A program made the position numbers and the translations under genes. The notes beneath the pieces were generated by a model. It saw only the letters and a list, made by a program, of their open reading frames with translations, had not been told where the DNA came from and made no database searches. A stretch of DNA of 64,000 nucleotides from Candidatus Saccharimonadota bacterium (GTDB taxonomy: Bacteria; Patescibacteriota; Saccharimonadia; Saccharimonadales; Saccharimonadaceae): positions 1 through 64,000 of the forward strand of contig JAFRMK010000010.1 of assembly GCA_017430725.1 (NCBI GenBank). The letters run 5' to 3'. Below, piece after piece: positions 1 to 64,000 of this stretch; positions within the stretch are counted from its first letter, which is position 1; every line of letters starts with the position of its first letter.

Positions 1-54
1 AACCTGCGAATGACGGGACCAAAACCCGTTGCCTTACCGCTTGGCGACGGCCCA
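1..54 (-). tRNA. tRNA-Gln (TTG), 3' part outside window
   Basis: Read on the minus strand, this is the 5' part of a tRNA: acceptor strand TGGGCCG, a D-arm, then an anticodon stem-loop ACGGG / TTTTGGT / CCCGT whose anticodon TTG reads CAA (Gln). The T-arm begins at the window edge; the rest of the T-arm and the 3' acceptor strand lie before base 1. U1 at the acceptor end is common in tRNA-Gln. A matching promoter lies at 66-94. Confidence 0.9.
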
Positions 55-65
55 ATCCAGGGCTA

Positions 66-94
66 ATTCTAACACATTCTGCGCCATCTGTCGA
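66..94 (-). promoter_or_regulatory. Promoter of tRNA-Gln
   Basis: On the minus strand a -35-like TCGACA (89-94) and a -10 TAGAAT (66-71) are separated by exactly 17 nt. The -10 ends 11 nt before the tRNA 5' end at 54. Confidence 0.6.
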
Positions 95-105
95 CGTCAA
101 GCAAA

Positions 106-204
106 TCACTCTGCGCAAGCATACAATTCTTCTGAATCGTCTTCGTCTGCTTCCGCCGCCTCGAGCTCTTCAAGCGCCGCCGCGTCTTCGTCTATTTCAC
201 TCAT
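106..204 (-). CDS. 32-residue acidic microprotein (hypothetical)
   Basis: A short open frame, ATG at 204 to TGA at 106, encodes 32 residues of which about half are Asp or Glu, with one Cys near the C-terminus. No family is recognised. The reason to call it is its promoter: an extended -10 (TGTTATGAT, 211-219) ends exactly 6 nt before the ATG, the spacing seen for many certain genes in this window. It lies between tRNA-Gln and the divergent ABC exporter operon, with only 32 bp between the two start codons. It could instead be the 5' end of a transcript that simply leads into the tRNA. Confidence 0.45.
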   Translation of the reverse strand: MSEIDEDAAALEELEAAEADEDDSEELYACAE

Positions 205-210
205 ACTTTC

Positions 211-230
211 ATCATAACACTTGCTATAAT
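211..230. promoter_or_regulatory. Divergent, nearly touching -10 elements
   Basis: The minus-strand -10 TATGAT (211-216) and the plus-strand -10 TATAAT (225-230) are 8 bp apart. Both carry an upstream TG (extended -10) and both end 6 nt from their ATG (204 and 237). Confidence 0.6.
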
Positions 231-236
231 AGTTTC

Positions 237-1025
237 ATGTCAAATCACGTCATTCTCAGCACGCACGGCCTGCGCAAAAGCTACGGCAAGCGCGACAATC
301 GCTTTGAGGCCCTACGCGGCATCAATATCTCAATCAAACAGGGCGAAACAGTCGCCATCGTTGGCAAATCCGGCTCCGGCAAGTCGACCCTCATGCACTT
401 GCTTGCATTGCTCGACAAACCCACCAAGGGCATCATTGAGCTAGACGGCGCCGACACCAGCAAGTTGCGCCAAGGCCAGCTCAACCGCCTTCGCAACAAA
501 AAATTCGGCTTTGTTTTTCAGTCCTTTTTCATGAACGCCAACGACAGCGTCCTCAATAACGTCATTCTGCCACTCAAAATCGCCGGGCTGCGCTCACATC
601 GCCGCCGCCGCCAAGCCATGCACGCTTTGAAGACCGTCGGCCTCGAAAGCAAGGCCAAAAACAAGGCCAATGATTTGTCTGGCGGACAAAAACAGCGCGT
701 CTGCATCGCTCGCGCCATTGTCAACGAACCGGAAATCATCTTCGCCGACGAGCCAACCGGTAATCTCGATTCCGTCACCGGTGGCAAAATCGAAGACTTG
801 CTGTTCGAACTCAATCGCAAACAGGGCATCACGCTCATTATCGTCACGCACGACGCCGAACTAGCAAAAAAATGCGACCGCCAAATCAGACTGGTCGACG
901 GACGCGTTGCCGACGAAAGCACAAACCCCAAACGCCGTACCCCCAAACCGACCAGCTATTTCACGCACGACACCGGCGATACTGATGCCGACGGCATACT
1001 TAATACCGACAAGGAGGAAGCCTAA
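237..1025 (+). CDS. ABC transporter ATP-binding protein, MacB/LolD type
   Basis: ATPase subunit of a MacB/LolD-like exporter, acting on the cytoplasmic face with the permease encoded next. Visible motifs are Walker A GKSGSGKST (about residues 43-51), the signature LSGGQKQR, Walker B IIFADEP and the switch His in VTHD. The 262 residues include a charged tail of about 35 residues after the ATPase core. The start at 237 is fixed by the extended -10 TGCTATAAT ending 6 nt upstream; there is no Shine-Dalgarno site. The stop codon shares one base with the permease ATG at 1025, so the two are co-translated. The substrate is unknown. Family assignment is firm; the transport direction (export) is inferred from the MacB-like partner. 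Confidence 0.93.
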   Translation: MSNHVILSTHGLRKSYGKRDNRFEALRGINISIKQGETVAIVGKSGSGKSTLMHLLALLDKPTKGIIELDGADTSKLRQGQLNRLRNKKFGFVFQSFFMNANDSVLNNVILPLKIAGLRSHRRRRQAMHALKTVGLESKAKNKANDLSGGQKQRVCIARAIVNEPEIIFADEPTGNLDSVTGGKIEDLLFELNRKQGITLIIVTHDAELAKKCDRQIRLVDGRVADESTNPKRRTPKPTSYFTHDTGDTDADGILNTDKEEA

Positions 1026-2329
1026 TGAAGCTCATTGATATCATCAAAGACGCCAACCGCAATCTTTTACGCAATAAACTGCGCAGCTTCCTGACAATTC
1101 TCGCTATCTTCATCGGCTCATTCTCCATCATTTCGACTTCCGCCATCCAGGCAGGCGTCAACGACTTCATCGATGGGCAAGTCAATAGCTACGGCGGCGA
1201 AGGCTATCTCGCCATCGCCTCAAAAGATTCCTTCGAAGCAATCGAAAACCTCCAGAACGCCAGTGATGGCCCGCTCGAATATAATCCCGACAAAATCCAG
1301 ACTGGCGCCACCGCCATCGAGCCGGCCACCATCGCCAAACTCAAAGATATCGCCGGCATCGACCCCGACAGCGTACAAGAACAAAAAACCATCAGCGTCG
1401 ATTACATCACCAGCGCACAAACCGACAAAAAATATATCCTCAGCGCCGAGGCACTCCCGCCGGGGCATATCAAAGTCGACACCGTCGCCGGCACCACCCC
1501 CGACCTTAACAACCGCGACGAATACCAAATCCTGCTACCCGAAGACTATGTATCGGCACTCGGTTACGATGATGCTGCTGCCATCATTGGCCAAACCGTC
1601 ACACTAGGTGTCGTTGACCAATATCGTCACGAAACAAAAAAATTTACACCAAAAGTTGTCGGCGTTATCGCTCCCGGCGTCGTTTCGCTCGGTTATGCCT
1701 ACACAAACACATTTCTCGCCGACGACATCTATGCCGAAAACAGCAAATACTACCCCGCAGAGCTCAAAGAACAGGTTTTCGCCCTCACCGCCAGTTACGA
1801 CTACCAAAACTATGACATCGCCACAATCAAGGACGAACTTGAAGAAATTGGCCTCAGCGCCATGACCGTCGAAGACATTATTGGCCAAATCAAGAGCTTC
1901 TTCGATGTTATCCTCGGCGTCTTCAAGATTTTCGGCTTCATCGCCTTGCTTGCGGCCGGCATCGGTATCGTCAACACTCTCTTCATGTCCGTACAGGAGC
2001 GCACTCGCGAAATCGGACTCGACAAGGCGCTCGGCATGTCGTCGCGCCACGTCTTTCTCGGCTTCACGCTCGAGGCCATTTCGCTGGGCTTTTGGGGTTC
2101 ACTTTTCGGTATCGCCGTCTCAATGACCATCGGCCACCTCGCCAACACAGCGTTTCACGCCGAGAATGGCCTCCTCGCCGCTTTTCCCACCTTTAATTTA
2201 GCAACTTATACCATTCATGATATAATAAATGTGGTTATTCTGATCATCTTCATTGCCTTTATTGCCGGCACTCTACCGGCCCGCCAGGCATCACGCAAAA
2301 ACCCAATTGACGCCCTGCGCTACGAATAG
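1025..2329 (+). CDS. ABC transporter permease, MacB/FtsX family
   Basis: Membrane subunit partnering the preceding ATPase. There is one N-terminal membrane segment (about residues 20-42), a long extracytoplasmic MacB-type periplasmic core domain (about 45-285), then three C-terminal membrane helices containing the FtsX-type stretch around IGIVNTLFMSVQERTREIG. The 434 residues are normal for the family. No MacA-like adaptor is encoded nearby, as expected for an organism without an outer membrane, so a simple two-gene exporter for peptides or lipids is plausible. The gene begins inside the ATPase stop codon and ends one base before the next ATG, so three genes (ATPase, permease, RNA methyltransferase) form one operon. 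Confidence 0.92.
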   Translation: MKLIDIIKDANRNLLRNKLRSFLTILAIFIGSFSIISTSAIQAGVNDFIDGQVNSYGGEGYLAIASKDSFEAIENLQNASDGPLEYNPDKIQTGATAIEPATIAKLKDIAGIDPDSVQEQKTISVDYITSAQTDKKYILSAEALPPGHIKVDTVAGTTPDLNNRDEYQILLPEDYVSALGYDDAAAIIGQTVTLGVVDQYRHETKKFTPKVVGVIAPGVVSLGYAYTNTFLADDIYAENSKYYPAELKEQVFALTASYDYQNYDIATIKDELEEIGLSAMTVEDIIGQIKSFFDVILGVFKIFGFIALLAAGIGIVNTLFMSVQERTREIGLDKALGMSSRHVFLGFTLEAISLGFWGSLFGIAVSMTIGHLANTAFHAENGLLAAFPTFNLATYTIHDIINVVILIIFIAFIAGTLPARQASRKNPIDALRYE

Positions 2330-2330
2330 T

Positions 2331-3485
2331 ATGGAAACCGCCCAAATCGAAAAACTGGTACCGGGCGGGCAGGGCATCGCCACGCTCGCCTACGGCAAAA
2401 AAGCGTTCATCTGGAACGCCTTGCCTGGCGAAACCGTCGACTTTACTATCACTAAGCAAAAATCCAGCTATTGCGAAGGCGTTGCGACGCGCATCATTCA
2501 TGCCAGCTCGGCGCGCATTTCACCGCGCGACGATTGCTATCTTGCGACCAGCCCTTGGCAAATCATCGACTATGCCGAAGAGCTTCGCCAGAAACAACAG
2601 CTCGTGTCTGCCTGTTTCGAGCAGCACCAACTTCAACTCGAAGTTCTACCGACCATCACTGACGGCCAAGACTTCTTTTACCGCAACAAAATGGAGTATT
2701 CGCTCTATTGGAACAACGACGATTCAAAAATATATCCAGCTTTCCATCAACGCGGCACGCATCGCAAAATCCCCATCGCCCAAAGCTCCATCGAGCGCCC
2801 CGAAATTTTCGCGGCGGCCTCCCGGCTTATTGTCGAACTGAATGCCCGCCACGCCGCGGCGCGCGACTACCAATCCATCCTCGTCCGCTGCGACCAGCAC
2901 GGCAACACCAGCACAGCGCTTTTTGAAAACCACAAAGCGCACCCCGTCATGCAAAAACTCCACGACCAACTGCTTGGCCATCAATACAGCTATTCACCCA
3001 ACGGCTTTTTCCAAATCAACCTGCCGGTCTACGAACTGGCGCTCCAGGCTATCGCCGAGCGACTCACCGGACAAGCCGTCATCGACCTTTATGCCGGCGT
3101 CGGCAGCATCGGCCTGTCCGTCGCTCGCGACAAACGCCTGACTATGGTTGAAGTAAACGCCGCCGCCTTCGCCGAAATGCAAGCCAATGCCGCCGGCAGC
3201 CAGGCCGAGTGCATTCTCGCCAAATCCGAAGACGTCACCGCACACATCTCTGCCAACCATAGCGTCATTCTTGACCCACCTCGCGCCGGCTGCGACAACA
3301 AGCTTATTGATGCCCTCAACCAAATCCAACCAGCTCAAATTATCTACCTTTCCTGCAATCCCATCACGCAGGCCCGCGACCTCAGCCTTCTGCGCGAGCA
3401 TTATCACATTTCGGCGCTACAACCATTCAATTTCTTCCCTCGCACGCCCCACATCGAAAATCTCGCCGTTCTCGAACGCCGTTAA
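2331..3485 (+). CDS. RNA uracil-C5 methyltransferase, TrmA/RlmD family
   Basis: S-adenosylmethionine-dependent enzyme making 5-methyluridine in rRNA or tRNA. An N-terminal TRAM-like domain (about residues 1-60) is followed by the class I methyltransferase fold: DLYAGVGSIGL binds SAM, ILDPPRAG is motif IV, SCNP carries the catalytic Cys, and the C-terminal HIEN holds the general-base Glu. The four-Cys iron-sulfur cluster of classical RlmD is not evident (a single Cys in that region), which resembles other cluster-free family members. The start at 2331 is one base after the permease stop; an upstream in-frame start would overlap the permease by 26 codons and is unlikely. Whether the target is 23S rRNA or tRNA cannot be told from sequence. 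Confidence 0.88.
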   Translation: METAQIEKLVPGGQGIATLAYGKKAFIWNALPGETVDFTITKQKSSYCEGVATRIIHASSARISPRDDCYLATSPWQIIDYAEELRQKQQLVSACFEQHQLQLEVLPTITDGQDFFYRNKMEYSLYWNNDDSKIYPAFHQRGTHRKIPIAQSSIERPEIFAAASRLIVELNARHAAARDYQSILVRCDQHGNTSTALFENHKAHPVMQKLHDQLLGHQYSYSPNGFFQINLPVYELALQAIAERLTGQAVIDLYAGVGSIGLSVARDKRLTMVEVNAAAFAEMQANAAGSQAECILAKSEDVTAHISANHSVILDPPRAGCDNKLIDALNQIQPAQIIYLSCNPITQARDLSLLREHYHISALQPFNFFPRTPHIENLAVLERR

Positions 3486-3492
3486 TTGCTTA

Positions 3493-3501
3493 TGTTAAAA
3501 T
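3493..3501 (+). promoter_or_regulatory. Extended -10 of gpsA
   Basis: TGTTAAAAT ends 6 nt before ATG 3508; predicted leaderless start. Confidence 0.6.
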
Positions 3502-3507
3502 ACAGAC

Positions 3508-4287
3508 ATGCAAATCGCCATACTCGGCGCGGGTGCTTTTGGCCAAGCGCTCGCTAAAATCTTACGAGACAACCATCACGCCAGCACTTTTTATGACCCG
3601 CTACTTTTCCCCGAAATCAGCCTCGACCAAGCCTGCCGTAGAGCCGAAGCCGTCATCATCGCCATCCCCACAGAAGCCATTACGAGTTTTCTGGCCATTT
3701 ATCCTCCCAAACTCAAACAACTTCCAACCATCCTCACCAGCAAAGGACTCTTTTCGCTCGAACTATTCAAGGAATTCCCCAATTTCTCAATCGTCTCCGG
3801 ACCAGCCTTTGCCGACGAAATATTAGCCGGCCACGGCGCAACGATGACCGCGTCGAGCCAATTCTGCGCCAAATTACTACACAACCAACAAATTGACATC
3901 GAATTATCCGACGACGCACTGGGCATCACTATTTGCGGCGCACTTAAAAACATCTACGCCATCGGCGCCGGCTACCGCGCTGAAGCACCCGACGAACTCG
4001 CCAAATATATCCAGTCCGCCCACCAAGAAACCAAAGATTACCTCGCTCGTCACGGCGCTCAAGCCGCCACCGCCGAATTATCCTGCGGACTGGGCGACCT
4101 CATCCTAACCTGCACAAATCGCACTTCGCGCAATTTCCGCGCCGGCCAACTGCTGCGCAAAGGGCAGAGCAAGCGCACAATCCTCCGCAAGCTCCAAACC
4201 GTCGAGGGAATCAGTGCCGCCACGCGCGCCGACCGCAAAGGCTATCCGCTCATTTCGGAAATCTACCAACTGGTCAACCAAAAATAA
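3508..4287 (+). CDS. gpsA: Glycerol-3-phosphate dehydrogenase (NAD(P)+)
   Basis: Reduces dihydroxyacetone phosphate to sn-glycerol-3-phosphate for phospholipid synthesis. An N-terminal Rossmann motif GAGAFG (residues 7-12) is followed by TSKGL, GPAFADE, the catalytic-Lys segment CGALKNIYAIGAG and the C-terminal GLGDLILTCT with the nearby SRN. At 259 residues it is clearly shorter than the usual 320-340, mostly by trimmed loops in the nucleotide-binding half; the catalytic set is intact. It makes the link from glycolytic triose phosphate (the aldolase gene is at 12.8-14.6 kb) to lipid head groups. It has its own leaderless-type promoter although it lies only 22 bp after the methyltransferase. 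Confidence 0.9.
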   Translation: MQIAILGAGAFGQALAKILRDNHHASTFYDPLLFPEISLDQACRRAEAVIIAIPTEAITSFLAIYPPKLKQLPTILTSKGLFSLELFKEFPNFSIVSGPAFADEILAGHGATMTASSQFCAKLLHNQQIDIELSDDALGITICGALKNIYAIGAGYRAEAPDELAKYIQSAHQETKDYLARHGAQAATAELSCGLGDLILTCTNRTSRNFRAGQLLRKGQSKRTILRKLQTVEGISAATRADRKGYPLISEIYQLVNQK

Positions 4288-4294
4288 TATCCTA

Positions 4295-4300
4295 TATAAT
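4295..4300 (+). promoter_or_regulatory. -10 of helicase-nuclease gene
   Basis: TATAAT ends 6 nt before ATG 4307; predicted leaderless start. Confidence 0.6.
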
Positions 4301-4306
4301 AGAGGC

Positions 4307-7300
4307 ATGGATTTTGAACAAGCCTATGCCAAACTCAATGATGCTCAACGCAACGCCGTCGACCACATCGACGGACCACTCTTAGTCATCGCCGGCCCCG
4401 GCACCGGCAAAACACAACTATTGTCGGTCCGCGTCGCCAACATTCTGCGCCAAAGCGACGTCAACCCTGAAAACATCCTTTGTCTCACTTTCACCGAAAC
4501 TGGCGCCAGCAATATGCGCCAACGCTTAATTAATTTCATCGGCCCCGAAGCCTACAAGGTCCAAATTCAGACCTACCACGCTTTTGGTTCATACATTCTC
4601 CAAGAACACCGCCCCGACCTGCGCAACGCCATTGATGAACTAGACCAATTCACTATTATTCGCGACATCCAATCGCAGCTTGAACCCAACGACATCTTAC
4701 GTCACGGCTATTTGACCGGAAATATCCGCCAGACTATCTCCGACCTCAAATCTGCCACGCTTACCCCCCAGGACTTGCGTACCATCGCCCAGCACAATCG
4801 CCAAAGCCAAACCGCCATCCTTCAAGACATTCGCCCCCTCATCGAGGATATTTTTGGCGAAAAGTATAACAAAAAACACAGTCCCGCCAAATACGAGAAT
4901 CTGCTCGAACATCTCAAGGTTTTCGTTGATGCGCAGCCCCAACCGATTCTCCCCAAAGTCGAACCGCTTGCACACATCTACTATCGCACGCTGGCCGAAA
5001 TTCTGCTCGGCGAAACCGATGCACCGAGTCCCGCCAAAAAACTACGCGATTGGCGCAACAAACATTTTCGCAAAGATGCTAACAATCATTGGGTTTTCAA
5101 CGTGCTACCGATTCTGCGCATCGAAAGTCTTGCCAACATCATGGAAAAATACCAAACCGCACTCACCTCGACCGGTCTTTTCGACTACGACGACATGATT
5201 CTTACTGCCATCGACCTGTTACAAAATGACGCCGAAGCACGCTTTAACGCCCAAGAACGCTTCCAATACATCTTGCTCGACGAGTTTCAGGATACCAATG
5301 ATGCCCAAGCCAAACTGGTTGCTTTGCTAACCGATAACCCCAGCAATGAGGGGAAGCCAAACATAATGGCGGTCGGCGACGACGATCAGGCAATCTATGG
5401 CTTCCAAGGCGCCAATACTTCAAATTTCTTCGATTTTGACAACAGGTATCACCCAGAGCATATTTTTCTCACAAAGAACTATCGCTCCAGCGCCGCCATC
5501 CTCGACCTCGCACACAATGTCATCGAGCAGGGCATTGACCGATTCTGTAAAGCTCCAAACGTCGACATCGACAAAACCATCACTGCCGAAAACCCACCCG
5601 CAGATACCAATATTGAACTGCGCGAATTCAAGTCCTATCAAGCCGAATACGCCTTTGTCGCGCAGCAAGTCGCTTCGCTTCTCGCCAGTGGAGTCAGCGG
5701 CGACAAAATATCTATCATTGCGCCCAAACACAAATACCTTATGTCCATTTTGCCATTCTTGCATCAAGCCAACATCAAGGTATCCTACGTCAAGCGCGAA
5801 AACATCCTTGACGAAGCCCAAATCCAAGATCTGCTCGCCGCCTGCGAACTGGTACTCGCGCTCGCTAAAAGCCCCAAAAACGCCGACCCGTTTTGGTTCC
5901 AAGTATTATCGCTCCCGTGCTGGAAACTCAGCACCGCTGAGATAATTGACGTTCTTCAGCGCGCCAAGACCGCTCGCCATAGCGTCATCGAAGAGCTGCT
6001 ATCCGATGAAGCCTCGCCCACCGCACCAATCGCCCAATTCTTCAGCGAACTGTCCGCCAAAGCGCACAATTTTTCCGCTGAATATCACATCGCCACACTC
6101 AGCAACAAACTCTTCCCGGACACTGACAACTATAACTATTTCAGCAACCTAAACACCCTGCGCGACCTTTTGCTCAGCAAAGACGCTCGGCGCAGCCAAA
6201 AACTCCGCCTTGCCGAATTCGTCGACACGCTTCGCGCCTATCAGGCGGCCGAAATTGAAATCCTCAATAAATCCCCCTATCATGAAGCCGATGACGCCGT
6301 GGTATTGCAGACCGTCCACTCCGCCAAAGGCCTCGAATATGAACATGTTTTTCTCATTGCCACTGATAACAAAAACTGGAGCGACGCCAGCGGCAACCGC
6401 GACCAAATTACGCTACCGGCCAATCTCGAACACGTCCGTCATGTCGGCGACAGCCTCGACGAAAAACTACGCGTATTCTTTGTCGCCATCACGCGCGCAA
6501 AAGCGAAACTCACTATGACATATAGTCTATCGGATTTCGCCGGTCACACCGCCACACGCCTCAAATTCCTTGACATTCGCGAAACTCCCGACGGCAACTC
6601 CGTCAGCCAAATCCTACCCAACCACTTTGCTCAAATCATTGTTGACGATTCGGCGGCACCGGCAATCGACGCCATTGCTCCCGCCAATTGGTTTGACAAC
6701 TATCTGCCAGACGACGACGTCAGGCGCAACCTGCTGTCACCAAAAGTCGAACATTTCCGTCTCTCGCCAACTCAGTTGAATTGTTTCATTGACCTAAAAT
6801 ATGCCGGTCCAGAGGAATTCATCAAACGCTACATCATCAATGTACCGAGCGACAGCTCCGCCTCGCTCGACTACGGCAACTTTGTGCATGAAATCATGGA
6901 CGAAATCAACAAAGAACAAATCGACAACACCGAAGCCATGGCGCGCTTCCATCAGCTTGTTGACGACGCCGACATCGAGACTGAAGAGAAGACCAAGCTG
7001 CACGAACGCGGCGACGCCCAGCTCAAACAATTCCTCGCCGAACGCGGCGACCAACTCCGCAAAACCCATGCCGACTCCGAACGCAGCTTCTTTTCAGAAA
7101 ACATCGTGCTTGACGGCGTTCCGCTCACCGGCAAAATCGACCGCATCGAAATTGATGATGCCCACAAGACCATCATCGTTTCGGATTTTAAGACCGGCCA
7201 CACGCGCGAACAGTGGCGAACCGACAATTCAACTTTCGGCTACAAAATCCAACTATATTTCTATAAGTTTCTCATTGAAAACTGCCGAGAGTATCGCAAC

Positions 7301-7531
7301 TACAAAGTTACCCAAGGCCGCATCGACTGGATTGCGCCCAACGACTTCGGCGAAACCGTATCCTTAGTGCTCAATTTCAATTCAAAAGAAGCCGCGCAAA
7401 TCAAAAAACTCATCTCTGTCGTCTATCACCACATCAAAACGCTCGACTTCCCAGACATCGAAGCCATCATGAAAAAATCCAACCCCACCAAAGCCTTCTT
7501 TGACCAACTTGTCGCAGACGAAGAAACATGA
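4307..7531 (+). CDS. UvrD/PcrA-family helicase fused to RecB-like nuclease
   Basis: A 1074-residue superfamily 1A 3'-5' DNA helicase with a C-terminal PD-(D/E)XK nuclease, comparable in plan to AddA/AdnA-type end-processing enzymes. Helicase motifs in order: Walker A GPGTGKT, motif II LLDEFQDTN, motif III VGDDDQAIYGFQG, motif IV KNYRS, motif V QTVHSAKGLEYEHVF and motif VI FVAITRAK. The nuclease part carries GKIDRIE (about residue 942), SDFKTG (about 959) and a downstream QLYFY, matching the RecB-type active site. The start 4307 is set by the TATAAT box 6 nt upstream; a longer in-frame start would overlap gpsA. No AddB-like partner is seen nearby. The likely role is double-strand-break end processing or repair-fork handling. 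Confidence 0.9.
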   Translation: MDFEQAYAKLNDAQRNAVDHIDGPLLVIAGPGTGKTQLLSVRVANILRQSDVNPENILCLTFTETGASNMRQRLINFIGPEAYKVQIQTYHAFGSYILQEHRPDLRNAIDELDQFTIIRDIQSQLEPNDILRHGYLTGNIRQTISDLKSATLTPQDLRTIAQHNRQSQTAILQDIRPLIEDIFGEKYNKKHSPAKYENLLEHLKVFVDAQPQPILPKVEPLAHIYYRTLAEILLGETDAPSPAKKLRDWRNKHFRKDANNHWVFNVLPILRIESLANIMEKYQTALTSTGLFDYDDMILTAIDLLQNDAEARFNAQERFQYILLDEFQDTNDAQAKLVALLTDNPSNEGKPNIMAVGDDDQAIYGFQGANTSNFFDFDNRYHPEHIFLTKNYRSSAAILDLAHNVIEQGIDRFCKAPNVDIDKTITAENPPADTNIELREFKSYQAEYAFVAQQVASLLASGVSGDKISIIAPKHKYLMSILPFLHQANIKVSYVKRENILDEAQIQDLLAACELVLALAKSPKNADPFWFQVLSLPCWKLSTAEIIDVLQRAKTARHSVIEELLSDEASPTAPIAQFFSELSAKAHNFSAEYHIATLSNKLFPDTDNYNYFSNLNTLRDLLLSKDARRSQKLRLAEFVDTLRAYQAAEIEILNKSPYHEADDAVVLQTVHSAKGLEYEHVFLIATDNKNWSDASGNRDQITLPANLEHVRHVGDSLDEKLRVFFVAITRAKAKLTMTYSLSDFAGHTATRLKFLDIRETPDGNSVSQILPNHFAQIIVDDSAAPAIDAIAPANWFDNYLPDDDVRRNLLSPKVEHFRLSPTQLNCFIDLKYAGPEEFIKRYIINVPSDSSASLDYGNFVHEIMDEINKEQIDNTEAMARFHQLVDDADIETEEKTKLHERGDAQLKQFLAERGDQLRKTHADSERSFFSENIVLDGVPLTGKIDRIEIDDAHKTIIVSDFKTGHTREQWRTDNSTFGYKIQLYFYKFLIENCREYRNYKVTQGRIDWIAPNDFGETVSLVLNFNSKEAAQIKKLISVVYHHIKTLDFPDIEAIMKKSNPTKAFFDQLVADEET

Positions 7532-7537
7532 TATAGT
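7509..7537 (+). promoter_or_regulatory. Promoter of zinc-finger microprotein
   Basis: TTGTCG (7509-7514), 17 nt, TATAGT (7532-7537), partly inside the 3' end of the helicase gene. Predicted leader of about 45 nt. Confidence 0.5.
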
Positions 7538-7588
7538 ATTAACGTGTCTTTTGCATAAACCAAGTACCTTTTGAAGGGAGGTGAGGCG

Positions 7589-7789
7589 ATGGCGTGGTAT
7601 CCCTGCCCAGTTTGCGGCAAACCATGCGTCGACCCACGCGAAGCCGCAAGGCACTGCGCAAATGCCCCTGGCCATTATGCCAGAATCGGCACGCGCGAGT
7701 GTCCAGACTGCCGTGGCAGTGGGAAAAAGTACTCTTTTCTTGGCGGAGAAGTAGCTTGTCCACGCTGTGGCGGAAGTGGCGTAATTTAG
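7589..7789 (+). CDS. DnaJ-type zinc-finger microprotein
   Basis: A 66-residue protein built almost entirely of cysteine motifs: an N-terminal CPVCGKPC with nearby Cys/His, then two DnaJ-like CxxCxGxG units, CPDCRGSG and CPRCGGSG, at the C-terminus. Such units bind zinc in DnaJ and in small DnaJ-like zinc-finger proteins that handle proteins or RNA; here there is no J-domain. The ATG at 7589 is chosen because a very strong Shine-Dalgarno GGGAGGTGAG (7577-7586) precedes it. The gene is monocistronic, flanked by its own promoter and by hairpins at 7794 and 7830, and looks strongly expressed. Function unknown. Confidence 0.75.
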   Translation: MAWYPCPVCGKPCVDPREAARHCANAPGHYARIGTRECPDCRGSGKKYSFLGGEVACPRCGGSGVI

Positions 7790-7793
7790 GGCA

Positions 7794-7818
7794 AAACGGT
7801 TTCTTCGGCCGTTTGTTA
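7794..7818 (+). terminator. Weak hairpin after zinc-finger gene
   Basis: AAACGG (7794-7799) pairs with CCGTTT (7809-7814), followed by TGTTAT. Short stem and poor U-tract. Confidence 0.4.
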
Positions 7819-7829
7819 TCCTCTTCGTG

Positions 7830-7870
7830 GCCCGCTCAATGTGTCGCAAGACACCAAGAGCGGGCTTTTT
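7830..7870 (+). terminator. Intrinsic terminator with GNRA-capped hairpin
   Basis: GCCCGCTC (7830-7837) pairs with GAGCGGGC (7858-7865), followed by five T. Inside, GTGTC / GACAC form a second helix capped by the tetraloop GCAA. Confidence 0.85.
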
Positions 7871-7987
7871 CATGCTATAATATTCTTATCTGGTCACGCT
7901 TCGGCCCCTGACCTTGATTCATAAAAACCGACGCCAATATTGCGTCATTCTACTATTTATCAAACTACGCGCAATAAAGGATTTTTT

Positions 7988-8275
7988 ATGAATCAAAACA
8001 CTCTTCCGGAAAATCACCACCTGCACCAACCGATTGCCGTCGACGCAAGCTTTTCGCGGCAATTTCTTGGACACTGTCGCCCTTTGGCTTTTCGCACCGC
8101 GACCGGCAGAGAAGTGCAAATCAGCGAAATCGGCCTCATCCACCCCAAATACGATGGACTGAAAACCATCTTCGCCTTTGACGTCACGGACGGCTCCGCC
8201 GACTATCGCATTTGTCTCGACACCGACAGCCTAAACTGGTTCTTAGAATTCGAAGGGGACCGCTATGAAGCTTGA
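7988..8275 (+). CDS. Hypothetical protein, coupled to dinB
   Basis: A 95-residue protein of no recognised family: a hydrophilic N-terminus rich in His, Asn and Gln, then a segment that looks like a small beta-rich domain. ATG 7988 is preferred because AAAGGA stands 7 nt upstream; the frame stays open for 16 codons before that. The end of the gene overlaps the Y-family polymerase start by 11 bp, so translation is coupled and a role with that polymerase is an inference from position only. Confidence 0.6.
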   Translation: MNQNTLPENHHLHQPIAVDASFSRQFLGHCRPLAFRTATGREVQISEIGLIHPKYDGLKTIFAFDVTDGSADYRICLDTDSLNWFLEFEGDRYEA

Positions 8276-9503
8276 ACGTCCCGCCAACCATGTCATGTAT
8301 ATTGACCTCAATTCCTGTTTCGCCACCATCGAACAACAGGCGCGCCCGCTCCTGCGCAATCGCCCCGTCGCCGTCACCAATCGCATCTCGCCCAATTCCT
8401 GCATCATTACCGCCAGCTACGAAGCCAAAGCACGCGGCGTCAAAGTCGGCCAACGGCGCATCGAGGCGCTCCACCTTTGCCCCGACCTGGTTTTCGTCGA
8501 AGCCGAACCCAGCAAATATATCTTCGTCCACCGCCAACTACGACGCATCATGTCCGATTATTCGCCCAGTTTCACCATGAAATCCATCGACGAAGGACTC
8601 ATTGACCTTGCACAGGCACCGCCAAAGTGGCGCAATGCACCACCAGCCGAAATCGCCCACGATCTCAAGCGCCGTCTCCGCGCCGAAATCGGCAACTGGA
8701 TGCGCTGCAATATTGGCGTCGCCAGCAACCGCTTCTTGGCAAAATTAGCCGGCGAGCTCCACAAACCCGACGGCTATGACGAAATTACCGCCGCCAATCA
8801 GCGCCAAATCTTTGCTGGTCTTAAATTGACCGATTTACCTGGTATCAACCTGCGCATGCAAGCCCGACTCAATGCCGTCGGCATTTTTACGCCACTCAAT
8901 CTATTAGATGCCGAAGAATCCACCCTTGTCAAACTCGTCTGCCATAGCATCGACGGCCAAAAATGGTATCGACGCCTGCGGGGCATCGAGGTCGATGACT
9001 ATCTGTCCGACATCCAGACCATCGGTCGCCAATACGTCCTTGAAAGTCGCCGCCTCGATAAACGCGCCCTCGAAGCACGCATCATGCACCTCGCCGAAGA
9101 CGTCGGCTATCGCCTGCGCAGCAAGCGGCTTTTCGCTCGCGGCGTTCTCGTTTGGGCTTATGATTATGACGGCCAACTTTTCCGTCGTCGCAGCCTATCA
9201 AAGACCGCCTTTCACACCGACCAGGACATTCTTCGCCACGCCCGTGAACTATTCGCCGATTTTCCCGCCCCACTGCAAATTATCGGCATCACCCTATATC
9301 GCATCCAGACCGCACCCAATGCCCAACTCAGCCTCGAACAACCTCGCCTAGACGCCGAAACCGCCCTGTGTCAGGCCGCCGACACTATCAATCTCCGCTT
9401 CGGCAACCGCCGCATCCATTTTGCCGCCAGCTGCGGCACCGACCACGTCAAAACCAAAATCCCCTTTGGCTCCACTCGCTACCTCGACCGCTCAATCACC
9501 TAG
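8265..9503 (+). CDS. dinB: Y-family DNA polymerase (Pol IV-like)
   Basis: Translesion DNA polymerase of the DinB/ImuB/UmuC superfamily. The N-terminal palm motif YIDLNSCFATIEQ carries the first metal Asp, and SIDEG carries the second Asp-Glu pair (the usual motif is SIDEA). The thumb and little-finger regions follow; the segment LTDLPGINLRMQARLNAVGI looks like the expected helix-hairpin-helix. Length 412 residues is typical. There is no obvious beta-clamp motif at the very C-terminus. It overlaps the preceding small gene and is followed after 19 bp by polA, so two polymerases sit side by side. Confidence 0.87.
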   Translation: MKLERPANHVMYIDLNSCFATIEQQARPLLRNRPVAVTNRISPNSCIITASYEAKARGVKVGQRRIEALHLCPDLVFVEAEPSKYIFVHRQLRRIMSDYSPSFTMKSIDEGLIDLAQAPPKWRNAPPAEIAHDLKRRLRAEIGNWMRCNIGVASNRFLAKLAGELHKPDGYDEITAANQRQIFAGLKLTDLPGINLRMQARLNAVGIFTPLNLLDAEESTLVKLVCHSIDGQKWYRRLRGIEVDDYLSDIQTIGRQYVLESRRLDKRALEARIMHLAEDVGYRLRSKRLFARGVLVWAYDYDGQLFRRRSLSKTAFHTDQDILRHARELFADFPAPLQIIGITLYRIQTAPNAQLSLEQPRLDAETALCQAADTINLRFGNRRIHFAASCGTDHVKTKIPFGSTRYLDRSIT

Positions 9504-9510
9504 AATTCTG

Positions 9511-9516
9511 TATAAT
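9511..9516 (+). promoter_or_regulatory. -10 of polA
   Basis: TATAAT ends 6 nt before ATG 9523; predicted leaderless start. Confidence 0.6.
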
Positions 9517-9522
9517 AGAACT

Positions 9523-11940
9523 ATGGCATTCGAAGACAATCTGACAATCATTGACGGAAAAAGCGTATTCTACCGAGGATATTACGCCATGGGGCATCTC
9601 TCATTGCCCGACGGCACGCCGACCGGCGGCGTCTACGGTTTTGCCAGTATGCTGATTGAGATTATCGAAAAACTCCAACCCGAATACATCGCCGTCGCTT
9701 GGGACAAAAGCAAGACCAATATCCGCAGTCGACGCGCCATCTATCCGGACTACAAAGCCAATCGCAAACCTGCGCCGCCCGATTTTTATGCGCAAATCCC
9801 GTTCCTGATGGAACTCCTAGAAGCATTCCACATTCCGTTGTACGAGTTTGACGACTATGAAGCCGACGATATTATTGGTACCCTCGCTCGCAGCGCGCAA
9901 AGCCAAGGCGTTCGTGCCGAAATCATTTCTGGCGACCTCGACATGCTACAAATCGTCGATGAACATATCAAAATGTATCAACTCAAGCGCGGCTTCTCCG
10001 ACGTCGCCGAATTCGACATTCCCGCCGTGGAAGAAAAGTATCAGCTCCGCAAAGACCAATTCCTTGATCTGAAAGCCATCAAAGGCGACTCATCCGACAA
10101 CATCCCCGGCGTGCCCGGCATCGGTGAAAAAGGTGCCGCCAAACTGCTTCAGAGCTACGGCACACTCGAAAACGTCTATAACCACATTGACGACCTTACC
10201 GGCAGCACCCAACAAAAACTCATCGCCGGCAAAGAGCTCGCCTTCATCAGCAAAGAACTCGCCAAAATAAAGTTCGACGCGCCCGTCAAGTTCGACCCCG
10301 CGGCGACTCGTTTAGCCGATTTCCAACCCACCGCCGTCGTCGCCGAGCTACAAAAACTCCGTTTTAACTCGCTTCTCCGCAAGTTCGCTAAACTCTTCCC
10401 AACTAAAACAACGGCGCCTGCGCCGGCCGCATCCACGCCAAAAGCGCCGGAAATGCCAAAAGCACCAGAAGCACCAGACCTTCAGCCCGACGCAGCGATC
10501 GACACTCCCGCCAACCTCTATTTGAGCCGCCAAGTCAAAACCGATATGCACGACAATCACCAGCTCGCCATGGAAATTCTGGCTGGTCGACCATTTTGGG
10601 ACCTTGATCAGGTCGATTTTCTCCTTAATCCGCTCGAATATAATCGCCAACTCACGCTCGCCGACACCGCCGACAACCACACCGCCTACCTGTCGCAACG
10701 CCGACAACTCCAGCAGCTCCCCAAAGTCGCCAACATCGTCGAGCATTTTGACCTACCGCTCATCCCAATTCTCTACAAAATGGAATGTGCTGGCATCGGC
10801 ATCGATACGGCGCGTTTTAAGGTGTTAGCGCACGAGTTTTCCACAGAGCAGAGCAAACTTGAACAAGAAATTTATTCAATTTCCGGAAGAAATTTCAATA
10901 TTAATTCGCCCATTCAACTATCCAAAGTCCTGTTCGAAGACCTGGCGCTACCAACTCGTGGCATCAAAAAGAATTCGCGCGGTTATTCCACTGGCGCCAA
11001 GGAGCTCAACAAATTACGCCAAAGCCACCCCATCATCGGCAAACTCGAACGCTACCGCGCAATCAACAAATTACTCAGCACCTACGTCACGCCTCTACCT
11101 CTGCTGGCCGACTCCGAACATCGTATCCACAGCACCTTCACCCAAAACGTCACCGCCACCGGTCGCCTCTCCAGCTTGAACCCTAATCTCCAAAATATCC
11201 CCGTGCGCAGCGATGACGGCCGACGAATTCGCGATTGTTTTGTCGCAAAACCGGGGCACGTTTTCGTTTCAGCCGACTACGCACAATTTGAGCTCCGACT
11301 CGCATCCGTACTGGCCGGTGACCAAGCCCTGATTGATGACTTTAATCAAAATCTCGACATCCACACCAAGACCGCCGCTGACGCCTTCCATATTCCCATG
11401 GAACAAGTCACCAAGGCCCAGCGACGCACCGCCAAGGTCATCAATTTCGGCGTCCTTTATGGCATGAGCCCCAAGGGCCTTTCCGATGCGACTGATATGT
11501 CTTTCGGCGAAGCGAGCCGCTTTATAAAAAACTATTTTGAGCTCCGAGCGCCCATTCGACGCTATCTTGACCAAACCCTTGAACGCGGTCGCAAATACGG
11601 TTATGTTGAAACCTACTATGGCCGCCGCCGTCCCACGCCGGACCTCTCCGCACCCAATCGTGTCGTCCGCGCCGCCGCCGAGCGCGCTGCCGCCAATATG
11701 CCAATTCAGGGCACCGAAGCCGACCTCATGAAGCGGGCCATGATTTCCATTGACCGAGCACTCCCATCCGCCGCCCGGCTCGTCCTGCAGATACACGACT
11801 CGTTGATGGTCGAATGCCCTCAAAAACTCGCTAAACAAGTCAGCCAAATATTACGGGAGAATATGGAGTCAGTCGCGCCAGAGCTACCAATTAAACTTGC
11901 CGTCGACGTCAGTGTCGGCCACAGTTGGGGCGAACTGTAG
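9523..11940 (+). CDS. polA: DNA polymerase I
   Basis: An 805-residue Pol I. Residues 1-300 form the 5' nuclease: YEADDIIG, SGDLDMLQ and the helix-hairpin-helix GVPGIGEKGAAKLL. A Pro/Ala-rich linker (about 305-325) leads into a shortened region without recognisable 3'-5' exonuclease motifs, so proofreading is probably absent. The polymerase domain has TGRLSS, motif A DYAQFELR (about 584), motif B RRTAKVINFGVLYG (about 640) and motif C QIHDSLMVE (about 754). In motif C the usual HDE is HDS: the metal-binding Asp is kept but the following Glu is Ser. The start is fixed by TATAAT 6 nt upstream; a longer frame would run inside dinB. The stop overlaps the next GTG by one base. Confidence 0.95.
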   Translation: MAFEDNLTIIDGKSVFYRGYYAMGHLSLPDGTPTGGVYGFASMLIEIIEKLQPEYIAVAWDKSKTNIRSRRAIYPDYKANRKPAPPDFYAQIPFLMELLEAFHIPLYEFDDYEADDIIGTLARSAQSQGVRAEIISGDLDMLQIVDEHIKMYQLKRGFSDVAEFDIPAVEEKYQLRKDQFLDLKAIKGDSSDNIPGVPGIGEKGAAKLLQSYGTLENVYNHIDDLTGSTQQKLIAGKELAFISKELAKIKFDAPVKFDPAATRLADFQPTAVVAELQKLRFNSLLRKFAKLFPTKTTAPAPAASTPKAPEMPKAPEAPDLQPDAAIDTPANLYLSRQVKTDMHDNHQLAMEILAGRPFWDLDQVDFLLNPLEYNRQLTLADTADNHTAYLSQRRQLQQLPKVANIVEHFDLPLIPILYKMECAGIGIDTARFKVLAHEFSTEQSKLEQEIYSISGRNFNINSPIQLSKVLFEDLALPTRGIKKNSRGYSTGAKELNKLRQSHPIIGKLERYRAINKLLSTYVTPLPLLADSEHRIHSTFTQNVTATGRLSSLNPNLQNIPVRSDDGRRIRDCFVAKPGHVFVSADYAQFELRLASVLAGDQALIDDFNQNLDIHTKTAADAFHIPMEQVTKAQRRTAKVINFGVLYGMSPKGLSDATDMSFGEASRFIKNYFELRAPIRRYLDQTLERGRKYGYVETYYGRRRPTPDLSAPNRVVRAAAERAAANMPIQGTEADLMKRAMISIDRALPSAARLVLQIHDSLMVECPQKLAKQVSQILRENMESVAPELPIKLAVDVSVGHSWGEL

Positions 11941-12734
11941 TGAGCTACCCAATTCGGCTTGGCCTGATTTCTGATGTCCACAGCAACCCTGCCGCTTTTC
12001 GTGCCGTTCTAGACGAATTCGACCGACGAAACGTCGACCAAATCATCTGCCTCGGCGACATTATCGGGCTGGGTGCCAATCCCGAAGCCTGCGTCACCAT
12101 TTTGCGCGAATTAGTCGAGCAGGGGAAAATACTCTCCATCGTGCGCGGCAACCACGAAGACTATTTGCTCAAAAAACTCCCCGTCCACAACCACAACGAC
12201 GCAAACGCCGCGAAACTCCCCGAAGAAATCCTGGACCTTTTTCGCTGGAATCACAGTCAAATCAGCCAAGAATCGATCAATTTCTTAAGTCAGTTTCCTC
12301 GTCAAGAAAATATCAGGTTAGGGCGCACAAAAATCTATGTTTCACACTATCCCGTACACCCCACCGGCACATTCATGCCGTTTTTCATGAAGCCCAGCCT
12401 CGGCGAATGTCGAAAAATCTTTCGTTTTGCGCACGCCAACATCTATCTTTTTGGCCATACGCACGTACGCACGCTCCGCATCGGCCGCAACGGCGACTAT
12501 TACATCAATCCGGGCAGCGTTGGCTGTCCTATCGGCACGGATTCCGCCTCTGCCGGCATTTTAGAGCTACGAGGCCGCCGCATCAGCTACCAACAACTCG
12601 ATGTCGACTACGATGTCGAACGTGCCATCAAAAAAATGCTCAGCTACAATGACGAGCATCCCGCAGTCACACATACCGTCAATCAATTCTACCGCCCACT
12701 CGACGATTTCGACTTCGACCTGTTGGACGACTAA
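11940..12734 (+). CDS. Calcineurin-like metallophosphoesterase
   Basis: A 264-residue two-metal phosphoesterase of the YfcE/MJ0936-like group. Metal ligands are visible in order: SDVHSN, GDIIG, GNHE, SHYP and GHTHV, followed by the NPGSVGCP turn typical of the family. The start is GTG 11940, overlapping the last base of the polA stop codon; the frame is open a little further but would run deeper into polA. Physiological substrate unknown (nucleotide phosphodiesters are common substrates). Co-transcribed with polA. Confidence 0.85.
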   Translation: MSYPIRLGLISDVHSNPAAFRAVLDEFDRRNVDQIICLGDIIGLGANPEACVTILRELVEQGKILSIVRGNHEDYLLKKLPVHNHNDANAAKLPEEILDLFRWNHSQISQESINFLSQFPRQENIRLGRTKIYVSHYPVHPTGTFMPFFMKPSLGECRKIFRFAHANIYLFGHTHVRTLRIGRNGDYYINPGSVGCPIGTDSASAGILELRGRRISYQQLDVDYDVERAIKKMLSYNDEHPAVTHTVNQFYRPLDDFDFDLLDD

Positions 12735-12743
12735 TACCGCTAA

Positions 12744-12752
12744 TGGTATGAT
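12744..12752 (+). promoter_or_regulatory. Extended -10 of PfkB-aldolase fusion
   Basis: TGGTATGAT ends 6 nt before ATG 12759. Confidence 0.55.
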
Positions 12753-12758
12753 AAGAGC

Positions 12759-14576
12759 ATGAAAAGCGTCCTGATTGTTGGCAATCTCACCAAAGACATC
12801 TATCTGCGCCTCGACCCAAGAAGCACTCCGCTCGAAATCGACCAACAACACACCGGCTGGCTAGACTTAGCTTTCAACGGCTCCTCGCACGACTATTTCT
12901 CGCGCGTCGCCATCTTTGGCGGTGCCAGCATCAGCCTTGAAGTTTGCCGACGGTTTGGGCTTGACGCCACAATCATGGGCTCAGCTTCCAGCTTTGAAAA
13001 CGGCCAACTCCAAGTTGCACCCAACACCAATCTCGCCCACCGCTACATCCTCTGCCACAATCAAGACGTCAGCTATTTCTCGCCCAGTAAGTTTCCCGAA
13101 AACACTTGGCAAACGCCCGCCAAAACTCCAGATTGGATTTATCTTGACCGCTCGGCCATCATTTCCGCCGCCTTCGCCGAACAACTGCTAAGCTATCTCG
13201 ACCAACACTCGTCTTGCCAATTGGCCATCTTTCTCGGCAAACGCAGCAACGCCGCCGCTGCCCATCTCCAAGCTCTCATCGAGCACGCCCAGCTCGTCAT
13301 CTCAGACACCACGGCAAAAACCGGGCAGTTCAATATCACGCCAACCGACATCAGCACGGATAGCCAAACCGTTTCCTGGAATCTGCGGGGCAAAGACCAA
13401 TATATCACCCATCTCAGCGCCCACCTGATTATCGGCGCCAGTATCGTGGCCGGACTTGCCCTTGATAAAAGCCCCCATTGGGCGATGAATCTAGCAAAAT
13501 ACAACGTTGAGCGCGCCACGCTCAGCGGCACGGCAAACCTAAACACTCTGGAGGAAAGCATGATTGAAGACGGCATCAAAACTGATTCGACTAGCACCGA
13601 ACGCGAAATTTTTCGCACCGCAAAACAGTTAATGGCGCCCCAAAAGGGCATTCTCGCCGCCGACGAATCCGGTGGCTCTATCCACAAAAAATTCGAAGCC
13701 GCTGGCATTCCGGACGACGCCGAACACCGCCGAGACTACCGCAACATCTTCCTTGATACGCCAGAACTCGAAAAATATGTCTCTGGCGTCATCCTGTTCG
13801 ATGAAACCGCTCGCCAACATGCCGACGACGGCTCGACTTTTGTCGAATTACTGCAAAAAAAGCACATCATTCCCGGCATCAAAGTCGACCAGGGCCTCGA
13901 AAATTTCCCCGATTCACCCGAAAAATACACCAAAGGCCTCGACGGTTTACCAAAGCGACTCGCTGAATATTATCAAATGGGCATGCGCTTCGCAAAATGG
14001 CGCTCTGCCTTCGAACTAAACCCTAACCAAAAGCCCAGCGACCAAGCCATCCAAAAGAACACCGCCGATTTGGCCGAATATGCCAGACTTTGCCAAGCTG
14101 CCGAAATTGTGCCAATCGTTGAGCCGGAATTAGTGTTTGACGGCGACCATAGCCTGGAAGAATGCGCCGAATACACAGGAAAAATCCTCGACGCATTGTT
14201 TGCTGCGCTCGCCCAAAAGGGCGTCCTACTCGCTGGCTGTCTGCTCAAAGTCAGCATGGTGCTGGCTGGCAAACAATTCGCCGAACCGTCCACAGTCGAT
14301 CAAGTCGGCCAAGCCACCGCCGAATTACTGCGCACCCACGTGCCAGCCGAACTTGCCGGCGTCGTATTTCTCAGCGGCGGTCAAGGCGTCGAACAAGCCA
14401 CTGCCAACCTCGCCGCCATCAAGCAGCACGGCCCCTTCCCGTGGCCCATATCTTTTTCCTACGCCCGCGCCCTTCAAGAACCAGCACTCGAAGCCTGGCA
14501 GGGCAACAACGCCAAGCTCGCCGCCGCCCGCGCGGCCTTCACGGCTCGCCTCGTCGCAAACTGCGCAGTTCTCTAG
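12759..14576 (+). CDS. Degenerate PfkB-like domain fused to class I fructose-bisphosphate aldolase
   Basis: A 605-residue two-domain protein. Residues about 1-265 resemble a ribokinase/PfkB fold (FGGASISLEVCRRFG near the N-terminus), but the signature GAGD is replaced by GASIVAG (about residue 227), so the catalytic Asp is gone. Residues about 275-605 are a eukaryote-type class I aldolase: AADESGGS, FAKWR (Lys about 413), EPE, and the Schiff-base Lys in LLKVSM (about 496), all intact. It therefore should cleave fructose-1,6-bisphosphate to triose phosphates; the N-terminal domain is probably a binding or regulatory pseudokinase. ATG 12759 follows an extended -10 by 6 nt. The gene is convergent with uvrA, with 3 bp between the stops. 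Confidence 0.85.
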   Translation: MKSVLIVGNLTKDIYLRLDPRSTPLEIDQQHTGWLDLAFNGSSHDYFSRVAIFGGASISLEVCRRFGLDATIMGSASSFENGQLQVAPNTNLAHRYILCHNQDVSYFSPSKFPENTWQTPAKTPDWIYLDRSAIISAAFAEQLLSYLDQHSSCQLAIFLGKRSNAAAAHLQALIEHAQLVISDTTAKTGQFNITPTDISTDSQTVSWNLRGKDQYITHLSAHLIIGASIVAGLALDKSPHWAMNLAKYNVERATLSGTANLNTLEESMIEDGIKTDSTSTEREIFRTAKQLMAPQKGILAADESGGSIHKKFEAAGIPDDAEHRRDYRNIFLDTPELEKYVSGVILFDETARQHADDGSTFVELLQKKHIIPGIKVDQGLENFPDSPEKYTKGLDGLPKRLAEYYQMGMRFAKWRSAFELNPNQKPSDQAIQKNTADLAEYARLCQAAEIVPIVEPELVFDGDHSLEECAEYTGKILDALFAALAQKGVLLAGCLLKVSMVLAGKQFAEPSTVDQVGQATAELLRTHVPAELAGVVFLSGGQGVEQATANLAAIKQHGPFPWPISFSYARALQEPALEAWQGNNAKLAAARAAFTARLVANCAVL

Positions 14577-14579
14577 ATA

Positions 14580-17441
14580 CTAAAGAATTTTCTTCAAATA
14601 TTTGCCGGTTGCCGACTTGGCATTCTTCGCAACATCCTCGGGCGTCCCAGTCGCCACAACCTTACCGCCATTTTGACCACCTTCCGGCCCCATGTCAATA
14701 ATCCAATCCGCCGTCTTTATGACGTCAAGATTGTGCTCAATCACAACCATCGAATTTCCCCCGTCAACTAAACGTTGTAAAATTGACAACAATCGCTTCA
14801 CGTCGTCCATATGTAGGCCGGTCGTCGGTTCATCTAGCACATACAAAGTTCGGCCAGTCGACCGTCGCGACAACTCCGTTGCCAACTTAATGCGCTGCGC
14901 CTCGCCGCCCGAAAATGTCGTCGCTGGTTGCCCCAAGCGAATATATCCCAGACCGACTTCCTGTAAAGTGCGCAATTTTCCGGCAATCAATGGATGATTC
15001 TCGAAAAATTCCACTGCCTCGTCCACCGTCATCTCCAAAACATCCGAAATCGTCTTGTCCTTGTAGCGCACCTCCAGCGCCTCGCGGTTGTACCGCTTAC
15101 CGTGACAAACATCGCAGGTCACAAATACGTCTGGCAAAAAGTGCATTTCGATCTTCAACACGCCGTCACCCTGACACTTTTCACAACGCCCGCCCTTCAC
15201 GTTGAACGAAAACCGCCCCGGCTTGTAGCCGCGCACCTGCGCCTCCGGCTGACTGGCGAACAGTTCACGAATATTATTAAAAACACCCGTGTAGGTTGCC
15301 GGATTTGACCGCGGCGTACGACCAATCGGCGATTGGTCAATCACAATAATTTTGTTTAGGTTTTCGATACCATCGATACGTTCGTGCGCCCCCGAAACAG
15401 TCTGCGCCCGATTCAAGCGAGCCAGTAATTCATTCGACATAATATCGTTCACTAAAGTCGATTTGCCCGACCCAGACACGCCCGACACGACCGTCAAAAG
15501 CCCCAGTGGTATTTTGACGTCAATATTTTTCAGATTATTCTCCCGTGCGCCAATGATTTCCAAATACTTGGTGCGCTCAGTCACCTTGCGGCGCTTCTTG
15601 GGAGTTGCAATCTTCTTGGCACCGGACAAATACTGACCGGTTATCGACCGCTTGTTTTTGGCAACCTCATCTGGAGTACCCGCCGCAACGACGTTCCCGC
15701 CCTTCACGCCAGCGCCCGGCCCAATGTCGACCAGATAATCCGCCTCGCGAATCGTTTCCTCGTCATGTTCCACCACGATAACCGTGTTTTTTAGGTCGCG
15801 CAGATGCTTCAACGTGGCAATCAGACGGTCATTGTCGCGCTGATGCAGGCCAATTGACGGCTCATCCAAAACATAAAGCACGCCCTGCAGGCCAGAGCCA
15901 ATCTGCGTCGCCAACCGAATACGCTGCGCTTCGCCGCCAGACAATGTCGAGGCCGAACGACTCAGCTCAAGATAGTTCAATCCGACATCACGCATAAAGC
16001 CAACGCGCGCCCGAATCTCTTTCAAAATCGGCTTTGCAATTAGCATCTCGTTCTCGCTCAAACCTAAATCACCGTCCAACACCTCAATCGTCTGCTCGAC
16101 ATCCATTGAACACATATCCATAATATTCAAATCGTGCACCGTCACCGCCAATACGACCGGCTTCAAACGCGCCCCATGACAAGTCTGGCAGAGTCGCTCG
16201 CGCATAAATCGCTCAATATCTTTGCGCACAAAGTCCGACTCCGTCTCGTGGTAGCGTCGCTCCAAATTCGGAATCACTCCCTCATAAACTGCATCATAGC
16301 TATAGCCGTTACTTAATTTGACCCGATATTTCTCGTCGCCCGTGCCATACAGTATCTTCTGGATAATCTCGTCCGTAAACTCCCGAATCGGCTGACGCAC
16401 CGAAAAGCCGTGCCTCTCGCCCACCGCCGTCAAGCGTTTCAGCCACCACGACTCCTGATTGATGCGATTATAGGGACGAATTCCACCTTCGGCAATCGTC
16501 AAATTCGGATTAAGTACCAAATCTGGGTCAATCTCCATTCTCGTACCCAAGCCGGTACAGGTCGGACAAGCCCCCTGCGGCGCATTAAACGAAAATAGCC
16601 GCGGTTCCAATTCCGGAATCAACTCATCGGGGTGATCCGGACAAGCGTAACGCTGCGAATAACTTATCACTTCAGCATGGTCGGTCCGCAGATTTTTCTG
16701 TCCTAGCGCCACGCTATTGTCGTCAATTTTCAACACTTGCATGACCCCGCCGCCAAGCTCCAGCGCCTGCTCCACGGATTGCGAAATGCGGCTTTCCATG
16801 CCTGGCCCCATTACAAAGCGGTCCACGATGACCTCGATGTCGTGGCGCAAATTCTTATCCAACTCCGGCCATTCGTCCAGCGCATAAATCACGCCGTCAA
16901 CGCGCGCCCGCGCATAGCCTTTTGCCAAATACTGCTCACCAAAATGCGAAAAACTGCCTTTTTTCTGTGCCACGATTGGCGCCATCACCATCAGCTTTGC
17001 CCCCGCCGGCAAAGTCAGCACCTGGTCAATAATATCCTGCACGGTACGACGCGCCACTGTTTTGTGGCAAATCGGGCAGTGCGGAACACCGATACGCGCA
17101 AACAACAGACGCAAATAATCGTAAATCTCCGTCACCGTCGCCACCGTCGACCGTGGATTGCGCGAAGTCGATTTTTGGTCAATCGAAATGGCCGGCGAAA
17201 GACCGGTAATCAAATCAACGTCCGGCTTGTCCATCACGCCCAAAAACATGCGCGCATAACTCGACAAAGACTCGACATAACGCCGCTGTCCTTCTGCGTA
17301 TAAAGTGTCAAAAGCCAAAGACGATTTCCCCGAACCAGACAGCCCAGTAATAACGACCAACTTGTCGCGCGGAATGTCCAAATCAATGTTTTTCAGATTA
17401 TTCGCCCGAGCACCACGAATCTTTATCAAGTCGTTATCCAT
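14580..17441 (-). CDS. uvrA: Excinuclease ABC subunit A
   Basis: Damage-recognition ATPase of nucleotide excision repair. 953 residues, normal length, with two ABC modules: Walker [10 protein letters not shown] near residue 33 and GVSGSGKST near residue 640, signatures LSGGEAQRI and FSGGEAQRI, and Walker B LYVLDEP twice. Zinc-binding pairs CPTC and CEKC/CDVC are present. ATG 17441 lies 8 nt after a minus-strand TATAAT box (17450-17455), with the palindrome TAAGCGCTTA between. The gene is divergent from murL, 95 bp apart. Partners UvrB (20.5 kb) and UvrC (58 kb) are in the same window but not in one operon. Confidence 0.97.
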
Positions 17442-17449
17442 AAGCGCTT

Positions 17450-17455
17450 ATTATA
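17450..17455 (-). promoter_or_regulatory. -10 of uvrA
   Basis: Minus-strand TATAAT, 8 nt before the ATG at 17441. Confidence 0.55.
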
Positions 17456-17520
17456 CACCAAAACTCCCAAAAAGTCAATCTAGTAGACTCCGCCACTCCT
17501 TCGGCAAAACAGGTCAAGCA

Positions 17521-17529
17521 TGTTATAAT
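17521..17529 (+). promoter_or_regulatory. Extended -10 of murL-murD
   Basis: TGTTATAAT ends 7 nt before ATG 17537. Confidence 0.55.
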
Positions 17530-17536
17530 ACCACTA

Positions 17537-19138
17537 ATGGCTACCTCAATTGAAGATTGCAAAGCATACATCTCCAACATTGTTGGACAATACCAATTCA
17601 CGGTCGTTACGCCGGAAGACCTCGCGGAGCGCTGCTGGCAAGCCGTTTGGCCCATCGTCGAACAAAACGCCGGCAATCTTGACTGGTTCGCGCAAAACGA
17701 CCCCCAATTCACCGGCACCATCTCGAAAGTCATCCAAGACTATCAGCTCCAGCAACACGATTACGACACGCGCGACCGCTATGCCGTACGCAAAAACTAT
17801 CCCGAATTTATCTTTGAATCATTCCAACTCGAGCGCCAAGCCGACGGCCTGCATGCGCATTACGTCTATCGCCTCGGCGAGCACGCGTTCACGCCAGAAG
17901 TCTTCATTGCCATCTCAGACATCAACACCCAAGATTCTCTCCAGCTAAACGACGATTTCCTGCACACGCTCTTTTTCAATTTCGGCATCATCAACGCCAT
18001 CAATTACTACAAACTCAGTTTCTCGCCAAAATTCATCATTCGCGCCGGCAAACTCACCGCCGAACAATGCGACTTCTTCAAAAAACTTTTCTATCACGGA
18101 CTCGAAGAATGCATGTATCGCAACGAACTGAACATCGCCTATGACGATTTCATGGAAATAATCTGCGAAGCTCCCACGGCCGTGCAAACATTCGACCTGC
18201 CGGACATCTTCCATGGCAACCTCATCCCGGTCGGCGGCGGCAAAGACTCCGTTGTCACGCTTGAAGCACTCAAACCGATGCAAAAAGACAGCCTCTGTTT
18301 GCAATACAACCGCAACATTTATCCGCGCAATATCGCCGCCATCGACTGCGCCAAACTGGCCGGCTACAGCATGAACCAAATCGTCAACTTCAACCTCACG
18401 CTTGACCCCCTAATGCTTCAGCTCAACCAAATGGGCTTTTATAATGGCCACGTGCCATTTTCGTCTTGCCTCGCTTTCGCCAGCCTCATCATGGCCTTCC
18501 TCAACCAGAAAAAATACATCGTCCTGTCAAACGAGGCTTCCGCCAATGAAGGCAACGTCGCTGGCACCACTATCAACCACCAATATTCCAAGAGTTTCGA
18601 ATTTGAGCGCGATTTCGACAATTACGTGAAAACTTTCCTGACCGACCGCATCCATTATTTCAGTCTCCTGCGCTGCCTCAATGAATACCAAATCGTTCAA
18701 ATATTCATCAAACACCCGCTCTATCTTGATGTGTTCCGCAGCTGTAACGTCGGCCAGCGCGACAACCGCTGGTGCGGTCACTGCGCCAAGTGTCTTTATG
18801 TCTATATCATGCTATATCCCTTCGTACCCGATACCAAACTCTGGCAAATCTTTGGTCGCAATATGCTCGAAGACACCGAACTAGTCGGCCTATTGCGCGG
18901 CCTAACGCACCCCGACGCAACCAAGCCTTTCGATTGTGTTGGCACGCGCCAAGAAATTTGTTATGCCATCGAAAAAGGCCTCGCTCTCAAGCCCACACAA
19001 CGCCCAGCGCTGTATGATTACTACGACAAACAATTACGCATCAAAGTCGACGACGACATCGAACAATTCTTCAACCCTGAACACAATATTCCGCCAGAAT
19101 ACCTGAAGCTGCTCACCGACCAGGAGTCTGATTCATGA
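17537..19138 (+). CDS. murL: UDP-MurNAc-L-Ala-L-Glu epimerase (MurL-like)
   Basis: A 533-residue protein that I assign to the MurL family by overall sequence character and context. It has a PP-loop-type ATP site PVGGGKDS (about residue 231), a later WCGHCAKC cysteine cluster (about 413) and many aromatic residues. In Xanthomonas, MurL epimerises the terminal L-Glu of UDP-MurNAc-L-Ala-L-Glu using ATP, after a MurD variant (MurD2) has attached L-Glu. Here a MurD homologue follows directly with a 4-bp ATGA overlap, the same pairing. No glutamate racemase is visible in the window, but only part of the genome is seen. The Cys cluster could bind metal or be catalytic; that is not resolved from sequence. 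Confidence 0.75.
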
Positions 19139-20436
19139 AACAAGACATCGTCACATTTCTGCGCGACAAGCGCATCCTCATTCTCGGCTACGGCAGGGAA
19201 GGGCAAAGCGCGCTGCGCTTTATTCAAGCCAACCTACCCGATGCCAACGTCGCTATCGCCGACCAAAACCCAGTCACTGTCGATAATCTTACTTGTTTTT
19301 GTGGGCCAGACTATCTCAGCCACTGCGCCGATTATGACCTTATCATCAAATCGCCCGGCGTCGCCATCAAAGACGCACTCGACTCTGCCACGCGAGCCAA
19401 AATCACCTCAAGCACCGACCTGTTTCTTCGCTTCTGCCGAAACCTAACTGTTGGCGTCACGGCAACTAAAGGTAAAAGTACGACCGCCTCACTCATCCAC
19501 CATATCCTCACCGCCAATCATCAATCCAGCATTCTGGCTGGCAACATCGGCAAACCATGCCTCGACATTATCGATGATTTAGCGCACGACACCATCGTCG
19601 TGCTAGAAATTTCCGGCCATCAACTGGAATTTATTCAGGCCAGTCCGCACGTCGCCATTCTGCTCAATCTGTACGAAGAGCACTTTGACCATTTTGCCCA
19701 GCCTGCAGATTATTTCACCGCCAAAAAACAAATCTACCGCTATCAAAATGCCGACGACCTGCTGATTTATGGCGATATTTTCCAACATGCCACGCACGAA
19801 GAAATCGACCGCCTCCCCATGCACAAAATCGACCTCTATCACGACCACATCGTCGACTTCGACAAAATCAAAACCTCTCTCATCGGCGCGCACTATCGTT
19901 ACGACATTTGCGCCGCGATTGCCGCCTGCGAACATTTCGGCCTAAGCGAAACGGCCTGCCTTGACGCCGTTGCCACTTTTCACGGTCTACCACATCGTCT
20001 TGAATATATCGGCACCTTTCAGGGCATTAAGTTCTACAACGATTCCATCGCCACCGCTCAAGAAGCCACCATCGGCGCCCTCAAAGCCATTCCCGATGTC
20101 GACACGCTTATTCTTGGCGGAATGAATCGAGGCATCGACTACCATCCGCTCGTCAACTACTTACGCCAGCATCCCGTTACACACATCTTCTTGTTGCCAG
20201 ACACCAATGAGGCCCTCCGAAAAATATTCGCCGAAGCACCATATGCCGGCACACTGACTGACGTCGCTAATCTACAAACGGCCGTCCAACAATCTTTTGT
20301 CGTCACCCAAAACGGCCACAGCTGCCTGCTTTCGCCGTCCGCCCCCAGCTACAATCAATACAAAAACTTCGAGGAGCGGGGCGAAGACTTCCGTAAGCAA
20401 GTTGCCACTTATGCTAAAAAGAACACAGACGAATAA
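19135..20436 (+). CDS. murD: UDP-MurNAc-L-Ala glutamate ligase, probably L-Glu-adding
   Basis: A 433-residue cytoplasmic Mur ligase. An N-terminal Rossmann-like domain (ILGYGREGQSALRF) binds the UDP part; the central ATPase has GVTATKGKSTTAS; then come EISGHQLEF, the LNLYEEHFDHF segment and the C-terminal ligand domain (HRLEYIG, YNDSIATAQEA). All resemble MurD. Because it overlaps murL by 4 bp (ATGA), it is likely the MurD2-type enzyme that adds L-glutamate rather than D-glutamate; that specificity is inferred from the neighbour, not from residues I can name. A weak terminator follows at 20490. Confidence 0.87.
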   Translation: MKQDIVTFLRDKRILILGYGREGQSALRFIQANLPDANVAIADQNPVTVDNLTCFCGPDYLSHCADYDLIIKSPGVAIKDALDSATRAKITSSTDLFLRFCRNLTVGVTATKGKSTTASLIHHILTANHQSSILAGNIGKPCLDIIDDLAHDTIVVLEISGHQLEFIQASPHVAILLNLYEEHFDHFAQPADYFTAKKQIYRYQNADDLLIYGDIFQHATHEEIDRLPMHKIDLYHDHIVDFDKIKTSLIGAHYRYDICAAIAACEHFGLSETACLDAVATFHGLPHRLEYIGTFQGIKFYNDSIATAQEATIGALKAIPDVDTLILGGMNRGIDYHPLVNYLRQHPVTHIFLLPDTNEALRKIFAEAPYAGTLTDVANLQTAVQQSFVVTQNGHSCLLSPSAPSYNQYKNFEERGEDFRKQVATYAKKNTDE

Positions 20437-20489
20437 GGGGCACACGACCGTTCAGCGACTAGACGAGCAAAACAATCACGACACTCGCC

Positions 20490-20514
20490 CACTCTCAACT
20501 GAGTGAGCATTTTG
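20490..20514 (+). terminator. Possible terminator after murD
   Basis: CACTC (20490-20494) pairs with GAGTG (20501-20505), followed by AGCATTTTG. The U-tract is offset, so this is a weak call. Confidence 0.4.
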
Positions 20515-20517
20515 TTA

Positions 20518-20523
20518 TATAAT
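20518..20523 (+). promoter_or_regulatory. -10 of uvrB
   Basis: TATAAT ends 7 nt before ATG 20531. Confidence 0.55.
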
Positions 20524-20530
20524 ATTAGAG

Positions 20531-22498
20531 ATGAATTTCAAACTACACAGCAAATATCAGCCTACCGGCGACCAGCCACAAGCCATCAAGACTCTGATGG
20601 ACGGTTTGCGTGCCGGCAACCGGGCACAAACTTTGCTGGGCGTCACCGGCTCTGGTAAAACCTTCACGATGGCAAATGTTATCGAGCAATACAACCGCCC
20701 CACGCTCGTCCTTGCGCATAACAAAACTCTCGCCGCGCAACTCTATGCCGAATTTCGTGAATTCTTCCCAGAAAACGAAGTGCACTACTTCGTGTCGTAT
20801 TTCGACTATTACCAACCCGAAGCCTATATCGCCAACACCGACACTTATATCGAAAAGGACAGCGCTATCAATGAAGAAATCGACCGCTTGCGCCACGGCG
20901 CCACCGAGGCTCTCCTGACGCGCCGCGACACACTAATCGTCGCTTCGGTATCCTGCATTTACGGCATTGGCTCGCCTGAAAACTACCGCAAAATGGCAAT
21001 TCGGCTCGCCGTCGGCCAGGCCTATGATTTCAACGAGTTTATCCGCACATTGACCGAAATTCAGTACCATCGCAACGATATCGCCTTTGAGCGGGGCAAC
21101 TTCCACGTCCGTGGCGACGTTGTAGATATTTTTCCAGCCTCTGGCGAACATGCCTATCGCATCGAATTCGGCTTTGACGGCATCGAGCGCATCAAGGTCA
21201 TCAATCCGCTGACCGCCGAAATTATCTCCGAACCAGAAGAAATCGGTATCTTTCCGAACACCCACTACGCAACGCCCAAAGAATCGCTCGACAGCGCCAT
21301 CACAAAAATCCGCGCCGAATACAAAGAGCGACTCGCCTTCTTCAACCGCCATCAAAAGTACCTCGAGGCTCAGCGTCTCAGTCAACGCATCAAATACGAC
21401 CTCGAAATGCTTGAGCAGACTGGCTTCGTAAAAGGCATCGAAAATTACTCTCGCCACCTAGAAGGCCGCCTGGCCGGACAGCCGCCAGCCACGCTGCTGG
21501 ATTTTTTCCCAGACGATTTCTTGATGATAATTGACGAATCCCACATGACCCTGCCACAAGTACGCGGCATGTTTAACGGCGACCACGCTCGCAAAGAAAC
21601 CCTTGTCGAATACGGCTTCCGTCTCCCCAGCGCACTCGACAACCGCCCTCTCACATTCGCCGAATTTGAGCGCCACATCAATCAAGTTATCTTCACGAGC
21701 GCCACGCCTGGCGAATATGAACTTACGCACAGCCCCAAGCCCGCCGAACAAGTGATTCGTCCAACCGGCCTGCTTGACCCAGAAATCGAAGTACGCCCCA
21801 GCGAAAATCAAATCGATGACCTTATCGAAGAAATCGACCAGCGCATCGCCAAAGGTCAGCGCGTCCTCGTCACGACCCTAACAAAACGCATGGCCGAAGA
21901 CTTGTCCGAGCACCTCAAAGAACTCAACATCAAAACCGCCTACATTCACAGTGATATCGACACATTGGAGCGGGGCGACATCCTTCGCGACCTGCGCAGC
22001 GGCGTCTATGACGTACTCGTTGGCATCAACCTCTTGCGTGAGGGCCTCGACCTACCCGAAGTCTCGCTCGTGGCTATCCTTGACGCCGATAAAGAAGGTT
22101 TTCTGCGCTCCGAGCCGGCCCTCGTTCAGACCATCGGCCGTGTGGCCCGCCACCAAGAAGGCCGTGTAATTATGTATGCCGACAACATGACCGGCAGTAT
22201 GCAGCGCGCCATTGAGGAAACCTACCGCCGCCGCAAAATTCAACAAGCATATAACGAGGCGCACGGCATCACACCCCAGAGTGTTGCCAAAGAAATCGGC
22301 CAAGGCCTGCGCGCTATTATCCCCGAAAAAGAGCAGAGCAAAAAACTCAATCTTCGCAGAATCCCCCGTGAGGAATACCCGCAAATCATCAAAGAGCTGA
22401 CTTCGCAAATGCAGCTCGCCTCCGCAAACCTCGAATTTGAACGTGCCGCCGAACTACGCGACCAAATCGCCGACATCAAACTCGCACTTAAGGCCTAG
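20531..22498 (+). CDS. uvrB: Excinuclease ABC subunit B
   Basis: Damage-verifying DNA helicase of nucleotide excision repair, 655 residues, normal length. Walker [11 protein letters not shown] (near residue 39), the beta-hairpin segment YYQPEAYI, the DEXH-box [10 protein letters not shown], motif [16 protein letters not shown] and QTIGRVARH, and a C-terminal UVR motif ([12 protein letters not shown]) that contacts UvrC. Every expected part is present. It follows murD with its own leaderless-type promoter and is followed after 27 bp by gltX with another. Confidence 0.97.
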
Positions 22499-22510
22499 CC
22501 CCTGAGAAGA

Positions 22511-22519
22511 TGGTATAAT
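22511..22519 (+). promoter_or_regulatory. Extended -10 of gltX
   Basis: TGGTATAAT ends 6 nt before ATG 22526. Confidence 0.6.
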
Positions 22520-22525
22520 TACAGC

Positions 22526-23965
22526 ATGAAAGCAGTTACTCGTTTTGCGCCATCACCAACCGGCTACATCCATATCGGCAATGTCCGCTCCGCAATCTAT
22601 CCGTACCTCATCGCCAAACAAAGCAACGGTCGCTTCATTTTGCGCATCGAAGACACCGACCAGGCCCGCTTCGTAGCAGGCGCCACCGACCTCATCAAAG
22701 AAACCCTGACATGGCTCGGGCTCGACTGGGACGAAGGCCCCGACAAGGGAGGCGAACACGGCCCCTACTTCCAAAGTCAACGCCGGACAATCTATCATGA
22801 GTGGGCAAAAAGGCTCATCGATTGCGGCCGCGCCTACGCTGACTCCACGCCCAGTGAGACGATCGCCAAATACCGCGAAGCCAGCAACCGCGCTAAGCAA
22901 CCATTCCTCTACCGCAATCACCGACCGGCCAACTCGCCGGCCTGGGAAATCGGCATGCCCCTTCGCTTCAAAGCCATGCCAAAAGATTATGACTATCACG
23001 ACGAAGTATTCGGTGACCTCCACATGGGACCCGAAACCCAAGATGACATCATCCTCATCAAGGCCGACGGCCTGCCAACTTATAATTTTGCGCACATTGT
23101 TGATGACGCTACGATGGGCGTTACCCATGTCTTGCGCGGCCAAGAATACTTGCCCAGCATGGGGAACTATCTGGCGCTCTATGAGGCGCTGGGTCTGGAG
23201 CGCCCGAAATTCGTCCATCTACCACACATTCTCGCCCCCACCGGCAATAAAAAACTCGGCAAACGAGATGGCGCCAAATCCGCCAACGATTATCGCCTCG
23301 ACGGCATCCTGCCAGAAGCAATGCTGAACTTTTTGGCTTGCCTCGGCTGGAACGACGGTAGCGAGCAGGAACTCTACAGCAAACAAGACCTCATCGCAAA
23401 ATTTGACATCAGTCGCATTCAACACGCCGGCGCACGCTATGACGAACAGAAGCTCATCTGGCTAAATGGCCAATGGATCCGTCGCCTCTTTGCCGAAGAT
23501 GCGCCTGCACTTTTCGCGCGCACGGCAGAGTTCTGGCCGGCCGAAGCCACCGATATGGACCGCCGATTTCAAGTATTCAGCATCATTTACGACCGCCTCA
23601 AAACGCTCGGCGACCTCAAGACGATGACCAGCTACTTTTTCGTCGACCCTGCCATCAATCTCGACATGATAGAGCAGAACAAGCCCCTCAAAAAACTCTC
23701 CGAAGCAGAAATCTGTGAGCTCTTACGCCGCAGCATCGCCAAGCTTCAAGCAATCGACAATTGGACGCCGGCACATCTTCAAGACGCGCTCAACGAGCTC
23801 CTCGCCGAAACCGCTCAAAAGCCAATGACGCTGTTTGGCTTGATTCGGCTCAGCGTCAGCTTTGCCCCCTTCAGTCCTGCCTTACCCGACACGCTTAATG
23901 TCCTTGGCAAAGCCACCACGCTTGCCCGCCTCAACGCCGTAATTGCGGCCTATGCCCGCGATTAA
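22526..23965 (+). CDS. gltX: Glutamyl-tRNA synthetase
   Basis: Class I aminoacyl-tRNA synthetase charging tRNA-Glu (two tRNA-Glu genes are in this window). 479 residues. The HIGH motif reads HIGN (residues 16-19) in APSPTGYIHIGNVRSA, the KMSKS-type motif reads KLGKRDGA (about 242), and LRIEDTD and GLPTYNFAH are canonical. The C-terminal anticodon-binding helical domain is present. Whether it also charges tRNA-Gln, as a non-discriminating enzyme feeding GatCAB, cannot be decided here. It is preceded by an extended -10 at leaderless spacing. Confidence 0.95.
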   Translation: MKAVTRFAPSPTGYIHIGNVRSAIYPYLIAKQSNGRFILRIEDTDQARFVAGATDLIKETLTWLGLDWDEGPDKGGEHGPYFQSQRRTIYHEWAKRLIDCGRAYADSTPSETIAKYREASNRAKQPFLYRNHRPANSPAWEIGMPLRFKAMPKDYDYHDEVFGDLHMGPETQDDIILIKADGLPTYNFAHIVDDATMGVTHVLRGQEYLPSMGNYLALYEALGLERPKFVHLPHILAPTGNKKLGKRDGAKSANDYRLDGILPEAMLNFLACLGWNDGSEQELYSKQDLIAKFDISRIQHAGARYDEQKLIWLNGQWIRRLFAEDAPALFARTAEFWPAEATDMDRRFQVFSIIYDRLKTLGDLKTMTSYFFVDPAINLDMIEQNKPLKKLSEAEICELLRRSIAKLQAIDNWTPAHLQDALNELLAETAQKPMTLFGLIRLSVSFAPFSPALPDTLNVLGKATTLARLNAVIAAYARD

Positions 23966-23974
23966 TCGCGCTTA

Positions 23975-23983
23975 TGCTATACT
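23975..23983 (+). promoter_or_regulatory. Extended -10 of DUF3048 gene
   Basis: TGCTATACT ends 6 nt before ATG 23990. Confidence 0.55.
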
Positions 23984-23989
23984 AGAATC

Positions 23990-25216
23990 ATGGATGGACG
24001 CACTACAGAACCTGTTGGTTCCGGCAGCGACATTGCCGACTTTTTAGCTAAAACAAAAAACACCGATACCGCAGAGGTGCCGGAAAAAACCGACAAGAAA
24101 ACCCACAAACGCAAAGAACGGGCTCTGCGTAAAGACAAAACCAAGCAACAAACCAAAAAACTACTCCTACTCGGTGGCGCCGTCTTACTAGTTGGCGGGC
24201 TGTTATTCTTTGTGTTTCGCGCCCATGTCAGTGAGGCAAAAATCGACCAAGCCGCAGTGGCAGAACTTGAATCCGACAAAATCTACTATTCGACCCTGAC
24301 CGGGCTCGAAGTCGCCAAGCCAGAAATCACCACCGCCGCCGCTACCTGCGTCATGATTGAAAACAGCCCCGACGCTCGCCCCCAATCCGGCCTTGCCGAA
24401 GCCGGCGTCGTTTATGAGGCGGTCGCCGAGGGCGGCATCACACGCTTCATGGCCATCTTCCAGGAAGCCAAACCACAATTCATCGGCCCCGTCCGCAGCC
24501 TGCGCATCGCCTACGCCGAGATGGCTAAACCCTATCACTGCTCACTCTTGCACATGGGCGGCGCCGACAACGCCATCGGCCTCGTCCGCAATAACCCCGA
24601 ATTCCGCGACCTTGAAGGGATGTGGTACGAAAACCGCTATGTTTGGCGACACAGCTCACCCATCGCCGGCAAACGTCGCTATGCACCGCACAATGTCTAC
24701 ACCAGCTTCGAAAAACTTGATGCGCTCAATTTCAATAAAGGCTACAACGAATCCAAGTTTAGCGGCTTTGCACGAGTCAGTCCCGACCAACCACCCGTCG
24801 CAACCGAACAGACCGCCACGACCATCAAAGTCAACATGTCCAGCCCGTTATTCAACCCCATTTTCACCTATCACCCCGAAAGCAACACCTATAGTCGCGC
24901 CCATGCCAACGGCGGACCGCACCTCTCCATCGCCAGCGATGGCAAAGCGCTCAATATCACACCGACCGTCGTTATCGCTATGAAAGTAAATGGCTACACT
25001 CGTCCCGGCCCCGACCGCTATACCGACTATGTGACTACCGGCGAAGGCGAAGCGTTCGTCTTCCAAAACGGCGGCGTCACGACTGGTACATGGAAGCGCG
25101 AAAACGCCAACGCCGAATTGAATTTCTATGACAATGAAGGCCAAATCATCAAGCTGAATCGCGGCCAAACCTGGATTAGCATGTATCCAAACGGCCGCAA
25201 CGTCGAATGGCAATAA
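23990..25216 (+). CDS. DUF3048 (YerB-like) membrane-anchored protein
   Basis: A 408-residue protein with a charged cytoplasmic N-terminus (about 1-55, Lys-rich), one membrane helix (about 57-76) and a large extracytoplasmic DUF3048 domain. The domain is recognised by VMIENSPDARPQSGL, VVYEAVAEGGITRFMAIF and GPVRSLRIAY. In Firmicutes this family (YerB) is a lipoprotein; here the anchor is a transmembrane helix, with no lipobox. Function in the family is unknown. It is transcribed from its own extended -10 just after gltX. Confidence 0.85.
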   Translation: MDGRTTEPVGSGSDIADFLAKTKNTDTAEVPEKTDKKTHKRKERALRKDKTKQQTKKLLLLGGAVLLVGGLLFFVFRAHVSEAKIDQAAVAELESDKIYYSTLTGLEVAKPEITTAAATCVMIENSPDARPQSGLAEAGVVYEAVAEGGITRFMAIFQEAKPQFIGPVRSLRIAYAEMAKPYHCSLLHMGGADNAIGLVRNNPEFRDLEGMWYENRYVWRHSSPIAGKRRYAPHNVYTSFEKLDALNFNKGYNESKFSGFARVSPDQPPVATEQTATTIKVNMSSPLFNPIFTYHPESNTYSRAHANGGPHLSIASDGKALNITPTVVIAMKVNGYTRPGPDRYTDYVTTGEGEAFVFQNGGVTTGTWKRENANAELNFYDNEGQIIKLNRGQTWISMYPNGRNVEWQ

Positions 25217-25318
25217 ACCGCAGACGCCCGACACGCAAAGGCCAAACCATATTTTTCCTTCCCCAAATCCATTGAGGCGCAATGATGATACAATTAAACT
25301 AATAAGCGGGAGTGCAAA

Positions 25319-26809
25319 ATGTTTGTAAACGACAAAGTCTTGGTTGGTAAAAGTGAAACAACGGAGCTAAACCTTCTTTTAAGCATGGCCAATCGCCACG
25401 GCCTAATTACTGGCGCCAGCGGCTCGGGTAAAACCATCACCCTCAAAGTCATGGCCGAAAGTTTCTCTGATGCCGGAGTACCCGTGTTTCTCGCAGACGT
25501 AAAGGGCGACCTGGCCGGCACCGCACTTGACGGCGAAATCAACGAAAACATCCAACAGCGACTCGATAAACTCGGCATCACGGAATTTGACGCCAAAAGC
25601 TTCCCGGTTTGTTTTTGGGATTTATATGGCGAAGGCGGCCACCCAATCCGCGCCACAGTCGACAGCGTCGGCCCGGATGTCCTCTCTATGATGCTTGGTC
25701 TATCCGAGGCCCAAGAGGGCAACCTCGATATTGTCTTCGAGGTCGCCAAAGATGAGCAGCTCGAACTAATCGATCTCGCCGACCTGCGCAACACCTTGCA
25801 ATACGTTTCCGAAAACCGCGCCAAATATGCCGCAAAGTATGGCAACATCACGACACAAAGCCTCGGCGTCATCCAGCGTAGCCTGCTGGCGCTCGAAAAA
25901 CAGGGCGCCGACCGCTTCTTTGGCGAGCCAATGCTCGACGTCAAAGACTTCTTTGCTCACACCACCGACCAGCGCGGCATGATAAATATCCTTCATTCGG
26001 TCAAACTGTTTGAAAATCCCGACCTTTATGCATCGTTCCTACTTTGGCTTCTCAACACCCTGTTTGCCACCTCTCCGGAAGTCGGCGATCTCGACAAACC
26101 CAAAATGGTCTTCTTCTTCGACGAAGCACACCTGCTGTTCAACGGCATGCCCAGCTATCGCCTCAAACGTATCGTCCAGGTCGTAAAACTCATCCGTTCT
26201 CGCGGCATCGGTCTTTATTTCATTTCCCAAAAACCGACCGACATCCCCGACGAGGTCCTCTCTCAACTCAGCAACCGCGTCCAGCACTCACTCCGCGCCT
26301 ATACGCCTAGCGAACTCAAGGTCGTCAAAGTCGCCGCCGGCACTTTCCGCGCCAATAAAGCCTTTGACACCGAAAAAGCCATCAGCGAGCTTGGCACTGG
26401 CGAGGCTCTGATTTCTTTCCTCGACGAAAAAGGCGCACCCAGCATCGTCGAGCGCGCCACCATCTTACCACCACAAAGCTGTATGGGCACCATATCTGAA
26501 AGCTCCCGCCAAAAAGTCATCAACAACAGCCCACTCTGTGGCAAATATGACGAAACCACCAACCGCGAAACCGCAACCGAAAAAATTGCCACAATACGCG
26601 AAGAGGCGACCCAAAAAGCCGCCGAAGCCAAACAGGTCGCCGAGGCCGAAAAGGCCGCCAAAAAGCAGGGCAGCGCAAAGTCCGGTAAATCCGACAGCCC
26701 CGCCGACCTTATTACCAAAACCATCGGCACCGGCGTTCAGCGGGGCGTCACCAATGCCATCTCCAGCACCATCAGCAAAATCATCCGCAACCTCCTTAAG
26801 AAAAAATAA
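25319..26809 (+). CDS. HerA-like ATPase, DUF853/YjgR family
   Basis: A 496-residue P-loop ATPase of the HerA/FtsK superfamily. Walker A GASGSGKT (about residues 32-39), Walker B MVFFFDEAHLLF (about 262), a sensor-like segment LYFISQKPTDIPDEV and an arginine-rich RVQHSLRAYTP follow the DUF853 pattern. The C-terminal 80 residues are Ala/Lys/Glu-rich and probably coiled, ending in a basic tail. It is likely a ring-forming DNA-translocating motor, but its biological role is undefined. The leader is about 25 nt (TACAAT at 25290-25295) with a GGGAG site upstream of ATG 25319. Distinct from the TraG-like ATPase at 36.4 kb. Confidence 0.85.
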   Translation: MFVNDKVLVGKSETTELNLLLSMANRHGLITGASGSGKTITLKVMAESFSDAGVPVFLADVKGDLAGTALDGEINENIQQRLDKLGITEFDAKSFPVCFWDLYGEGGHPIRATVDSVGPDVLSMMLGLSEAQEGNLDIVFEVAKDEQLELIDLADLRNTLQYVSENRAKYAAKYGNITTQSLGVIQRSLLALEKQGADRFFGEPMLDVKDFFAHTTDQRGMINILHSVKLFENPDLYASFLLWLLNTLFATSPEVGDLDKPKMVFFFDEAHLLFNGMPSYRLKRIVQVVKLIRSRGIGLYFISQKPTDIPDEVLSQLSNRVQHSLRAYTPSELKVVKVAAGTFRANKAFDTEKAISELGTGEALISFLDEKGAPSIVERATILPPQSCMGTISESSRQKVINNSPLCGKYDETTNRETATEKIATIREEATQKAAEAKQVAEAEKAAKKQGSAKSGKSDSPADLITKTIGTGVQRGVTNAISSTISKIIRNLLKKK

Positions 26810-26870
26810 TGAACAATTAGAAGTATAAAGAACTAAAGTCTGTTTATGTTTCCAAGCTCATGGCACGCAC

Positions 26871-26893
26871 AAAAAACAGCCCCAATAAAGGCT
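26871..26893 (-). terminator. Weak hairpin after tRNA-Glu(CTC)
   Basis: On the minus strand AGCC (890-893 side) pairs with GGCT (878-881 side), followed by six T. Only 4 bp of stem. Confidence 0.35.
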
Positions 26894-26920
26894 TTTCCAG
26901 TAAAAGATTTAGTGCTTATT

Positions 26921-26997
26921 TGGTGACCCCGAAGGGATTCGAACCCTTGATTTCCTGGATGAGAACCAGGCGTCCTAAACCGCTAGACGACGGGGCC
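26921..26997 (-). tRNA. tRNA-Glu (CTC)
   Basis: Complete cloverleaf on the minus strand. Acceptor GGCCCCG pairs with CGGGGTC, the discriminator is A, and CCA is encoded. The anticodon arm CCTGG / TTCTCAT / CCAGG gives anticodon CTC (reads GAG). The T-arm is canonical (GGGTTCGAATCCC). Confidence 0.95.
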
Positions 26998-27008
26998 AGC
27001 CAAGGCAT

Positions 27009-27037
27009 ATCTTAACAGAAAAAACCTCTCTTGTAAA
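27009..27037 (-). promoter_or_regulatory. Promoter of tRNA-Glu(CTC)
   Basis: Minus-strand TTTACA (27032-27037), 17 nt, TAAGAT (27009-27014) with an upstream TGT (extended -10). The -10 ends 11 nt before the tRNA. Confidence 0.75.
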
Positions 27038-27067
27038 CTTTTTTAAACACCAGCATTTTCAGCGGTA

Positions 27068-27073
27068 TATAAT
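27068..27073 (+). promoter_or_regulatory. -10 of VanZ-like gene
   Basis: TATAAT ends 6 nt before ATG 27080. Confidence 0.55.
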
Positions 27074-27079
27074 GAAGGC

Positions 27080-27526
27080 ATGGTCACATTCAAACGCTAT
27101 TGGCGCATTATCGTTCCGATTGTTGTCGCCTTAATCATATGGTACTTTTCCGCCCTCAGTGGCGACACCTCACACCACCAATCACTCAGTATTGCCAACA
27201 CGCTCGGTTGGCCAAACAGCCTGACCCGTAAAATTGCTCACGTAATCCTTTATCTACTATTCGGCACCAGCCTCGCCTATTATAGCCAGGGTCGCTTCCC
27301 GCACAGCTACCCCCGCTACGAGTCGCTCCTGCACAATCTCGTTATCGTTGTCGCCTACGGCGCCGTTGACGAGATTCATCAGCTCTTAGTCGCCGGCCGC
27401 AATGGCACATTCTCCGACGTAGTCCTCGACACCTTCGCCGGCCTTGCTGGCATCCTGCTGTATATTGCCTTCTATTGTCTCGTCTGGTTGCGCTTCCGCC
27501 ACCGTTTCTACAAGAAATCAATCTAA
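27080..27526 (+). CDS. VanZ-like membrane protein
   Basis: A 148-residue integral membrane protein with about four helices. It matches the VanZ-like pattern: RKIAHVILYLLFG in helix 2, AYGAVDEIHQLLV, then AGRNGTFSDVVLDTFAGLAG. In Firmicutes VanZ confers low-level teicoplanin resistance, but most homologues have no known role; resistance should not be assumed. It is transcribed divergently from tRNA-Glu from an own leaderless-type promoter and followed by der after 54 bp. Confidence 0.82.
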   Translation: MVTFKRYWRIIVPIVVALIIWYFSALSGDTSHHQSLSIANTLGWPNSLTRKIAHVILYLLFGTSLAYYSQGRFPHSYPRYESLLHNLVIVVAYGAVDEIHQLLVAGRNGTFSDVVLDTFAGLAGILLYIAFYCLVWLRFRHRFYKKSI

Positions 27527-27565
27527 TATTCTTATTATATCACACTTGCGACTTTTTGTCAATTT

Positions 27566-27574
27566 TGCTAGAAT
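27566..27574 (+). promoter_or_regulatory. Extended -10 of der
   Basis: TGCTAGAAT ends 6 nt before ATG 27581. Confidence 0.6.
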
Positions 27575-27580
27575 ATAAGC

Positions 27581-28882
27581 ATGAAATTACCCGTTGTCGC
27601 AATTATCGGCCAAACCAATGCCGGCAAATCCAGCCTGTTCAATCGCCTCGTTCGCAAGTCGCAGGCGATTGTTGCGCGCGAAGCGGGAACAACGCGCGAC
27701 AACGTCGTCGGCAAAGTCGAAAACCGCTACCTACTCATTGACACCGCCGGCCTAAAAGACCCTGCCGATGAGTTCGAGGCGCACATCCAGGACCAGATTA
27801 CCGACGCGGTTGATTCTGCCGACCTCATCCTGATTGCGATGGACAGCAGCAAATACCCCAACCATGACGACAAGCTTATCGCCAAGAAAGCCCTCAAAAG
27901 CGGCAAGCCGACCATCCTGCTGCTCAATAAATCCGATCTCGGCGAAGCGTTGCCCATTGAAGAATTTCTCAGCCTTGGCATCAAATCGCCGATTCGCAGT
28001 TCCGCCACCACGGGGCAGGGGCTGAACGAATTACGCGACCGCATTTTGCAAGGACTGCAAGCCGCCGGCTTCAGCGCCACTCCGCAAGATTCCACCGATG
28101 ACACCCTAAAACTCGCCCTGATTGGTCGCCCCAACGTCGGCAAATCCAGCCTATTCAACTCCCTTGCCAAAAAACAGCAGGCCATCGTCGCAAACCTCTC
28201 CGGCACCACCCGCGACGTAAACCGCACCGACTTACGCTACAAAAAACGTCACATCGAGCTGCTCGACACCGCCGGCCTGCGCCGTCCCGGCAAACGCGAA
28301 GTAGGCATCGAAAAGTTCTCCGCTTTGCGCAGCCTGTCCGCCATTGAAGAGGCCGATATTTGCTGTTTACTGGTCGACGCCACCGAACCACATTCCAAAC
28401 TCGACCAGCGCCTCGCCGGCCAAATTGTTGATGCTGGCAAAGGCATCATTATCGTCGTCACCAAAACCGACCTCGAACACGCCGACAGCGACACTATTCT
28501 CAACCATCTCGAATATGATTTCAAATTCGTGCCATACGCCCCTGTCGTTATGACCTCCAGTCTAACCGGCAAAAACGTCACGAAAATCTTTGAATTGGCG
28601 CTCCAAATCGACCAAGCTCGTCACGCCGAACTCAAAACCGCCGACCTCAATAAACTACTCATGCAAGCGGTCAACGCCCACCCACCGGCCGGCCTGAAAA
28701 ACACCCATCCAAGACTGCGCTACATGGTCCAGACCGACACTTGCCCGCCCTGGTTCGTCGTCTACGGCAGCAACCTCAGTCTACTCCACTGGAGCTATAA
28801 ACGCTACCTTGAGCGTCGCTTGCGTGAAAGCTACGATTTTACCGGCACGCCAATTTGTTTCAGCTTCCGCAATCGCGACTAA
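27581..28882 (+). CDS. der: Ribosome-assembly GTPase Der (EngA)
   Basis: Double GTPase needed for 50S subunit maturation, 433 residues. First G domain: G1 GQTNAGKSS (usual form GRPNVGKST), DTAG, NKSD. Second G domain: GRPNVGKSS (about residue 182), DTAG, TKTD. The C-terminal KH-like domain ends in a basic tail typical of Der. The substitution in the first P-loop keeps the Lys-Ser pair. Own extended -10 at leaderless spacing. Confidence 0.95.
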   Translation: MKLPVVAIIGQTNAGKSSLFNRLVRKSQAIVAREAGTTRDNVVGKVENRYLLIDTAGLKDPADEFEAHIQDQITDAVDSADLILIAMDSSKYPNHDDKLIAKKALKSGKPTILLLNKSDLGEALPIEEFLSLGIKSPIRSSATTGQGLNELRDRILQGLQAAGFSATPQDSTDDTLKLALIGRPNVGKSSLFNSLAKKQQAIVANLSGTTRDVNRTDLRYKKRHIELLDTAGLRRPGKREVGIEKFSALRSLSAIEEADICCLLVDATEPHSKLDQRLAGQIVDAGKGIIIVVTKTDLEHADSDTILNHLEYDFKFVPYAPVVMTSSLTGKNVTKIFELALQIDQARHAELKTADLNKLLMQAVNAHPPAGLKNTHPRLRYMVQTDTCPPWFVVYGSNLSLLHWSYKRYLERRLRESYDFTGTPICFSFRNRD

Positions 28883-28889
28883 ACATGCT

Positions 28890-28981
28890 AAGATAAAGAC
28901 AGACAAGGTGGGCCATCCCGTTCGGGAAGTGGCTTATTTTGTTCGGACCTTAGCAGTATGCATACACAAAGGAGGGATTAC
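28890..28981 (+). promoter_or_regulatory. Structured 5' leader of phoH
   Basis: A -10 TAAGAT (28890-28895) predicts a leader of about 80 nt. It contains a hairpin GCCA-TCCC-GTTC-GGGA-AG-TGGC followed by TTATTTTG, an outer pairing AAGGT/ACCTT, then the palindrome GTATGCATAC and a very strong Shine-Dalgarno AAAGGAGGG. The hairpin plus T-rich run looks like an attenuator; the outer pairing could be an alternative fold. Confidence 0.5.
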
Positions 28982-30430
28982 ATGTCCACACCGCACGATT
29001 TCTATCCCATTGTCGTCCCCGCACTCGACGCCCTCATCGGAAACCCACTGTTGATTTCGCCTGAAGCTACTGACACGCTCAGGGCAGATGATCTCTATAT
29101 TCCGGCTCAATACATCAACCAAGTGCGCGATTTTCGCAACGAGCAAAGCAGTCGAGGCGATGCGTCAAACAAGCTGCTCAACGATTTTGGCAGAATTTCT
29201 GGCAAAATCCACGAGAGCAACAATGGCGGCTATTACACTTGCAAAAACGGCATGCGCATCCACTTTATCCCAGATTACAAACTGGACCTAAGTGTTTTCT
29301 CGCGCAACGGTTCGACCACCCACGCGGTGGCCGCCGCGCTTTATTTGCAAAAAAAATTCGCTTCGGAAGATATCGCAATTCTCACCGGCGACAGCTATAC
29401 CGCCACTAAGGCCTACACCAATGGCGTCAACGTCGCCAAGGTCAACCCCAAGGTCTATCTCGGCCGACGGAAACTGACGCTCCCCGAAAATTTGCATTAT
29501 CCGTGGCTCAAGAACAGCCGACTCGACGCCGCACAATTGGCTGAAGCGTTCCCGGATGAATCGCCTTTGCTCATCAATGAATTCGTCGAGTTTGAGCTCG
29601 ACCCACTCACGGCAGAAGTTTGTGGCGCGCATAATTTGCGCGACTACACCAAAACCATCGGCCGTTTTGAGCCCATCGACGAAAGTGGCACGGAGGGCGA
29701 ATTGCGCGCGCTTCACCATATCTATGATTTGCCGCGAATGATTTCGCCACGCACTGCCGGCCAAGCCATGTTTCTTGAAGCCATGCTTGCACCAATCGAG
29801 GAGATTCCGCTCGTAATCTGTCCGGCCACATTTGGCACCGGCAAAACCTACCTTGCCACCGCCGTTGGCCTCAACTTCGTATCCGGCAAAAAGCCCCAAT
29901 TCGACAAAATATTTGTCGTACCGCGCGACGCCGAACTGGGCGACGAAATCGGCTTCCTGCCAGGTGACGAACGCGCCAAAACGATTGCCAAGGCCAAGCC
30001 CATTGTTGATGCCGTCCGCAGCTACATCAAACAGCGCGGCGACCGCAAAAAGGGCGGAGCAGAGATGAGCATCCGCGACATCGACGCCAAAGTCGAAGAC
30101 ATGCTCGACCGCTACGTCGACTTCGTACCCATCATCAACATGGGCGGCCGCTCCATCGAAGACAACTGGATTATCTACGACGAAGCGCAGGACATGGAAC
30201 GTTTCCAGATTGACCAGCTGATGAAGCGTATCGGCGAAGGCTCCAAGATGATCGTCATTGGTGACCCCCACCAGGTCTACCACCGACACATGAACTATCA
30301 CAGCAACGGACTGATGTACGCCGCTTCACGGCTCGCAGGAAACCCCTACGCCTGCGTCGTCACGATGAACGAGTCCGAAATCACTCGCTCGAAGGCTGCT
30401 CGCGAAATCGCAAAATGCTTCAGCGGATAA
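28982..30430 (+). CDS. phoH: PhoH-family ATPase with N-terminal PIN-like domain
   Basis: A 482-residue protein with the PhoH2 plan: an N-terminal PIN-like domain (about 1-160) and a C-terminal PhoH ATPase/RNA-helicase-like domain (about 250-480). ATPase motifs are Walker A TFGTGKTY (about 282), Walker B WIIYDEAQD (about 397) and IGDPHQV. The PIN half is divergent; I can place one candidate catalytic Asp (PALDALIGNP) but not the full acidic triad, so nuclease activity is uncertain. ATG 28982 is chosen for the AAAGGAGGG site 6 nt upstream. It is monocistronic, with a structured leader before it and a strong terminator (30450-30476) after it. Confidence 0.87.
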   Translation: MSTPHDFYPIVVPALDALIGNPLLISPEATDTLRADDLYIPAQYINQVRDFRNEQSSRGDASNKLLNDFGRISGKIHESNNGGYYTCKNGMRIHFIPDYKLDLSVFSRNGSTTHAVAAALYLQKKFASEDIAILTGDSYTATKAYTNGVNVAKVNPKVYLGRRKLTLPENLHYPWLKNSRLDAAQLAEAFPDESPLLINEFVEFELDPLTAEVCGAHNLRDYTKTIGRFEPIDESGTEGELRALHHIYDLPRMISPRTAGQAMFLEAMLAPIEEIPLVICPATFGTGKTYLATAVGLNFVSGKKPQFDKIFVVPRDAELGDEIGFLPGDERAKTIAKAKPIVDAVRSYIKQRGDRKKGGAEMSIRDIDAKVEDMLDRYVDFVPIINMGGRSIEDNWIIYDEAQDMERFQIDQLMKRIGEGSKMIVIGDPHQVYHRHMNYHSNGLMYAASRLAGNPYACVVTMNESEITRSKAAREIAKCFSG

Positions 30431-30449
30431 AACCCATGCATACTGAACA

Positions 30450-30476
30450 ACCGCTCTCGTCCTGAGGGCGGTTTTT
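30450..30476 (+). terminator. Intrinsic terminator of phoH
   Basis: ACCGCTCTC (30450-30458) pairs over 9 bp with GAGGGCGGT (30464-30472), followed by TTTTT. Confidence 0.9.
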
Positions 30477-30479
30477 CTA

Positions 30480-30488
30480 TGATAAAAT
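30480..30488 (+). promoter_or_regulatory. Extended -10 of pth
   Basis: TGATAAAAT ends 6 nt before ATG 30495. Confidence 0.6.
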
Positions 30489-30494
30489 CATCTT

Positions 30495-31010
30495 ATGAAA
30501 ATCATTGCAGCTTTCGGCAACCCCGGCAGTCGCTATCACTTTACGCGCCACAATTTCGGCTTCCTGGCGCTGGATTTTTATGCCAAAATTCACCATCTCG
30601 AATGGAAAGACTCCAAAAAACACCAAGTCAAATATATTCGACAAGATGATGTCTTGCTCGTCAAGCCCCAGACCTTTTATAACGACGTCGGCCAAAGCCT
30701 GGCCTCGCTGCGCAGTTATTACAAGCTCCAGCCCACCGATTTTCTGATTATCTGCGATGACTTTATGCTCGATTTTGGCCAAATTCGCTTCCGCGAACGG
30801 GGGAGTGCAGGCGGCAACAACGGCCTTAAATCCGCCATCGCCCAGCTCGGCAGCACCGATTTTCCTCGCTTGCGCCTCGGCACTGGCAATGACACATTAC
30901 GCGCCAAACTTGGCGACACCGATTTCGTCCTCTCGAAATTCACGCCAGAAGAACACGCGCAACTACCACAAATTCTCAAAAAAATAGCCGATTTTGTGGA
31001 AAATTACTAG
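30495..31010 (+). CDS. pth: Peptidyl-tRNA hydrolase
   Basis: Releases tRNA from stalled peptidyl-tRNA. 171 residues, slightly shorter than the usual 185-195. Family residues are in place: FGNPG at the N-terminus, TRHNFGF with the catalytic His, KPQTFYNDVGQS (usually KPxTxMNxSG), DDFMLDFGQIRFRERGSAGGNNGLKS. The Met-Asn-Leu/Ser stretch is changed to Tyr-Asn-Asp, the catalytic Asn being kept. It has its own extended -10 right after the phoH terminator. Confidence 0.95.
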   Translation: MKIIAAFGNPGSRYHFTRHNFGFLALDFYAKIHHLEWKDSKKHQVKYIRQDDVLLVKPQTFYNDVGQSLASLRSYYKLQPTDFLIICDDFMLDFGQIRFRERGSAGGNNGLKSAIAQLGSTDFPRLRLGTGNDTLRAKLGDTDFVLSKFTPEEHAQLPQILKKIADFVENY

Positions 31011-31128
31011 TTTTAAAACATATTTTTTGCAAATAACAATAAGCAGTTTGACCCCAGTTATTAGAGGCAATTAGGTGCAAAAACCTTGAAAATATCCATT
31101 GATTTTTAATAAAATCGTTAAAAAAGTA

Positions 31129-31157
31129 TTGACGTATAAAATAATCTGTGTTATTAT
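31129..31157 (+). promoter_or_regulatory. Near-consensus sigma-70 promoter of ncRNA
   Basis: TTGACG (31129-31134), 17 nt, TATTAT (31152-31157). Predicted start about 31164, just before the first hairpin of the RNA. Confidence 0.8.
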
Positions 31158-31163
31158 TAGGAC

Positions 31164-31458
31164 AGTTTTGATTGCGCAAGCATCAAAAAACCGCACCTAA
31201 ATAACCAAACAATGTTGGTTCTACCAGCATTTGTTGCGGGCTTTAGAAAAGCTTTCAGCCTTCAAGTTTCTTATCGGCTTGAAGTGAAAAGTATTACCTC
31301 CACTTAGAAAGATGTTTTCTAAAGCTAGCAACCCCTTTAACCGGCGGGCCCAATTGAATTGTGAGGTGGGTCACGCTTCCGATTGACCGGTACCGGAGAG
31401 GTGTGTTAAAGGGCCAAAAAGCCCACAGGTGATGCCCACCCTTACCTGTGGGCTTTTT
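31164..31458 (+). ncRNA. Structured non-coding RNA, about 295 nt, unidentified
   Basis: An AT-rich gap with its own promoter and terminator but no convincing reading frame on the plus strand. Helices visible by eye: 31166-31172 with 31182-31188, capped by a GCAA tetraloop; 31191-31195 with 31235-31239, enclosing hairpin 31203-31220; 31240-31250 with 31315-31325 (11 bp), enclosing 31260-31266 with 31278-31284 (7 bp); 31333-31341 with 31405-31413 (9 bp), enclosing 31369-31373 with 31384-31388; and a terminator 31416-31430 with 31444-31458 (15 perfect bp, ending in TTTTT). I checked for hallmarks of RNase P RNA, tmRNA and SRP RNA and found none. A single-stranded ACCTCC (31296-31301) matches the 16S anti-Shine-Dalgarno sequence. 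Confidence 0.75.
31416..31458 (+). terminator. Terminator of the 31-kb ncRNA
   Basis: 15-bp perfect stem starting AAAAAGCCC and closing with GGGCTTTTT, loop of 13 nt. Confidence 0.9.
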
Positions 31459-31509
31459 AGTGCCATGAAAAAGCAATACGTTTATGCTTTCTTGCCAAAA
31501 CATGTATGA

Positions 31510-31515
31510 TATTAT
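31510..31515 (+). promoter_or_regulatory. -10 of topA
   Basis: TATTAT ends 7 nt before ATG 31523. A TATGAT lies 5 nt further upstream as an alternative. Confidence 0.45.
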
Positions 31516-31522
31516 TTAGCAT

Positions 31523-33799
31523 ATGAGCAAAAATCTCGTTATCGTTGAGTCGCCAGCCAAAGCCCATACCATCGAGAAATACCTCGGGCCTGATTTTCAA
31601 GTTTTGGCTTCCGTCGGCCATGTCCGCAAGGATACCAAGGTCGACAAAAATACTTTTGACGTGACCTACGAAATCGATCCTGGCCACAAAAAAGTCATTT
31701 CCGAACTGAAAAAAGCCGTCAAAGCCGCCGACAAAGTCTGGCTCGCAACCGATGAAGACCGCGAAGGCGAAGCCATCTCATGGCACCTCTGCGAAGTCCT
31801 CAAACTGCCCAAAGACACCGCGCGCATCACATTTCATGAAATCACTAAATCCGCACTCGAAGAGGCTATCAAGTCTCCGCGCACGGTCGACATGGACATG
31901 GTTGCCAGTCAACAGGCGCGTCAAACCCTGGATATGCTCGTCGGCTTTGACCTATCCGGCATCGTGCGCAAAAAAGTACCCGGCGCCATCTCGGCCGGTC
32001 GTGTCCAGAGCCCAGCGCTACGTCTCGTCGTCGAGCGCGAGCAACAAATTGAAAAGTTCAACAGTAAATTCAGCTATAAGGTGAAGGGCGACTTCGGTTT
32101 CGAGGCCAAACTCAATCAGGATTTCGACGACACGACAAGCTTGCGTAGCTTTCTCGAACAACTCATTGGCGCCAAATATACCATCTCTGCCGTCGAAACT
32201 AGTCCCGGCACTCGCAAACCGGCGCCACCATTCACCACCGCCTCGCTGCAAATTGAAGCCAACAGCAAGCTCGGTTTCACGACTCGCACGACCATGAATG
32301 CCGCCCAGGCGCTCTATCAGGCTGGTCTTATCACCTATCACCGCACCGACAGCCTCACCCTCAGCAAGCAGGCCATCGCCGCCATGGCTGACTATGTCGA
32401 AAAAAGCTACGGTAAAGCCTATGTCAAAGTGCGCAATTTCCGCACTAAAAACGCCAGCGCGCAAGAGGCGCACGAAGCAATTCGCCCCACCGACATCACG
32501 CGCGAAACCGCTGGCAAAAACGACTATGAGCGAAAACTCTACCAGCTAATCCGCAACCGCAGTCTTGCCACGCAAATGGCAGACGCCAAATTGGAGAACA
32601 CCGTTGTAAAAATCACAACACCCACCCCCTATCTCTTTGAAGCCAAAGGCGAAGTTGTCAGCTTCGACGGCTTCCTAAAAGTCTATGGCCGATTCAAAGA
32701 AAACGAACTACCAAAACTCACCGTTGGCGAGACCGTCGAAGCCAAACAAATCGTCGCACGCCAGACTTTCAGTAAAGCCCCGGCCCGCTATACCGAAGGC
32801 TCACTCGTCAAAAAACTCGAGGAACTCGGCATTGGCCGCCCCAGCACCTACGCTGGCATCATGAGTGCCATTCAGGCTCGCAACTACGTCGTAAAAGGGG
32901 AGAGCGAAGGCGAAGAACGCCAGGTCGCCGAATTCGTTCTAAAGGACAACAAGATATCAGAAGAAACCGTCACCGAGCGCTTTGGCGCAAACAAGGGCAA
33001 GCTTCTACCGACACCAATCGGCGAGCTCATCGCAGGCTTCCTCACTGACAACTTCAAAAACATCGTCGATTACAAGTTTACCGCCAACATCGAAAAAGAC
33101 CTCGACCTCGTCGCCGACCATAAACTTGAACGCGTCAAAATGCTGCGCGATTTATACGGACCATTCAACGACAGCATTCTCTCCGCCGAAGGTATCGAGC
33201 GCTACAACAACGCCCGTCTGCTCGGTCATGACCCCGAAACCGGCAAAGCAATCTATGCCAAGGTTGGCAAAAACGGCGGCTTCATTCAGCTCGGCGACAA
33301 CGAAAAAACCTCTGGCGAAAAACCCCGCTTCGCGCCCTTGCCGAAACGCAAAAGCGTCAAAACCGTCACGCTCGAACAGGCTCTCAAACAGCTCGCCCTC
33401 CCGGCGCTACCGCGCTCGCTCGGCAAAGCCAAGGACGGCGCCGAAATCATCGCTTGCTCCGGCCCCTTCGGGCCATACCTCAAGGGCGGAAAATACAACG
33501 TCCCACTCAGCAAAGAATTTGACCCCTATACTATCACGCTCGCCGAAGCCGAACCACTCTACATCAAAAAACGCGACTCCTACATCGCCGACTGGGGCGA
33601 GATTCAAATTATCATGGGCGCTTATGGCCCCTATGTAAAAGGCCCCGGCCGTCGCAATTTTGTTCGCATCCCCAAAGACGTTGACCCCAAAACCGTCACC
33701 GAAGCGCAGGCCAAATCCTATCTTGAAAACAAGCCAAAAAAACGCAGCCGGCGCCCCACAAAACGCACCAAACGCTCCGCAAAAAGCAAAAAAGCTTAA
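31523..33799 (+). CDS. topA: DNA topoisomerase I
   Basis: Type IA topoisomerase relaxing negative supercoils, 758 residues. TOPRIM begins at residue 3 (LVIVESPAKAHTIEKYLG) with ATDEDREGEAISWHL; the active-site Tyr is in GLITYHRTDSL (about 272). The C-terminal part has no cysteine zinc ribbons; instead there are repeats around KNGGFIQLG, GPFGPYLKGG and GAYGPYVKGPG and a long Lys/Arg tail, as in several zinc-free bacterial TopA proteins. It is separated from the upstream ncRNA by that RNA's terminator and has its own -10. Confidence 0.96.
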   Translation: MSKNLVIVESPAKAHTIEKYLGPDFQVLASVGHVRKDTKVDKNTFDVTYEIDPGHKKVISELKKAVKAADKVWLATDEDREGEAISWHLCEVLKLPKDTARITFHEITKSALEEAIKSPRTVDMDMVASQQARQTLDMLVGFDLSGIVRKKVPGAISAGRVQSPALRLVVEREQQIEKFNSKFSYKVKGDFGFEAKLNQDFDDTTSLRSFLEQLIGAKYTISAVETSPGTRKPAPPFTTASLQIEANSKLGFTTRTTMNAAQALYQAGLITYHRTDSLTLSKQAIAAMADYVEKSYGKAYVKVRNFRTKNASAQEAHEAIRPTDITRETAGKNDYERKLYQLIRNRSLATQMADAKLENTVVKITTPTPYLFEAKGEVVSFDGFLKVYGRFKENELPKLTVGETVEAKQIVARQTFSKAPARYTEGSLVKKLEELGIGRPSTYAGIMSAIQARNYVVKGESEGEERQVAEFVLKDNKISEETVTERFGANKGKLLPTPIGELIAGFLTDNFKNIVDYKFTANIEKDLDLVADHKLERVKMLRDLYGPFNDSILSAEGIERYNNARLLGHDPETGKAIYAKVGKNGGFIQLGDNEKTSGEKPRFAPLPKRKSVKTVTLEQALKQLALPALPRSLGKAKDGAEIIACSGPFGPYLKGGKYNVPLSKEFDPYTITLAEAEPLYIKKRDSYIADWGEIQIIMGAYGPYVKGPGRRNFVRIPKDVDPKTVTEAQAKSYLENKPKKRSRRPTKRTKRSAKSKKA

Positions 33800-33837
33800 T
33801 CTTTTTTGGCTTTTCATCTATAATATAGTTGTTAGTT

Positions 33838-35115
33838 ATGTTGCAATCACCGTCACAGAGAAGGCTGGAACGCCAGCGTAAAGTCCTGTATGCTCTGATT
33901 TCTTTTTGCTCGGTCATCGTTGTTTTGGGCGCCGGCTATCTCGTAGTAAAACTCAACCCCGACGCCAAAATCGTCCCCAAAATTCCCACCATCTTTGTCG
34001 ACACACAAGACGAAGTTGCGGCAACCGACCAAGCTACGCCAGAAGACGCCACGGCCGACCATAGCGACCCTGCCGATGCCGATAATACCGAAGAACCTGT
34101 CGGCGAAGACCTTACGGCCGGCGATGCGGGCAACAATGGCACCAGTGGTGGCAATACGGGTGGTACTGCTAGTGGCGGCAATTCCGGCGGCAGCAAAGGT
34201 GGTACTAGTAAAGGCACTGGCTCTGCGACCGGCACATTCGGCGGACGCACGCCGACTGGCGGCGGCAACAGCACGCCCGTTAATACCGGCGGCGGCAATA
34301 CGGGTGGTACTACTAGTGGCGGCAATACCGGCAGCACCACCGGCGGCGGCAATTCCGGCAGCACCAACTCTGGCGGCAACAGCGCACCCGTCGTCGCCCA
34401 AGAGAGCATCAACGACAGCTACCGCCAACAGATTCAGAGCAAATATCATTTAACCGTCAAATACGGCGACGAAAATGGCGATTATGCACCCGTCAAACGC
34501 TATGTTCCCGTCAAAATCTACGACGCCAATGTCATTTATCAATATCTGCGCATCATCGACTCCGCGCTCGCAGTTTATCCCAGCGGCTTCTTCCCTGAAA
34601 CCATGAATAGCGGCATGAACTTAACCATCTATCTCGTTAAGCGCATCGGCGGCAACATCTCCGGCCTCACCGAGACATGGGAGAACGGCCGCGTCACCGT
34701 GATGTTGCAAACCGATGACGGAAATTACTTCCCTGAAACCATGCACCATGAACTGATGCACTACATCGACGGTTTCATGCGCATCGCCAAAGGCGACAAT
34801 ACCGCCGCTTCGCGCATGGCCGCATTAAATCCACCAAATTATAACTATGGCGACACCGGCAGTCGCGCCTACGTGTTCACGGGCGCCAACCCCACCAACG
34901 CCTATTTCATCAGTACTTATGGCAAAACCAACTACCTGGAAGATCGCGCCACCATTTTTGCCGACATGGTCACACGTGGCAGCTGTCCCGCCTATTATGC
35001 CAAAGGCTATCCGCTAAACGAAAAAGCAAAATCAATTGCTCAACAAATCGAGAGCCACGTCGGCGTAGTCAGCCCCAATACGACCGAATATTGGGAACGC
35101 TGCATCGCCTATTAG
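33838..35115 (+). CDS. Membrane-anchored or secreted zinc metallopeptidase with Gly-rich linker
   Basis: A 425-residue protein: basic N-terminus, one membrane helix (about 17-38), an acidic stretch (about 55-95), a low-complexity Gly/Ser/Thr/Asn linker (about 100-185, built of units like GGNTGGT) and a C-terminal catalytic domain. The catalytic domain carries HELMH (residues 304-308) and, about 50 residues later, LEDRATIFADM, which fits a gluzincin-like third ligand; it resembles the anthrax-lethal-factor-like zincin group in outline. No known substrate; a surface-exposed peptidase acting on the host-cell or own wall is an inference. ATG 33838 is preferred; an in-frame TTG at 33829 is possible. 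TATAAT lies at 33819 and TATAGT at 33824. Confidence 0.7.
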   Translation: MLQSPSQRRLERQRKVLYALISFCSVIVVLGAGYLVVKLNPDAKIVPKIPTIFVDTQDEVAATDQATPEDATADHSDPADADNTEEPVGEDLTAGDAGNNGTSGGNTGGTASGGNSGGSKGGTSKGTGSATGTFGGRTPTGGGNSTPVNTGGGNTGGTTSGGNTGSTTGGGNSGSTNSGGNSAPVVAQESINDSYRQQIQSKYHLTVKYGDENGDYAPVKRYVPVKIYDANVIYQYLRIIDSALAVYPSGFFPETMNSGMNLTIYLVKRIGGNISGLTETWENGRVTVMLQTDDGNYFPETMHHELMHYIDGFMRIAKGDNTAASRMAALNPPNYNYGDTGSRAYVFTGANPTNAYFISTYGKTNYLEDRATIFADMVTRGSCPAYYAKGYPLNEKAKSIAQQIESHVGVVSPNTTEYWERCIAY

Positions 35116-35244
35116 GCGACTTCCGCGCCCAAAAAGCATAACAATTATGCCACAAAACTAGCAATTAAAAAGTCTTAAACAAAAGATTATAAAACGTGTC
35201 AAAATTATGATAAAATAGGTGCAAGATAACTTACCGACAGGTTA

Positions 35245-35273
35245 TTGACATTTCACAACAAAAATGGTACGAT
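35245..35273 (+). promoter_or_regulatory. Sigma-70 promoter of sigma4/HARE gene
   Basis: Perfect -35 TTGACA (35245-35250), 17 nt, -10 TACGAT (35268-35273). Predicted leader about 50 nt ending with a TAAGGA site. Confidence 0.8.
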
Positions 35274-35329
35274 ATTAAAAAATAAGATAGCAACTCTAAG
35301 CAGACGGAGCAGTAAGGACATACATCAGC

Positions 35330-36358
35330 ATGAATAATGCGGAAACAATTACCAAGGCAATTTCAAGCAGTTTAGACATCATCGAACAAGAGCGCGAAAG
35401 AGAAATCATCGCTCGGCGTTTTGGTCTCCAAGGACACAAAGAAACCCTTGAACAAATCGGCGAAATGTTGTCGATTACGCGCGAACGCGTCCGTCAACTC
35501 GAAAAGGCCATTCTCATCCGTCTCAGAATCGCCTCCGAAGAAAACCGCATTGCCAACCTTGCTCCCGCTGAAAAAATCATCATCCGCAATTTAACCGAAA
35601 CCGGCCGCGTCGCCCGCATCGACGAATTAGCCGCCAAAGTGCTCGGTCGCAAGCCAACCGCCAAAGACAAGGCCAATTTCACCTTTTTGGGCGAAGTCTC
35701 GCAAGCATTGACCGTCCTGTCGGAAAACGACAAATACTACGGCGCCATCGGCATCGCCGAATACGGCGACAGCAAAACAATCCGCACCCGCATTGATGAA
35801 ATCGTCGGCATCATCAAAGCCAACAAAGCACCCATGAATATCGAGGAGCTCGACGCAAAACTCAACTACGAACACCCCAGCCATATCGAAGCAATCGCCA
35901 AGCTGAGCAAGCAGCTCTCGGTACTAAACGGGCAGTGGGGACTCACCAAATGGCCGACCGTAAACCCCAAAAACATCCGCGACAAGATCTTTGTCGTCTT
36001 GCAAGAAGCTCAGAAACCGATGCATTTTTCCGAAATCGCTGATGCCATCAGCGCTTCGAACTTCCGCCGCAAAAACGTCACCGTCCAGGCAATTCACAAC
36101 GAACTCATCAAGGATAATCGCTTCGTCCTGATTGGCCGCGGCATTTACGCGCTCAGCAGCTGGGGCTACGAAAAAGGCACCGTCAGCGACATCATCGTCA
36201 AAGTACTCAAAAAAGCCGGCGACGAAGGCCTCTCGCGCAAAGAAATCGTCAAACGCGTCCTGAAAAAACGCTATGTCAAAGAAACCACTGTCCTGCTCAA
36301 TCTCCAGAACAAGAAACTATTTGCCAAAGTCGGCAAGGACAACTACAAGCTCGCCTAG
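35330..36358 (+). CDS. Sigma-region-4-like HTH protein with winged-helix (HARE-type) repeats
   Basis: A 342-residue DNA-binding protein. Residues about 20-67 match sigma-70 region 4, including REREIIARRFGL and the recognition helix in TLEQIGEMLSITRERVRQLEKAIL. The rest looks like three successive winged-helix modules (about 85-140, 150-200 and 210-275, plus a shorter one at the end) of the HARE/RpoE-delta type. Sigma regions 2 and 3 are absent, so it cannot recognise a -10 by itself; a role at the RNA polymerase beta-flap or at -35-like DNA is an inference. It has the best -35 sequence in its neighbourhood and a proper leader with Shine-Dalgarno, unlike most neighbours. Confidence 0.75.
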   Translation: MNNAETITKAISSSLDIIEQEREREIIARRFGLQGHKETLEQIGEMLSITRERVRQLEKAILIRLRIASEENRIANLAPAEKIIIRNLTETGRVARIDELAAKVLGRKPTAKDKANFTFLGEVSQALTVLSENDKYYGAIGIAEYGDSKTIRTRIDEIVGIIKANKAPMNIEELDAKLNYEHPSHIEAIAKLSKQLSVLNGQWGLTKWPTVNPKNIRDKIFVVLQEAQKPMHFSEIADAISASNFRRKNVTVQAIHNELIKDNRFVLIGRGIYALSSWGYEKGTVSDIIVKVLKKAGDEGLSRKEIVKRVLKKRYVKETTVLLNLQNKKLFAKVGKDNYKLA

Positions 36359-36376
36359 GTTCCACCTTTGTATTTA

Positions 36377-36385
36377 TGCTAAAAT
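36377..36385 (+). promoter_or_regulatory. Extended -10 of TraG-like gene
   Basis: TGCTAAAAT ends 6 nt before ATG 36392. Confidence 0.6.
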
Positions 36386-36391
36386 AAAGCT

Positions 36392-39139
36392 ATGAATTTG
36401 CTAGGTCTCATTTTCTCGCCAATCGTTTGGATTCCCATCGTGACAATCCTCGGCGTGGCGACTTACCAAAACTATAAAAAACGCAATCGGCTGCAGGTGC
36501 TCAATCTTGACAGCGTTCTTTTGATGCTCGAAATTCCGAAAGATAATGACAAAAAGGAACTGTCCGCCGAACAACTGTTCGCCTCGCTGCACGGCATCTT
36601 GCGTGACGCCGAGGATTTGCGCAATTCCGGCGGCGTACAAGAGCATCTCTCCTTCGAAATCGCCTCTGTTGGCAACCAGATTCGTTTCTTCGTATGGACG
36701 CCAAAAATCCTCCAATCATTCGTAGAAGGGCAGATTTACGCCCAATATCCCAGCGTGCAAATCTACCGCATCAAAGAGGACTACGTCGACCGGCGCAAAA
36801 ACTATCCCATTAACCTCAGTACCGAAATCGTCCTAACAGAGAACGAGGCGCTACCCATCAAGACTTTCGACACATTCGAGGTCGACCCCTTGGCCGGCAT
36901 CACCGGTACGCTCGCCAAACTCAACCCGAACGGGGGAGAGGAGCTCTGGATACAAATCCTCACACGCCCCATTGCCGACGATTGGCACAAGAAGAGCGAG
37001 CGCTGGATTGATTCAGTCAAAAACGGCACCCTTGGCGGCTTCCGCTTCGACTGGCAATATTTCGCGCAAATCATCGCCGCGCTCTGGCGACCACCAGAGG
37101 GTAGTGAAACAGAGGGCAAAGAACTCTCCGACCGCGACAAAACTCGCATCGCCAAAGCTGAAGAAAAAGCCACCAAACTCGGTTATCAAGTCAAGATCCG
37201 CATTGCCTATGTCGGCCAGAACGAAATTGACGCCAAACTCAATATGCAAGCCCTGATTGGCACCTTCAAACAGTTCAATTCCACCAACTTGAATGGTTTC
37301 AAGGCGCTCGGTTTTTCACGCGACCCACACGCACTTGACGCCTACAAGTTGCGCCAATTCTCCGACAGTGGCTTTGTCCTAAACATCTCCGAACTTGCCT
37401 CCGTCTATCATCTGCCGCACACCAGCGTTGAAACCCCCAATATCGTCTGGGCCTCCAGCAAGACCGCCGAGCCGCCCGCCAAGCTACCGATGCTCACCGG
37501 CAACGACAGTTACGACGAAAACATTTCCGCCTTCGGCCTAACGGATTTCCGCGGCATCAAACATCAGTTTGGTATGTATCGCCGCGACCGCTCGCGTCAT
37601 GTCTACATCATCGGTCAAACCGGCTCCGGTAAATCCGGCCTTCTCACGCTGTTCGCACTCAGCGACATCTACCACAACCAGGGCTACTGCATTATCGACC
37701 CCCATGGCGACCTCGCCACCGATAATCTCTCCTTCATCCCAGAATCGCGCGTCAAAGACGTCGTCTATTTCAATCCCGCCGACACTCAATACCCCATGGC
37801 TTTCAATCCGCTCGAAATCGACGACCCGGCGCGCAAACCAAACATCTCCTCAGAAGTCATCGGCGTTTTGAAGCGGATGTTCGGCGATTCTTGGGGTCCA
37901 CGCCTAGAACACATCTTACGCTACACCTTATTAGCCCTGCTTGACCGACCACAGGCGACACTTCTAGACATCTCTCGCATGCTCACCGATAAAGAATTCC
38001 GCAAAGAAACTCTTGCCTACTGCAAAGACGTCACAGTACTTCAATTCTGGAAGCAGGAGTTCGGCTCGTGGAGCGAAAAACAAGTCACCGAATCAGTCGC
38101 CCCAGTACTCAACAAAGTCGGCGCCTTCACTGCTAACCCAATTATCCGCAACATCATTGGTCAGCCCAAGTCCAGCTTCAACATTCGCCAGATTATGGAC
38201 GAAGGCAAAATTCTCGTCGTCAACCTCTCGAAGGGCCTAATCGGCGAGGATAACGCCGGCATCCTCGGCGCCTTCCTCGTCACCAAAGTCCAGCTTTCCG
38301 CCATGTCTCGCTCCGATAGTCCGCGCGTCGAAGACCGCCGACCCTTCTATCTCTATGTCGACGAGTTCCAAAACTTCGCTACCGACTCCTTTGCTGTCAT
38401 CTTGTCCGAAGCACGCAAATACGGCCTCAATCTCACGGTCGCCAATCAATACACCTCACAGATGACCGATGCCGTACGCGACGCCGTCTTCGGCAACGTC
38501 GGCACCACCATCTCGTTCCGCGTTTCCGCCGATGACGCGCCTATTCTCGCCAAACAATTTGAGCCAATCTTTGAGGCACAGGATCTACTCAATCTCAACA
38601 ACCGCCACTTTGTCACCTCCATGATTATCAACGGCGAAAAAACACCCGCTTTCTCTGCTACCACGCTCAGTATCCCCAAAGCCCCCAACGATCTGACGGC
38701 GCAAATTATCCGCAATAGTCGCCTCAATTATGCTCGCAGTCGCGAAGCCGTCGAGAAAGATATCCGTGCCAACATCGAAGCCGCCGATAAATGGAAAAAG
38801 GCTTTGTCAGATTCCGGCCGCGCCGCCGGCGAACGCAGCCAGGAGAGTAGTGCAAAAAAGGCCAAAAACAGCTTCAAATTCACGCCCCAGACCGACTTCC
38901 GCAAACAGAAAATCTCCCCCAATGCCGCCGAAGAAAAAGCCGACTCTGGCAACAATCTGAAAAACCTCGGCAAGCTCATCGAACAACAGCAATATAAATC
39001 ACCCAACATCAAAATCACCCACGTCGACACCGATAACCATGCGTCGTCCAATAACGACAGCGACACGCCACGCCGCCCCGTCATCAGCTCTGGCAACAAC
39101 GCGCCAAAGCGCAATAAAGCCAAAAAGCGCAAGCACTAG
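36392..39139 (+). CDS. TraG/VirD4-like membrane ATPase
   Basis: A 915-residue protein with one N-terminal membrane helix (about 5-25), a long accessory region (about 40-390) and a VirD4/TraG-type motor domain: Walker A GQTGSGKSG (about 411), IDPHGDL, Walker B YLYVDEFQNF (about 656) and a following ANQYTSQM. The C-terminal 150 residues are charged, low-complexity and end with a basic Lys/Arg cluster. Relatives move DNA or protein through type IV secretion systems, but no other T4SS gene is in the window. Solitary large TraG-like ATPases are common in Patescibacteria, so a DNA-uptake or surface-transport motor is a reasonable inference. Confidence 0.83.
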   Translation: MNLLGLIFSPIVWIPIVTILGVATYQNYKKRNRLQVLNLDSVLLMLEIPKDNDKKELSAEQLFASLHGILRDAEDLRNSGGVQEHLSFEIASVGNQIRFFVWTPKILQSFVEGQIYAQYPSVQIYRIKEDYVDRRKNYPINLSTEIVLTENEALPIKTFDTFEVDPLAGITGTLAKLNPNGGEELWIQILTRPIADDWHKKSERWIDSVKNGTLGGFRFDWQYFAQIIAALWRPPEGSETEGKELSDRDKTRIAKAEEKATKLGYQVKIRIAYVGQNEIDAKLNMQALIGTFKQFNSTNLNGFKALGFSRDPHALDAYKLRQFSDSGFVLNISELASVYHLPHTSVETPNIVWASSKTAEPPAKLPMLTGNDSYDENISAFGLTDFRGIKHQFGMYRRDRSRHVYIIGQTGSGKSGLLTLFALSDIYHNQGYCIIDPHGDLATDNLSFIPESRVKDVVYFNPADTQYPMAFNPLEIDDPARKPNISSEVIGVLKRMFGDSWGPRLEHILRYTLLALLDRPQATLLDISRMLTDKEFRKETLAYCKDVTVLQFWKQEFGSWSEKQVTESVAPVLNKVGAFTANPIIRNIIGQPKSSFNIRQIMDEGKILVVNLSKGLIGEDNAGILGAFLVTKVQLSAMSRSDSPRVEDRRPFYLYVDEFQNFATDSFAVILSEARKYGLNLTVANQYTSQMTDAVRDAVFGNVGTTISFRVSADDAPILAKQFEPIFEAQDLLNLNNRHFVTSMIINGEKTPAFSATTLSIPKAPNDLTAQIIRNSRLNYARSREAVEKDIRANIEAADKWKKALSDSGRAAGERSQESSAKKAKNSFKFTPQTDFRKQKISPNAAEEKADSGNNLKNLGKLIEQQQYKSPNIKITHVDTDNHASSNNDSDTPRRPVISSGNNAPKRNKAKKRKH

Positions 39140-39154
39140 TCCATAACTAAACAG

Positions 39155-39273
39155 CCGAACAAAATACCGTGAAATTTTTTAATGCAAAAGATTTCACGCT
39201 ATTATCTACCGTTCGGTAGTACAAGACAGACGACTACCGATTTGGCCATAAAACCGAACAAAAGCCGAACAAA
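39155..39273 (+). repeat. Left CCGAACAAA repeats (3 copies)
   Basis: CCGAACAAA at 39155-39163, 39254-39262 and 39265-39273, all in the same orientation. The last two are 11 bp apart, about one helical turn. Confidence 0.7.
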
Positions 39274-39439
39274 GGGTCGGCCTCTGATTGTCTTGTCGGC
39301 ATTTTTCCACCTTAGAGACAAACAACACATATCTGACGTTTTTACGTGCAAACACGCACAAGGCCACAGCAGCGCGCAGAAGGCAAACTATAGTGCAAAA
39401 CGGGAAAACATAAGCAAAAACAAGAAAAATCGCACAGAA

Positions 39440-39460
39440 GCGCAAATAGGGCGCAAATAG
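39440..39460 (+). repeat. GCGCAAATAG tandem pair
   Basis: Two identical 10-mers, 39440-39449 and 39451-39460, again in 11-bp register. Confidence 0.65.
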
Positions 39461-39535
39461 AGCAAGTTGCCGGCATTGGTTCATATTTATACCTGAAATA
39501 GACGTATAGACAATCAACTTTTGCCTAGAATTTTA

Positions 39536-39563
39536 ATGTCGCACAATGTATATTTCACGACAT
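39536..39563. other. dif-like 11-6-11 palindrome (tentative)
   Basis: Two 11-bp arms flank the hexamer TGTATA (39547-39552), the same central hexamer as E. coli dif. Outer halves ATGTCG and CGACAT are perfect inverted repeats; 8 of 11 arm positions match overall. The inner arm bases are less dif-like. Confidence 0.25.
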
Positions 39564-39924
39564 ATAATATATCAACCCCGCTATAATAATAGTCGAGCAA
39601 TAGCAACACTAATGCTGTACCGCCGCCACCCTTCTCCGACTAAGAGCCGTCTTTTAAGTCGCAATCAGCAGGGGGCGCACCCCCAGAAAACTACGTATCG
39701 CGCTTTCGCGAGAAGCGCTCGGGAGAGTCCAAAATTTGACAACAAAAAAGACAAAATCATCAACGACCCCTGTAAAAATACATATTATAACATAATTATA
39801 CCTAAAATCGGCCAAATTGGTGCCAAGAAAATATGTTTGCGCTCCACCGCCCCGCCCCATCGAGTTTTCCACAAGCCGCAAACGCCGCTTCGCTCAAACA
39901 ATCAAAACTATCTTGCAAAAACGT

Positions 39925-39944
39925 CCGAACAAACACCGAACAAA
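39925..39944 (+). repeat. Right CCGAACAAA pair
   Basis: CCGAACAAA at 39925-39933 and 39936-39944, 11 bp apart, same orientation as the left copies. Confidence 0.7.
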
Positions 39945-39968
39945 GTAGGGCGCAAAGAGCACAAAAGC

Positions 39969-40550
39969 CTATTTGTAATAGGCCTTGCCCTTCACCCGCA
40001 AATCAACATACTCACAAACCACCCCCCTGCCGCTCAGATACTTTACCATCTCAGCCATGTCCTCGGCCTGCACCGCACTGCTCCGGTCAATCGTCATCTT
40101 ATAGTACTCTGTTCTCCCCTCAAGATAAACGTGAATTTCGCGCGCTTTCTGGAACGGCAGAACCACTCGCTCGACCTTCAGACCATACTCCTTCACGTCG
40201 GCCTCTAGGTGCGCCACGAATTCTGTCACACGCGCCGACACCGCCTCGCTCGCATTCTCATCAATAATCGCCACCGTTGGCGTTAATTCGGCCTCCATTT
40301 CAGCCAAACGCTCCGCTTCACGCTGTTCGGCCAAGCGCAGAGACATAACCGCAAACACCGCAGCCACAGCCAACAACACCACCGTCACAATCGCAATCGC
40401 AACACCGTTGCGTCGATGTTTTTTTCGGTGCGCCCTGCTCCGCTCTAGCTCTGAATACCGCCGTTGTCGGCTTTCGCCGGCAATCGTATAGCCAATCCGA
40501 TATTTCCCGTCTGCGGCCTTCGCTTGCTTGCTCTGCCCTTTGCTACGCAT
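39969..40550 (-). CDS. FtsQ/DivIB-like division protein (tentative)
   Basis: A 193-residue protein with a basic cytoplasmic N-terminus (about 1-48), one membrane helix (about 49-70), a short coiled stretch and an extracytoplasmic domain. Its C-terminus, VCEYVDLRVKGKAYYK, has the form of the FtsQ/DivIB ending (yIDLRy...vyvk), and the preceding residues fit the end of an FtsQ beta-domain; a POTRA domain is not obvious. It follows pgk by 5 bp on the same strand, downstream of the dcw cluster that otherwise lacks ftsQ. Assignment as FtsQ-like is an inference from topology, C-terminus and neighbourhood. Confidence 0.5.
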   Translation of the reverse strand: MRSKGQSKQAKAADGKYRIGYTIAGESRQRRYSELERSRAHRKKHRRNGVAIAIVTVVLLAVAAVFAVMSLRLAEQREAERLAEMEAELTPTVAIIDENASEAVSARVTEFVAHLEADVKEYGLKVERVVLPFQKAREIHVYLEGRTEYYKMTIDRSSAVQAEDMAEMVKYLSGRGVVCEYVDLRVKGKAYYK

Positions 40551-40555
40551 CTGCT

Positions 40556-41629
40556 TTAGCTATTTTGTAGCACCTCAAGTCCGGGCAGGCTTTCGTCCAG
40601 CAGATATTTCAAGCCGGCACCACCGCCAGTCAAAATCATCGTATAGCTCAAGCTCGGATCTTCTTTCATCAATGACTCGACAAATCCCGCCGTATCGCCA
40701 CCACCAATCACGGTATTCGCTCCGCTCAGATGCCCCATCGCTTCTGCAATCTTGCGTGAACCGGTCGAAAACTCCGCCGTTTCCGCCATCCCCATCGTAC
40801 CATTCCAGATAATCGTCTTGGCATCTCGCATCATATCAATGATATGCGCCGTGCTAGCTTCGTCAATGTCCAACTTCGCACCTTCGGCGTTGCTGACAAA
40901 ACCTTCCGCAACATAAATTTTCGGGTCGCTCACGCTTAGGCCATCGACTGCAATCTTGCCACCGACTGCAATCTTGTCGGCAATCGGCAAAAACCGTTCA
41001 ATCAGCGGCTTCTTGTCTTCCACCTTTGCACCGCCCACGATAAACATCAGTGGGCGTTCGGGATTCTCCATGACGGCATCCAGAGCCTTCGCTTCTTTCT
41101 CGACCAGCAAGCCCGCTACGGCTGGCAGCAAACGCGCCATCGCATCAGTCGAAGCGTGCTTGCGATGCAATACTGCAAAACCATCCTGCACAAACACGTC
41201 GGCGCCCGTCTCGCTGACAATCTTTTGCGCAAACTCTGCCGAATTCGCTTCTTCTTCCGGCGCAAAACGCAAATTCTCCAACATCAAAATCCCACCTTCC
41301 GGCAATTTCTCAACTGCATTTGCGACGTTACCGGTCGCCCAATCAACGAAGGCCACCACGTGCCCAGGCATCAGTTCTGCCAGGCGCTCGGCTGTCGGCT
41401 TTAGCGAAAACGCCGGGTCGGCCTGCCCTGCTGGTCGGCCAAGGTGCGACATCAAAATCATGCGCTTCACGCCATGTTCGCGCAAATATTCCAAAGTCGG
41501 CAAACTTTCACGCAACCGCAACTCATCGACTACTTTGCCATCCTTTATGCTGACATTGTAATCCACACGCACTAGTGCCGTCTTGCCCTGCCAGTCAACA
41601 TCTCGGATTGTTTTTTTATTGAAGCTCAT
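40556..41629 (-). CDS. pgk: Phosphoglycerate kinase
   Basis: Transfers phosphate from 1,3-bisphosphoglycerate to ADP. 357 residues, shorter than the usual 390-415. N-terminal VRVDYNV, SHLGRP and LENLRF; GGAKVEDK in the hinge area; C-terminal nucleotide-binding IIWNGTMGM and VIGGGDTAGF. The motif usually read as DxFGTAHR is DGFAVLHRKHAS, a small change. A strong Shine-Dalgarno AAAGGAGGG precedes the ATG at 41629. It is the second gene after pyk (26 bp gap), so both ATP-forming glycolytic enzymes are co-transcribed. Confidence 0.95.
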   Translation of the reverse strand: MSFNKKTIRDVDWQGKTALVRVDYNVSIKDGKVVDELRLRESLPTLEYLREHGVKRMILMSHLGRPAGQADPAFSLKPTAERLAELMPGHVVAFVDWATGNVANAVEKLPEGGILMLENLRFAPEEEANSAEFAQKIVSETGADVFVQDGFAVLHRKHASTDAMARLLPAVAGLLVEKEAKALDAVMENPERPLMFIVGGAKVEDKKPLIERFLPIADKIAVGGKIAVDGLSVSDPKIYVAEGFVSNAEGAKLDIDEASTAHIIDMMRDAKTIIWNGTMGMAETAEFSTGSRKIAEAMGHLSGANTVIGGGDTAGFVESLMKEDPSLSYTMILTGGGAGLKYLLDESLPGLEVLQNS

Positions 41630-41655
41630 AGCCCTCCTTTTTACTTTATTGATGA

Positions 41656-43089
41656 TTAAATTTTACGTACTTCAATGCGATTTGTGCCGCCCTCCTCGTC
41701 ACGCAAGCCGGACACAAACACTACCGTCAGCTCTTTCTGGCCTTCTTGCATCTTTAGATAGCCGTTCGCCTTTAATTCTTGCACCAAATCCACCACGTAG
41801 CCTTCCGCAAATGGCCGCACATAGGCCGAGTTTGCGTAAGTCAGTGCCAATTGCCCTGCAACACGTGGATTACTCGTCACGGACACCATCGGAATATTCG
41901 GTCGCTGCGCCGCAATCGCGTCAGCCGTTGCTCCGCTCGACGTCCCCACAGCAATCAAATCAGCCTCAATCTTTTCAGCCAAACGCACCGCCGCCTGCGA
42001 AATTGCGTCATAGTTCTTGTACTCTCCTGTTACTTCCTTACTCAGCGGCAAAATCTTCGAATGTGATTGCGTATACAGAATCACTTTTTTCATTTCTTTC
42101 ACCGCCTCAATCGGATATTTGCCGTTGGCCGTTTCATCCGACAGCATCACTGCATCCGCGCCCAACAAAACCGCCGTCGCAACATCTGAAACCTCCGCTC
42201 TGGTCGGTCGCGGATTTTCGACCATGCTGCCCATCATTTGCGTCGCCACGATGCAAATCTTGGCATACTGTCGACACAGCGCAATCAGTTTGCGTTGCAC
42301 GATTGGTACGATTTCCGCCCCCGCTTCATACGCCAAATCACCTCGCGCAACCATCACGCCGTCGGCCGCACGCACGATCGCCTCCATCGTTTCGTCGTCC
42401 ATCACGGCACGCTTGGTTTCGATTTTTGCAATAATGCGCGCTGTCGAGCCGTACGACACCATCACCTGACGCAACTTCTCGATGTCGTTCGCATTCTGCA
42501 CAAAACTCATCGCCACATAGTCAAAATCACGGCTTGCACCATATTCAATATCAGCCAAGTCTTTCTCGGTTATTACGTCACCGCCCATGTCGGTATCTGG
42601 CAAATTAATCCCCTTGCGGCTCATCACATAACCATCATTCTTCGCGCGTATCTTGATGGCCGAATCCGATACTTTCTCAATCATCTCAGCCTCAATTTTG
42701 CCGTCAAACAACAACACCGGCTCACCAACTTGCACCTTCTCTGCCAAATTATATTGCACCGGCAAAGTCATGCCACCATCATGCACGATTGGCGCCGACT
42801 CCAAAATCAGCTCATCGCCCTCTTTAATGTCAAAATGATTGTCTTTCACGTCGCCCAGACGAATCTTCGGCCCCTGCAAATCCTGCAAAATCGCCACCGA
42901 CTTTCCTCTCTCGGCCGCAAAGCGTCGAATCAAATTGATTTGCTCATCACGCTCATCATAGCTGCCATGGCTAAAATTCAAACGAAAACCGTTCACGCCC
43001 GCATAAACCATCTCTTTTAGCTTTTCTTCGCCAAAGACCGACGGACCGACTGTTGCAAGAATTTTTGTTCGCTTGAAAAGTTTACTCAT
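41656..43089 (-). CDS. pyk: Pyruvate kinase
   Basis: Final ATP-forming step of glycolysis. 477 residues. Motifs: TVGPS and RLNFSHG at the N-terminus, DLQGPKIRLG, the catalytic Lys in IIAKIET, MVARGDLAYE binding Mg and phosphoenolpyruvate, QMMGSM, and SDETANG. The C-terminal allosteric domain is complete. The ATG at 43089 lies 6 nt after a minus-strand extended -10, so the pyk-pgk-FtsQ-like transcript probably begins leaderless here. Confidence 0.96.
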   Translation of the reverse strand: MSKLFKRTKILATVGPSVFGEEKLKEMVYAGVNGFRLNFSHGSYDERDEQINLIRRFAAERGKSVAILQDLQGPKIRLGDVKDNHFDIKEGDELILESAPIVHDGGMTLPVQYNLAEKVQVGEPVLLFDGKIEAEMIEKVSDSAIKIRAKNDGYVMSRKGINLPDTDMGGDVITEKDLADIEYGASRDFDYVAMSFVQNANDIEKLRQVMVSYGSTARIIAKIETKRAVMDDETMEAIVRAADGVMVARGDLAYEAGAEIVPIVQRKLIALCRQYAKICIVATQMMGSMVENPRPTRAEVSDVATAVLLGADAVMLSDETANGKYPIEAVKEMKKVILYTQSHSKILPLSKEVTGEYKNYDAISQAAVRLAEKIEADLIAVGTSSGATADAIAAQRPNIPMVSVTSNPRVAGQLALTYANSAYVRPFAEGYVVDLVQELKANGYLKMQEGQKELTVVFVSGLRDEEGGTNRIEVRKI

Positions 43090-43095
43090 GCCTGA

Positions 43096-43104
43096 ATTAT
43101 ACCA
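43096..43104 (-). promoter_or_regulatory. Extended -10 of pyk
   Basis: Minus-strand TGGTATAAT ends 6 nt before the ATG at 43089. Confidence 0.65.
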
Positions 43105-43130
43105 CCGATAATTAAAAAAGCATAACCGAC

Positions 43131-43158
43131 AAAAAAGTTTCCCGACAAATCGGGAAAC
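43131..43158 (-). terminator. Terminator of tRNA-Glu(TTC)
   Basis: Minus-strand TTTCCCGA and TCGGGAAA form an 8-bp stem with a 4-nt loop, followed by C and six T. Confidence 0.85.
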
Positions 43159-43170
43159 TAAAACACAAAT

Positions 43171-43246
43171 TGGTGATCACGGAGGGATTCGAACCCTCGA
43201 TTGCCAGGATGAAAACCTGGAGTCCTAACCACTAGACGACGTGACC
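43171..43246 (-). tRNA. tRNA-Glu (TTC)
   Basis: Complete minus-strand cloverleaf with encoded CCA. Acceptor GGTCACG pairs with CGTGATC (one G-U); the anticodon arm CCAGG / TTTTCAT / CCTGG gives anticodon TTC (reads GAA). T-arm GGGTTCGAATCCC. A minus-strand TGTTAAAAT box (43258-43266) at the murG 3' end may be its promoter. Confidence 0.95.
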
Positions 43247-43260
43247 AGAGTGTCTATATT

Positions 43261-44433
43261 TTAACATAAAGCCACGTCAAGCACAATATCAACCAGATTC
43301 TTCGCAGCGTTCTCCTTCGAAAACGTCTTCAACTGCTTCGCCAACTCGGCGCGTTTTGCGTCGTTCTTCAACAACTTCCGCACTTCCTTCAGCAGTAATT
43401 CCGGCTTCTCGTGCATCTCCTCGTCGCCAATCACCACCGCCGCCCCCTCCTCGGCATAAGTCTTCGCATTCTTGACCTGATGATAACCAGGCAACTTATG
43501 ATTTGGCACCATAATTACCGCCTTGGCCATGCTCGACAACTCAGTCATTGTGGACGCCCCTGCCCTGCTAACCACCAAATCAGCCGCACCAAACAATTTC
43601 CACATTTCACCGGAAAATTCCAACATCCGAAAATTACTTTGCAGTTTTCCGTCTTCCCACTTTTCATATTCCTTCAAATCCAACATCTCCGGATAACGCT
43701 CGCGCCCCGCCACCAGCAATACACTCGTGACTTTCAGAAGCTCCGGCAATATTTCTCGTATCGCCAAATTAATGTGTTCCGCGCCCAAACTGCCACCCGT
43801 CACCACCATCAACGGCGCATCAGGCGCAAAGCCCAACTCGCGCTTAAACGCCTTCTGTTTTGCGGCGTTCGTCGGTCGAAACTCCTCGCTTATCGGAATC
43901 CCCGTCCAAACAGCCTTATCTTCGGGATAATTGTAATATTTCAAGGGCATTCCAGTCGCAATTTTCGCGGCATGCTTCGACAATATCCGGTTCGTCAGGC
44001 CAGGCGTCGCATCGCTGTCATGCACAACATAGGGAATCTTCAGCAATCGCGCCACCAAACCAACCGGCAGACAGACATACCCGCCCTTCAGGAAAATCAC
44101 ATCCGGTCGGTTGCGCGCCAGACGCCATAAGCTTTGCGCGAAGCCTCCCATAATTCGGAAAGAGTCTGCGATGTTCTTCAAAATAACATCAAAATGCTGT
44201 AAGTACATCAGAAAAGTGAAGTGTGTATAGCGGCGCAATTTTCCAGCCAGGATTTTTCGCACCCGCAAATCCATCTCATTCTCGAATGCCAACTTTTTGA
44301 CGTTTTTGTAATATTTCTTGTCGGTCCAAAATTCAATCTTGGCGCGTGGTCGCTCTTTCCAAATCTCACGTACGACGGCGATTACTGGTGTAACGTGACC
44401 GCCACTGCCGCCCCCGACTACTAGTATCTTCAT
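43261..44433 (-). CDS. murG: Undecaprenyl-PP-MurNAc-pentapeptide GlcNAc transferase
   Basis: Adds GlcNAc to lipid I, making lipid II on the inner membrane face. 390 residues, GT28 fold: the N-terminal GGGSGGHVTPV binds the acceptor phosphate; the C-terminal VTGGSLGAEHIN and SRAGASTMTEL (UDP-GlcNAc site) are typical, the latter followed by MVPNHKLPGYHQVKNA. The start at 44433 is chosen because MKILVVGGG begins the fold and GAGAGGA precedes it; a frame 18 codons longer is less likely. The murG start lies inside the shifted C-terminal frame of ftsW. Confidence 0.93.
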   Translation of the reverse strand: MKILVVGGGSGGHVTPVIAVVREIWKERPRAKIEFWTDKKYYKNVKKLAFENEMDLRVRKILAGKLRRYTHFTFLMYLQHFDVILKNIADSFRIMGGFAQSLWRLARNRPDVIFLKGGYVCLPVGLVARLLKIPYVVHDSDATPGLTNRILSKHAAKIATGMPLKYYNYPEDKAVWTGIPISEEFRPTNAAKQKAFKRELGFAPDAPLMVVTGGSLGAEHINLAIREILPELLKVTSVLLVAGRERYPEMLDLKEYEKWEDGKLQSNFRMLEFSGEMWKLFGAADLVVSRAGASTMTELSSMAKAVIMVPNHKLPGYHQVKNAKTYAEEGAAVVIGDEEMHEKPELLLKEVRKLLKNDAKRAELAKQLKTFSKENAAKNLVDIVLDVALC

Positions 44434-45570
44434 CAATCGTTCCTCTCTTTGTCCAGCATGATTTTTGTAGCACCATGCCATAAGCAAACGCCACGCACAT
44501 CAAACTTGAGCCGCCATAGCTCAAGAACGGCAAGGTCGTCCCTTCATCGGGATGAGCCCCGTCATTCCCCCTACGTGCATTATAACATGCGCCAAAATCC
44601 ACGCAAAAACCCCTAAAACCATCATCCTATCCGCCAAATCCTCTGTTCGATGCGCCACCGCCTCGATGTGCAGAAGCATCAGTACGTACGCCACCAACAC
44701 CAACATCGCACCAAAGTATCCCCAAATCTCGCCAATTATCGGAAAAATCGAATCCGATATCGCCTCCGGCAAATAACCCGTTGATGAAACGCTATTACCG
44801 ATGCCAACACCAGTCAAACCGCCCGTGCCAAAACTCATCAAAGCATTTCCGCTGTGATAGCTTCCGTTCAGCCAACTGTTCAAGCGCTCTTCACGGTGGT
44901 TGCCACTACTGTCGCCACTGATGCCAACCAAGGCCAATCCTGCGATGGCCAAGCACAGCAAAATGATACCGAATTGCTTCCAACTAATTCCCGCCACGAA
45001 CACCATCACGGCCATCATAAAAATAATTACTACGGTATTGCCAAGGTCTTTCTGCAAAAAACCAACCACGAACAGGCTAATCATCGCTAGCGTCGCAAAC
45101 GGCACCCAAAACTCTTTCTCGCCATACGTGCCCTGCTCTTTTCTGCTCTGTATCAACCACGGCACATAAAACAGCACGGCCACTTTCAGCAGTTCGGACG
45201 GCTGCAGGCTTATTCCGACATTCAGCCACCGGCAAGCCCCCAACTCGCATTGCACCAAGGGGGCACCAAATCGCCCCAATGCAACGTAAACATTTAGCAG
45301 TATTACGACCAACAGCACGTATTTAGCAATTTTCTCGCGATTGTCCGCCAAAAACTGACCGATTTTGCCCCGCCAAATCAATGACGCCCCTACCGTCAGC
45401 GCCACCGCCGCCACCACAATCGAGCGCAAATGCCCAATAAAATAGGTGTTTTCTGGTTTACCCTCAGCGAGCGCCACGCGCGGCCCGATAGCATAAATCG
45501 TCAATAGGCTAATCGCCAGCATCGCAATTACTAGCACAACCAACAGCACGTCAACGCGATGCTTTCTCAT
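44366..45570 (-). CDS. ftsW: SEDS glycosyltransferase FtsW, frame broken near the C-terminus
   Basis: Polytopic septal peptidoglycan polymerase or lipid II handler. From ATG 45570 the frame gives about 340 residues with LQPSELLKVAVL, QKDLGNTVVI, a GVGIGNS segment and HVGGMTGLIPMKG, then stops early at 44521. The expected continuation, TTLPFLSYGGSSLM, is present at once in the -1 frame and runs to 44366. The break maps to a GGG run (plus-strand 44540-44542): one extra G, or a -1 slip after AAG, restores the family sequence exactly. It is therefore a true frameshift, a programmed slip or a one-base sequence error. The restored tail overlaps murG by about 68 bp. The start overlaps the mraY stop by one base. 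Confidence 0.8.
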
Positions 45571-46598
45571 CAGCGAATCACGCCTCCACCCATCGCTAGA
45601 AACACGCCTAACATCGCCAGCACGCCACCAATAATCCAAAACCGCATCACGATCTTGCTCTCTTCCCAGCCCTTCGCCTGCAGGTGATGGTGAATCGGCG
45701 CACTCAAGAAAATCTTACGATGGAAAAACTTTTTTGCACCAATTTGCAACAAAGACGAGCCGGCTTCAACTACAAATAATCCGCCAATCACCGGCAACAA
45801 CAAAAACGAATTCGTCATCATCGCAACCACGCCCAACCCTGCGCCCAACGCGAATGAGCCAGTGTCGCCCATCATAAACCGCGCCGGATATACGTTGAAC
45901 CAAATATATGACAACAACGCGCCAATCACGATAAAGCAAAACCCCGCCAAATACCACTGCTCCTGCAGCAAAGCAATCACGCCATACGAACCATATGCCA
46001 ACATTGCTAGTCCGCCCGCCAGACCATCCATTCCATCAGTAATGTTCACTGCATTACCCGTCGCAACCACCGCAAAAGCGAATAACAAAATCGTGCCAAT
46101 TACGCCCACCTCTACCAGGCCAACATACGGCACATTAATCGCCGTCCAACCCAATTTACAGGCAAAGAACCAACCCAAAAACACACCTAGCGCCGAAATC
46201 ATCGCAAACTTGACCGGCGCCCGCATCCCCGCTACGGCATTTTTACCATACAGATTCAATACGTCATCAATCAAACCAATCATCCCCCCGCCGACAAACG
46301 CCGCCAGCGGCAACCAAGTTTGGCCACGGTTCAGACAACAAATCGTCGTCACCACAATCACCGCCACCAGAATTATCACTCCCGCCATCGTCGGAAAATG
46401 CCGCTTGATTTTCTCGGCGTGCGCCTTGTTCATATACTGCAGCTTCTCCCCCGTAATCGCCACACTTTTTTGTTTCTTCCAAAGTTTGTGCTTATAAGCA
46501 AAATTCGTATAAATCGGCGTGATAAACATCGAAAGCAGGAATGCCCCTAATGCCAGCACTAGCTCATAGCCGATATTGTTATTTATATCTGCAAACAT
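45570..46598 (-). CDS. mraY: Phospho-MurNAc-pentapeptide translocase
   Basis: Makes lipid I by joining phospho-MurNAc-pentapeptide to undecaprenyl phosphate. 342 residues with about ten membrane helices. Catalytic and family motifs: GLIDD, NAVNITDGMDGLAGG, FMMGDTGS and the C-terminal APIHHHLQAKGW. All are complete. ATG at 46598 with a leaderless-type extended -10. It is followed by ftsW with a one-base overlap. Confidence 0.95.
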   Translation of the reverse strand: MFADINNNIGYELVLALGAFLLSMFITPIYTNFAYKHKLWKKQKSVAITGEKLQYMNKAHAEKIKRHFPTMAGVIILVAVIVVTTICCLNRGQTWLPLAAFVGGGMIGLIDDVLNLYGKNAVAGMRAPVKFAMISALGVFLGWFFACKLGWTAINVPYVGLVEVGVIGTILLFAFAVVATGNAVNITDGMDGLAGGLAMLAYGSYGVIALLQEQWYLAGFCFIVIGALLSYIWFNVYPARFMMGDTGSFALGAGLGVVAMMTNSFLLLPVIGGLFVVEAGSSLLQIGAKKFFHRKIFLSAPIHHHLQAKGWEESKIVMRFWIIGGVLAMLGVFLAMGGGVIR

Positions 46599-46604
46599 AA
46601 GCCC

Positions 46605-46613
46605 ATTATACCA
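46605..46613 (-). promoter_or_regulatory. Extended -10 of mraY
   Basis: Minus-strand TGGTATAAT ends 6 nt before the ATG at 46598. Confidence 0.65.
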
Positions 46614-46614
46614 C

Positions 46615-48363
46615 TTAGTTACTCGGCCTTATCTGCAAGTATTGCAACATATAATTGCTAATTTCCGAGAAAATCGGCACCGCATCATAACTCCCCCACA
46701 GCAATGTATTGCCATCTAGGCGCACAATAATCACGTAATCCGGCACCGCATTGTAATCATTAACGCCACCAAAGCCCAGCGCCCCAGCCACCGTCCGATC
46801 GGAAGTATAGTTACCACTCGCATCGTACGTTTCAGCCGTCCCCGTCTTGACGCCAATCCGATAGCCCGGCAAGTCCGCCGCGCCGCCATTTACGCCCCGC
46901 ACTCCCACCAGCATCTCGCGCATCGTTGCGCTGGTCGCTTCACTCACGACGTTTTGACGTGTCGGCTCAGTCTGCGCTTTCGGCACAAATTCGCCGTCGT
47001 CGTTAACTACCCCCGCCACAATCGTCGGCTGGTAGTACCTGCCATTATTCACCAGCGCCGAAAAACCCGACGCCACCTGCAGCATCGTCAAATTCATCCC
47101 CTGCCCAAAAGTCATGTTCGCATAACGCACCGCGTTGCCTTCATCTTCTTCTGGACTAACAATCCGCCCCGCCTCCTCGTACAGCTCCACGCCCGTCTTG
47201 GCGCCTAAACCAAAGTTGTTCGTCAAATAGTTATACAAGGTCGTGCGCGCCTGTTTTGAAATCTTTCCACCGCCCAGACGACGCAACGCTTCCACGCTAC
47301 CGGTATTCAGCGAATAATTCAAAGCTTCGCGAAAATCAATATTTCCATAATGCAAGGTCGTACCATTCGCATTTTGAATCGTGCGGTCATCTACGGTCGT
47401 CGAACCGCTATTAAAATAGCGGTCATCCGGACTCAAAACTCCCTCGTTTATCGCTGTGGCATAAGTGAATGTCTTGCAAATACTCGCCGGCTCATAAGTA
47501 CTCTCCGTGGTCCGATTCGTATACAAGCTCGCATCAGTTACATCCCAGTATTTTTCCGGATTGTAACCCGGATAATTCGCCATTGCGTAAATATGTCCAT
47601 TTTGCGGATTCATCACCAATGCACTGGCCTTTGAAATACTGCTCTTCTGCGCCATCGCATTTTGTAGAATTTTCTCAACTTTGCGCTGGACATTTTCGTC
47701 TATCGTCAAAACAATATTGTCACCATTCTGTGCCGGTATTTCAATATTATCATCGCCAATCGACAGGGGCACCTGGTTCACGTCCGTCACGGTCTTTAAA
47801 GTGCCGTTTTTGCCCGCCAGGCGCTCATTCAGTGCCCCTTCAATACCACTCCCGACTCCTTCCGCATTCACGAAACCCAAAACTTGGCTCGCCAACTGGC
47901 CAGCCGGATAAACGCGCCGCGATGTCTCCTTTCGCCCCACGCCCCGCAAATTTGCCGCCTTTACGGCAGCAACCGTGTCATAATTCACATGGTGCGCAAT
48001 TTCAACATATTGCGCGCGCATATTTTCCCAGACCTTTTCCCAAGTCGTATCCATCTGGTCCCCCAAAATTTTCGTCAACTCCGTTTGGACTTGCTGCTTG
48101 TCTCGCACATAACTCGGATCAACAAAAACCGTCCAGGTCCGCTCATTGATTACAACCGGCACGACGTCTTCCTCGCCGTCCATCATGTAAATCTCGCCCC
48201 GTTTCGCCACTAGCTCATATTGCTTCACGCGCGATTCTTTGGCTTCTGCAACGTATTTACTGTGATTCACTATCTGAATATCAAACAACCGAACAGCCAC
48301 CACCGCCGTCAAAATCACTGGCACCCATCGCAGAATCGCATAGCGCACAGAAACTTTAAACAT
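46615..48363 (-). CDS. ftsI: Septal class B penicillin-binding protein (FtsI/PBP2-like)
   Basis: Peptidoglycan transpeptidase, 582 residues. Short cytoplasmic N-terminus, one membrane helix (about 13-30), a dimerisation/pedestal domain, then the transpeptidase domain. All three active-site motifs are present: SxxK as SICK (Ser about 294), SxN as SLN (about 349) and KTGT (about 506). Its place between an FtsL-like gene and mraY marks it as the division-specific enzyme. It has its own leaderless-type extended -10; the stop is 16 bp before mraY. Confidence 0.93.
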   Translation of the reverse strand: MFKVSVRYAILRWVPVILTAVVAVRLFDIQIVNHSKYVAEAKESRVKQYELVAKRGEIYMMDGEEDVVPVVINERTWTVFVDPSYVRDKQQVQTELTKILGDQMDTTWEKVWENMRAQYVEIAHHVNYDTVAAVKAANLRGVGRKETSRRVYPAGQLASQVLGFVNAEGVGSGIEGALNERLAGKNGTLKTVTDVNQVPLSIGDDNIEIPAQNGDNIVLTIDENVQRKVEKILQNAMAQKSSISKASALVMNPQNGHIYAMANYPGYNPEKYWDVTDASLYTNRTTESTYEPASICKTFTYATAINEGVLSPDDRYFNSGSTTVDDRTIQNANGTTLHYGNIDFREALNYSLNTGSVEALRRLGGGKISKQARTTLYNYLTNNFGLGAKTGVELYEEAGRIVSPEEDEGNAVRYANMTFGQGMNLTMLQVASGFSALVNNGRYYQPTIVAGVVNDDGEFVPKAQTEPTRQNVVSEATSATMREMLVGVRGVNGGAADLPGYRIGVKTGTAETYDASGNYTSDRTVAGALGFGGVNDYNAVPDYVIIVRLDGNTLLWGSYDAVPIFSEISNYMLQYLQIRPSN

Positions 48364-48369
48364 AAGATT

Positions 48370-48378
48370 ATTCTACCA
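48370..48378 (-). promoter_or_regulatory. Extended -10 of ftsI
   Basis: Minus-strand TGGTAGAAT ends 6 nt before the ATG at 48363. Confidence 0.6.
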
Positions 48379-48384
48379 AAACTA

Positions 48385-48750
48385 TCAGTTTGCCACAAAA
48401 TCGGCCGCACTAGCCACAACCATGTCGCCAGCCGCCGTGTTCCCCTCTTCGCTGGCCGCTTGCGCCGTCAATTTCGCATTCTCAACCGCCAAAGCGTCCC
48501 GCTGCGCCTCAAGGTTAGTAATCTCGTCATCCAACCCTGCAATTGCCACATCAAAACTCGTAATGCGCGCACTCTGTGATACCGAAATTAAGCCAATCAA
48601 AACTACCAGCATCCCCAGAAAAACAAATCGGGTTGCCGGGCCAAGACTAATTCTTGCATTGTGTCGTACTGCGTTGCGATTGGGCGCCCAGATTCCTGCG
48701 CTCGTCGCACTACTTCCAGCTCTTCTAGCCACTCCATAATATGCTGACAT
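48385..48750 (-). CDS. ftsL: FtsL-like small division protein
   Basis: A 121-residue protein with a basic N-terminus, one membrane helix (FVFLGMLVVLIGLI, about 48-62) and a heptad-rich helix (about 72-100; IAGLDDEITNLEAQRDALAVENAKL) predicted to form a coiled coil, the plan of FtsL. Primary sequence of FtsL is poorly conserved, so position between rsmH and ftsI carries much of the argument. I prefer the ATG at 48750; a GTG at 48882 would add 44 residues that look non-coding and cover an inverted repeat. Confidence 0.65.
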   Translation of the reverse strand: MSAYYGVARRAGSSATSAGIWAPNRNAVRHNARISLGPATRFVFLGMLVVLIGLISVSQSARITSFDVAIAGLDDEITNLEAQRDALAVENAKLTAQAASEEGNTAAGDMVVASAADFVAN

Positions 48751-48803
48751 CAAAATTATTCCAAATATTTTTCCGTTTTTATGTTTGTGTTTAACTTCGG
48801 TCC

Positions 48804-48834
48804 GGATTGGACGCAGGTCAAAGACGTCCAATCC
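48804..48834. repeat. 10-bp inverted repeat upstream of ftsL
   Basis: GGATTGGACG (48804-48813) and CGTCCAATCC (48825-48834) are perfect inverted copies around an 11-nt loop. There is no U-tract, so it is more likely an operator or RNA hairpin than a terminator. Confidence 0.55.
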
Positions 48835-48943
48835 ACCACCAAAGCAGGTCAAAAATTGTACACTTTCCCTCAAATAATTCACCTATATGGTACCCCTTAG
48901 GTCAATCGGGGCATGTCTATAGTTGAATCCCCCTGCACTCGTC

Positions 48944-49006
48944 CTAGCGAAAAGTCACAGCGACTTTTTGTGCCCGAGATTTGTTGGTCACCTGAATCTT
49001 GGCCAT
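48944..49006 (-). CDS. 20-residue basic peptide with strong RBS
   Basis: ATG at 49006 to TAG at 48944 encodes a 20-residue peptide beginning MAKIQVTNKS, with five Lys/Arg and no acidic residue. An AAAGGAGTG Shine-Dalgarno stands 5 nt upstream of the ATG. Its 3' half overlaps a hairpin AAAAGTC/GACTTTT (48950-48968). It lies between rsmH and ftsL on the same strand. It could be a leader peptide of an attenuator, a functional micropeptide, or chance. Confidence 0.4.
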   Translation of the reverse strand: MAKIQVTNKSRAQKVAVTFR

Positions 49007-49068
49007 TTTACACTCCTTTTTGTTTTTATTTTTCGATGCCCGAGTCGCACTTCTGCTCCGGGCAACTA

Positions 49069-49947
49069 TCAGCTAATTCTCTCAGCCGCCCGCAACTTCG
49101 CACTCCTCGCGCGTGGATTGTTATCAATCTCCGTTTGCTCCGCAACCACCGGCTTTTTCGTCAAAACTCTCAGCCTCGACTCCATTCCCTGCGTACTCTC
49201 CAGCTTCAGCCATTCTTTAACTAAGCGATCTTCTAGACTGTGAAAAGCAATCACAGCCACTCGGCCACCTGGCGCCAATAATTCCGGCAACAATGCCAAG
49301 GTGCGCTCAATCTCGCCTAGCTCATCATTCACGGCGATTCGAATCGCCTGAAAAATGCGCGTTGCTGGATGCATGTGCGTATGCGGTGACTTTCTCTTTA
49401 TTAGCTCAGCCAACTGCACTGTCGTATCAATCGGTCGAGCTAAACATATTTCCCGTGCCAACATCTCAGCACGCCCCTTTCGTTCCTCGCCATATTTGAC
49501 AAATATCTCCGCCAATTTGCGCTCATTCCACTTGTTGACGATTTCCCAGGCATCCAAAGCCTGCGTTTCGTCCATGCGCATATCCAAACGCGCATCATGC
49601 GCAAACGAAAACCCCCGTTCTGCACGATCCAGTTGCGGTGAAGAAACGCCAAAATCCGCCAGTATCATGTCAAACTTCGCCTTCTTCTCCACAAGTAGTA
49701 GCGCCGTATTATAAAAATCACCATGAATTAATTTCGGCTTCACCTTCTGGTACTTCGCACTTAAGAAATCAATCGCATTTTGATCACGGTCATTCAGGAC
49801 CGCCCCATTATAATTCTGCGTCACTTCCAAAATTTTATCAGCGTGGCCGCCATATCCCGCCGTCAGGTCCAAATATTTCTCACCTACGCTCGGCTGCAGA
49901 TACTGCACAACCTGTGACAATAACACTGGAATATGAATTTCGTTCAT
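49069..49947 (-). CDS. rsmH: 16S rRNA (cytosine-1402-N4) methyltransferase
   Basis: Methylates N4 of C1402 in the ribosomal decoding site; usually the first enzyme gene of the dcw cluster, as here (no mraZ is seen upstream). 292 residues. HIPVLL at the start, DLTAGYGGHADKIL binding SAM, DFGVSSPQLD, RGFSF, DMRMD and IAFHSLEDRLVK are all family-typical. ATG at 49947 is preceded at 6 nt by TATAAT. Confidence 0.96.
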   Translation of the reverse strand: MNEIHIPVLLSQVVQYLQPSVGEKYLDLTAGYGGHADKILEVTQNYNGAVLNDRDQNAIDFLSAKYQKVKPKLIHGDFYNTALLLVEKKAKFDMILADFGVSSPQLDRAERGFSFAHDARLDMRMDETQALDAWEIVNKWNERKLAEIFVKYGEERKGRAEMLAREICLARPIDTTVQLAELIKRKSPHTHMHPATRIFQAIRIAVNDELGEIERTLALLPELLAPGGRVAVIAFHSLEDRLVKEWLKLESTQGMESRLRVLTKKPVVAEQTEIDNNPRARSAKLRAAERIS

Positions 49948-49953
49948 TCCTTC

Positions 49954-49959
49954 ATTATA
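49954..49959 (-). promoter_or_regulatory. -10 of rsmH
   Basis: Minus-strand TATAAT ends 6 nt before the ATG at 49947. Confidence 0.65.
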
Positions 49960-50027
49960 GCTTGTTCGAATCCGTTCATCTAGAAATTTCAGGTGTTTGT
50001 GTTTTTTGTTGTTTGTTTTGTATACAT

Positions 50028-50341
50028 ATTAAGACCCGTAGTCCTACCAGCGTATAGCTGACGCAATACTACGGCGTTGAGAGACTTAATCTGTATGTTT
50101 AACCGGTGAGTTATTTGTTTGGGAGGTGTGTATTTCGCAAAAGAACTTATTGAATTAGATTACGCGTATTCCTAACGCGCCCAAAACTCCTAGATGGTCG
50201 GATTCGAACTTTGTAAAGGTACGCAAAAAGCCCGCTTCAAGTCTTTTCAGCTTCTTCTTAGAAAATACTCTTCATCGATCTTTTTTGTTTTTCGTGGTGT
50301 TTGTGTTTGTTTCCACTTGCCCTTAGTTTAAGCAAGTTTTT
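50028..50341 (+). ncRNA. Possible second structured RNA
   Basis: This stretch of the 640-bp gap upstream of rsmH has nested helices near its start: ATTAAG (50028-50033) with CTTAAT (50085-50090), CCGTAGT (50036-50042) with ACTACGG (50068-50074), and GCGT (50050-50053) with ACGC (50061-50064). A plus-strand terminator-like hairpin ends it at 50315-50341. The promoter is weak (TATACA at 50021). A GGGAGGTG at 50121 precedes a 15-codon frame. Neither tmRNA nor RNase P hallmarks are present. Confidence 0.35.
50315..50341 (+). terminator. Terminator-like hairpin
   Basis: ACTTGC (50315-50320) pairs with GCAAGT (50332-50337), followed by a run of T. Confidence 0.5.
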
Positions 50342-50543
50342 CGACTTTTGCAAGAGGCATTTTTTGCACATTTTTACGTTTTTGGTGCAAAAACTCACAA
50401 AATAACAGATATAAACCCGAACAAAAAAATCGATTTTCCATTTTTCTCCACACTTGCGAAAACCCAATAATAATTACATAAAAACCGAACAAGTTAGCGC
50501 CCAATCTCTCATTGACAAAGAACAAAAAACAACGTGAAATAAC
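50342..50543. other. AT-rich non-coding stretch with repeats
   Basis: Contains a 9-bp inverted repeat TTTTTGCAC/GTGCAAAAA (50361-50393), CCGAACAAA at 50417 and CCGAACAAG at 50485, the same motif as in the 39-kb gap. No credible gene seen. Confidence 0.5.
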
Positions 50544-50567
50544 AAAAATACCCCTGTTTTTCAGGGG
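50544..50567 (-). terminator. Terminator of DUF362 gene
   Basis: Minus-strand CCCCTG / CAGGGG stem with a 5-nt A loop, followed by TATTTTTG. Confidence 0.8.
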
Positions 50568-50589
50568 CATCAATGTGGCCTACTCCGCC

Positions 50590-51480
50590 CTAGTCCAGGC
50601 TGACTAATCTGTATTTTGTCGAACCAAGCCCCAAACTCTCGGCATACTCGGTGATATGTCGCCCTTCTCGTGACTCAATTCGCTCTTTTATCGCCGCCGT
50701 CCCCGGTTCCTCTGTCGCCCAAATTGCATCCAGAAAAGCCTGGTCGTTGGCTACCGGGTCAAGACTGGCAAAAATGCCAATATCGCCTATCACTGGGTCG
50801 CCCTGCTTTGAGTCGCAGTCACAATCCACCGATATCGCGTTCGCCACGGTGATATAAACAATCGGTTTCCCTTTCTCGGCGAAATAATCTGCCACCGCCT
50901 TGGCCGACTCCGCCATCGACTCGATGAAGTCCTTCTGTGCGTGCTTGTGCTGCCAACACAAAACCGGATTCTTCGTATGCCCACAACTGTGAATATAGGC
51001 TTTACCGTGCCGTGAAGCCACGCCAATCGACTGATTCTTCAGATTAGCGCCAAAACCACCCATCATATGCCCCTTGCCGTGCGCCAAATTCACCATTGCA
51101 TCATAATCGTCAAGATGCGTTCCGACGATGTCATACTCAAGATGCTGGCCATTTTTCACCGGAATCTTCATTTCGCCCTCCGCGTCCATGATGTCCACTT
51201 CGGCAAAATCCATAAAGCCGTGCGCTTCCGCCACTTTTAAGTGTTCCGCTGTTTTCGTCCGCGCACCAGGATAAGAGGTGTTACACTCAATAATTGTGCC
51301 GTTCAAACTCTGCACAAAAGGCGCAATCAATTCCTTCTTCAAGTACCCCCTCGCGCCCTGTTCCCCTGTTGAGACCTTCACGCCAATCTTGCCCGTCAGC
51401 TGAACACCCAAGGCTTCGTAAGCCTTTTTTAGTCCCGCTGGCGAAATATCCTTCGTAAAAAACACTTCTGCTTCAGCCAT
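50590..51480 (-). CDS. DUF362 family protein
   Basis: A 296-residue cytoplasmic protein of the DUF362 family (family residues around KVSTGEQG, GTIIECNTSYPGAR and the Gly-rich VNLAHGKGHMMGGFGANLKN). Many DUF362 proteins carry ferredoxin clusters; here the Cys residues (SCGHTKNPVLCW and VDCDCDSKQGDP) could bind a metal or cluster, but the standard CxxCxxCxxxCP arrangement is absent. Function unknown. It has a leader of about 20 nt with Shine-Dalgarno GGAGGT and its own terminator. Confidence 0.8.
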   Translation of the reverse strand: MAEAEVFFTKDISPAGLKKAYEALGVQLTGKIGVKVSTGEQGARGYLKKELIAPFVQSLNGTIIECNTSYPGARTKTAEHLKVAEAHGFMDFAEVDIMDAEGEMKIPVKNGQHLEYDIVGTHLDDYDAMVNLAHGKGHMMGGFGANLKNQSIGVASRHGKAYIHSCGHTKNPVLCWQHKHAQKDFIESMAESAKAVADYFAEKGKPIVYITVANAISVDCDCDSKQGDPVIGDIGIFASLDPVANDQAFLDAIWATEEPGTAAIKERIESREGRHITEYAESLGLGSTKYRLVSLD

Positions 51481-51527
51481 ATTACCTCCATCTTATATTT
51501 TTATTATAGCAAAACTAAACACCAAAA

Positions 51528-53348
51528 CTAAACACGGTGGTTACGCTGCCGCTTGCGCATCACTGGATTCAGCTCTTTCTTGCGCAAGCGCAGGCTCTTC
51601 GGAGTCACTTCCAGCAACTCATCTTCCATCAAGAAATCCAGGCACTGTTCAAGCGACAATTGCGTATGTGGCGTCAACTGAATCGCCCCATCAGAGGCAT
51701 GCGTACGCATATTCGTCAGTTGCTTTTCACGGCAGACATTAATATCCAGCTCGTCTTTCTTCGACAATCCAACAATCATACCCTGATAAACGTCAACCTG
51801 AGGCGGAATATACAACACGCCACGCGCCTGCGCTGCGTCAAGCGCATAGGCCGTACTCTGTCCTGCCTCCGAAGCCACCAAGGCCCCGTTCCGTTCTTGC
51901 TGATAGTGTCCCGAAACCGGCTGATACCCCTTCGGCAAAGTATTCATAATCGCCGTACCCTTCGTCCCGGTCAGTAAATTATTGCGCAGACCAATCAGCG
52001 CCCCAGTCGTTATCTTATAGCGAAATCGCGTTGCGCCACTTGAAGTAATTTCTTGTTCAAGCAGCTCCGCCTTTCGTATGCCCAGTTCTTGCGACACCGC
52101 ACCAACATACTCGGGCGCCACTTCAATCGTCAATTCCTCGACCGGCTCCAGCGTAACGCCATTCTCAGTTTTATAAACTACCTCTGGTCGCCCCACCTCC
52201 ATCTCATAGCCCTCACGGCGCAAAGTCTCAATCAAGACCGAAAGATGCAGTTCGCCCCGCCCTGATACTTTATAGCCCAAACCCTGCGGCTCCAATCTGA
52301 GCGCAATATTCGTTTCCAGCTCCTTGTTCAAGCGATCGCCAATTTGGCGCGAAGTCGTAAATTCGCCCTCTCGCCCCTTCAGTGGCGACGTATTCGGACC
52401 AATATAGATGCTCAGAGTCGGCGCCTCAAGCTCAATCGTCGGCAAAGCCTCCGGCGCATCGCCCGTCGCAATCGTATCACCGATGCTTGCCTCGCTGATT
52501 CCGGCCAAGGCCACGATATCACCCGCGATTGCCTCTTGCGCCTCTTCTCTTCCCAGCCCCCGATAAGTGAAGAGTCCGTCAATCTTGCCGCGCCACACAT
52601 CACCGTTCGTCTTCAACACTGTCACCGCCTCGTTCTTCTTCAACTTGCCCCGAAAAATCCGACCAATTGCGTATTTTCCTAAATAACTATCCGCCGCCAA
52701 AGCCGCCACCAACAACTGCGCCCCACGAGAATTATCGCTTTCCACTTGCGGTTCTGGCACCTCATTGATAATCGCCTCAAAAATCACCCTCAGGTCGTCA
52801 TCCAACTCTGGTGTTTTGCCGGCCCGACCATCACGTGCAATCGCATAATAAACCGGATATTTCAACTGTTCTTCATCGGTCGCTAATTCCAAAAACAAAT
52901 CCGCAACCTCGTCTTCCACCTCACCAAGCCGCTGCGCCGGCTTATCAATCTTATTTATCACAACAATTGGCCGCAATGACAGCTCCAGCGCTTTTTGCAA
53001 CACAAACTTCGTCTGAGGCATCGGCCCCTCTTGCGCATCCACGATCAACAACACGCCATCCGCCATATTCAGGGTTCGTTCCACTTCTCCCGAAAAATCA
53101 GCATGGCCCGGCGTATCAATGATATTAATCTTATATCCGTCATAGAACACGGCCGTCTGTTTTGCCGTAATCGTAATCCCTCGCTCGTGCTCCTGTTCCC
53201 CCGAGTCCATAATCAGGGTTTGTGCCATTTCGGCCTGATTTGCCCGAAAAGTATTGCTCTGCTTCAATAGAGCATCCACCAGGGTCGTTTTACCGTGGTC
53301 GACGTGTGCGACAATTGCCACATTACGAATCTTACTTTTATCTTTCAT
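51528..53348 (-). CDS. typA: Ribosome-associated GTPase TypA/BipA
   Basis: Translational GTPase of the EF-G superfamily involved in ribosome assembly and stress adaptation. 606 residues. G1 AHVDHGKTT, switch segment [19 protein letters not shown], then domain II, EF-G-like domains III/V and the BipA-specific C-terminal domain with basic residues. ATG at 53348 is preferred; a GTG four codons upstream (53360) is possible. The start region lies just after the terminator of tRNA-Val on the same strand. Confidence 0.95.
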
Positions 53349-53377
53349 CTGCAAAATCACTCTTACAATTTGACAAG

Positions 53378-53400
53378 AAAAAATGCCGATTGGGGCATTT
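53378..53400 (-). terminator. Terminator of tRNA-Val
   Basis: Minus-strand AAATGCC / GGCATTT stem, 6-nt loop, followed by TTTC. Confidence 0.8.
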
Positions 53401-53413
53401 CTTGATGCCGAAA

Positions 53414-53490
53414 TGGTGGGCGGTAGAGGATTTGAACCTCTGACCTCGTCTACGTCAAAGACGCGCTCTAGCCAACTGAGCTAACCGCCC
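53414..53490 (-). tRNA. tRNA-Val (GAC)
   Basis: Complete minus-strand cloverleaf with encoded CCA. Acceptor GGGCGGT pairs with ACCGCCC; the anticodon arm CGTCT / TTGACGT / AGACG gives anticodon GAC (reads GUC/GUU). Confidence 0.95.
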
Positions 53491-53504
53491 GCACAGCCTA
53501 CCTT

Positions 53505-53533
53505 ATCTTACCACATCTCCCCCTCTATCGCAA
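53505..53533 (-). promoter_or_regulatory. Promoter of tRNA-Val
   Basis: Minus-strand TTGCGA (53528-53533), 17 nt, TAAGAT (53505-53510). Confidence 0.7.
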
Positions 53534-53542
53534 ACCGAATCC

Positions 53543-53571
53543 TTGCCAAAACCGCTCTTTTAGCGTATAAT
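53543..53571 (+). promoter_or_regulatory. Promoter of tRNA-Lys
   Basis: TTGCCA (53543-53548), 17 nt, TATAAT (53566-53571). Back-to-back with the tRNA-Val promoter. Confidence 0.8.
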
Positions 53572-53590
53572 TGCATGAGCAATCGCTCAT

Positions 53591-53667
53591 GGGTCCGTAG
53601 CTCAGCTGGTTAGAGCACCTGCCTTTTAAGCAGGGTGTCGTGAGTTCGAGCCTCACCGGACTCACCA
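53591..53667 (+). tRNA. tRNA-Lys (TTT)
   Basis: Complete cloverleaf with encoded CCA. Acceptor GGGTCCG pairs with CGGACTC (one G-U); the anticodon arm CCTGC / CTTTTAA / GCAGG gives anticodon TTT. Confidence 0.95.
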
Positions 53668-53680
53668 TGTCGATTATAAA

Positions 53681-53706
53681 AATTACCCGGCAACGGGTAA
53701 TTTTTT
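53681..53706. terminator. Bidirectional GNRA-capped terminator
   Basis: AATTACCC-G and C-GGGTAATT form a 9-bp stem capped by GCAA, with T-runs on both strands. It serves tRNA-Lys (+) and the surface-protein gene (-). Confidence 0.88.
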
Positions 53707-53717
53707 GTTCAAGGACG

Positions 53718-54572
53718 CTATTTTTCTTGTTTCTTTTTGCGCTTCACGATAATCAAACCGGCCACCAGGCCAACCAAGACCAAGCCGACCAGCAGCGCCA
53801 GCCACCACGGACAATTCAACACTAACTGCGCTCGCGTCATCTCAATCGCCTCGCCGCTATCGTTCACATAGCTAATTTTTTGCTCAACTGTATACCAACC
53901 AAAGCCTAGGCTTTCCGCCGCATCACTGTTCATCTGCAGCTTTCCTCCCGGCACGACTTCGGCACTCTCTTCCAGCAGTGTCCGCCATTCGGCCGTCCCG
54001 CTCACGCCCGCTTTCGCTCGAATCACCTGTTTTACCACAAAGCCGGCTGTCCCGACATTCTCGACCTCTGCCTTCGTATGTACCCGTTCGTCAAAACCAA
54101 GTGCACGCACTCCACTTTTCAACAGCTTACCAGCTACCTTAAAATCGTCCCCCATCACGTCGACCCGCACCGCAATCTTCTGCTCCTCGGCATCCCCCGT
54201 CTTCATTACCAAAGTCGCATACTGACTGCCCGCCGGCGCATCGCTCGGTATCGTCGCACGTATCCGTATCGCCTTCTCTTCGCCCGCTGGCACTGTTTGG
54301 CGCACTTCCCCGCCAACAATCGCCAACCAATCAACCGCCTTCTTGGCGTCATCCGGCAATTCGTACTCGCTCGGCGCGAAGCTCATCTCAATCCTCACAT
54401 CAGTTTCGCTCGTGTTTTTGACTTTCAGACTGCTCGTGTAACTACTCCCCAACTCCGATACGCGCCCAAATTCCAAGCTTTTCGGCACTTCCAGGGCGCT
54501 TTCTGCCGCCACGCAATTTATCGGCCACAAACAAGCCAGCCCCATCAAGATTATTCCGAAAACTCTTTTCAT
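53718..54572 (-). CDS. Secreted, C-terminally membrane-anchored surface protein
   Basis: A 284-residue protein with a cleavable-looking signal peptide (about 1-23), two Ig-like beta-domains (about 25-240; a COG1470/DUF916-like alternation, for example SLKVKNTSETDV and AEVENVGTAGF) and a C-terminal membrane helix (about 252-276) followed by KRKKK. There is no LPXTG motif. Such proteins hold sugar- or cell-binding domains on the outside; no specific ligand can be named. A GAGGGTG Shine-Dalgarno precedes the ATG. It is downstream of two small membrane-protein genes on the same strand. Confidence 0.75.
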   Translation of the reverse strand: MKRVFGIILMGLACLWPINCVAAESALEVPKSLEFGRVSELGSSYTSSLKVKNTSETDVRIEMSFAPSEYELPDDAKKAVDWLAIVGGEVRQTVPAGEEKAIRIRATIPSDAPAGSQYATLVMKTGDAEEQKIAVRVDVMGDDFKVAGKLLKSGVRALGFDERVHTKAEVENVGTAGFVVKQVIRAKAGVSGTAEWRTLLEESAEVVPGGKLQMNSDAAESLGFGWYTVEQKISYVNDSGEAIEMTRAQLVLNCPWWLALLVGLVLVGLVAGLIIVKRKKKQEK

Positions 54573-54608
54573 TACACCCTCACTTTACTTATGCTTATAT
54601 TTTAGCAT

Positions 54609-54637
54609 AAAAAAGTCCCCGGCCAAACGGCCGAGGA
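54609..54637 (-). terminator. Terminator after small membrane protein
   Basis: Minus-strand CCTCGGCC / GGCCGGGG stem (one G-U) with a GTTT loop, followed by A, C and a T-run. Confidence 0.85.
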
Positions 54638-54647
54638 TTTTCCTTAG

Positions 54648-54839
54648 CTAATCCCCCATCATTGAGCTCGCCAGAGCAATAATCCCTAGCGCGCATATCA
54701 TCAGGGTCAGCCCAATCGGCGCCGACTCCGTCTCTGGGAGTAAAATCAAACCCAGAGACAGCACCGCCACCGCCAACAGTATCGCCACGGCACAACGAAC
54801 GCCTTGGCTCATACTATTAAATCCGAACCACCGCTTCAT
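54648..54839 (-). CDS. Small membrane protein, hypothetical
   Basis: A 63-residue protein with a basic N-terminus and two hydrophobic helices joined by a short polar turn containing PETES. No family recognised. ATG 54839 is chosen for the AAAGGGG site 8 nt upstream; a GTG at 54857 overlaps the preceding gene. It lies directly downstream of the next entry, probably in one transcript, and ends 3 bp before the terminator region. Confidence 0.6.
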   Translation of the reverse strand: MKRWFGFNSMSQGVRCAVAILLAVAVLSLGLILLPETESAPIGLTLMICALGIIALASSMMGD

Positions 54840-54853
54840 ATGCCGCACCCCTT

Positions 54854-55309
54854 TCACTTACCTAGACCCCTAAAGGCCCGGTAGATTACATCGAGGCCCG
54901 GTTGACTCGTAAACCCGACGAAACACTGGCGATAGTACAACGCGCATACGCCAGTCTCCATCGGCGACGGCAGACGACGCGAACTGCTTCGCCCCACGCC
55001 AGACATGACTTCAATATACGAAATCACTTCCTTTGGCCCGCGGACAAAAGTCACGCATCGGCGCAATTCAAATTCGCCATTGCTGTTGATGATACGTACG
55101 CCAAAATAGGCGGCAGACGCCTCATTATTAAACAGCACAAGCGAATCATCGATCCCGAGCTCCTCGAACATGTCGCGTAGCTCAAGTGACTCTGCGCGAG
55201 CGAGTCGTCGTTTTTTTACGACGGCCTCGGCCATCTGAATCACCATCACAATGAAGGCAATAATCAGTAAAACGGCGATTGCTACCATGAAAATGCTCAC
55301 TAACTTCAT
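54854..55309 (-). CDS. Membrane-anchored hypothetical protein
   Basis: A 151-residue protein with one N-terminal membrane helix (about 2-26), a short basic/coiled stretch and a soluble domain of mixed alpha/beta character. No family recognised. The ATG at 55309 has the better distance (7 nt) to the GGGGG site; another ATG lies two codons upstream. It is transcribed from the perfect promoter at 55368-55396 with a leader of about 50 nt. Confidence 0.65.
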   Translation of the reverse strand: MKLVSIFMVAIAVLLIIAFIVMVIQMAEAVVKKRRLARAESLELRDMFEELGIDDSLVLFNNEASAAYFGVRIINSNGEFELRRCVTFVRGPKEVISYIEVMSGVGRSSSRRLPSPMETGVCALYYRQCFVGFTSQPGLDVIYRAFRGLGK

Positions 55310-55367
55310 TTTCATGCCCCCTTTTTTAAAATTTAAAATACTACCCGACCGCGTCGGATTACCTATA

Positions 55368-55396
55368 ATTATAGCACAGAAAACAACTTATGTCAA
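55368..55396 (-). promoter_or_regulatory. Perfect consensus sigma-70 promoter
   Basis: Minus-strand TTGACA (55391-55396), 17 nt, TATAAT (55368-55373). Predicted start about 55361. Confidence 0.88.
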
Positions 55397-55426
55397 TCAA
55401 GGCCTGCCCCATCGCCATGCGGCAAT

Positions 55427-55450
55427 AAAAAAAGAACCCCGAGAGGTTCA
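55427..55450 (-). terminator. Terminator of tRNA-Leu
   Basis: Minus-strand GAACC / GGTTC stem with a 6-nt loop, followed by seven T. Confidence 0.75.
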
Positions 55451-55454
55451 AGCC

Positions 55455-55545
55455 TGGTGCGCCCGACTAGACTCGAACTAGCACAGCCGTAAAAGTGGCC
55501 ACTAGCACCTCAAGCTAGCGTGTCTACCAATTCCACCACGGGCGC
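55455..55545 (-). tRNA. tRNA-Leu (GAG)
   Basis: Class II tRNA on the minus strand with a long variable arm and encoded CCA. Acceptor GCGCCCG pairs with CGGGCGC; the anticodon arm CTAGC / TTGAGGT / GCTAG gives anticodon GAG (reads CUC/CUU). Confidence 0.93.
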
Positions 55546-55554
55546 AACAGCCCT

Positions 55555-55583
55555 ATTCTAACATATTTCACCGTCAAAGTAAA
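55555..55583 (-). promoter_or_regulatory. Promoter of tRNA-Leu
   Basis: Minus-strand TTTACT (55578-55583), 17 nt, TAGAAT (55555-55560) with upstream TGT. Confidence 0.65.
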
Positions 55584-55585
55584 AG

Positions 55586-57367
55586 CTATGGCGTTTGCAT
55601 GCGTGCTTCTTGCAAACTGGCCCAATACTCCACGTCGCCAAATCTATCCCAAACATCCGTCAAGAGCGCGTCGTCCGAAAAAATCCGCACACCATCTTGG
55701 TAATAGTAATTCATCGCCGACTGATATAAGCCAATTGCCGGCACGTCGTTAACCCACCGCTGCAGGAAGCTGTTATACTTTGTCTCCCGCAAACTCGCAT
55801 CAAGACTGGTTCGCGCCGTCAAAAGCGCATCATCCGCCAAAGCGTTGCTGTAATTACTGAAGTTCCATCCGCCGCCACTCGCCTGCGTTGAGCTATAGTA
55901 AACGAACGGGTCCGCACTCACGCCCAAATCAATCTCATAAAACAACACATCATAGTCGCGCGGCCGCAAGACCGAGGCGAAGAAGTCCATATTCGGCTGC
56001 GTATCGTCAAACACGCTCAAACTGACCGTAAAACCAAGCTGCTGAAGCTCTTCCTTGAAACGCTCTGCCACGCTCTGAATTGGCTGGCGCTTGCGTACCG
56101 CCAAGCGCAATTCAGCCAAACTGCCCGCCTCGTCGCACAATCGCCCCTCTTCGTTATATTTCAGGCCGCCGTCCACCAACAGCTTCTTCGCCGCCTCCAA
56201 ATCATATTTCGCCAGTTCCGGATACTCCAGATTTGCTTCCTGCGTCTCCAATATCGGATAGTCCAGCCAACGCATCTCATCGATTTCTGCCCGCACCGCA
56301 CTCATATCTACGCCCTGCTGAATGCCTCTCCGCACCGCCGAACTCTTCAATGCCGGGCTCTTCGTATTCAGAAACGCAAACGCACCGCCGTTCAGCAAGG
56401 TTGTACGCCGATTCACGCCCTTCGTATCACTCAGCTCCACCTCCTCAGCCGTCGCAGTCACCGTCGCCTCCTTCATGGCCGACGCGATATCCTCGACCTT
56501 CTCATACGAACGCAAATTAAAGCTGGCCAATTTACTTTCGTTGCCAAAGAAATTCTCATTCCGCTTCATATAAATCGTCTGCAAGAACCGGTTATTGCCA
56601 CCTCCCGGTTGCACCGCCTTCAGCGCAAAGGCCCCCGAGCCGACCGGATTACTGGAAAAATCGTGCTCATACACCAGCGCCGGGCTCACCTCGCCGAGAA
56701 TGTGCGCCGGAATCAACGGGAATTCCAAGCTATCCGTAAAATCAGTATAGGCCGTCGGCAAAGTGAAACTCACGCTCCGCTCATCAACCTTTTGCAGTTT
56801 GATGCGTGAAAAATCTATTGCGACCGTGGTTTTTGCTGTCTCGTCATTCATCAACTTAACCGTATACAAAATATCATCCGCCGTAATAGGCTCCCCGTCC
56901 GACCACTTCAGGCCGTCACGCAAAGTTACTGTCCAAGTCCTGCCATCCTTACTCATTGTGGCGCTCTCCGCCAGCTCCATCTTCATGTGACCCGACTTAT
57001 CTGGTGAGGCCAAATTCGCAAACAACAAACGCGCCAACGCTTTCTCCGAATTTGTCGTCGCATACAGCGGGTTCATGCTCTTCACGTCGCCCAAACTGGC
57101 CTCAGTAAACTCACCGCCTGCCACAAAGGCCTGCATCTTGTAAGACGAGTTGTACCAAAAAATTTGTACAATCGCGAGCAGCAACACGACCAAAATCAAC
57201 AGCGCCCACTCTACCACCCACAAGCGCACCTCACGCACATTCTTCAAGCGCTGAATAAACAGCGCCGAAAAATGGTCGCTGGCCTTCTCGCCAAACTCAT
57301 TTGCGCGCGTCAAAATCTCTTTGTTACGCTTCTTTACTTTGCCCACGCTTTTATCAAGTTTTTTCAT
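55586..57367 (-). CDS. Membrane-tethered oligopeptide-type solute-binding protein
   Basis: A 593-residue protein whose last 500 residues match SBP_bac_5 (DppA/OppA type): MNPLYATTNSEKALARLLFANL, then DGLKWSDGEPITADDILYT and NPVGSGAF. Instead of a lipoprotein signal it has a cytoplasmic, Lys-rich segment of about 50 residues and a membrane helix (about 51-70), so the binding domain is held outside by an N-terminal anchor. No oligopeptide permease or ATPase gene is near. It starts directly after the secG stop (no intergenic base). Likely captures peptides from the host or medium. Confidence 0.85.
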   Translation of the reverse strand: MKKLDKSVGKVKKRNKEILTRANEFGEKASDHFSALFIQRLKNVREVRLWVVEWALLILVVLLLAIVQIFWYNSSYKMQAFVAGGEFTEASLGDVKSMNPLYATTNSEKALARLLFANLASPDKSGHMKMELAESATMSKDGRTWTVTLRDGLKWSDGEPITADDILYTVKLMNDETAKTTVAIDFSRIKLQKVDERSVSFTLPTAYTDFTDSLEFPLIPAHILGEVSPALVYEHDFSSNPVGSGAFALKAVQPGGGNNRFLQTIYMKRNENFFGNESKLASFNLRSYEKVEDIASAMKEATVTATAEEVELSDTKGVNRRTTLLNGGAFAFLNTKSPALKSSAVRRGIQQGVDMSAVRAEIDEMRWLDYPILETQEANLEYPELAKYDLEAAKKLLVDGGLKYNEEGRLCDEAGSLAELRLAVRKRQPIQSVAERFKEELQQLGFTVSLSVFDDTQPNMDFFASVLRPRDYDVLFYEIDLGVSADPFVYYSSTQASGGGWNFSNYSNALADDALLTARTSLDASLRETKYNSFLQRWVNDVPAIGLYQSAMNYYYQDGVRIFSDDALLTDVWDRFGDVEYWASLQEARMQTP

Positions 57368-57592
57368 TTATAGCACAATTAAGATTGATAGAATCGACAG
57401 CACAAAAATCACTGCCATCACAATCGTCGCGTTGTATAGCGAGCGCTCCAATCCACGTCGTTCCGTGTTCAACTCGCCCGAGCCACCAAAACCCGAACCC
57501 AAAGACGCCCCACGCTGCTGCAGTAAAATCAGCAATACCAGCAAAATCGCCGATGCAAATACTGTTATATTCAAAATCACACCAATATTCAT
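57368..57592 (-). CDS. secG: Preprotein translocase subunit SecG
   Basis: Accessory membrane subunit of SecYEG. 74 residues with two helices (about 5-24 and 55-73) and the family stretch LLILLQQRGASLGSGFGGSG between them. Its stop codon directly abuts the start of the solute-binding-protein gene, so the two are co-translated. Confidence 0.92.
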   Translation of the reverse strand: MNIGVILNITVFASAILLVLLILLQQRGASLGSGFGGSGELNTERRGLERSLYNATIVMAVIFVLSILSILIVL

Positions 57593-57597
57593 GCTAT

Positions 57598-57975
57598 CTA
57601 TTTTACATCAGGAAGCATTAAATTGACAAGGAAGTTCATCAATGAAATCAATAAGCACGCCTCTAGCGCTCCACCAAAGCTAATCGACAGGTGCGGCATA
57701 ATCCAAATCGTCAGCCCCACCATCCCCGCATTTACTATCACGGTAAAAAGCCCCAACGTAATGAACAAAAAAGGCAACGCGAACAAGGTGGCAATCGGCC
57801 GCACGATTGAGTTCACCAAAGCAAACACCAGACCGGCCACAACATAATACCACCAGCTCTGCTCCAGCCGCTCATAGCCTGCTTCAAAATGCGCAAACCA
57901 ACGGATGCACACGAACATTGCCACCACCGACAAAAACCAGCGCAAAATGAAGGTCGATATCTGTTTTTTAATCAT
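57598..57975 (-). CDS. PF04020 (YvlD-type) four-helix membrane protein
   Basis: A 125-residue protein with four hydrophobic helices, matching the 'phage holin family 4'/YvlD group by NSIVRPIATLFALPFLFITLGLFTVIVNAGM. Despite the family name it is unlikely to be a phage gene here, as it lies among housekeeping genes. Function unknown. Five bp before secG and 10 bp after uvrC, same strand. Confidence 0.85.
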   Translation of the reverse strand: MIKKQISTFILRWFLSVVAMFVCIRWFAHFEAGYERLEQSWWYYVVAGLVFALVNSIVRPIATLFALPFLFITLGLFTVIVNAGMVGLTIWIMPHLSISFGGALEACLLISLMNFLVNLMLPDVK

Positions 57976-57984
57976 AAACTTCTT

Positions 57985-59274
57985 CTATTTTAATGCATTT
58001 TTACGTTTTAGTAAAACGTGGTACTGCACCGCAAAGCGGTGGCTCTCTTCATCAATCCGCCCAATTAACTTCGCCACATGACTATCGCGCGCCAACTCGT
58101 GCACCTCATAACCACCATCTGTTTTTGGCACCACAATCTTCACGCGCGCATTCCGGCCATGATCGCCGCTTTTATCTCTCCCCAGCAAGGCAATCCCCTC
58201 TCGCTCCACCAAGTCTCGCACCGCCGAAATTTGCCCCTGTGCCCCATCCAAAACAATCAAATCCGGCCTCCCCCAATCCTTCAAATGATTCATTCGCCGC
58301 ACTAAAACCTCTCGTATACTTTCCGTATCATTGTTCTGCTGTTTACGCAGCTTAAAGCGCCGATATTTCTTCCTGTCCGCCACGCCGTTCACGAAACACA
58401 CCATCGAGCCCGTCACATTCGTGCCCGATTGATGGCTAATGTCATAACCCTCGATGCGCACCAATGCCTTCTCTAACCCCAACATCGCCTGCAAATCCCG
58501 CAGCGCCTGGTCGCTCGAGATATCCAAAAACTCCTTATCAGAAAACACGATTTTCGTGCCAATCCCCTTCAATCCAAAAAACTGATTTCGCAGCACCACT
58601 GCCCGCTCGTACTCACCTTTCTCCGCCGCTTCATACATCTGCTTTTCCAAACTGCGGATTAACTTCTTGCGGTTACCCTTCAAATAACTAATCAACTGGC
58701 GCAGATTCACCTTATATTCTCGCGGCGTCATTCGCCCCACTTCAATGCCCGGCGTCAAGCCCAAATCGGTGTTCAAGCTTTTTCGCCCAGTGTATGGCTT
58801 GTCATAATATGGAAAAATTTTTCGCAAAATCCGCAAAGCCCGCGCAATTGCCGTCTTGCCATAATACGGTCCGTAGTATTCTGCCCCGTCATCATCTGGA
58901 TTTCGCGTCATTGACACATACGGCACCTCAGATTTCATATCAATTCGCACATAGGTCACCGATTTATCATCGCGCAGTAGAATATTCCATTTTGGCCGAT
59001 AGCGCTTAATCATTTCGCTTTCCAAAAACAGCGCATCCATCTCGGTGTCAACCACAATCCAGTCCGTATAATCAATCTCCGCCACCAGCGCCCGCGTCTT
59101 TGCGTCCTTCAACCGCGGCGACTGAAAATATTGACGCACGCGATTTTTCAAAACCCCCGCCTTTCCGACGTATATCACCTCCCCTTGCGCATTTTTATGA
59201 AAATAAACGCCTGGCTGGGCCGGCAGCTCCTTCAAATGCGCACGTTGGCGCTCTGTCATGTTTGACTGTTTCAT
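57985..59274 (-). CDS. uvrC: Excinuclease ABC subunit C, short form
   Basis: Dual-incision nuclease of nucleotide excision repair. 429 residues against about 600 in most bacteria. Present: an N-terminal GIY-YIG domain (PGVYFHKNAQGEVIYVGKAG), a UVR-like segment (YEAAEKGEYERAVVLRNQ) and the RNase H-like endonuclease domain (EGYDISHQSG, VLDGAQGQISA), ending at SHRFAVQYHVLLKRKNALK. The C-terminal tandem helix-hairpin-helix DNA-binding domain is missing. The start at 59274 gives the usual N-terminus; a minus-strand TATAAT (59284-59289) is 9 nt upstream. Open frame further upstream is not supported. Confidence 0.92.
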   Translation of the reverse strand: MKQSNMTERQRAHLKELPAQPGVYFHKNAQGEVIYVGKAGVLKNRVRQYFQSPRLKDAKTRALVAEIDYTDWIVVDTEMDALFLESEMIKRYRPKWNILLRDDKSVTYVRIDMKSEVPYVSMTRNPDDDGAEYYGPYYGKTAIARALRILRKIFPYYDKPYTGRKSLNTDLGLTPGIEVGRMTPREYKVNLRQLISYLKGNRKKLIRSLEKQMYEAAEKGEYERAVVLRNQFFGLKGIGTKIVFSDKEFLDISSDQALRDLQAMLGLEKALVRIEGYDISHQSGTNVTGSMVCFVNGVADRKKYRRFKLRKQQNNDTESIREVLVRRMNHLKDWGRPDLIVLDGAQGQISAVRDLVEREGIALLGRDKSGDHGRNARVKIVVPKTDGGYEVHELARDSHVAKLIGRIDEESHRFAVQYHVLLKRKNALK

Positions 59275-59283
59275 GCTATCACC

Positions 59284-59289
59284 ATTATA
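59284..59289 (-). promoter_or_regulatory. -10 of uvrC
   Basis: Minus-strand TATAAT, 9 nt before the ATG at 59274. Confidence 0.45.
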
Positions 59290-59343
59290 CCGCAACCGAA
59301 AAACGCCCTCACGGGCGCTCTTCGGCATCATTTGTTTGTTTTT

Positions 59344-61137
59344 CTAAAGCGCGCTTTCGACTCGCGCCGTATCAGTATCCTCCAACGAGCCCAACATCTC
59401 TTTCAAGAAATCGTCGAAAGTTATATTGTTCAGCTCATCAACCGCCGTCCGCTGTTCAGTTAGACAGTTCTCATAGTAGCTGGCATAGGCTTTGTAGCTG
59501 CTGCATGACTGTAGCGCATAGCCATCTTTGTGCTCAACCGCCGCAGTCTTAAATCCGTCGAAGATGCCTTCGCCAAACTCCTTCAAGGATTTCGCACCTT
59601 CTGGCGCGCTGACCGTCACCGTGCCATAATCCAAGTCGAAATCACCGTTCAGCGCCATATCTTCGTCGTCGCCCCGTACCAAAACATTTTTAATTTCGTG
59701 TGACCAGGCCTTAATGCCTACATACACCTTAACTTTATCAGTTACGTCTTCCGCCGCATCAAGATCTTCTTCCTCGAAGTATTCCTCTGCATCAGCACCC
59801 TCTTCCACCAAGGCACTCTCGCTATCAAGCTCGTTCAGCGCAGTTTCCGACTCCAATTCTTCTTCGACACCACTGATACACTGCGTAATTTCTTCCGCTG
59901 CATCAATATCCTCGATTGCTTCGGTAAACGCTTCGGCTTTTTCCTTATCGACCTCGACCTGATAGTACGTCAAACCGCTCTCTGCGCCATCCAAATCTTT
60001 CACAGCATCGCTCAAAGACAAGAACGCATTATCTTTATAGGCGGACATCACTTGTTCTTTGCTACCCTCTGACGCCTTCTCATAAGCATTCATTATGCAG
60101 CTAAACTGGTTGTCATATTTATCGCCCAACAAACCCTTCAGGCTTTCATCTGACACCTCTGCCCATTGACCGTCAATCGCCGTCACGATATTACCAATCG
60201 CAGATTCATAGAATTCCGTCACCGCGCTTTTCTCTGTTTCGGTCAGATCTTCGTCTTCGGCCACCATCAGTTCCAAAACCTTGTCCTTAATGTCGGTCAA
60301 ATCGGCGAACTTCACGAACAGCTTCGCATCGCCGGCATACATCGCTTCTGCAGAGAACTTAAACTCCTTGTCGTCGTTCGTGACTACCGCTACGTTCATT
60401 TTTCCGATGCCCTTCACGGCCTCCGACTGCGAATCAACCGAAAGCGTGATTTTCGACAATTCGATATTCTCTAGCTCTTCGTCGTATTCTTCGACATTCT
60501 TGTTCTGGACGACTATTTCGCCATTCACCTTACTGACACCCACGCCGTCATCCACGCTGACGTATTTGCCGTCTTCCAATTTCACCGACAAAAGCTTGCC
60601 AAACGCATCTGCGGCAACCTTGTCTTTCGACTCGTGCCAGTTAAAGAATAAAACTGCGCCGATACCACCGCCAATCAACAACAGTAAGGCAAGAACAATC
60701 CCTACAATCATTCCTGTTTTCTTTTTGGCAGGTTTTTTTGCATCGACCAACGCACTAGCGTTTTCGTTTACCGTTGGCTGTTCGTCCGCTCCCTTCAGCA
60801 AATCGTCCATCTGCGCCCCAGCTTCTTCTGCCGCCGGCTGCACTGACGTTGCCGGAGCTACGCTTTCTTCGGGTTTCATTTTTTGCTCCTTTCTTACTGT
60901 TATTTTTTCCCCTTCTGTTGACTTTTCATTTTTCAGCGACGCCTCATTATTTACCGGCTCGTTTGGTACCACAGTCTCTAAGTCGCCCGAACCGACTGCT
61001 CCAGGAATCGCCATATCAGTAGCTTCCAGGACCGTCTTCTCTTCTGCTTTATCCGTCGCCGCATCAATAATCGGATTAAACACTTTGTCTTCAGCATCGT
61101 TCACAAAGGCTTCCTCGGCTCTCGCTTCTTCGTCCAT
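59344..61137 (-). CDS. Large acidic single-pass membrane protein
   Basis: A 597-residue, strongly acidic protein: disordered cytoplasmic N-terminus (about 1-140), a KKPAKKKTG patch, one membrane helix (about 143-167) and a large extracytoplasmic domain with clusters of Asp/Glu (about 420-470) and five Cys. No family recognised. The first ATG (61137) sits behind a GGAGG that overlaps the end of the preceding gene. A second in-frame ATG at 60879 (residue 87) has a better Shine-Dalgarno, AAAGGAGC, so a shorter 511-residue form is possible. Probably a surface protein. Confidence 0.65.
   Translation of the reverse strand: MDEEARAEEAFVNDAEDKVFNPIIDAATDKAEEKTVLEATDMAIPGAVGSGDLETVVPNEPVNNEASLKNEKSTEGEKITVRKEQKMKPEESVAPATSVQPAAEEAGAQMDDLLKGADEQPTVNENASALVDAKKPAKKKTGMIVGIVLALLLLIGGGIGAVLFFNWHESKDKVAADAFGKLLSVKLEDGKYVSVDDGVGVSKVNGEIVVQNKNVEEYDEELENIELSKITLSVDSQSEAVKGIGKMNVAVVTNDDKEFKFSAEAMYAGDAKLFVKFADLTDIKDKVLELMVAEDEDLTETEKSAVTEFYESAIGNIVTAIDGQWAEVSDESLKGLLGDKYDNQFSCIMNAYEKASEGSKEQVMSAYKDNAFLSLSDAVKDLDGAESGLTYYQVEVDKEKAEAFTEAIEDIDAAEEITQCISGVEEELESETALNELDSESALVEEGADAEEYFEEEDLDAAEDVTDKVKVYVGIKAWSHEIKNVLVRGDDEDMALNGDFDLDYGTVTVSAPEGAKSLKEFGEGIFDGFKTAAVEHKDGYALQSCSSYKAYASYYENCLTEQRTAVDELNNITFDDFLKEMLGSLEDTDTARVESAL
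60885..60892 (-). promoter_or_regulatory. Internal Shine-Dalgarno in acidic membrane-protein gene
   Basis: Minus-strand AAAGGAGC, 5 nt before the in-frame ATG at 60879. Confidence 0.5.
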
Positions 61138-61142
61138 GGCCT

Positions 61143-61487
61143 CTATTCCTCCACAGCCCCTTCAACGACCTCAGCGTCATCGATGCTATCGTAATTAATC
61201 AATTCGCAACTGGCACCGTGCGTTCGCGCGCAAGCCTCCAGCGACTCATATTGGTTCAACATTTTACTCGAGAAGAAGAATAGCCACACGGCCAAACCCG
61301 CAAAAACCAGCGTCGTAAACGCAAACAGACAATAAAAGAAAACAAACTTTCCTTTAATCGCATGGTTCTCCGGACAACGTTCAGTCGTCAAGCCAATTGG
61401 CATCGTCTTACGTTTCGTGTTTGTTTTCTTTGCGACCGTCTTTCGTTTTGCTGTCGCGCGCTTCTTTGTCGTGGCCTTAGTCGCCAT
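61143..61487 (-). CDS. Histone-like basic N-terminus plus membrane helix protein
   Basis: A 114-residue protein. The first 30 residues are Ala/Lys/Thr/Arg-rich (MATKATTKKRATAKRK...), like histone H1-type tails; then a polar stretch with one Cys, a membrane helix (about 47-70) and an acidic C-terminus with two Cys. AAGGAGGGTG precedes the ATG. The stop is 5 bp before the acidic membrane protein, so the pair is co-expressed; the charge contrast suggests they could interact, which is speculation. No family recognised. Confidence 0.6.
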   Translation of the reverse strand: MATKATTKKRATAKRKTVAKKTNTKRKTMPIGLTTERCPENHAIKGKFVFFYCLFAFTTLVFAGLAVWLFFFSSKMLNQYESLEACARTHGASCELINYDSIDDAEVVEGAVEE

Positions 61488-61559
61488 GTTCCAGCACCCT
61501 CCTTAATAATACTATTGCTTAAAATATATCACATTTTTCGATAAACATAAAAGTTTTGC

Positions 61560-61565
61560 TATAAT
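61560..61565 (+). promoter_or_regulatory. -10 of eno
   Basis: TATAAT with a predicted leader of about 33 nt ending in AAAGGGTGAGG before ATG 61605. Confidence 0.6.
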
Positions 61566-61604
61566 TATATTAACTATTACATCAGTACAAAGGGTGAGGC
61601 ATTA

Positions 61605-62900
61605 ATGAACGAACAAAACTGCAATGTAAAATTTATTCACGCGCGCCAAATTCTTGATTCGCGCGGCAATCCTACAGTCGAAGCCGACGTTGTTCTCGAG
61701 AGCGGGCACGCTGGTCGCGCCGCCGTTCCGTCTGGTGCGTCAACTGGCGCCGGCGAAGCACTCGAACTGCGCGACAATGATGCCGCATACTATGGCGGCA
61801 AAGGCGTCCTGAAAGCCGTCTGGAACGTCAACAACAAAATCGCCGACATCCTGGTTGGCAATGACGCTAGCGACCAGCGCAAGCTCGACCAACTCATGCT
61901 CGACCTTGACGGCACCGAAAACAAATCCAGCCTTGGCGCCAATGCCACACTCGCCGTCTCGCTAGCTGCCGCCAAAGCCGTCGCCCACGCCAAAGGCCGT
62001 CGCTTTTATGAATACATTGCCGACCTTGCACATACTCAAGATGAAATGTGCCTACCGATGCCGATGATGAACGTCATGAATGGCGGCGCTCACGCCGACT
62101 GGTCAACTGACTTTCAAGAATACATGGTCATTCCCGTTGGCGCCGATTCCATCGCGACCGCCGTACGCATGGGCGCCGAAATCTTCCATGCGCTGAAAAA
62201 AATCCTCAAAACCCGCAACTACGCCACTACCGTTGGCGATGAAGGCGGCTATGCTCCTCTCGTCAAAGACGGCGACAATGAACCGCTCGAGCTCATCAAG
62301 CTCGCCATCGAGGCCGCCGGCTTCACGCCCGGCAAGGACGTCGCCATCGCAATGGATATTGCGGCATCCGAATTTGCCGTCAACGACCACTATGAGCTCA
62401 AAACCAACGGCGACTGGAAGTCCAGCGCCGATCTCGCCAATTGGTATCAATGGATTATCGACAACTACCCCGTTCTCTCTATCGAAGACGGCCTCGGCGA
62501 AAACGATTGGGCCGGCTGGCGACAACTCACCGAACGTTTCGGCGACCGCATTCAACTAGTCGGCGACGACCTCTTTGTCACCAACAGCAAATTGCTCAAA
62601 CGCGGCATCGACGAACGGGCCGGCAACGCCATCTTAGTAAAACCAAACCAAATCGGCACCCTCACTGAGACCATCGACGCCGTGCTCCTCGCCAAACAGC
62701 ACAACTTCAACTGCATCATTTCTCACCGCTCTGGCGAAACCGAAGACACTAGCATCGCACATCTCGCCGTCGGACTTGGTGCCGGCCAAATCAAGACCGG
62801 CTCACTCAGCCGCAGCGAACGCACCGCCAAATACAACGAGCTCATGCGCATCGCCGAAGCGAACCGGAATCTTTCGCTTAAAAACCCCTTTGAGGCCTAA
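61605..62900 (+). CDS. eno: Enolase
   Basis: Converts 2-phosphoglycerate to phosphoenolpyruvate. 431 residues. [17 protein letters not shown] at the N-terminus, [11 protein letters not shown] (usually GASTGxxEA), [23 protein letters not shown] with the catalytic Glu (about 211), SIEDGL and GDDLFVTN for Mg binding, LVKPNQIG with the catalytic Lys (about 345) and the HRSGETEDT signature. It is a leadered gene with an AAAGGGTGAGG site. It ends one base before the pgi stop on the other strand. Confidence 0.97.
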
Positions 62901-62913
62901 ACTAGGCCTCAAA
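62889..62913. terminator. Palindrome shared by the ends of eno and pgi
   Basis: TTTGAGGCCTA (62889-62899) and TAGGCCTCAAA (62903-62913) form a perfect 11-bp inverted repeat around 3 nt. It contains both stop codons, so both proteins end in Phe-Glu-Ala. There is no U-tract; a bidirectional termination role is possible. Confidence 0.5.
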
Positions 62914-64000
62914 ACCCGGCTTTTCCAACAATTCAAACATCCGCTTTTTGTAGGCTTCAACCCCTGGCTGATTAAACGGATTTACGCCCAACAGATATGC
63001 GCTAAGCGCACAGCTCATCTCGAAAAAGTAGATTAACGCACCCATAGCCTGCTCATCCAAACGCGGCATTATCACTTCAATCACCGGCACATCTCCCGCT
63101 AAATGCGCCTCACGTGTCGCCGCGTTAGCTTTTTTACAGATATAATCCAAGCTCTTCCCCTCAAGATAATTCAAACCGTCTAGGTTTTCCGGCTCCGCCG
63201 GCACCCGTACACCGTCATACTCTTCGGCAAGCTCTACAAAAGTCTCAAACAGCTCACGTCGTCCCTCCTGCATATATTGCCCCATCGAGTGCAAATCCGT
63301 CGAATAAATCACGCTGGCCGGAAATATCCCCTTCCCATCTTTTCCTTCGCTCTCGCCAAACAATTGCTTCCACCATTCATTAAAGTAGCCAAACTGCGGT
63401 TCAAAATTCGCCAAAACTTCAACGTTGAAACCCTGTCGCAACAGCATATTTCGCAAAGCGGCATACTCCGCAGCCTTTCCGCCATCCGAAATCAAACTCA
63501 TGCGTTCTTCTTCTGCTCCATCCAGCAACGCCGCAATGTCATAGCCCGCTGTCGCAATCGCCAACAGACCCACCGCCGTCAACACCGAATAGCGGCCGCC
63601 AATGTCATCCGGCACCACAAATCTTTCATAGCCCATCGCCACTGCCTCGTCATGCAACGCGCCACGGCCCGCATCGGTCGTAGCATAAATGCGTTGCTTC
63701 GCCGCCGTTTCGCCATATTGCTCAAGCAATCGTCGCTTCAATATCCGAAAAGCCACCGCTGGCTCTGTCGTCGTGCCAGACTTAGAAATCACATTAATCG
63801 AAAAATCATGACCTTCCAGTTCCGCCAATACCTTTTCTAGCCCCCTGGCACTCAATGAATTGCCGGCGTATAAAATTTTTGTTCGACCACGCTCTCCCCC
63901 CAAAGCCTCAATGACCGCTCGATGCCCCAGGTAGCTTCCGCCAATCCCCACACATACCAAATAATCCGAATCTTGATTGATTCGCTCCGCCGCTCGCTGA
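62902..64000 (-). CDS. pgi: Glucose-6-phosphate isomerase, N-terminus outside window
   Basis: Interconverts glucose-6-phosphate and fructose-6-phosphate. The frame stays open to the window edge; from about QDSDYLVCVGIGGSYLG onward it has the family motifs: VGIGGSYLGHRA, NVISKSGTTTEPAVAF, GGRYSVLTAVGLL and the C-terminal QPGVEAYKK with the catalytic Lys. About 365 residues are visible, so roughly the first 70-90 are missing. A TTG at 63960 should not be taken as the start. Convergent with eno. Confidence 0.95.
   Translation of the reverse strand, partial: QRAAERINQDSDYLVCVGIGGSYLGHRAVIEALGGERGRTKILYAGNSLSARGLEKVLAELEGHDFSINVISKSGTTTEPAVAFRILKRRLLEQYGETAAKQRIYATTDAGRGALHDEAVAMGYERFVVPDDIGGRYSVLTAVGLLAIATAGYDIAALLDGAEEERMSLISDGGKAAEYAALRNMLLRQGFNVEVLANFEPQFGYFNEWWKQLFGESEGKDGKGIFPASVIYSTDLHSMGQYMQEGRRELFETFVELAEEYDGVRVPAEPENLDGLNYLEGKSLDYICKKANAATREAHLAGDVPVIEVIMPRLDEQAMGALIYFFEMSCALSAYLLGVNPFNQPGVEAYKKRMFELLEKPGFEA

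Follow-up and report, generated by a model that had tools for sequence, protein, structure and literature searches.

The window, the whole 64,000-nucleotide stretch of Saccharimonadota DNA analysed here, contains in the gap between pth and topA a region that almost certainly encodes a stand-alone structured RNA, with its own promoter, five or more helices, and an intrinsic terminator (Table 1). The promoter boxes lie where the original prediction placed them, as does every other feature whose coordinates it listed, and TTGAC-N17-TATAAT-like boxes are kept at the homologous loci of the window genus and of the order Saccharimonadales. Transcription of the gene is predicted from these letters. 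The start of topA is approximately 65 nt downstream of the RNA, with the terminator in between. The homologues share no conserved coding frame, since they differ by indels of any length and by compensatory changes. The initial view of the region as a structured RNA without a credible gene is borne out by the homologues, their covariation, the fold energy, and this lack of a frame.

Table 1 Features of the RNA gene and its promoter in the window.
Feature	Position	Strand	Basis or remark
Promoter TTGACG-N17-TATTAT	31129-31157	+	TTGACG 31129-31134, 17-nt spacer, TATTAT 31152-31157
RNA gene	31164-31458	+	Start inferred from -10 box and first conserved positions; end is the terminator U-run
5' hairpin, GCAA loop in window	31166-31188	+	Change on both sides in 5 of 9 pairs, genus
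Unpaired conserved segment containing CGCACCTAAATAA (GYACCTTATACCCCC in the order)	31189-31203	+	Comparison of homologues
Hairpin B	31211-31231	+	Change on both sides in 6 of 8 pairs
Long helix C	31233-31332	+	Homologous helix covaries in other genera
Helix C, segments	31233-31237/31328-31332, 31239-31250/31315-31326, 31252-31256/31307-31311	+	
Helix C, side arm	31260-31268/31276-31284	+	
Loop hairpin AAGU-(AUUACCUCC)-ACUU	31289-31305	+	Loop is 31293-31301
Domain D, closed by 9-bp P1	31333-31413 (P1 31333-31341/31405-31413)	+	Covariation
Domain D, helix P2	31343-31351/31368-31377	+	Covariation
GGTGGGT, proposed pseudoknot strand toward terminator loop	31365-31371	+	Complementarity
Terminator hairpin (loop TGCCCACCC, 31433-31441, invariant) followed by T-run	31416-31458	+	Stem covaries

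The minimum free energy of the RNA folded as a single sequence is -108.4 kcal/mol, compared with -80.5 +/- 5.6 kcal/mol for shuffled sequences (z -4.96), and none of 100 shuffles reached a value as low. The 11-bp helix of the original prediction is exact, GCTTTAGAAAA at 31240-31250 being fully complementary to TTTTCTAAAGC at 31315-31325, and so is the 9-bp closing helix formed by CCCTTTAAC and GTTAAAGGG (P1). The first hairpin carries its GNRA cap in the window; however, the genus does not conserve this cap. The first 15 pairs of the terminator stem (31416-31432/31442-31458) are perfect, as had been claimed, but beyond acting as a stop signal the hairpin belongs to the conserved structure of the RNA. 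Not all minor helices of the fold predicted from the single sequence are supported by the homologues; 31379-31381/31388-31390, for example, is paired in only 54%. A pairing of the 5' CGCACC with GGTGTG (31400-31405) reaches 7 bp in the window, fails in several genera, and is not claimed.

The homologous gaps of other Saccharibacteria, whose comparison the original prediction had proposed, hold the RNA, and compensatory changes in it are abundant. In 27 sequences of the whole RNA of the window type, 37 of 98 pairs have changed on both sides, compared with 15.2 in shuffles, none of which was as high among 500, and with 7-17 when the structure was slid along the alignment. The structure compared was taken from one of these 27 sequences, which favours it in the proportion of paired cells, though not to such an extent in the double changes. 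The 3' domain with the terminator, compared in 22 sequences from several families, has changes on both sides in 15 of its 32 pairs (7.5 in shuffles, with none of 500 as high, and 3-5 in slid structures). Paired letters occupy 97.6% of the cells of this alignment. The long arm has double-sided changes in 10 of 16 pairs among family-level sequences, with 96.9% paired, and in 11 of 21 pairs among distant families. In some distant homologues (L270, L272, L139, L131, and L141), an extra hairpin separates domain D from the terminator hairpin. Across most of the order (L112-L151), GTTAG is flanked by two CTAAC segments and can pair with either, so that an alternative fold is possible; of these pairings, only the second is retained in the window genus, as GTTGC/GCAAC.

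Homologues were detected by DNA search in 59 of 101 genomes, which include 42 of the 45 genomes of the window genus (its own among them), most of the family, and members of two further families; these loci have the promoter, the terminator, and the loops in common. A covariance model of the 3' domain and terminator (R1; 129 positions and 28 pairs, built from 22 sequences) matches 137 of 198 Saccharimonadales genomes, with exactly one match in each. In a sample of 380 genomes from the phylum, R1 matches 29, all of them Saccharimonadales, and none of the approximately 348 phylum genomes outside the order, under strict filters that weak relatives could escape. The 12-mer TACCCTCCACTT occurs in 12 of 15 order genomes missed by R1, and inspection of these loci revealed the RNA in 11; the reversed control pattern gave one match over 20 genomes. 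The 12-mer is absent from five genomes of other orders of the same class. Taken together, the model and the loop motif place the RNA in no fewer than 34 families out of 37 sampled. The RNA is present as one copy per genome throughout Saccharimonadales and was not found outside the order in the sampled genomes. A pattern scan of named genomes retrieved at least 118 stretches, and nearly all among the matches listed are labelled Saccharibacteria or carry an unspecific label. Three listed stretches labelled Chloroflexi, Parcubacteria, and Nomurabacteria (L153, L154, and L209) match the model, and their RNA loci adjoin dprA or pth and der, like those of other homologues. Therefore, these metagenome-assembled genomes are probably mislabelled Saccharibacteria. 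A viral collection contained no match to the RNA.

The setting between pth and topA, noted from the start, is true of the window; however, it is peculiar to the window genus and does not hold for the order. At 41 of the 53 loci inspected in other genera, the upstream gene is divergent and, judged from its sequence, DprA-like, and the downstream genes are mostly pth and then der, in convergent orientation. Most of the homologues from the first DNA search have pth nearby, with topA at a varying distance or out of reach. The pth-RNA-topA order is a rearrangement within the window genus. The short distance to topA in the window and the terminator that precedes it would fit a leader or attenuator of topA or of another downstream gene, but throughout most of the order the RNA is flanked by convergent pth and divergent dprA, with topA elsewhere, and no alternative antiterminator was seen. 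Synteny gives the RNA neither a constant position nor a constant orientation upstream of topA, as a cis-leader would have. Because both vary across the order, control of topA in cis is not the general function of the RNA, and the leader reading is extremely unlikely.

No family of Rfam release 15 matches the region in the window at its gathering score. At E-values up to 10, the RNA has only chance matches, the best of which by bits is His_leader (24.1, cut-off 49), and 12 distant homologues have no family match for the RNA at a permissive E-value. The Rfam search that had been suggested as a check thus returned no family for the RNA at either threshold, and scans that took in the unmasked rest of the genome yielded only chance matches to it. 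The absence of RNase P, tmRNA, and SRP hallmarks was also confirmed, with no model match. RNase P RNA class A (RF00010) has no match in the window and is encoded by a separate gene at G000:C7:25065-25417 (251 bits); tmRNA (RF00023) does not match the RNA either, and its true gene is at G000:C7:28374-28742 (76 bits).

Two housekeeping RNAs require closer comparison. Neither a small SRP RNA nor 6S RNA (RF00013, E up to 10) was found in the genome outside 72 kb of contig C10, and the RNA could be one of these, or another known housekeeping RNA absent elsewhere in the genome, in an extremely derived form. However, even permissive thresholds give no 6S or SRP match to it. Few known RNA elements are as conserved as domain IV of SRP RNA, and neither this motif nor a model match is present in the RNA or in 12 distant homologues. 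SRP RNA (RF00169, RF01854) is a housekeeping RNA that, in some bacteria, resembles the RNA in length. The likeness to 6S RNA lies in the class of single-copy stand-alone regulatory RNAs; by contrast, the RNA is 300-450 nt long, lacks the rod that closes the 5' and 3' ends of 6S RNA, and has a terminator domain with a predicted pseudoknot. Furthermore, the 72 kb of contig C10 outside the search may hold the missing genes. A derived SRP or 6S RNA is therefore very unlikely. Motifs of the SRP GTPases Ffh and FtsY were not found in the genome outside the same 72 kb by pattern search alone.

The RNA shares with the Rfam families as a whole that it is a structured bacterial RNA, and none of them matches it. 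OLE and raiA are large lineage-specific RNAs, which are long and complex and whose function is not obvious from sequence. The RNA is likewise long, complex, and restricted to a lineage; however, the Rfam scan covers families of this kind and reports none of them here. The RNA fits no known RNA family and is thus new at the family level, whereas large lineage-specific RNAs are an already-known kind of thing. No description of it was found in the open-access literature. Elsewhere in the order, a match resembling a type III hammerhead ribozyme was noticed in a Saccharimonadales genome (L119:3134-3191; 35.4 bits, E 0.0005, Rfam cut-off 48.5).

The loops of the RNA are more constant than its stems. 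Of 139 RNAs of the longer form found in the order, 135 have UACCCUCC as loop C, while the stems change; the pattern used to collect these RNAs omitted most of the window genus. The columns of the terminator loop GCCCACCC are invariant in the covariance-model matches and in alignments A1 and A2, the rows of which were cut with GCCCACCC as the anchor; its constancy in the 139 RNAs is uninformative, because GCCCACCC was required for their collection. In 97% of these RNAs, a segment of the adjoining domain is complementary to the terminator loop over at least 7 bp, compared with 2.3% of mononucleotide shuffles. The terminator hairpin is therefore part of the structure of the RNA. In the window genus, the loop has GAGGTGGGTCACGC as its partner strand, and most families have GGGTGGGTT, beside P1. 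Since both strands are complementary to the loop and lie in different places, the pairing appears to be kept though the strand moves. The terminator-loop pseudoknot is a prediction from complementarity, and both of its sides are nearly invariant, so that covariation cannot test the pairing.

The best explanation of the whole, somewhat favoured, is a single-copy stand-alone structured non-coding RNA that would act as follows. It would be expressed from a sigma-70-type promoter of its own and end at its own terminator hairpin. Its fold, shown by covariation, consists of a hairpin at the 5' end, a small second hairpin, a long arm that displays UUACC(C)UCC as a C-rich loop, and a 3' domain with a predicted pseudoknot, formed by the pairing of the terminator loop GCCCACCC with a GGGUGGG-type strand. 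A bound partner, either a protein or another RNA, would recognise the invariant C-rich loops. The last of these steps, a housekeeping-type RNA working through a bound partner, has a little less than an even chance of being correct. It is suggested by the occurrence of the RNA across the order in single copy, its own promoter, heavy structure, invariant loops, and the predicted pseudoknot of its terminator domain; the differing place of the terminator-loop partner strand between families is a counterpoint. Such an RNA, near-universal, single-copy, and heavily constrained in an order of ultrasmall epibionts and without an Rfam family, is a strong candidate for a core function overlooked by annotation. 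Its importance is directly testable in cultured, tractable relatives: a genetic system and Tn-seq exist for a Saccharibacterium, and Southlakia epibionticum is cultured and genetically tractable (PMC10633639).

The invariant loops could alternatively be explained by pairing in trans with mRNAs. RNAIII and LhrC are small RNAs with CU-rich loops, and, by analogy, the RNA might regulate particular mRNAs through its several C-rich loops and unpaired stretches, one of the loops being in the terminator hairpin. Unlike those of RNAIII and LhrC, the loops are invariant across the order, which is unusual for small RNAs that target mRNAs, and a partner for the terminator loop exists within the RNA. One perfect 10-nt complement of an RNA loop, GGAGGTAATA, lies on the reverse strand at 51480-51489 of the window, at the start of a 296-residue open reading frame, but matches of this kind are within chance expectation. 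Exact loop complements were rejected as a guide to targets, as their genome-wide number is at the chance level. A regulator of particular mRNAs is thus distinctly unlikely, and the partner-bound RNA remains the preferred reading.

The loop of helix C bears on one further interpretation. The original prediction noted that ACCTCC (31296-31301) is unpaired and identical to the anti-Shine-Dalgarno core. This segment does lie in an apical loop, and the identity extends to nine letters: the loop AUUACCUCC (31293-31301), closed by AAGU/ACUU and invariant in the genus, is identical over 9 nt to the 3' tail of the 16S rRNA of this genome. The 3' end of this 16S rRNA is GGAUGGAUUACCUCCUUUCU, also given as GGAUUACCUCCUUU, where the usual form is GGAUCACCUCC. 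At L326:7152-7298 (reverse strand), this end reads GGATTACCTCC in place of the canonical GGATCACCTCC. No canonical 3' end in a 16S context was found in seven related genomes. The chance that the tail and the RNA as a whole share a 9-letter match is approximately 1-4%, according to our own estimate from a rough 9-mer count. An unpaired copy of the 16S tail is present in the window genus; however, the loop in most of the order, UUACCCUCC, contains one extra C, and the likeness to the anti-Shine-Dalgarno core stands only in part.

A displayed copy of the 16S tail might serve as an anti-Shine-Dalgarno decoy, which would bind Shine-Dalgarno leaders or titrate factors that bind the 16S tail, and would shift translation between leader-led and leaderless mRNAs. 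The presentation of nine nucleotides of GGAUUACCUCCUUU in a closed hairpin loop speaks for such a decoy, as does the use of two nearly exclusive types of translation start by the genome. A Shine-Dalgarno-like element precedes 32% of 477 open reading frames, compared with 6.9% of internal ATGs, and a -10 box lies 3-9 nt before the first ATG in 21% (102 of 477), compared with 1.5% of internal ATGs; only three of the 477 have both. Because the two types are nearly exclusive, a decoy RNA could distinguish two translation classes. However, the genome outside the RNA has two exact complements of the loop, which is no enrichment but about the number expected by chance, and the loop differs outside the window genus. 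The decoy is therefore unlikely. Its extension to the whole order, with the RNA as a 16S-tail mimic that would sort leader-led from leaderless translation, for example in a switch between attached and free cells, is quite improbable. How these bacteria govern their two life stages is an open question; according to a perspective, it is not known how differentiation is controlled in Patescibacteria, and translational regulation is probably key (PMC11665869). As context, Saccharimonadia are almost without Era and RbfA, which are 30S biogenesis factors (PMC12641178).

Boxes close to the start codon are also common in the window itself. In the window, a TATAAT-like box is present 3-9 nt before the start codon in 18 of 43 open reading frames, compared with 5 of 352 internal ATGs; examples on the forward strand are the ATGs at 237, 3508, 4307, 9523, 27581, and 30495. 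Such a box in this position is a mark of leaderless mRNAs.
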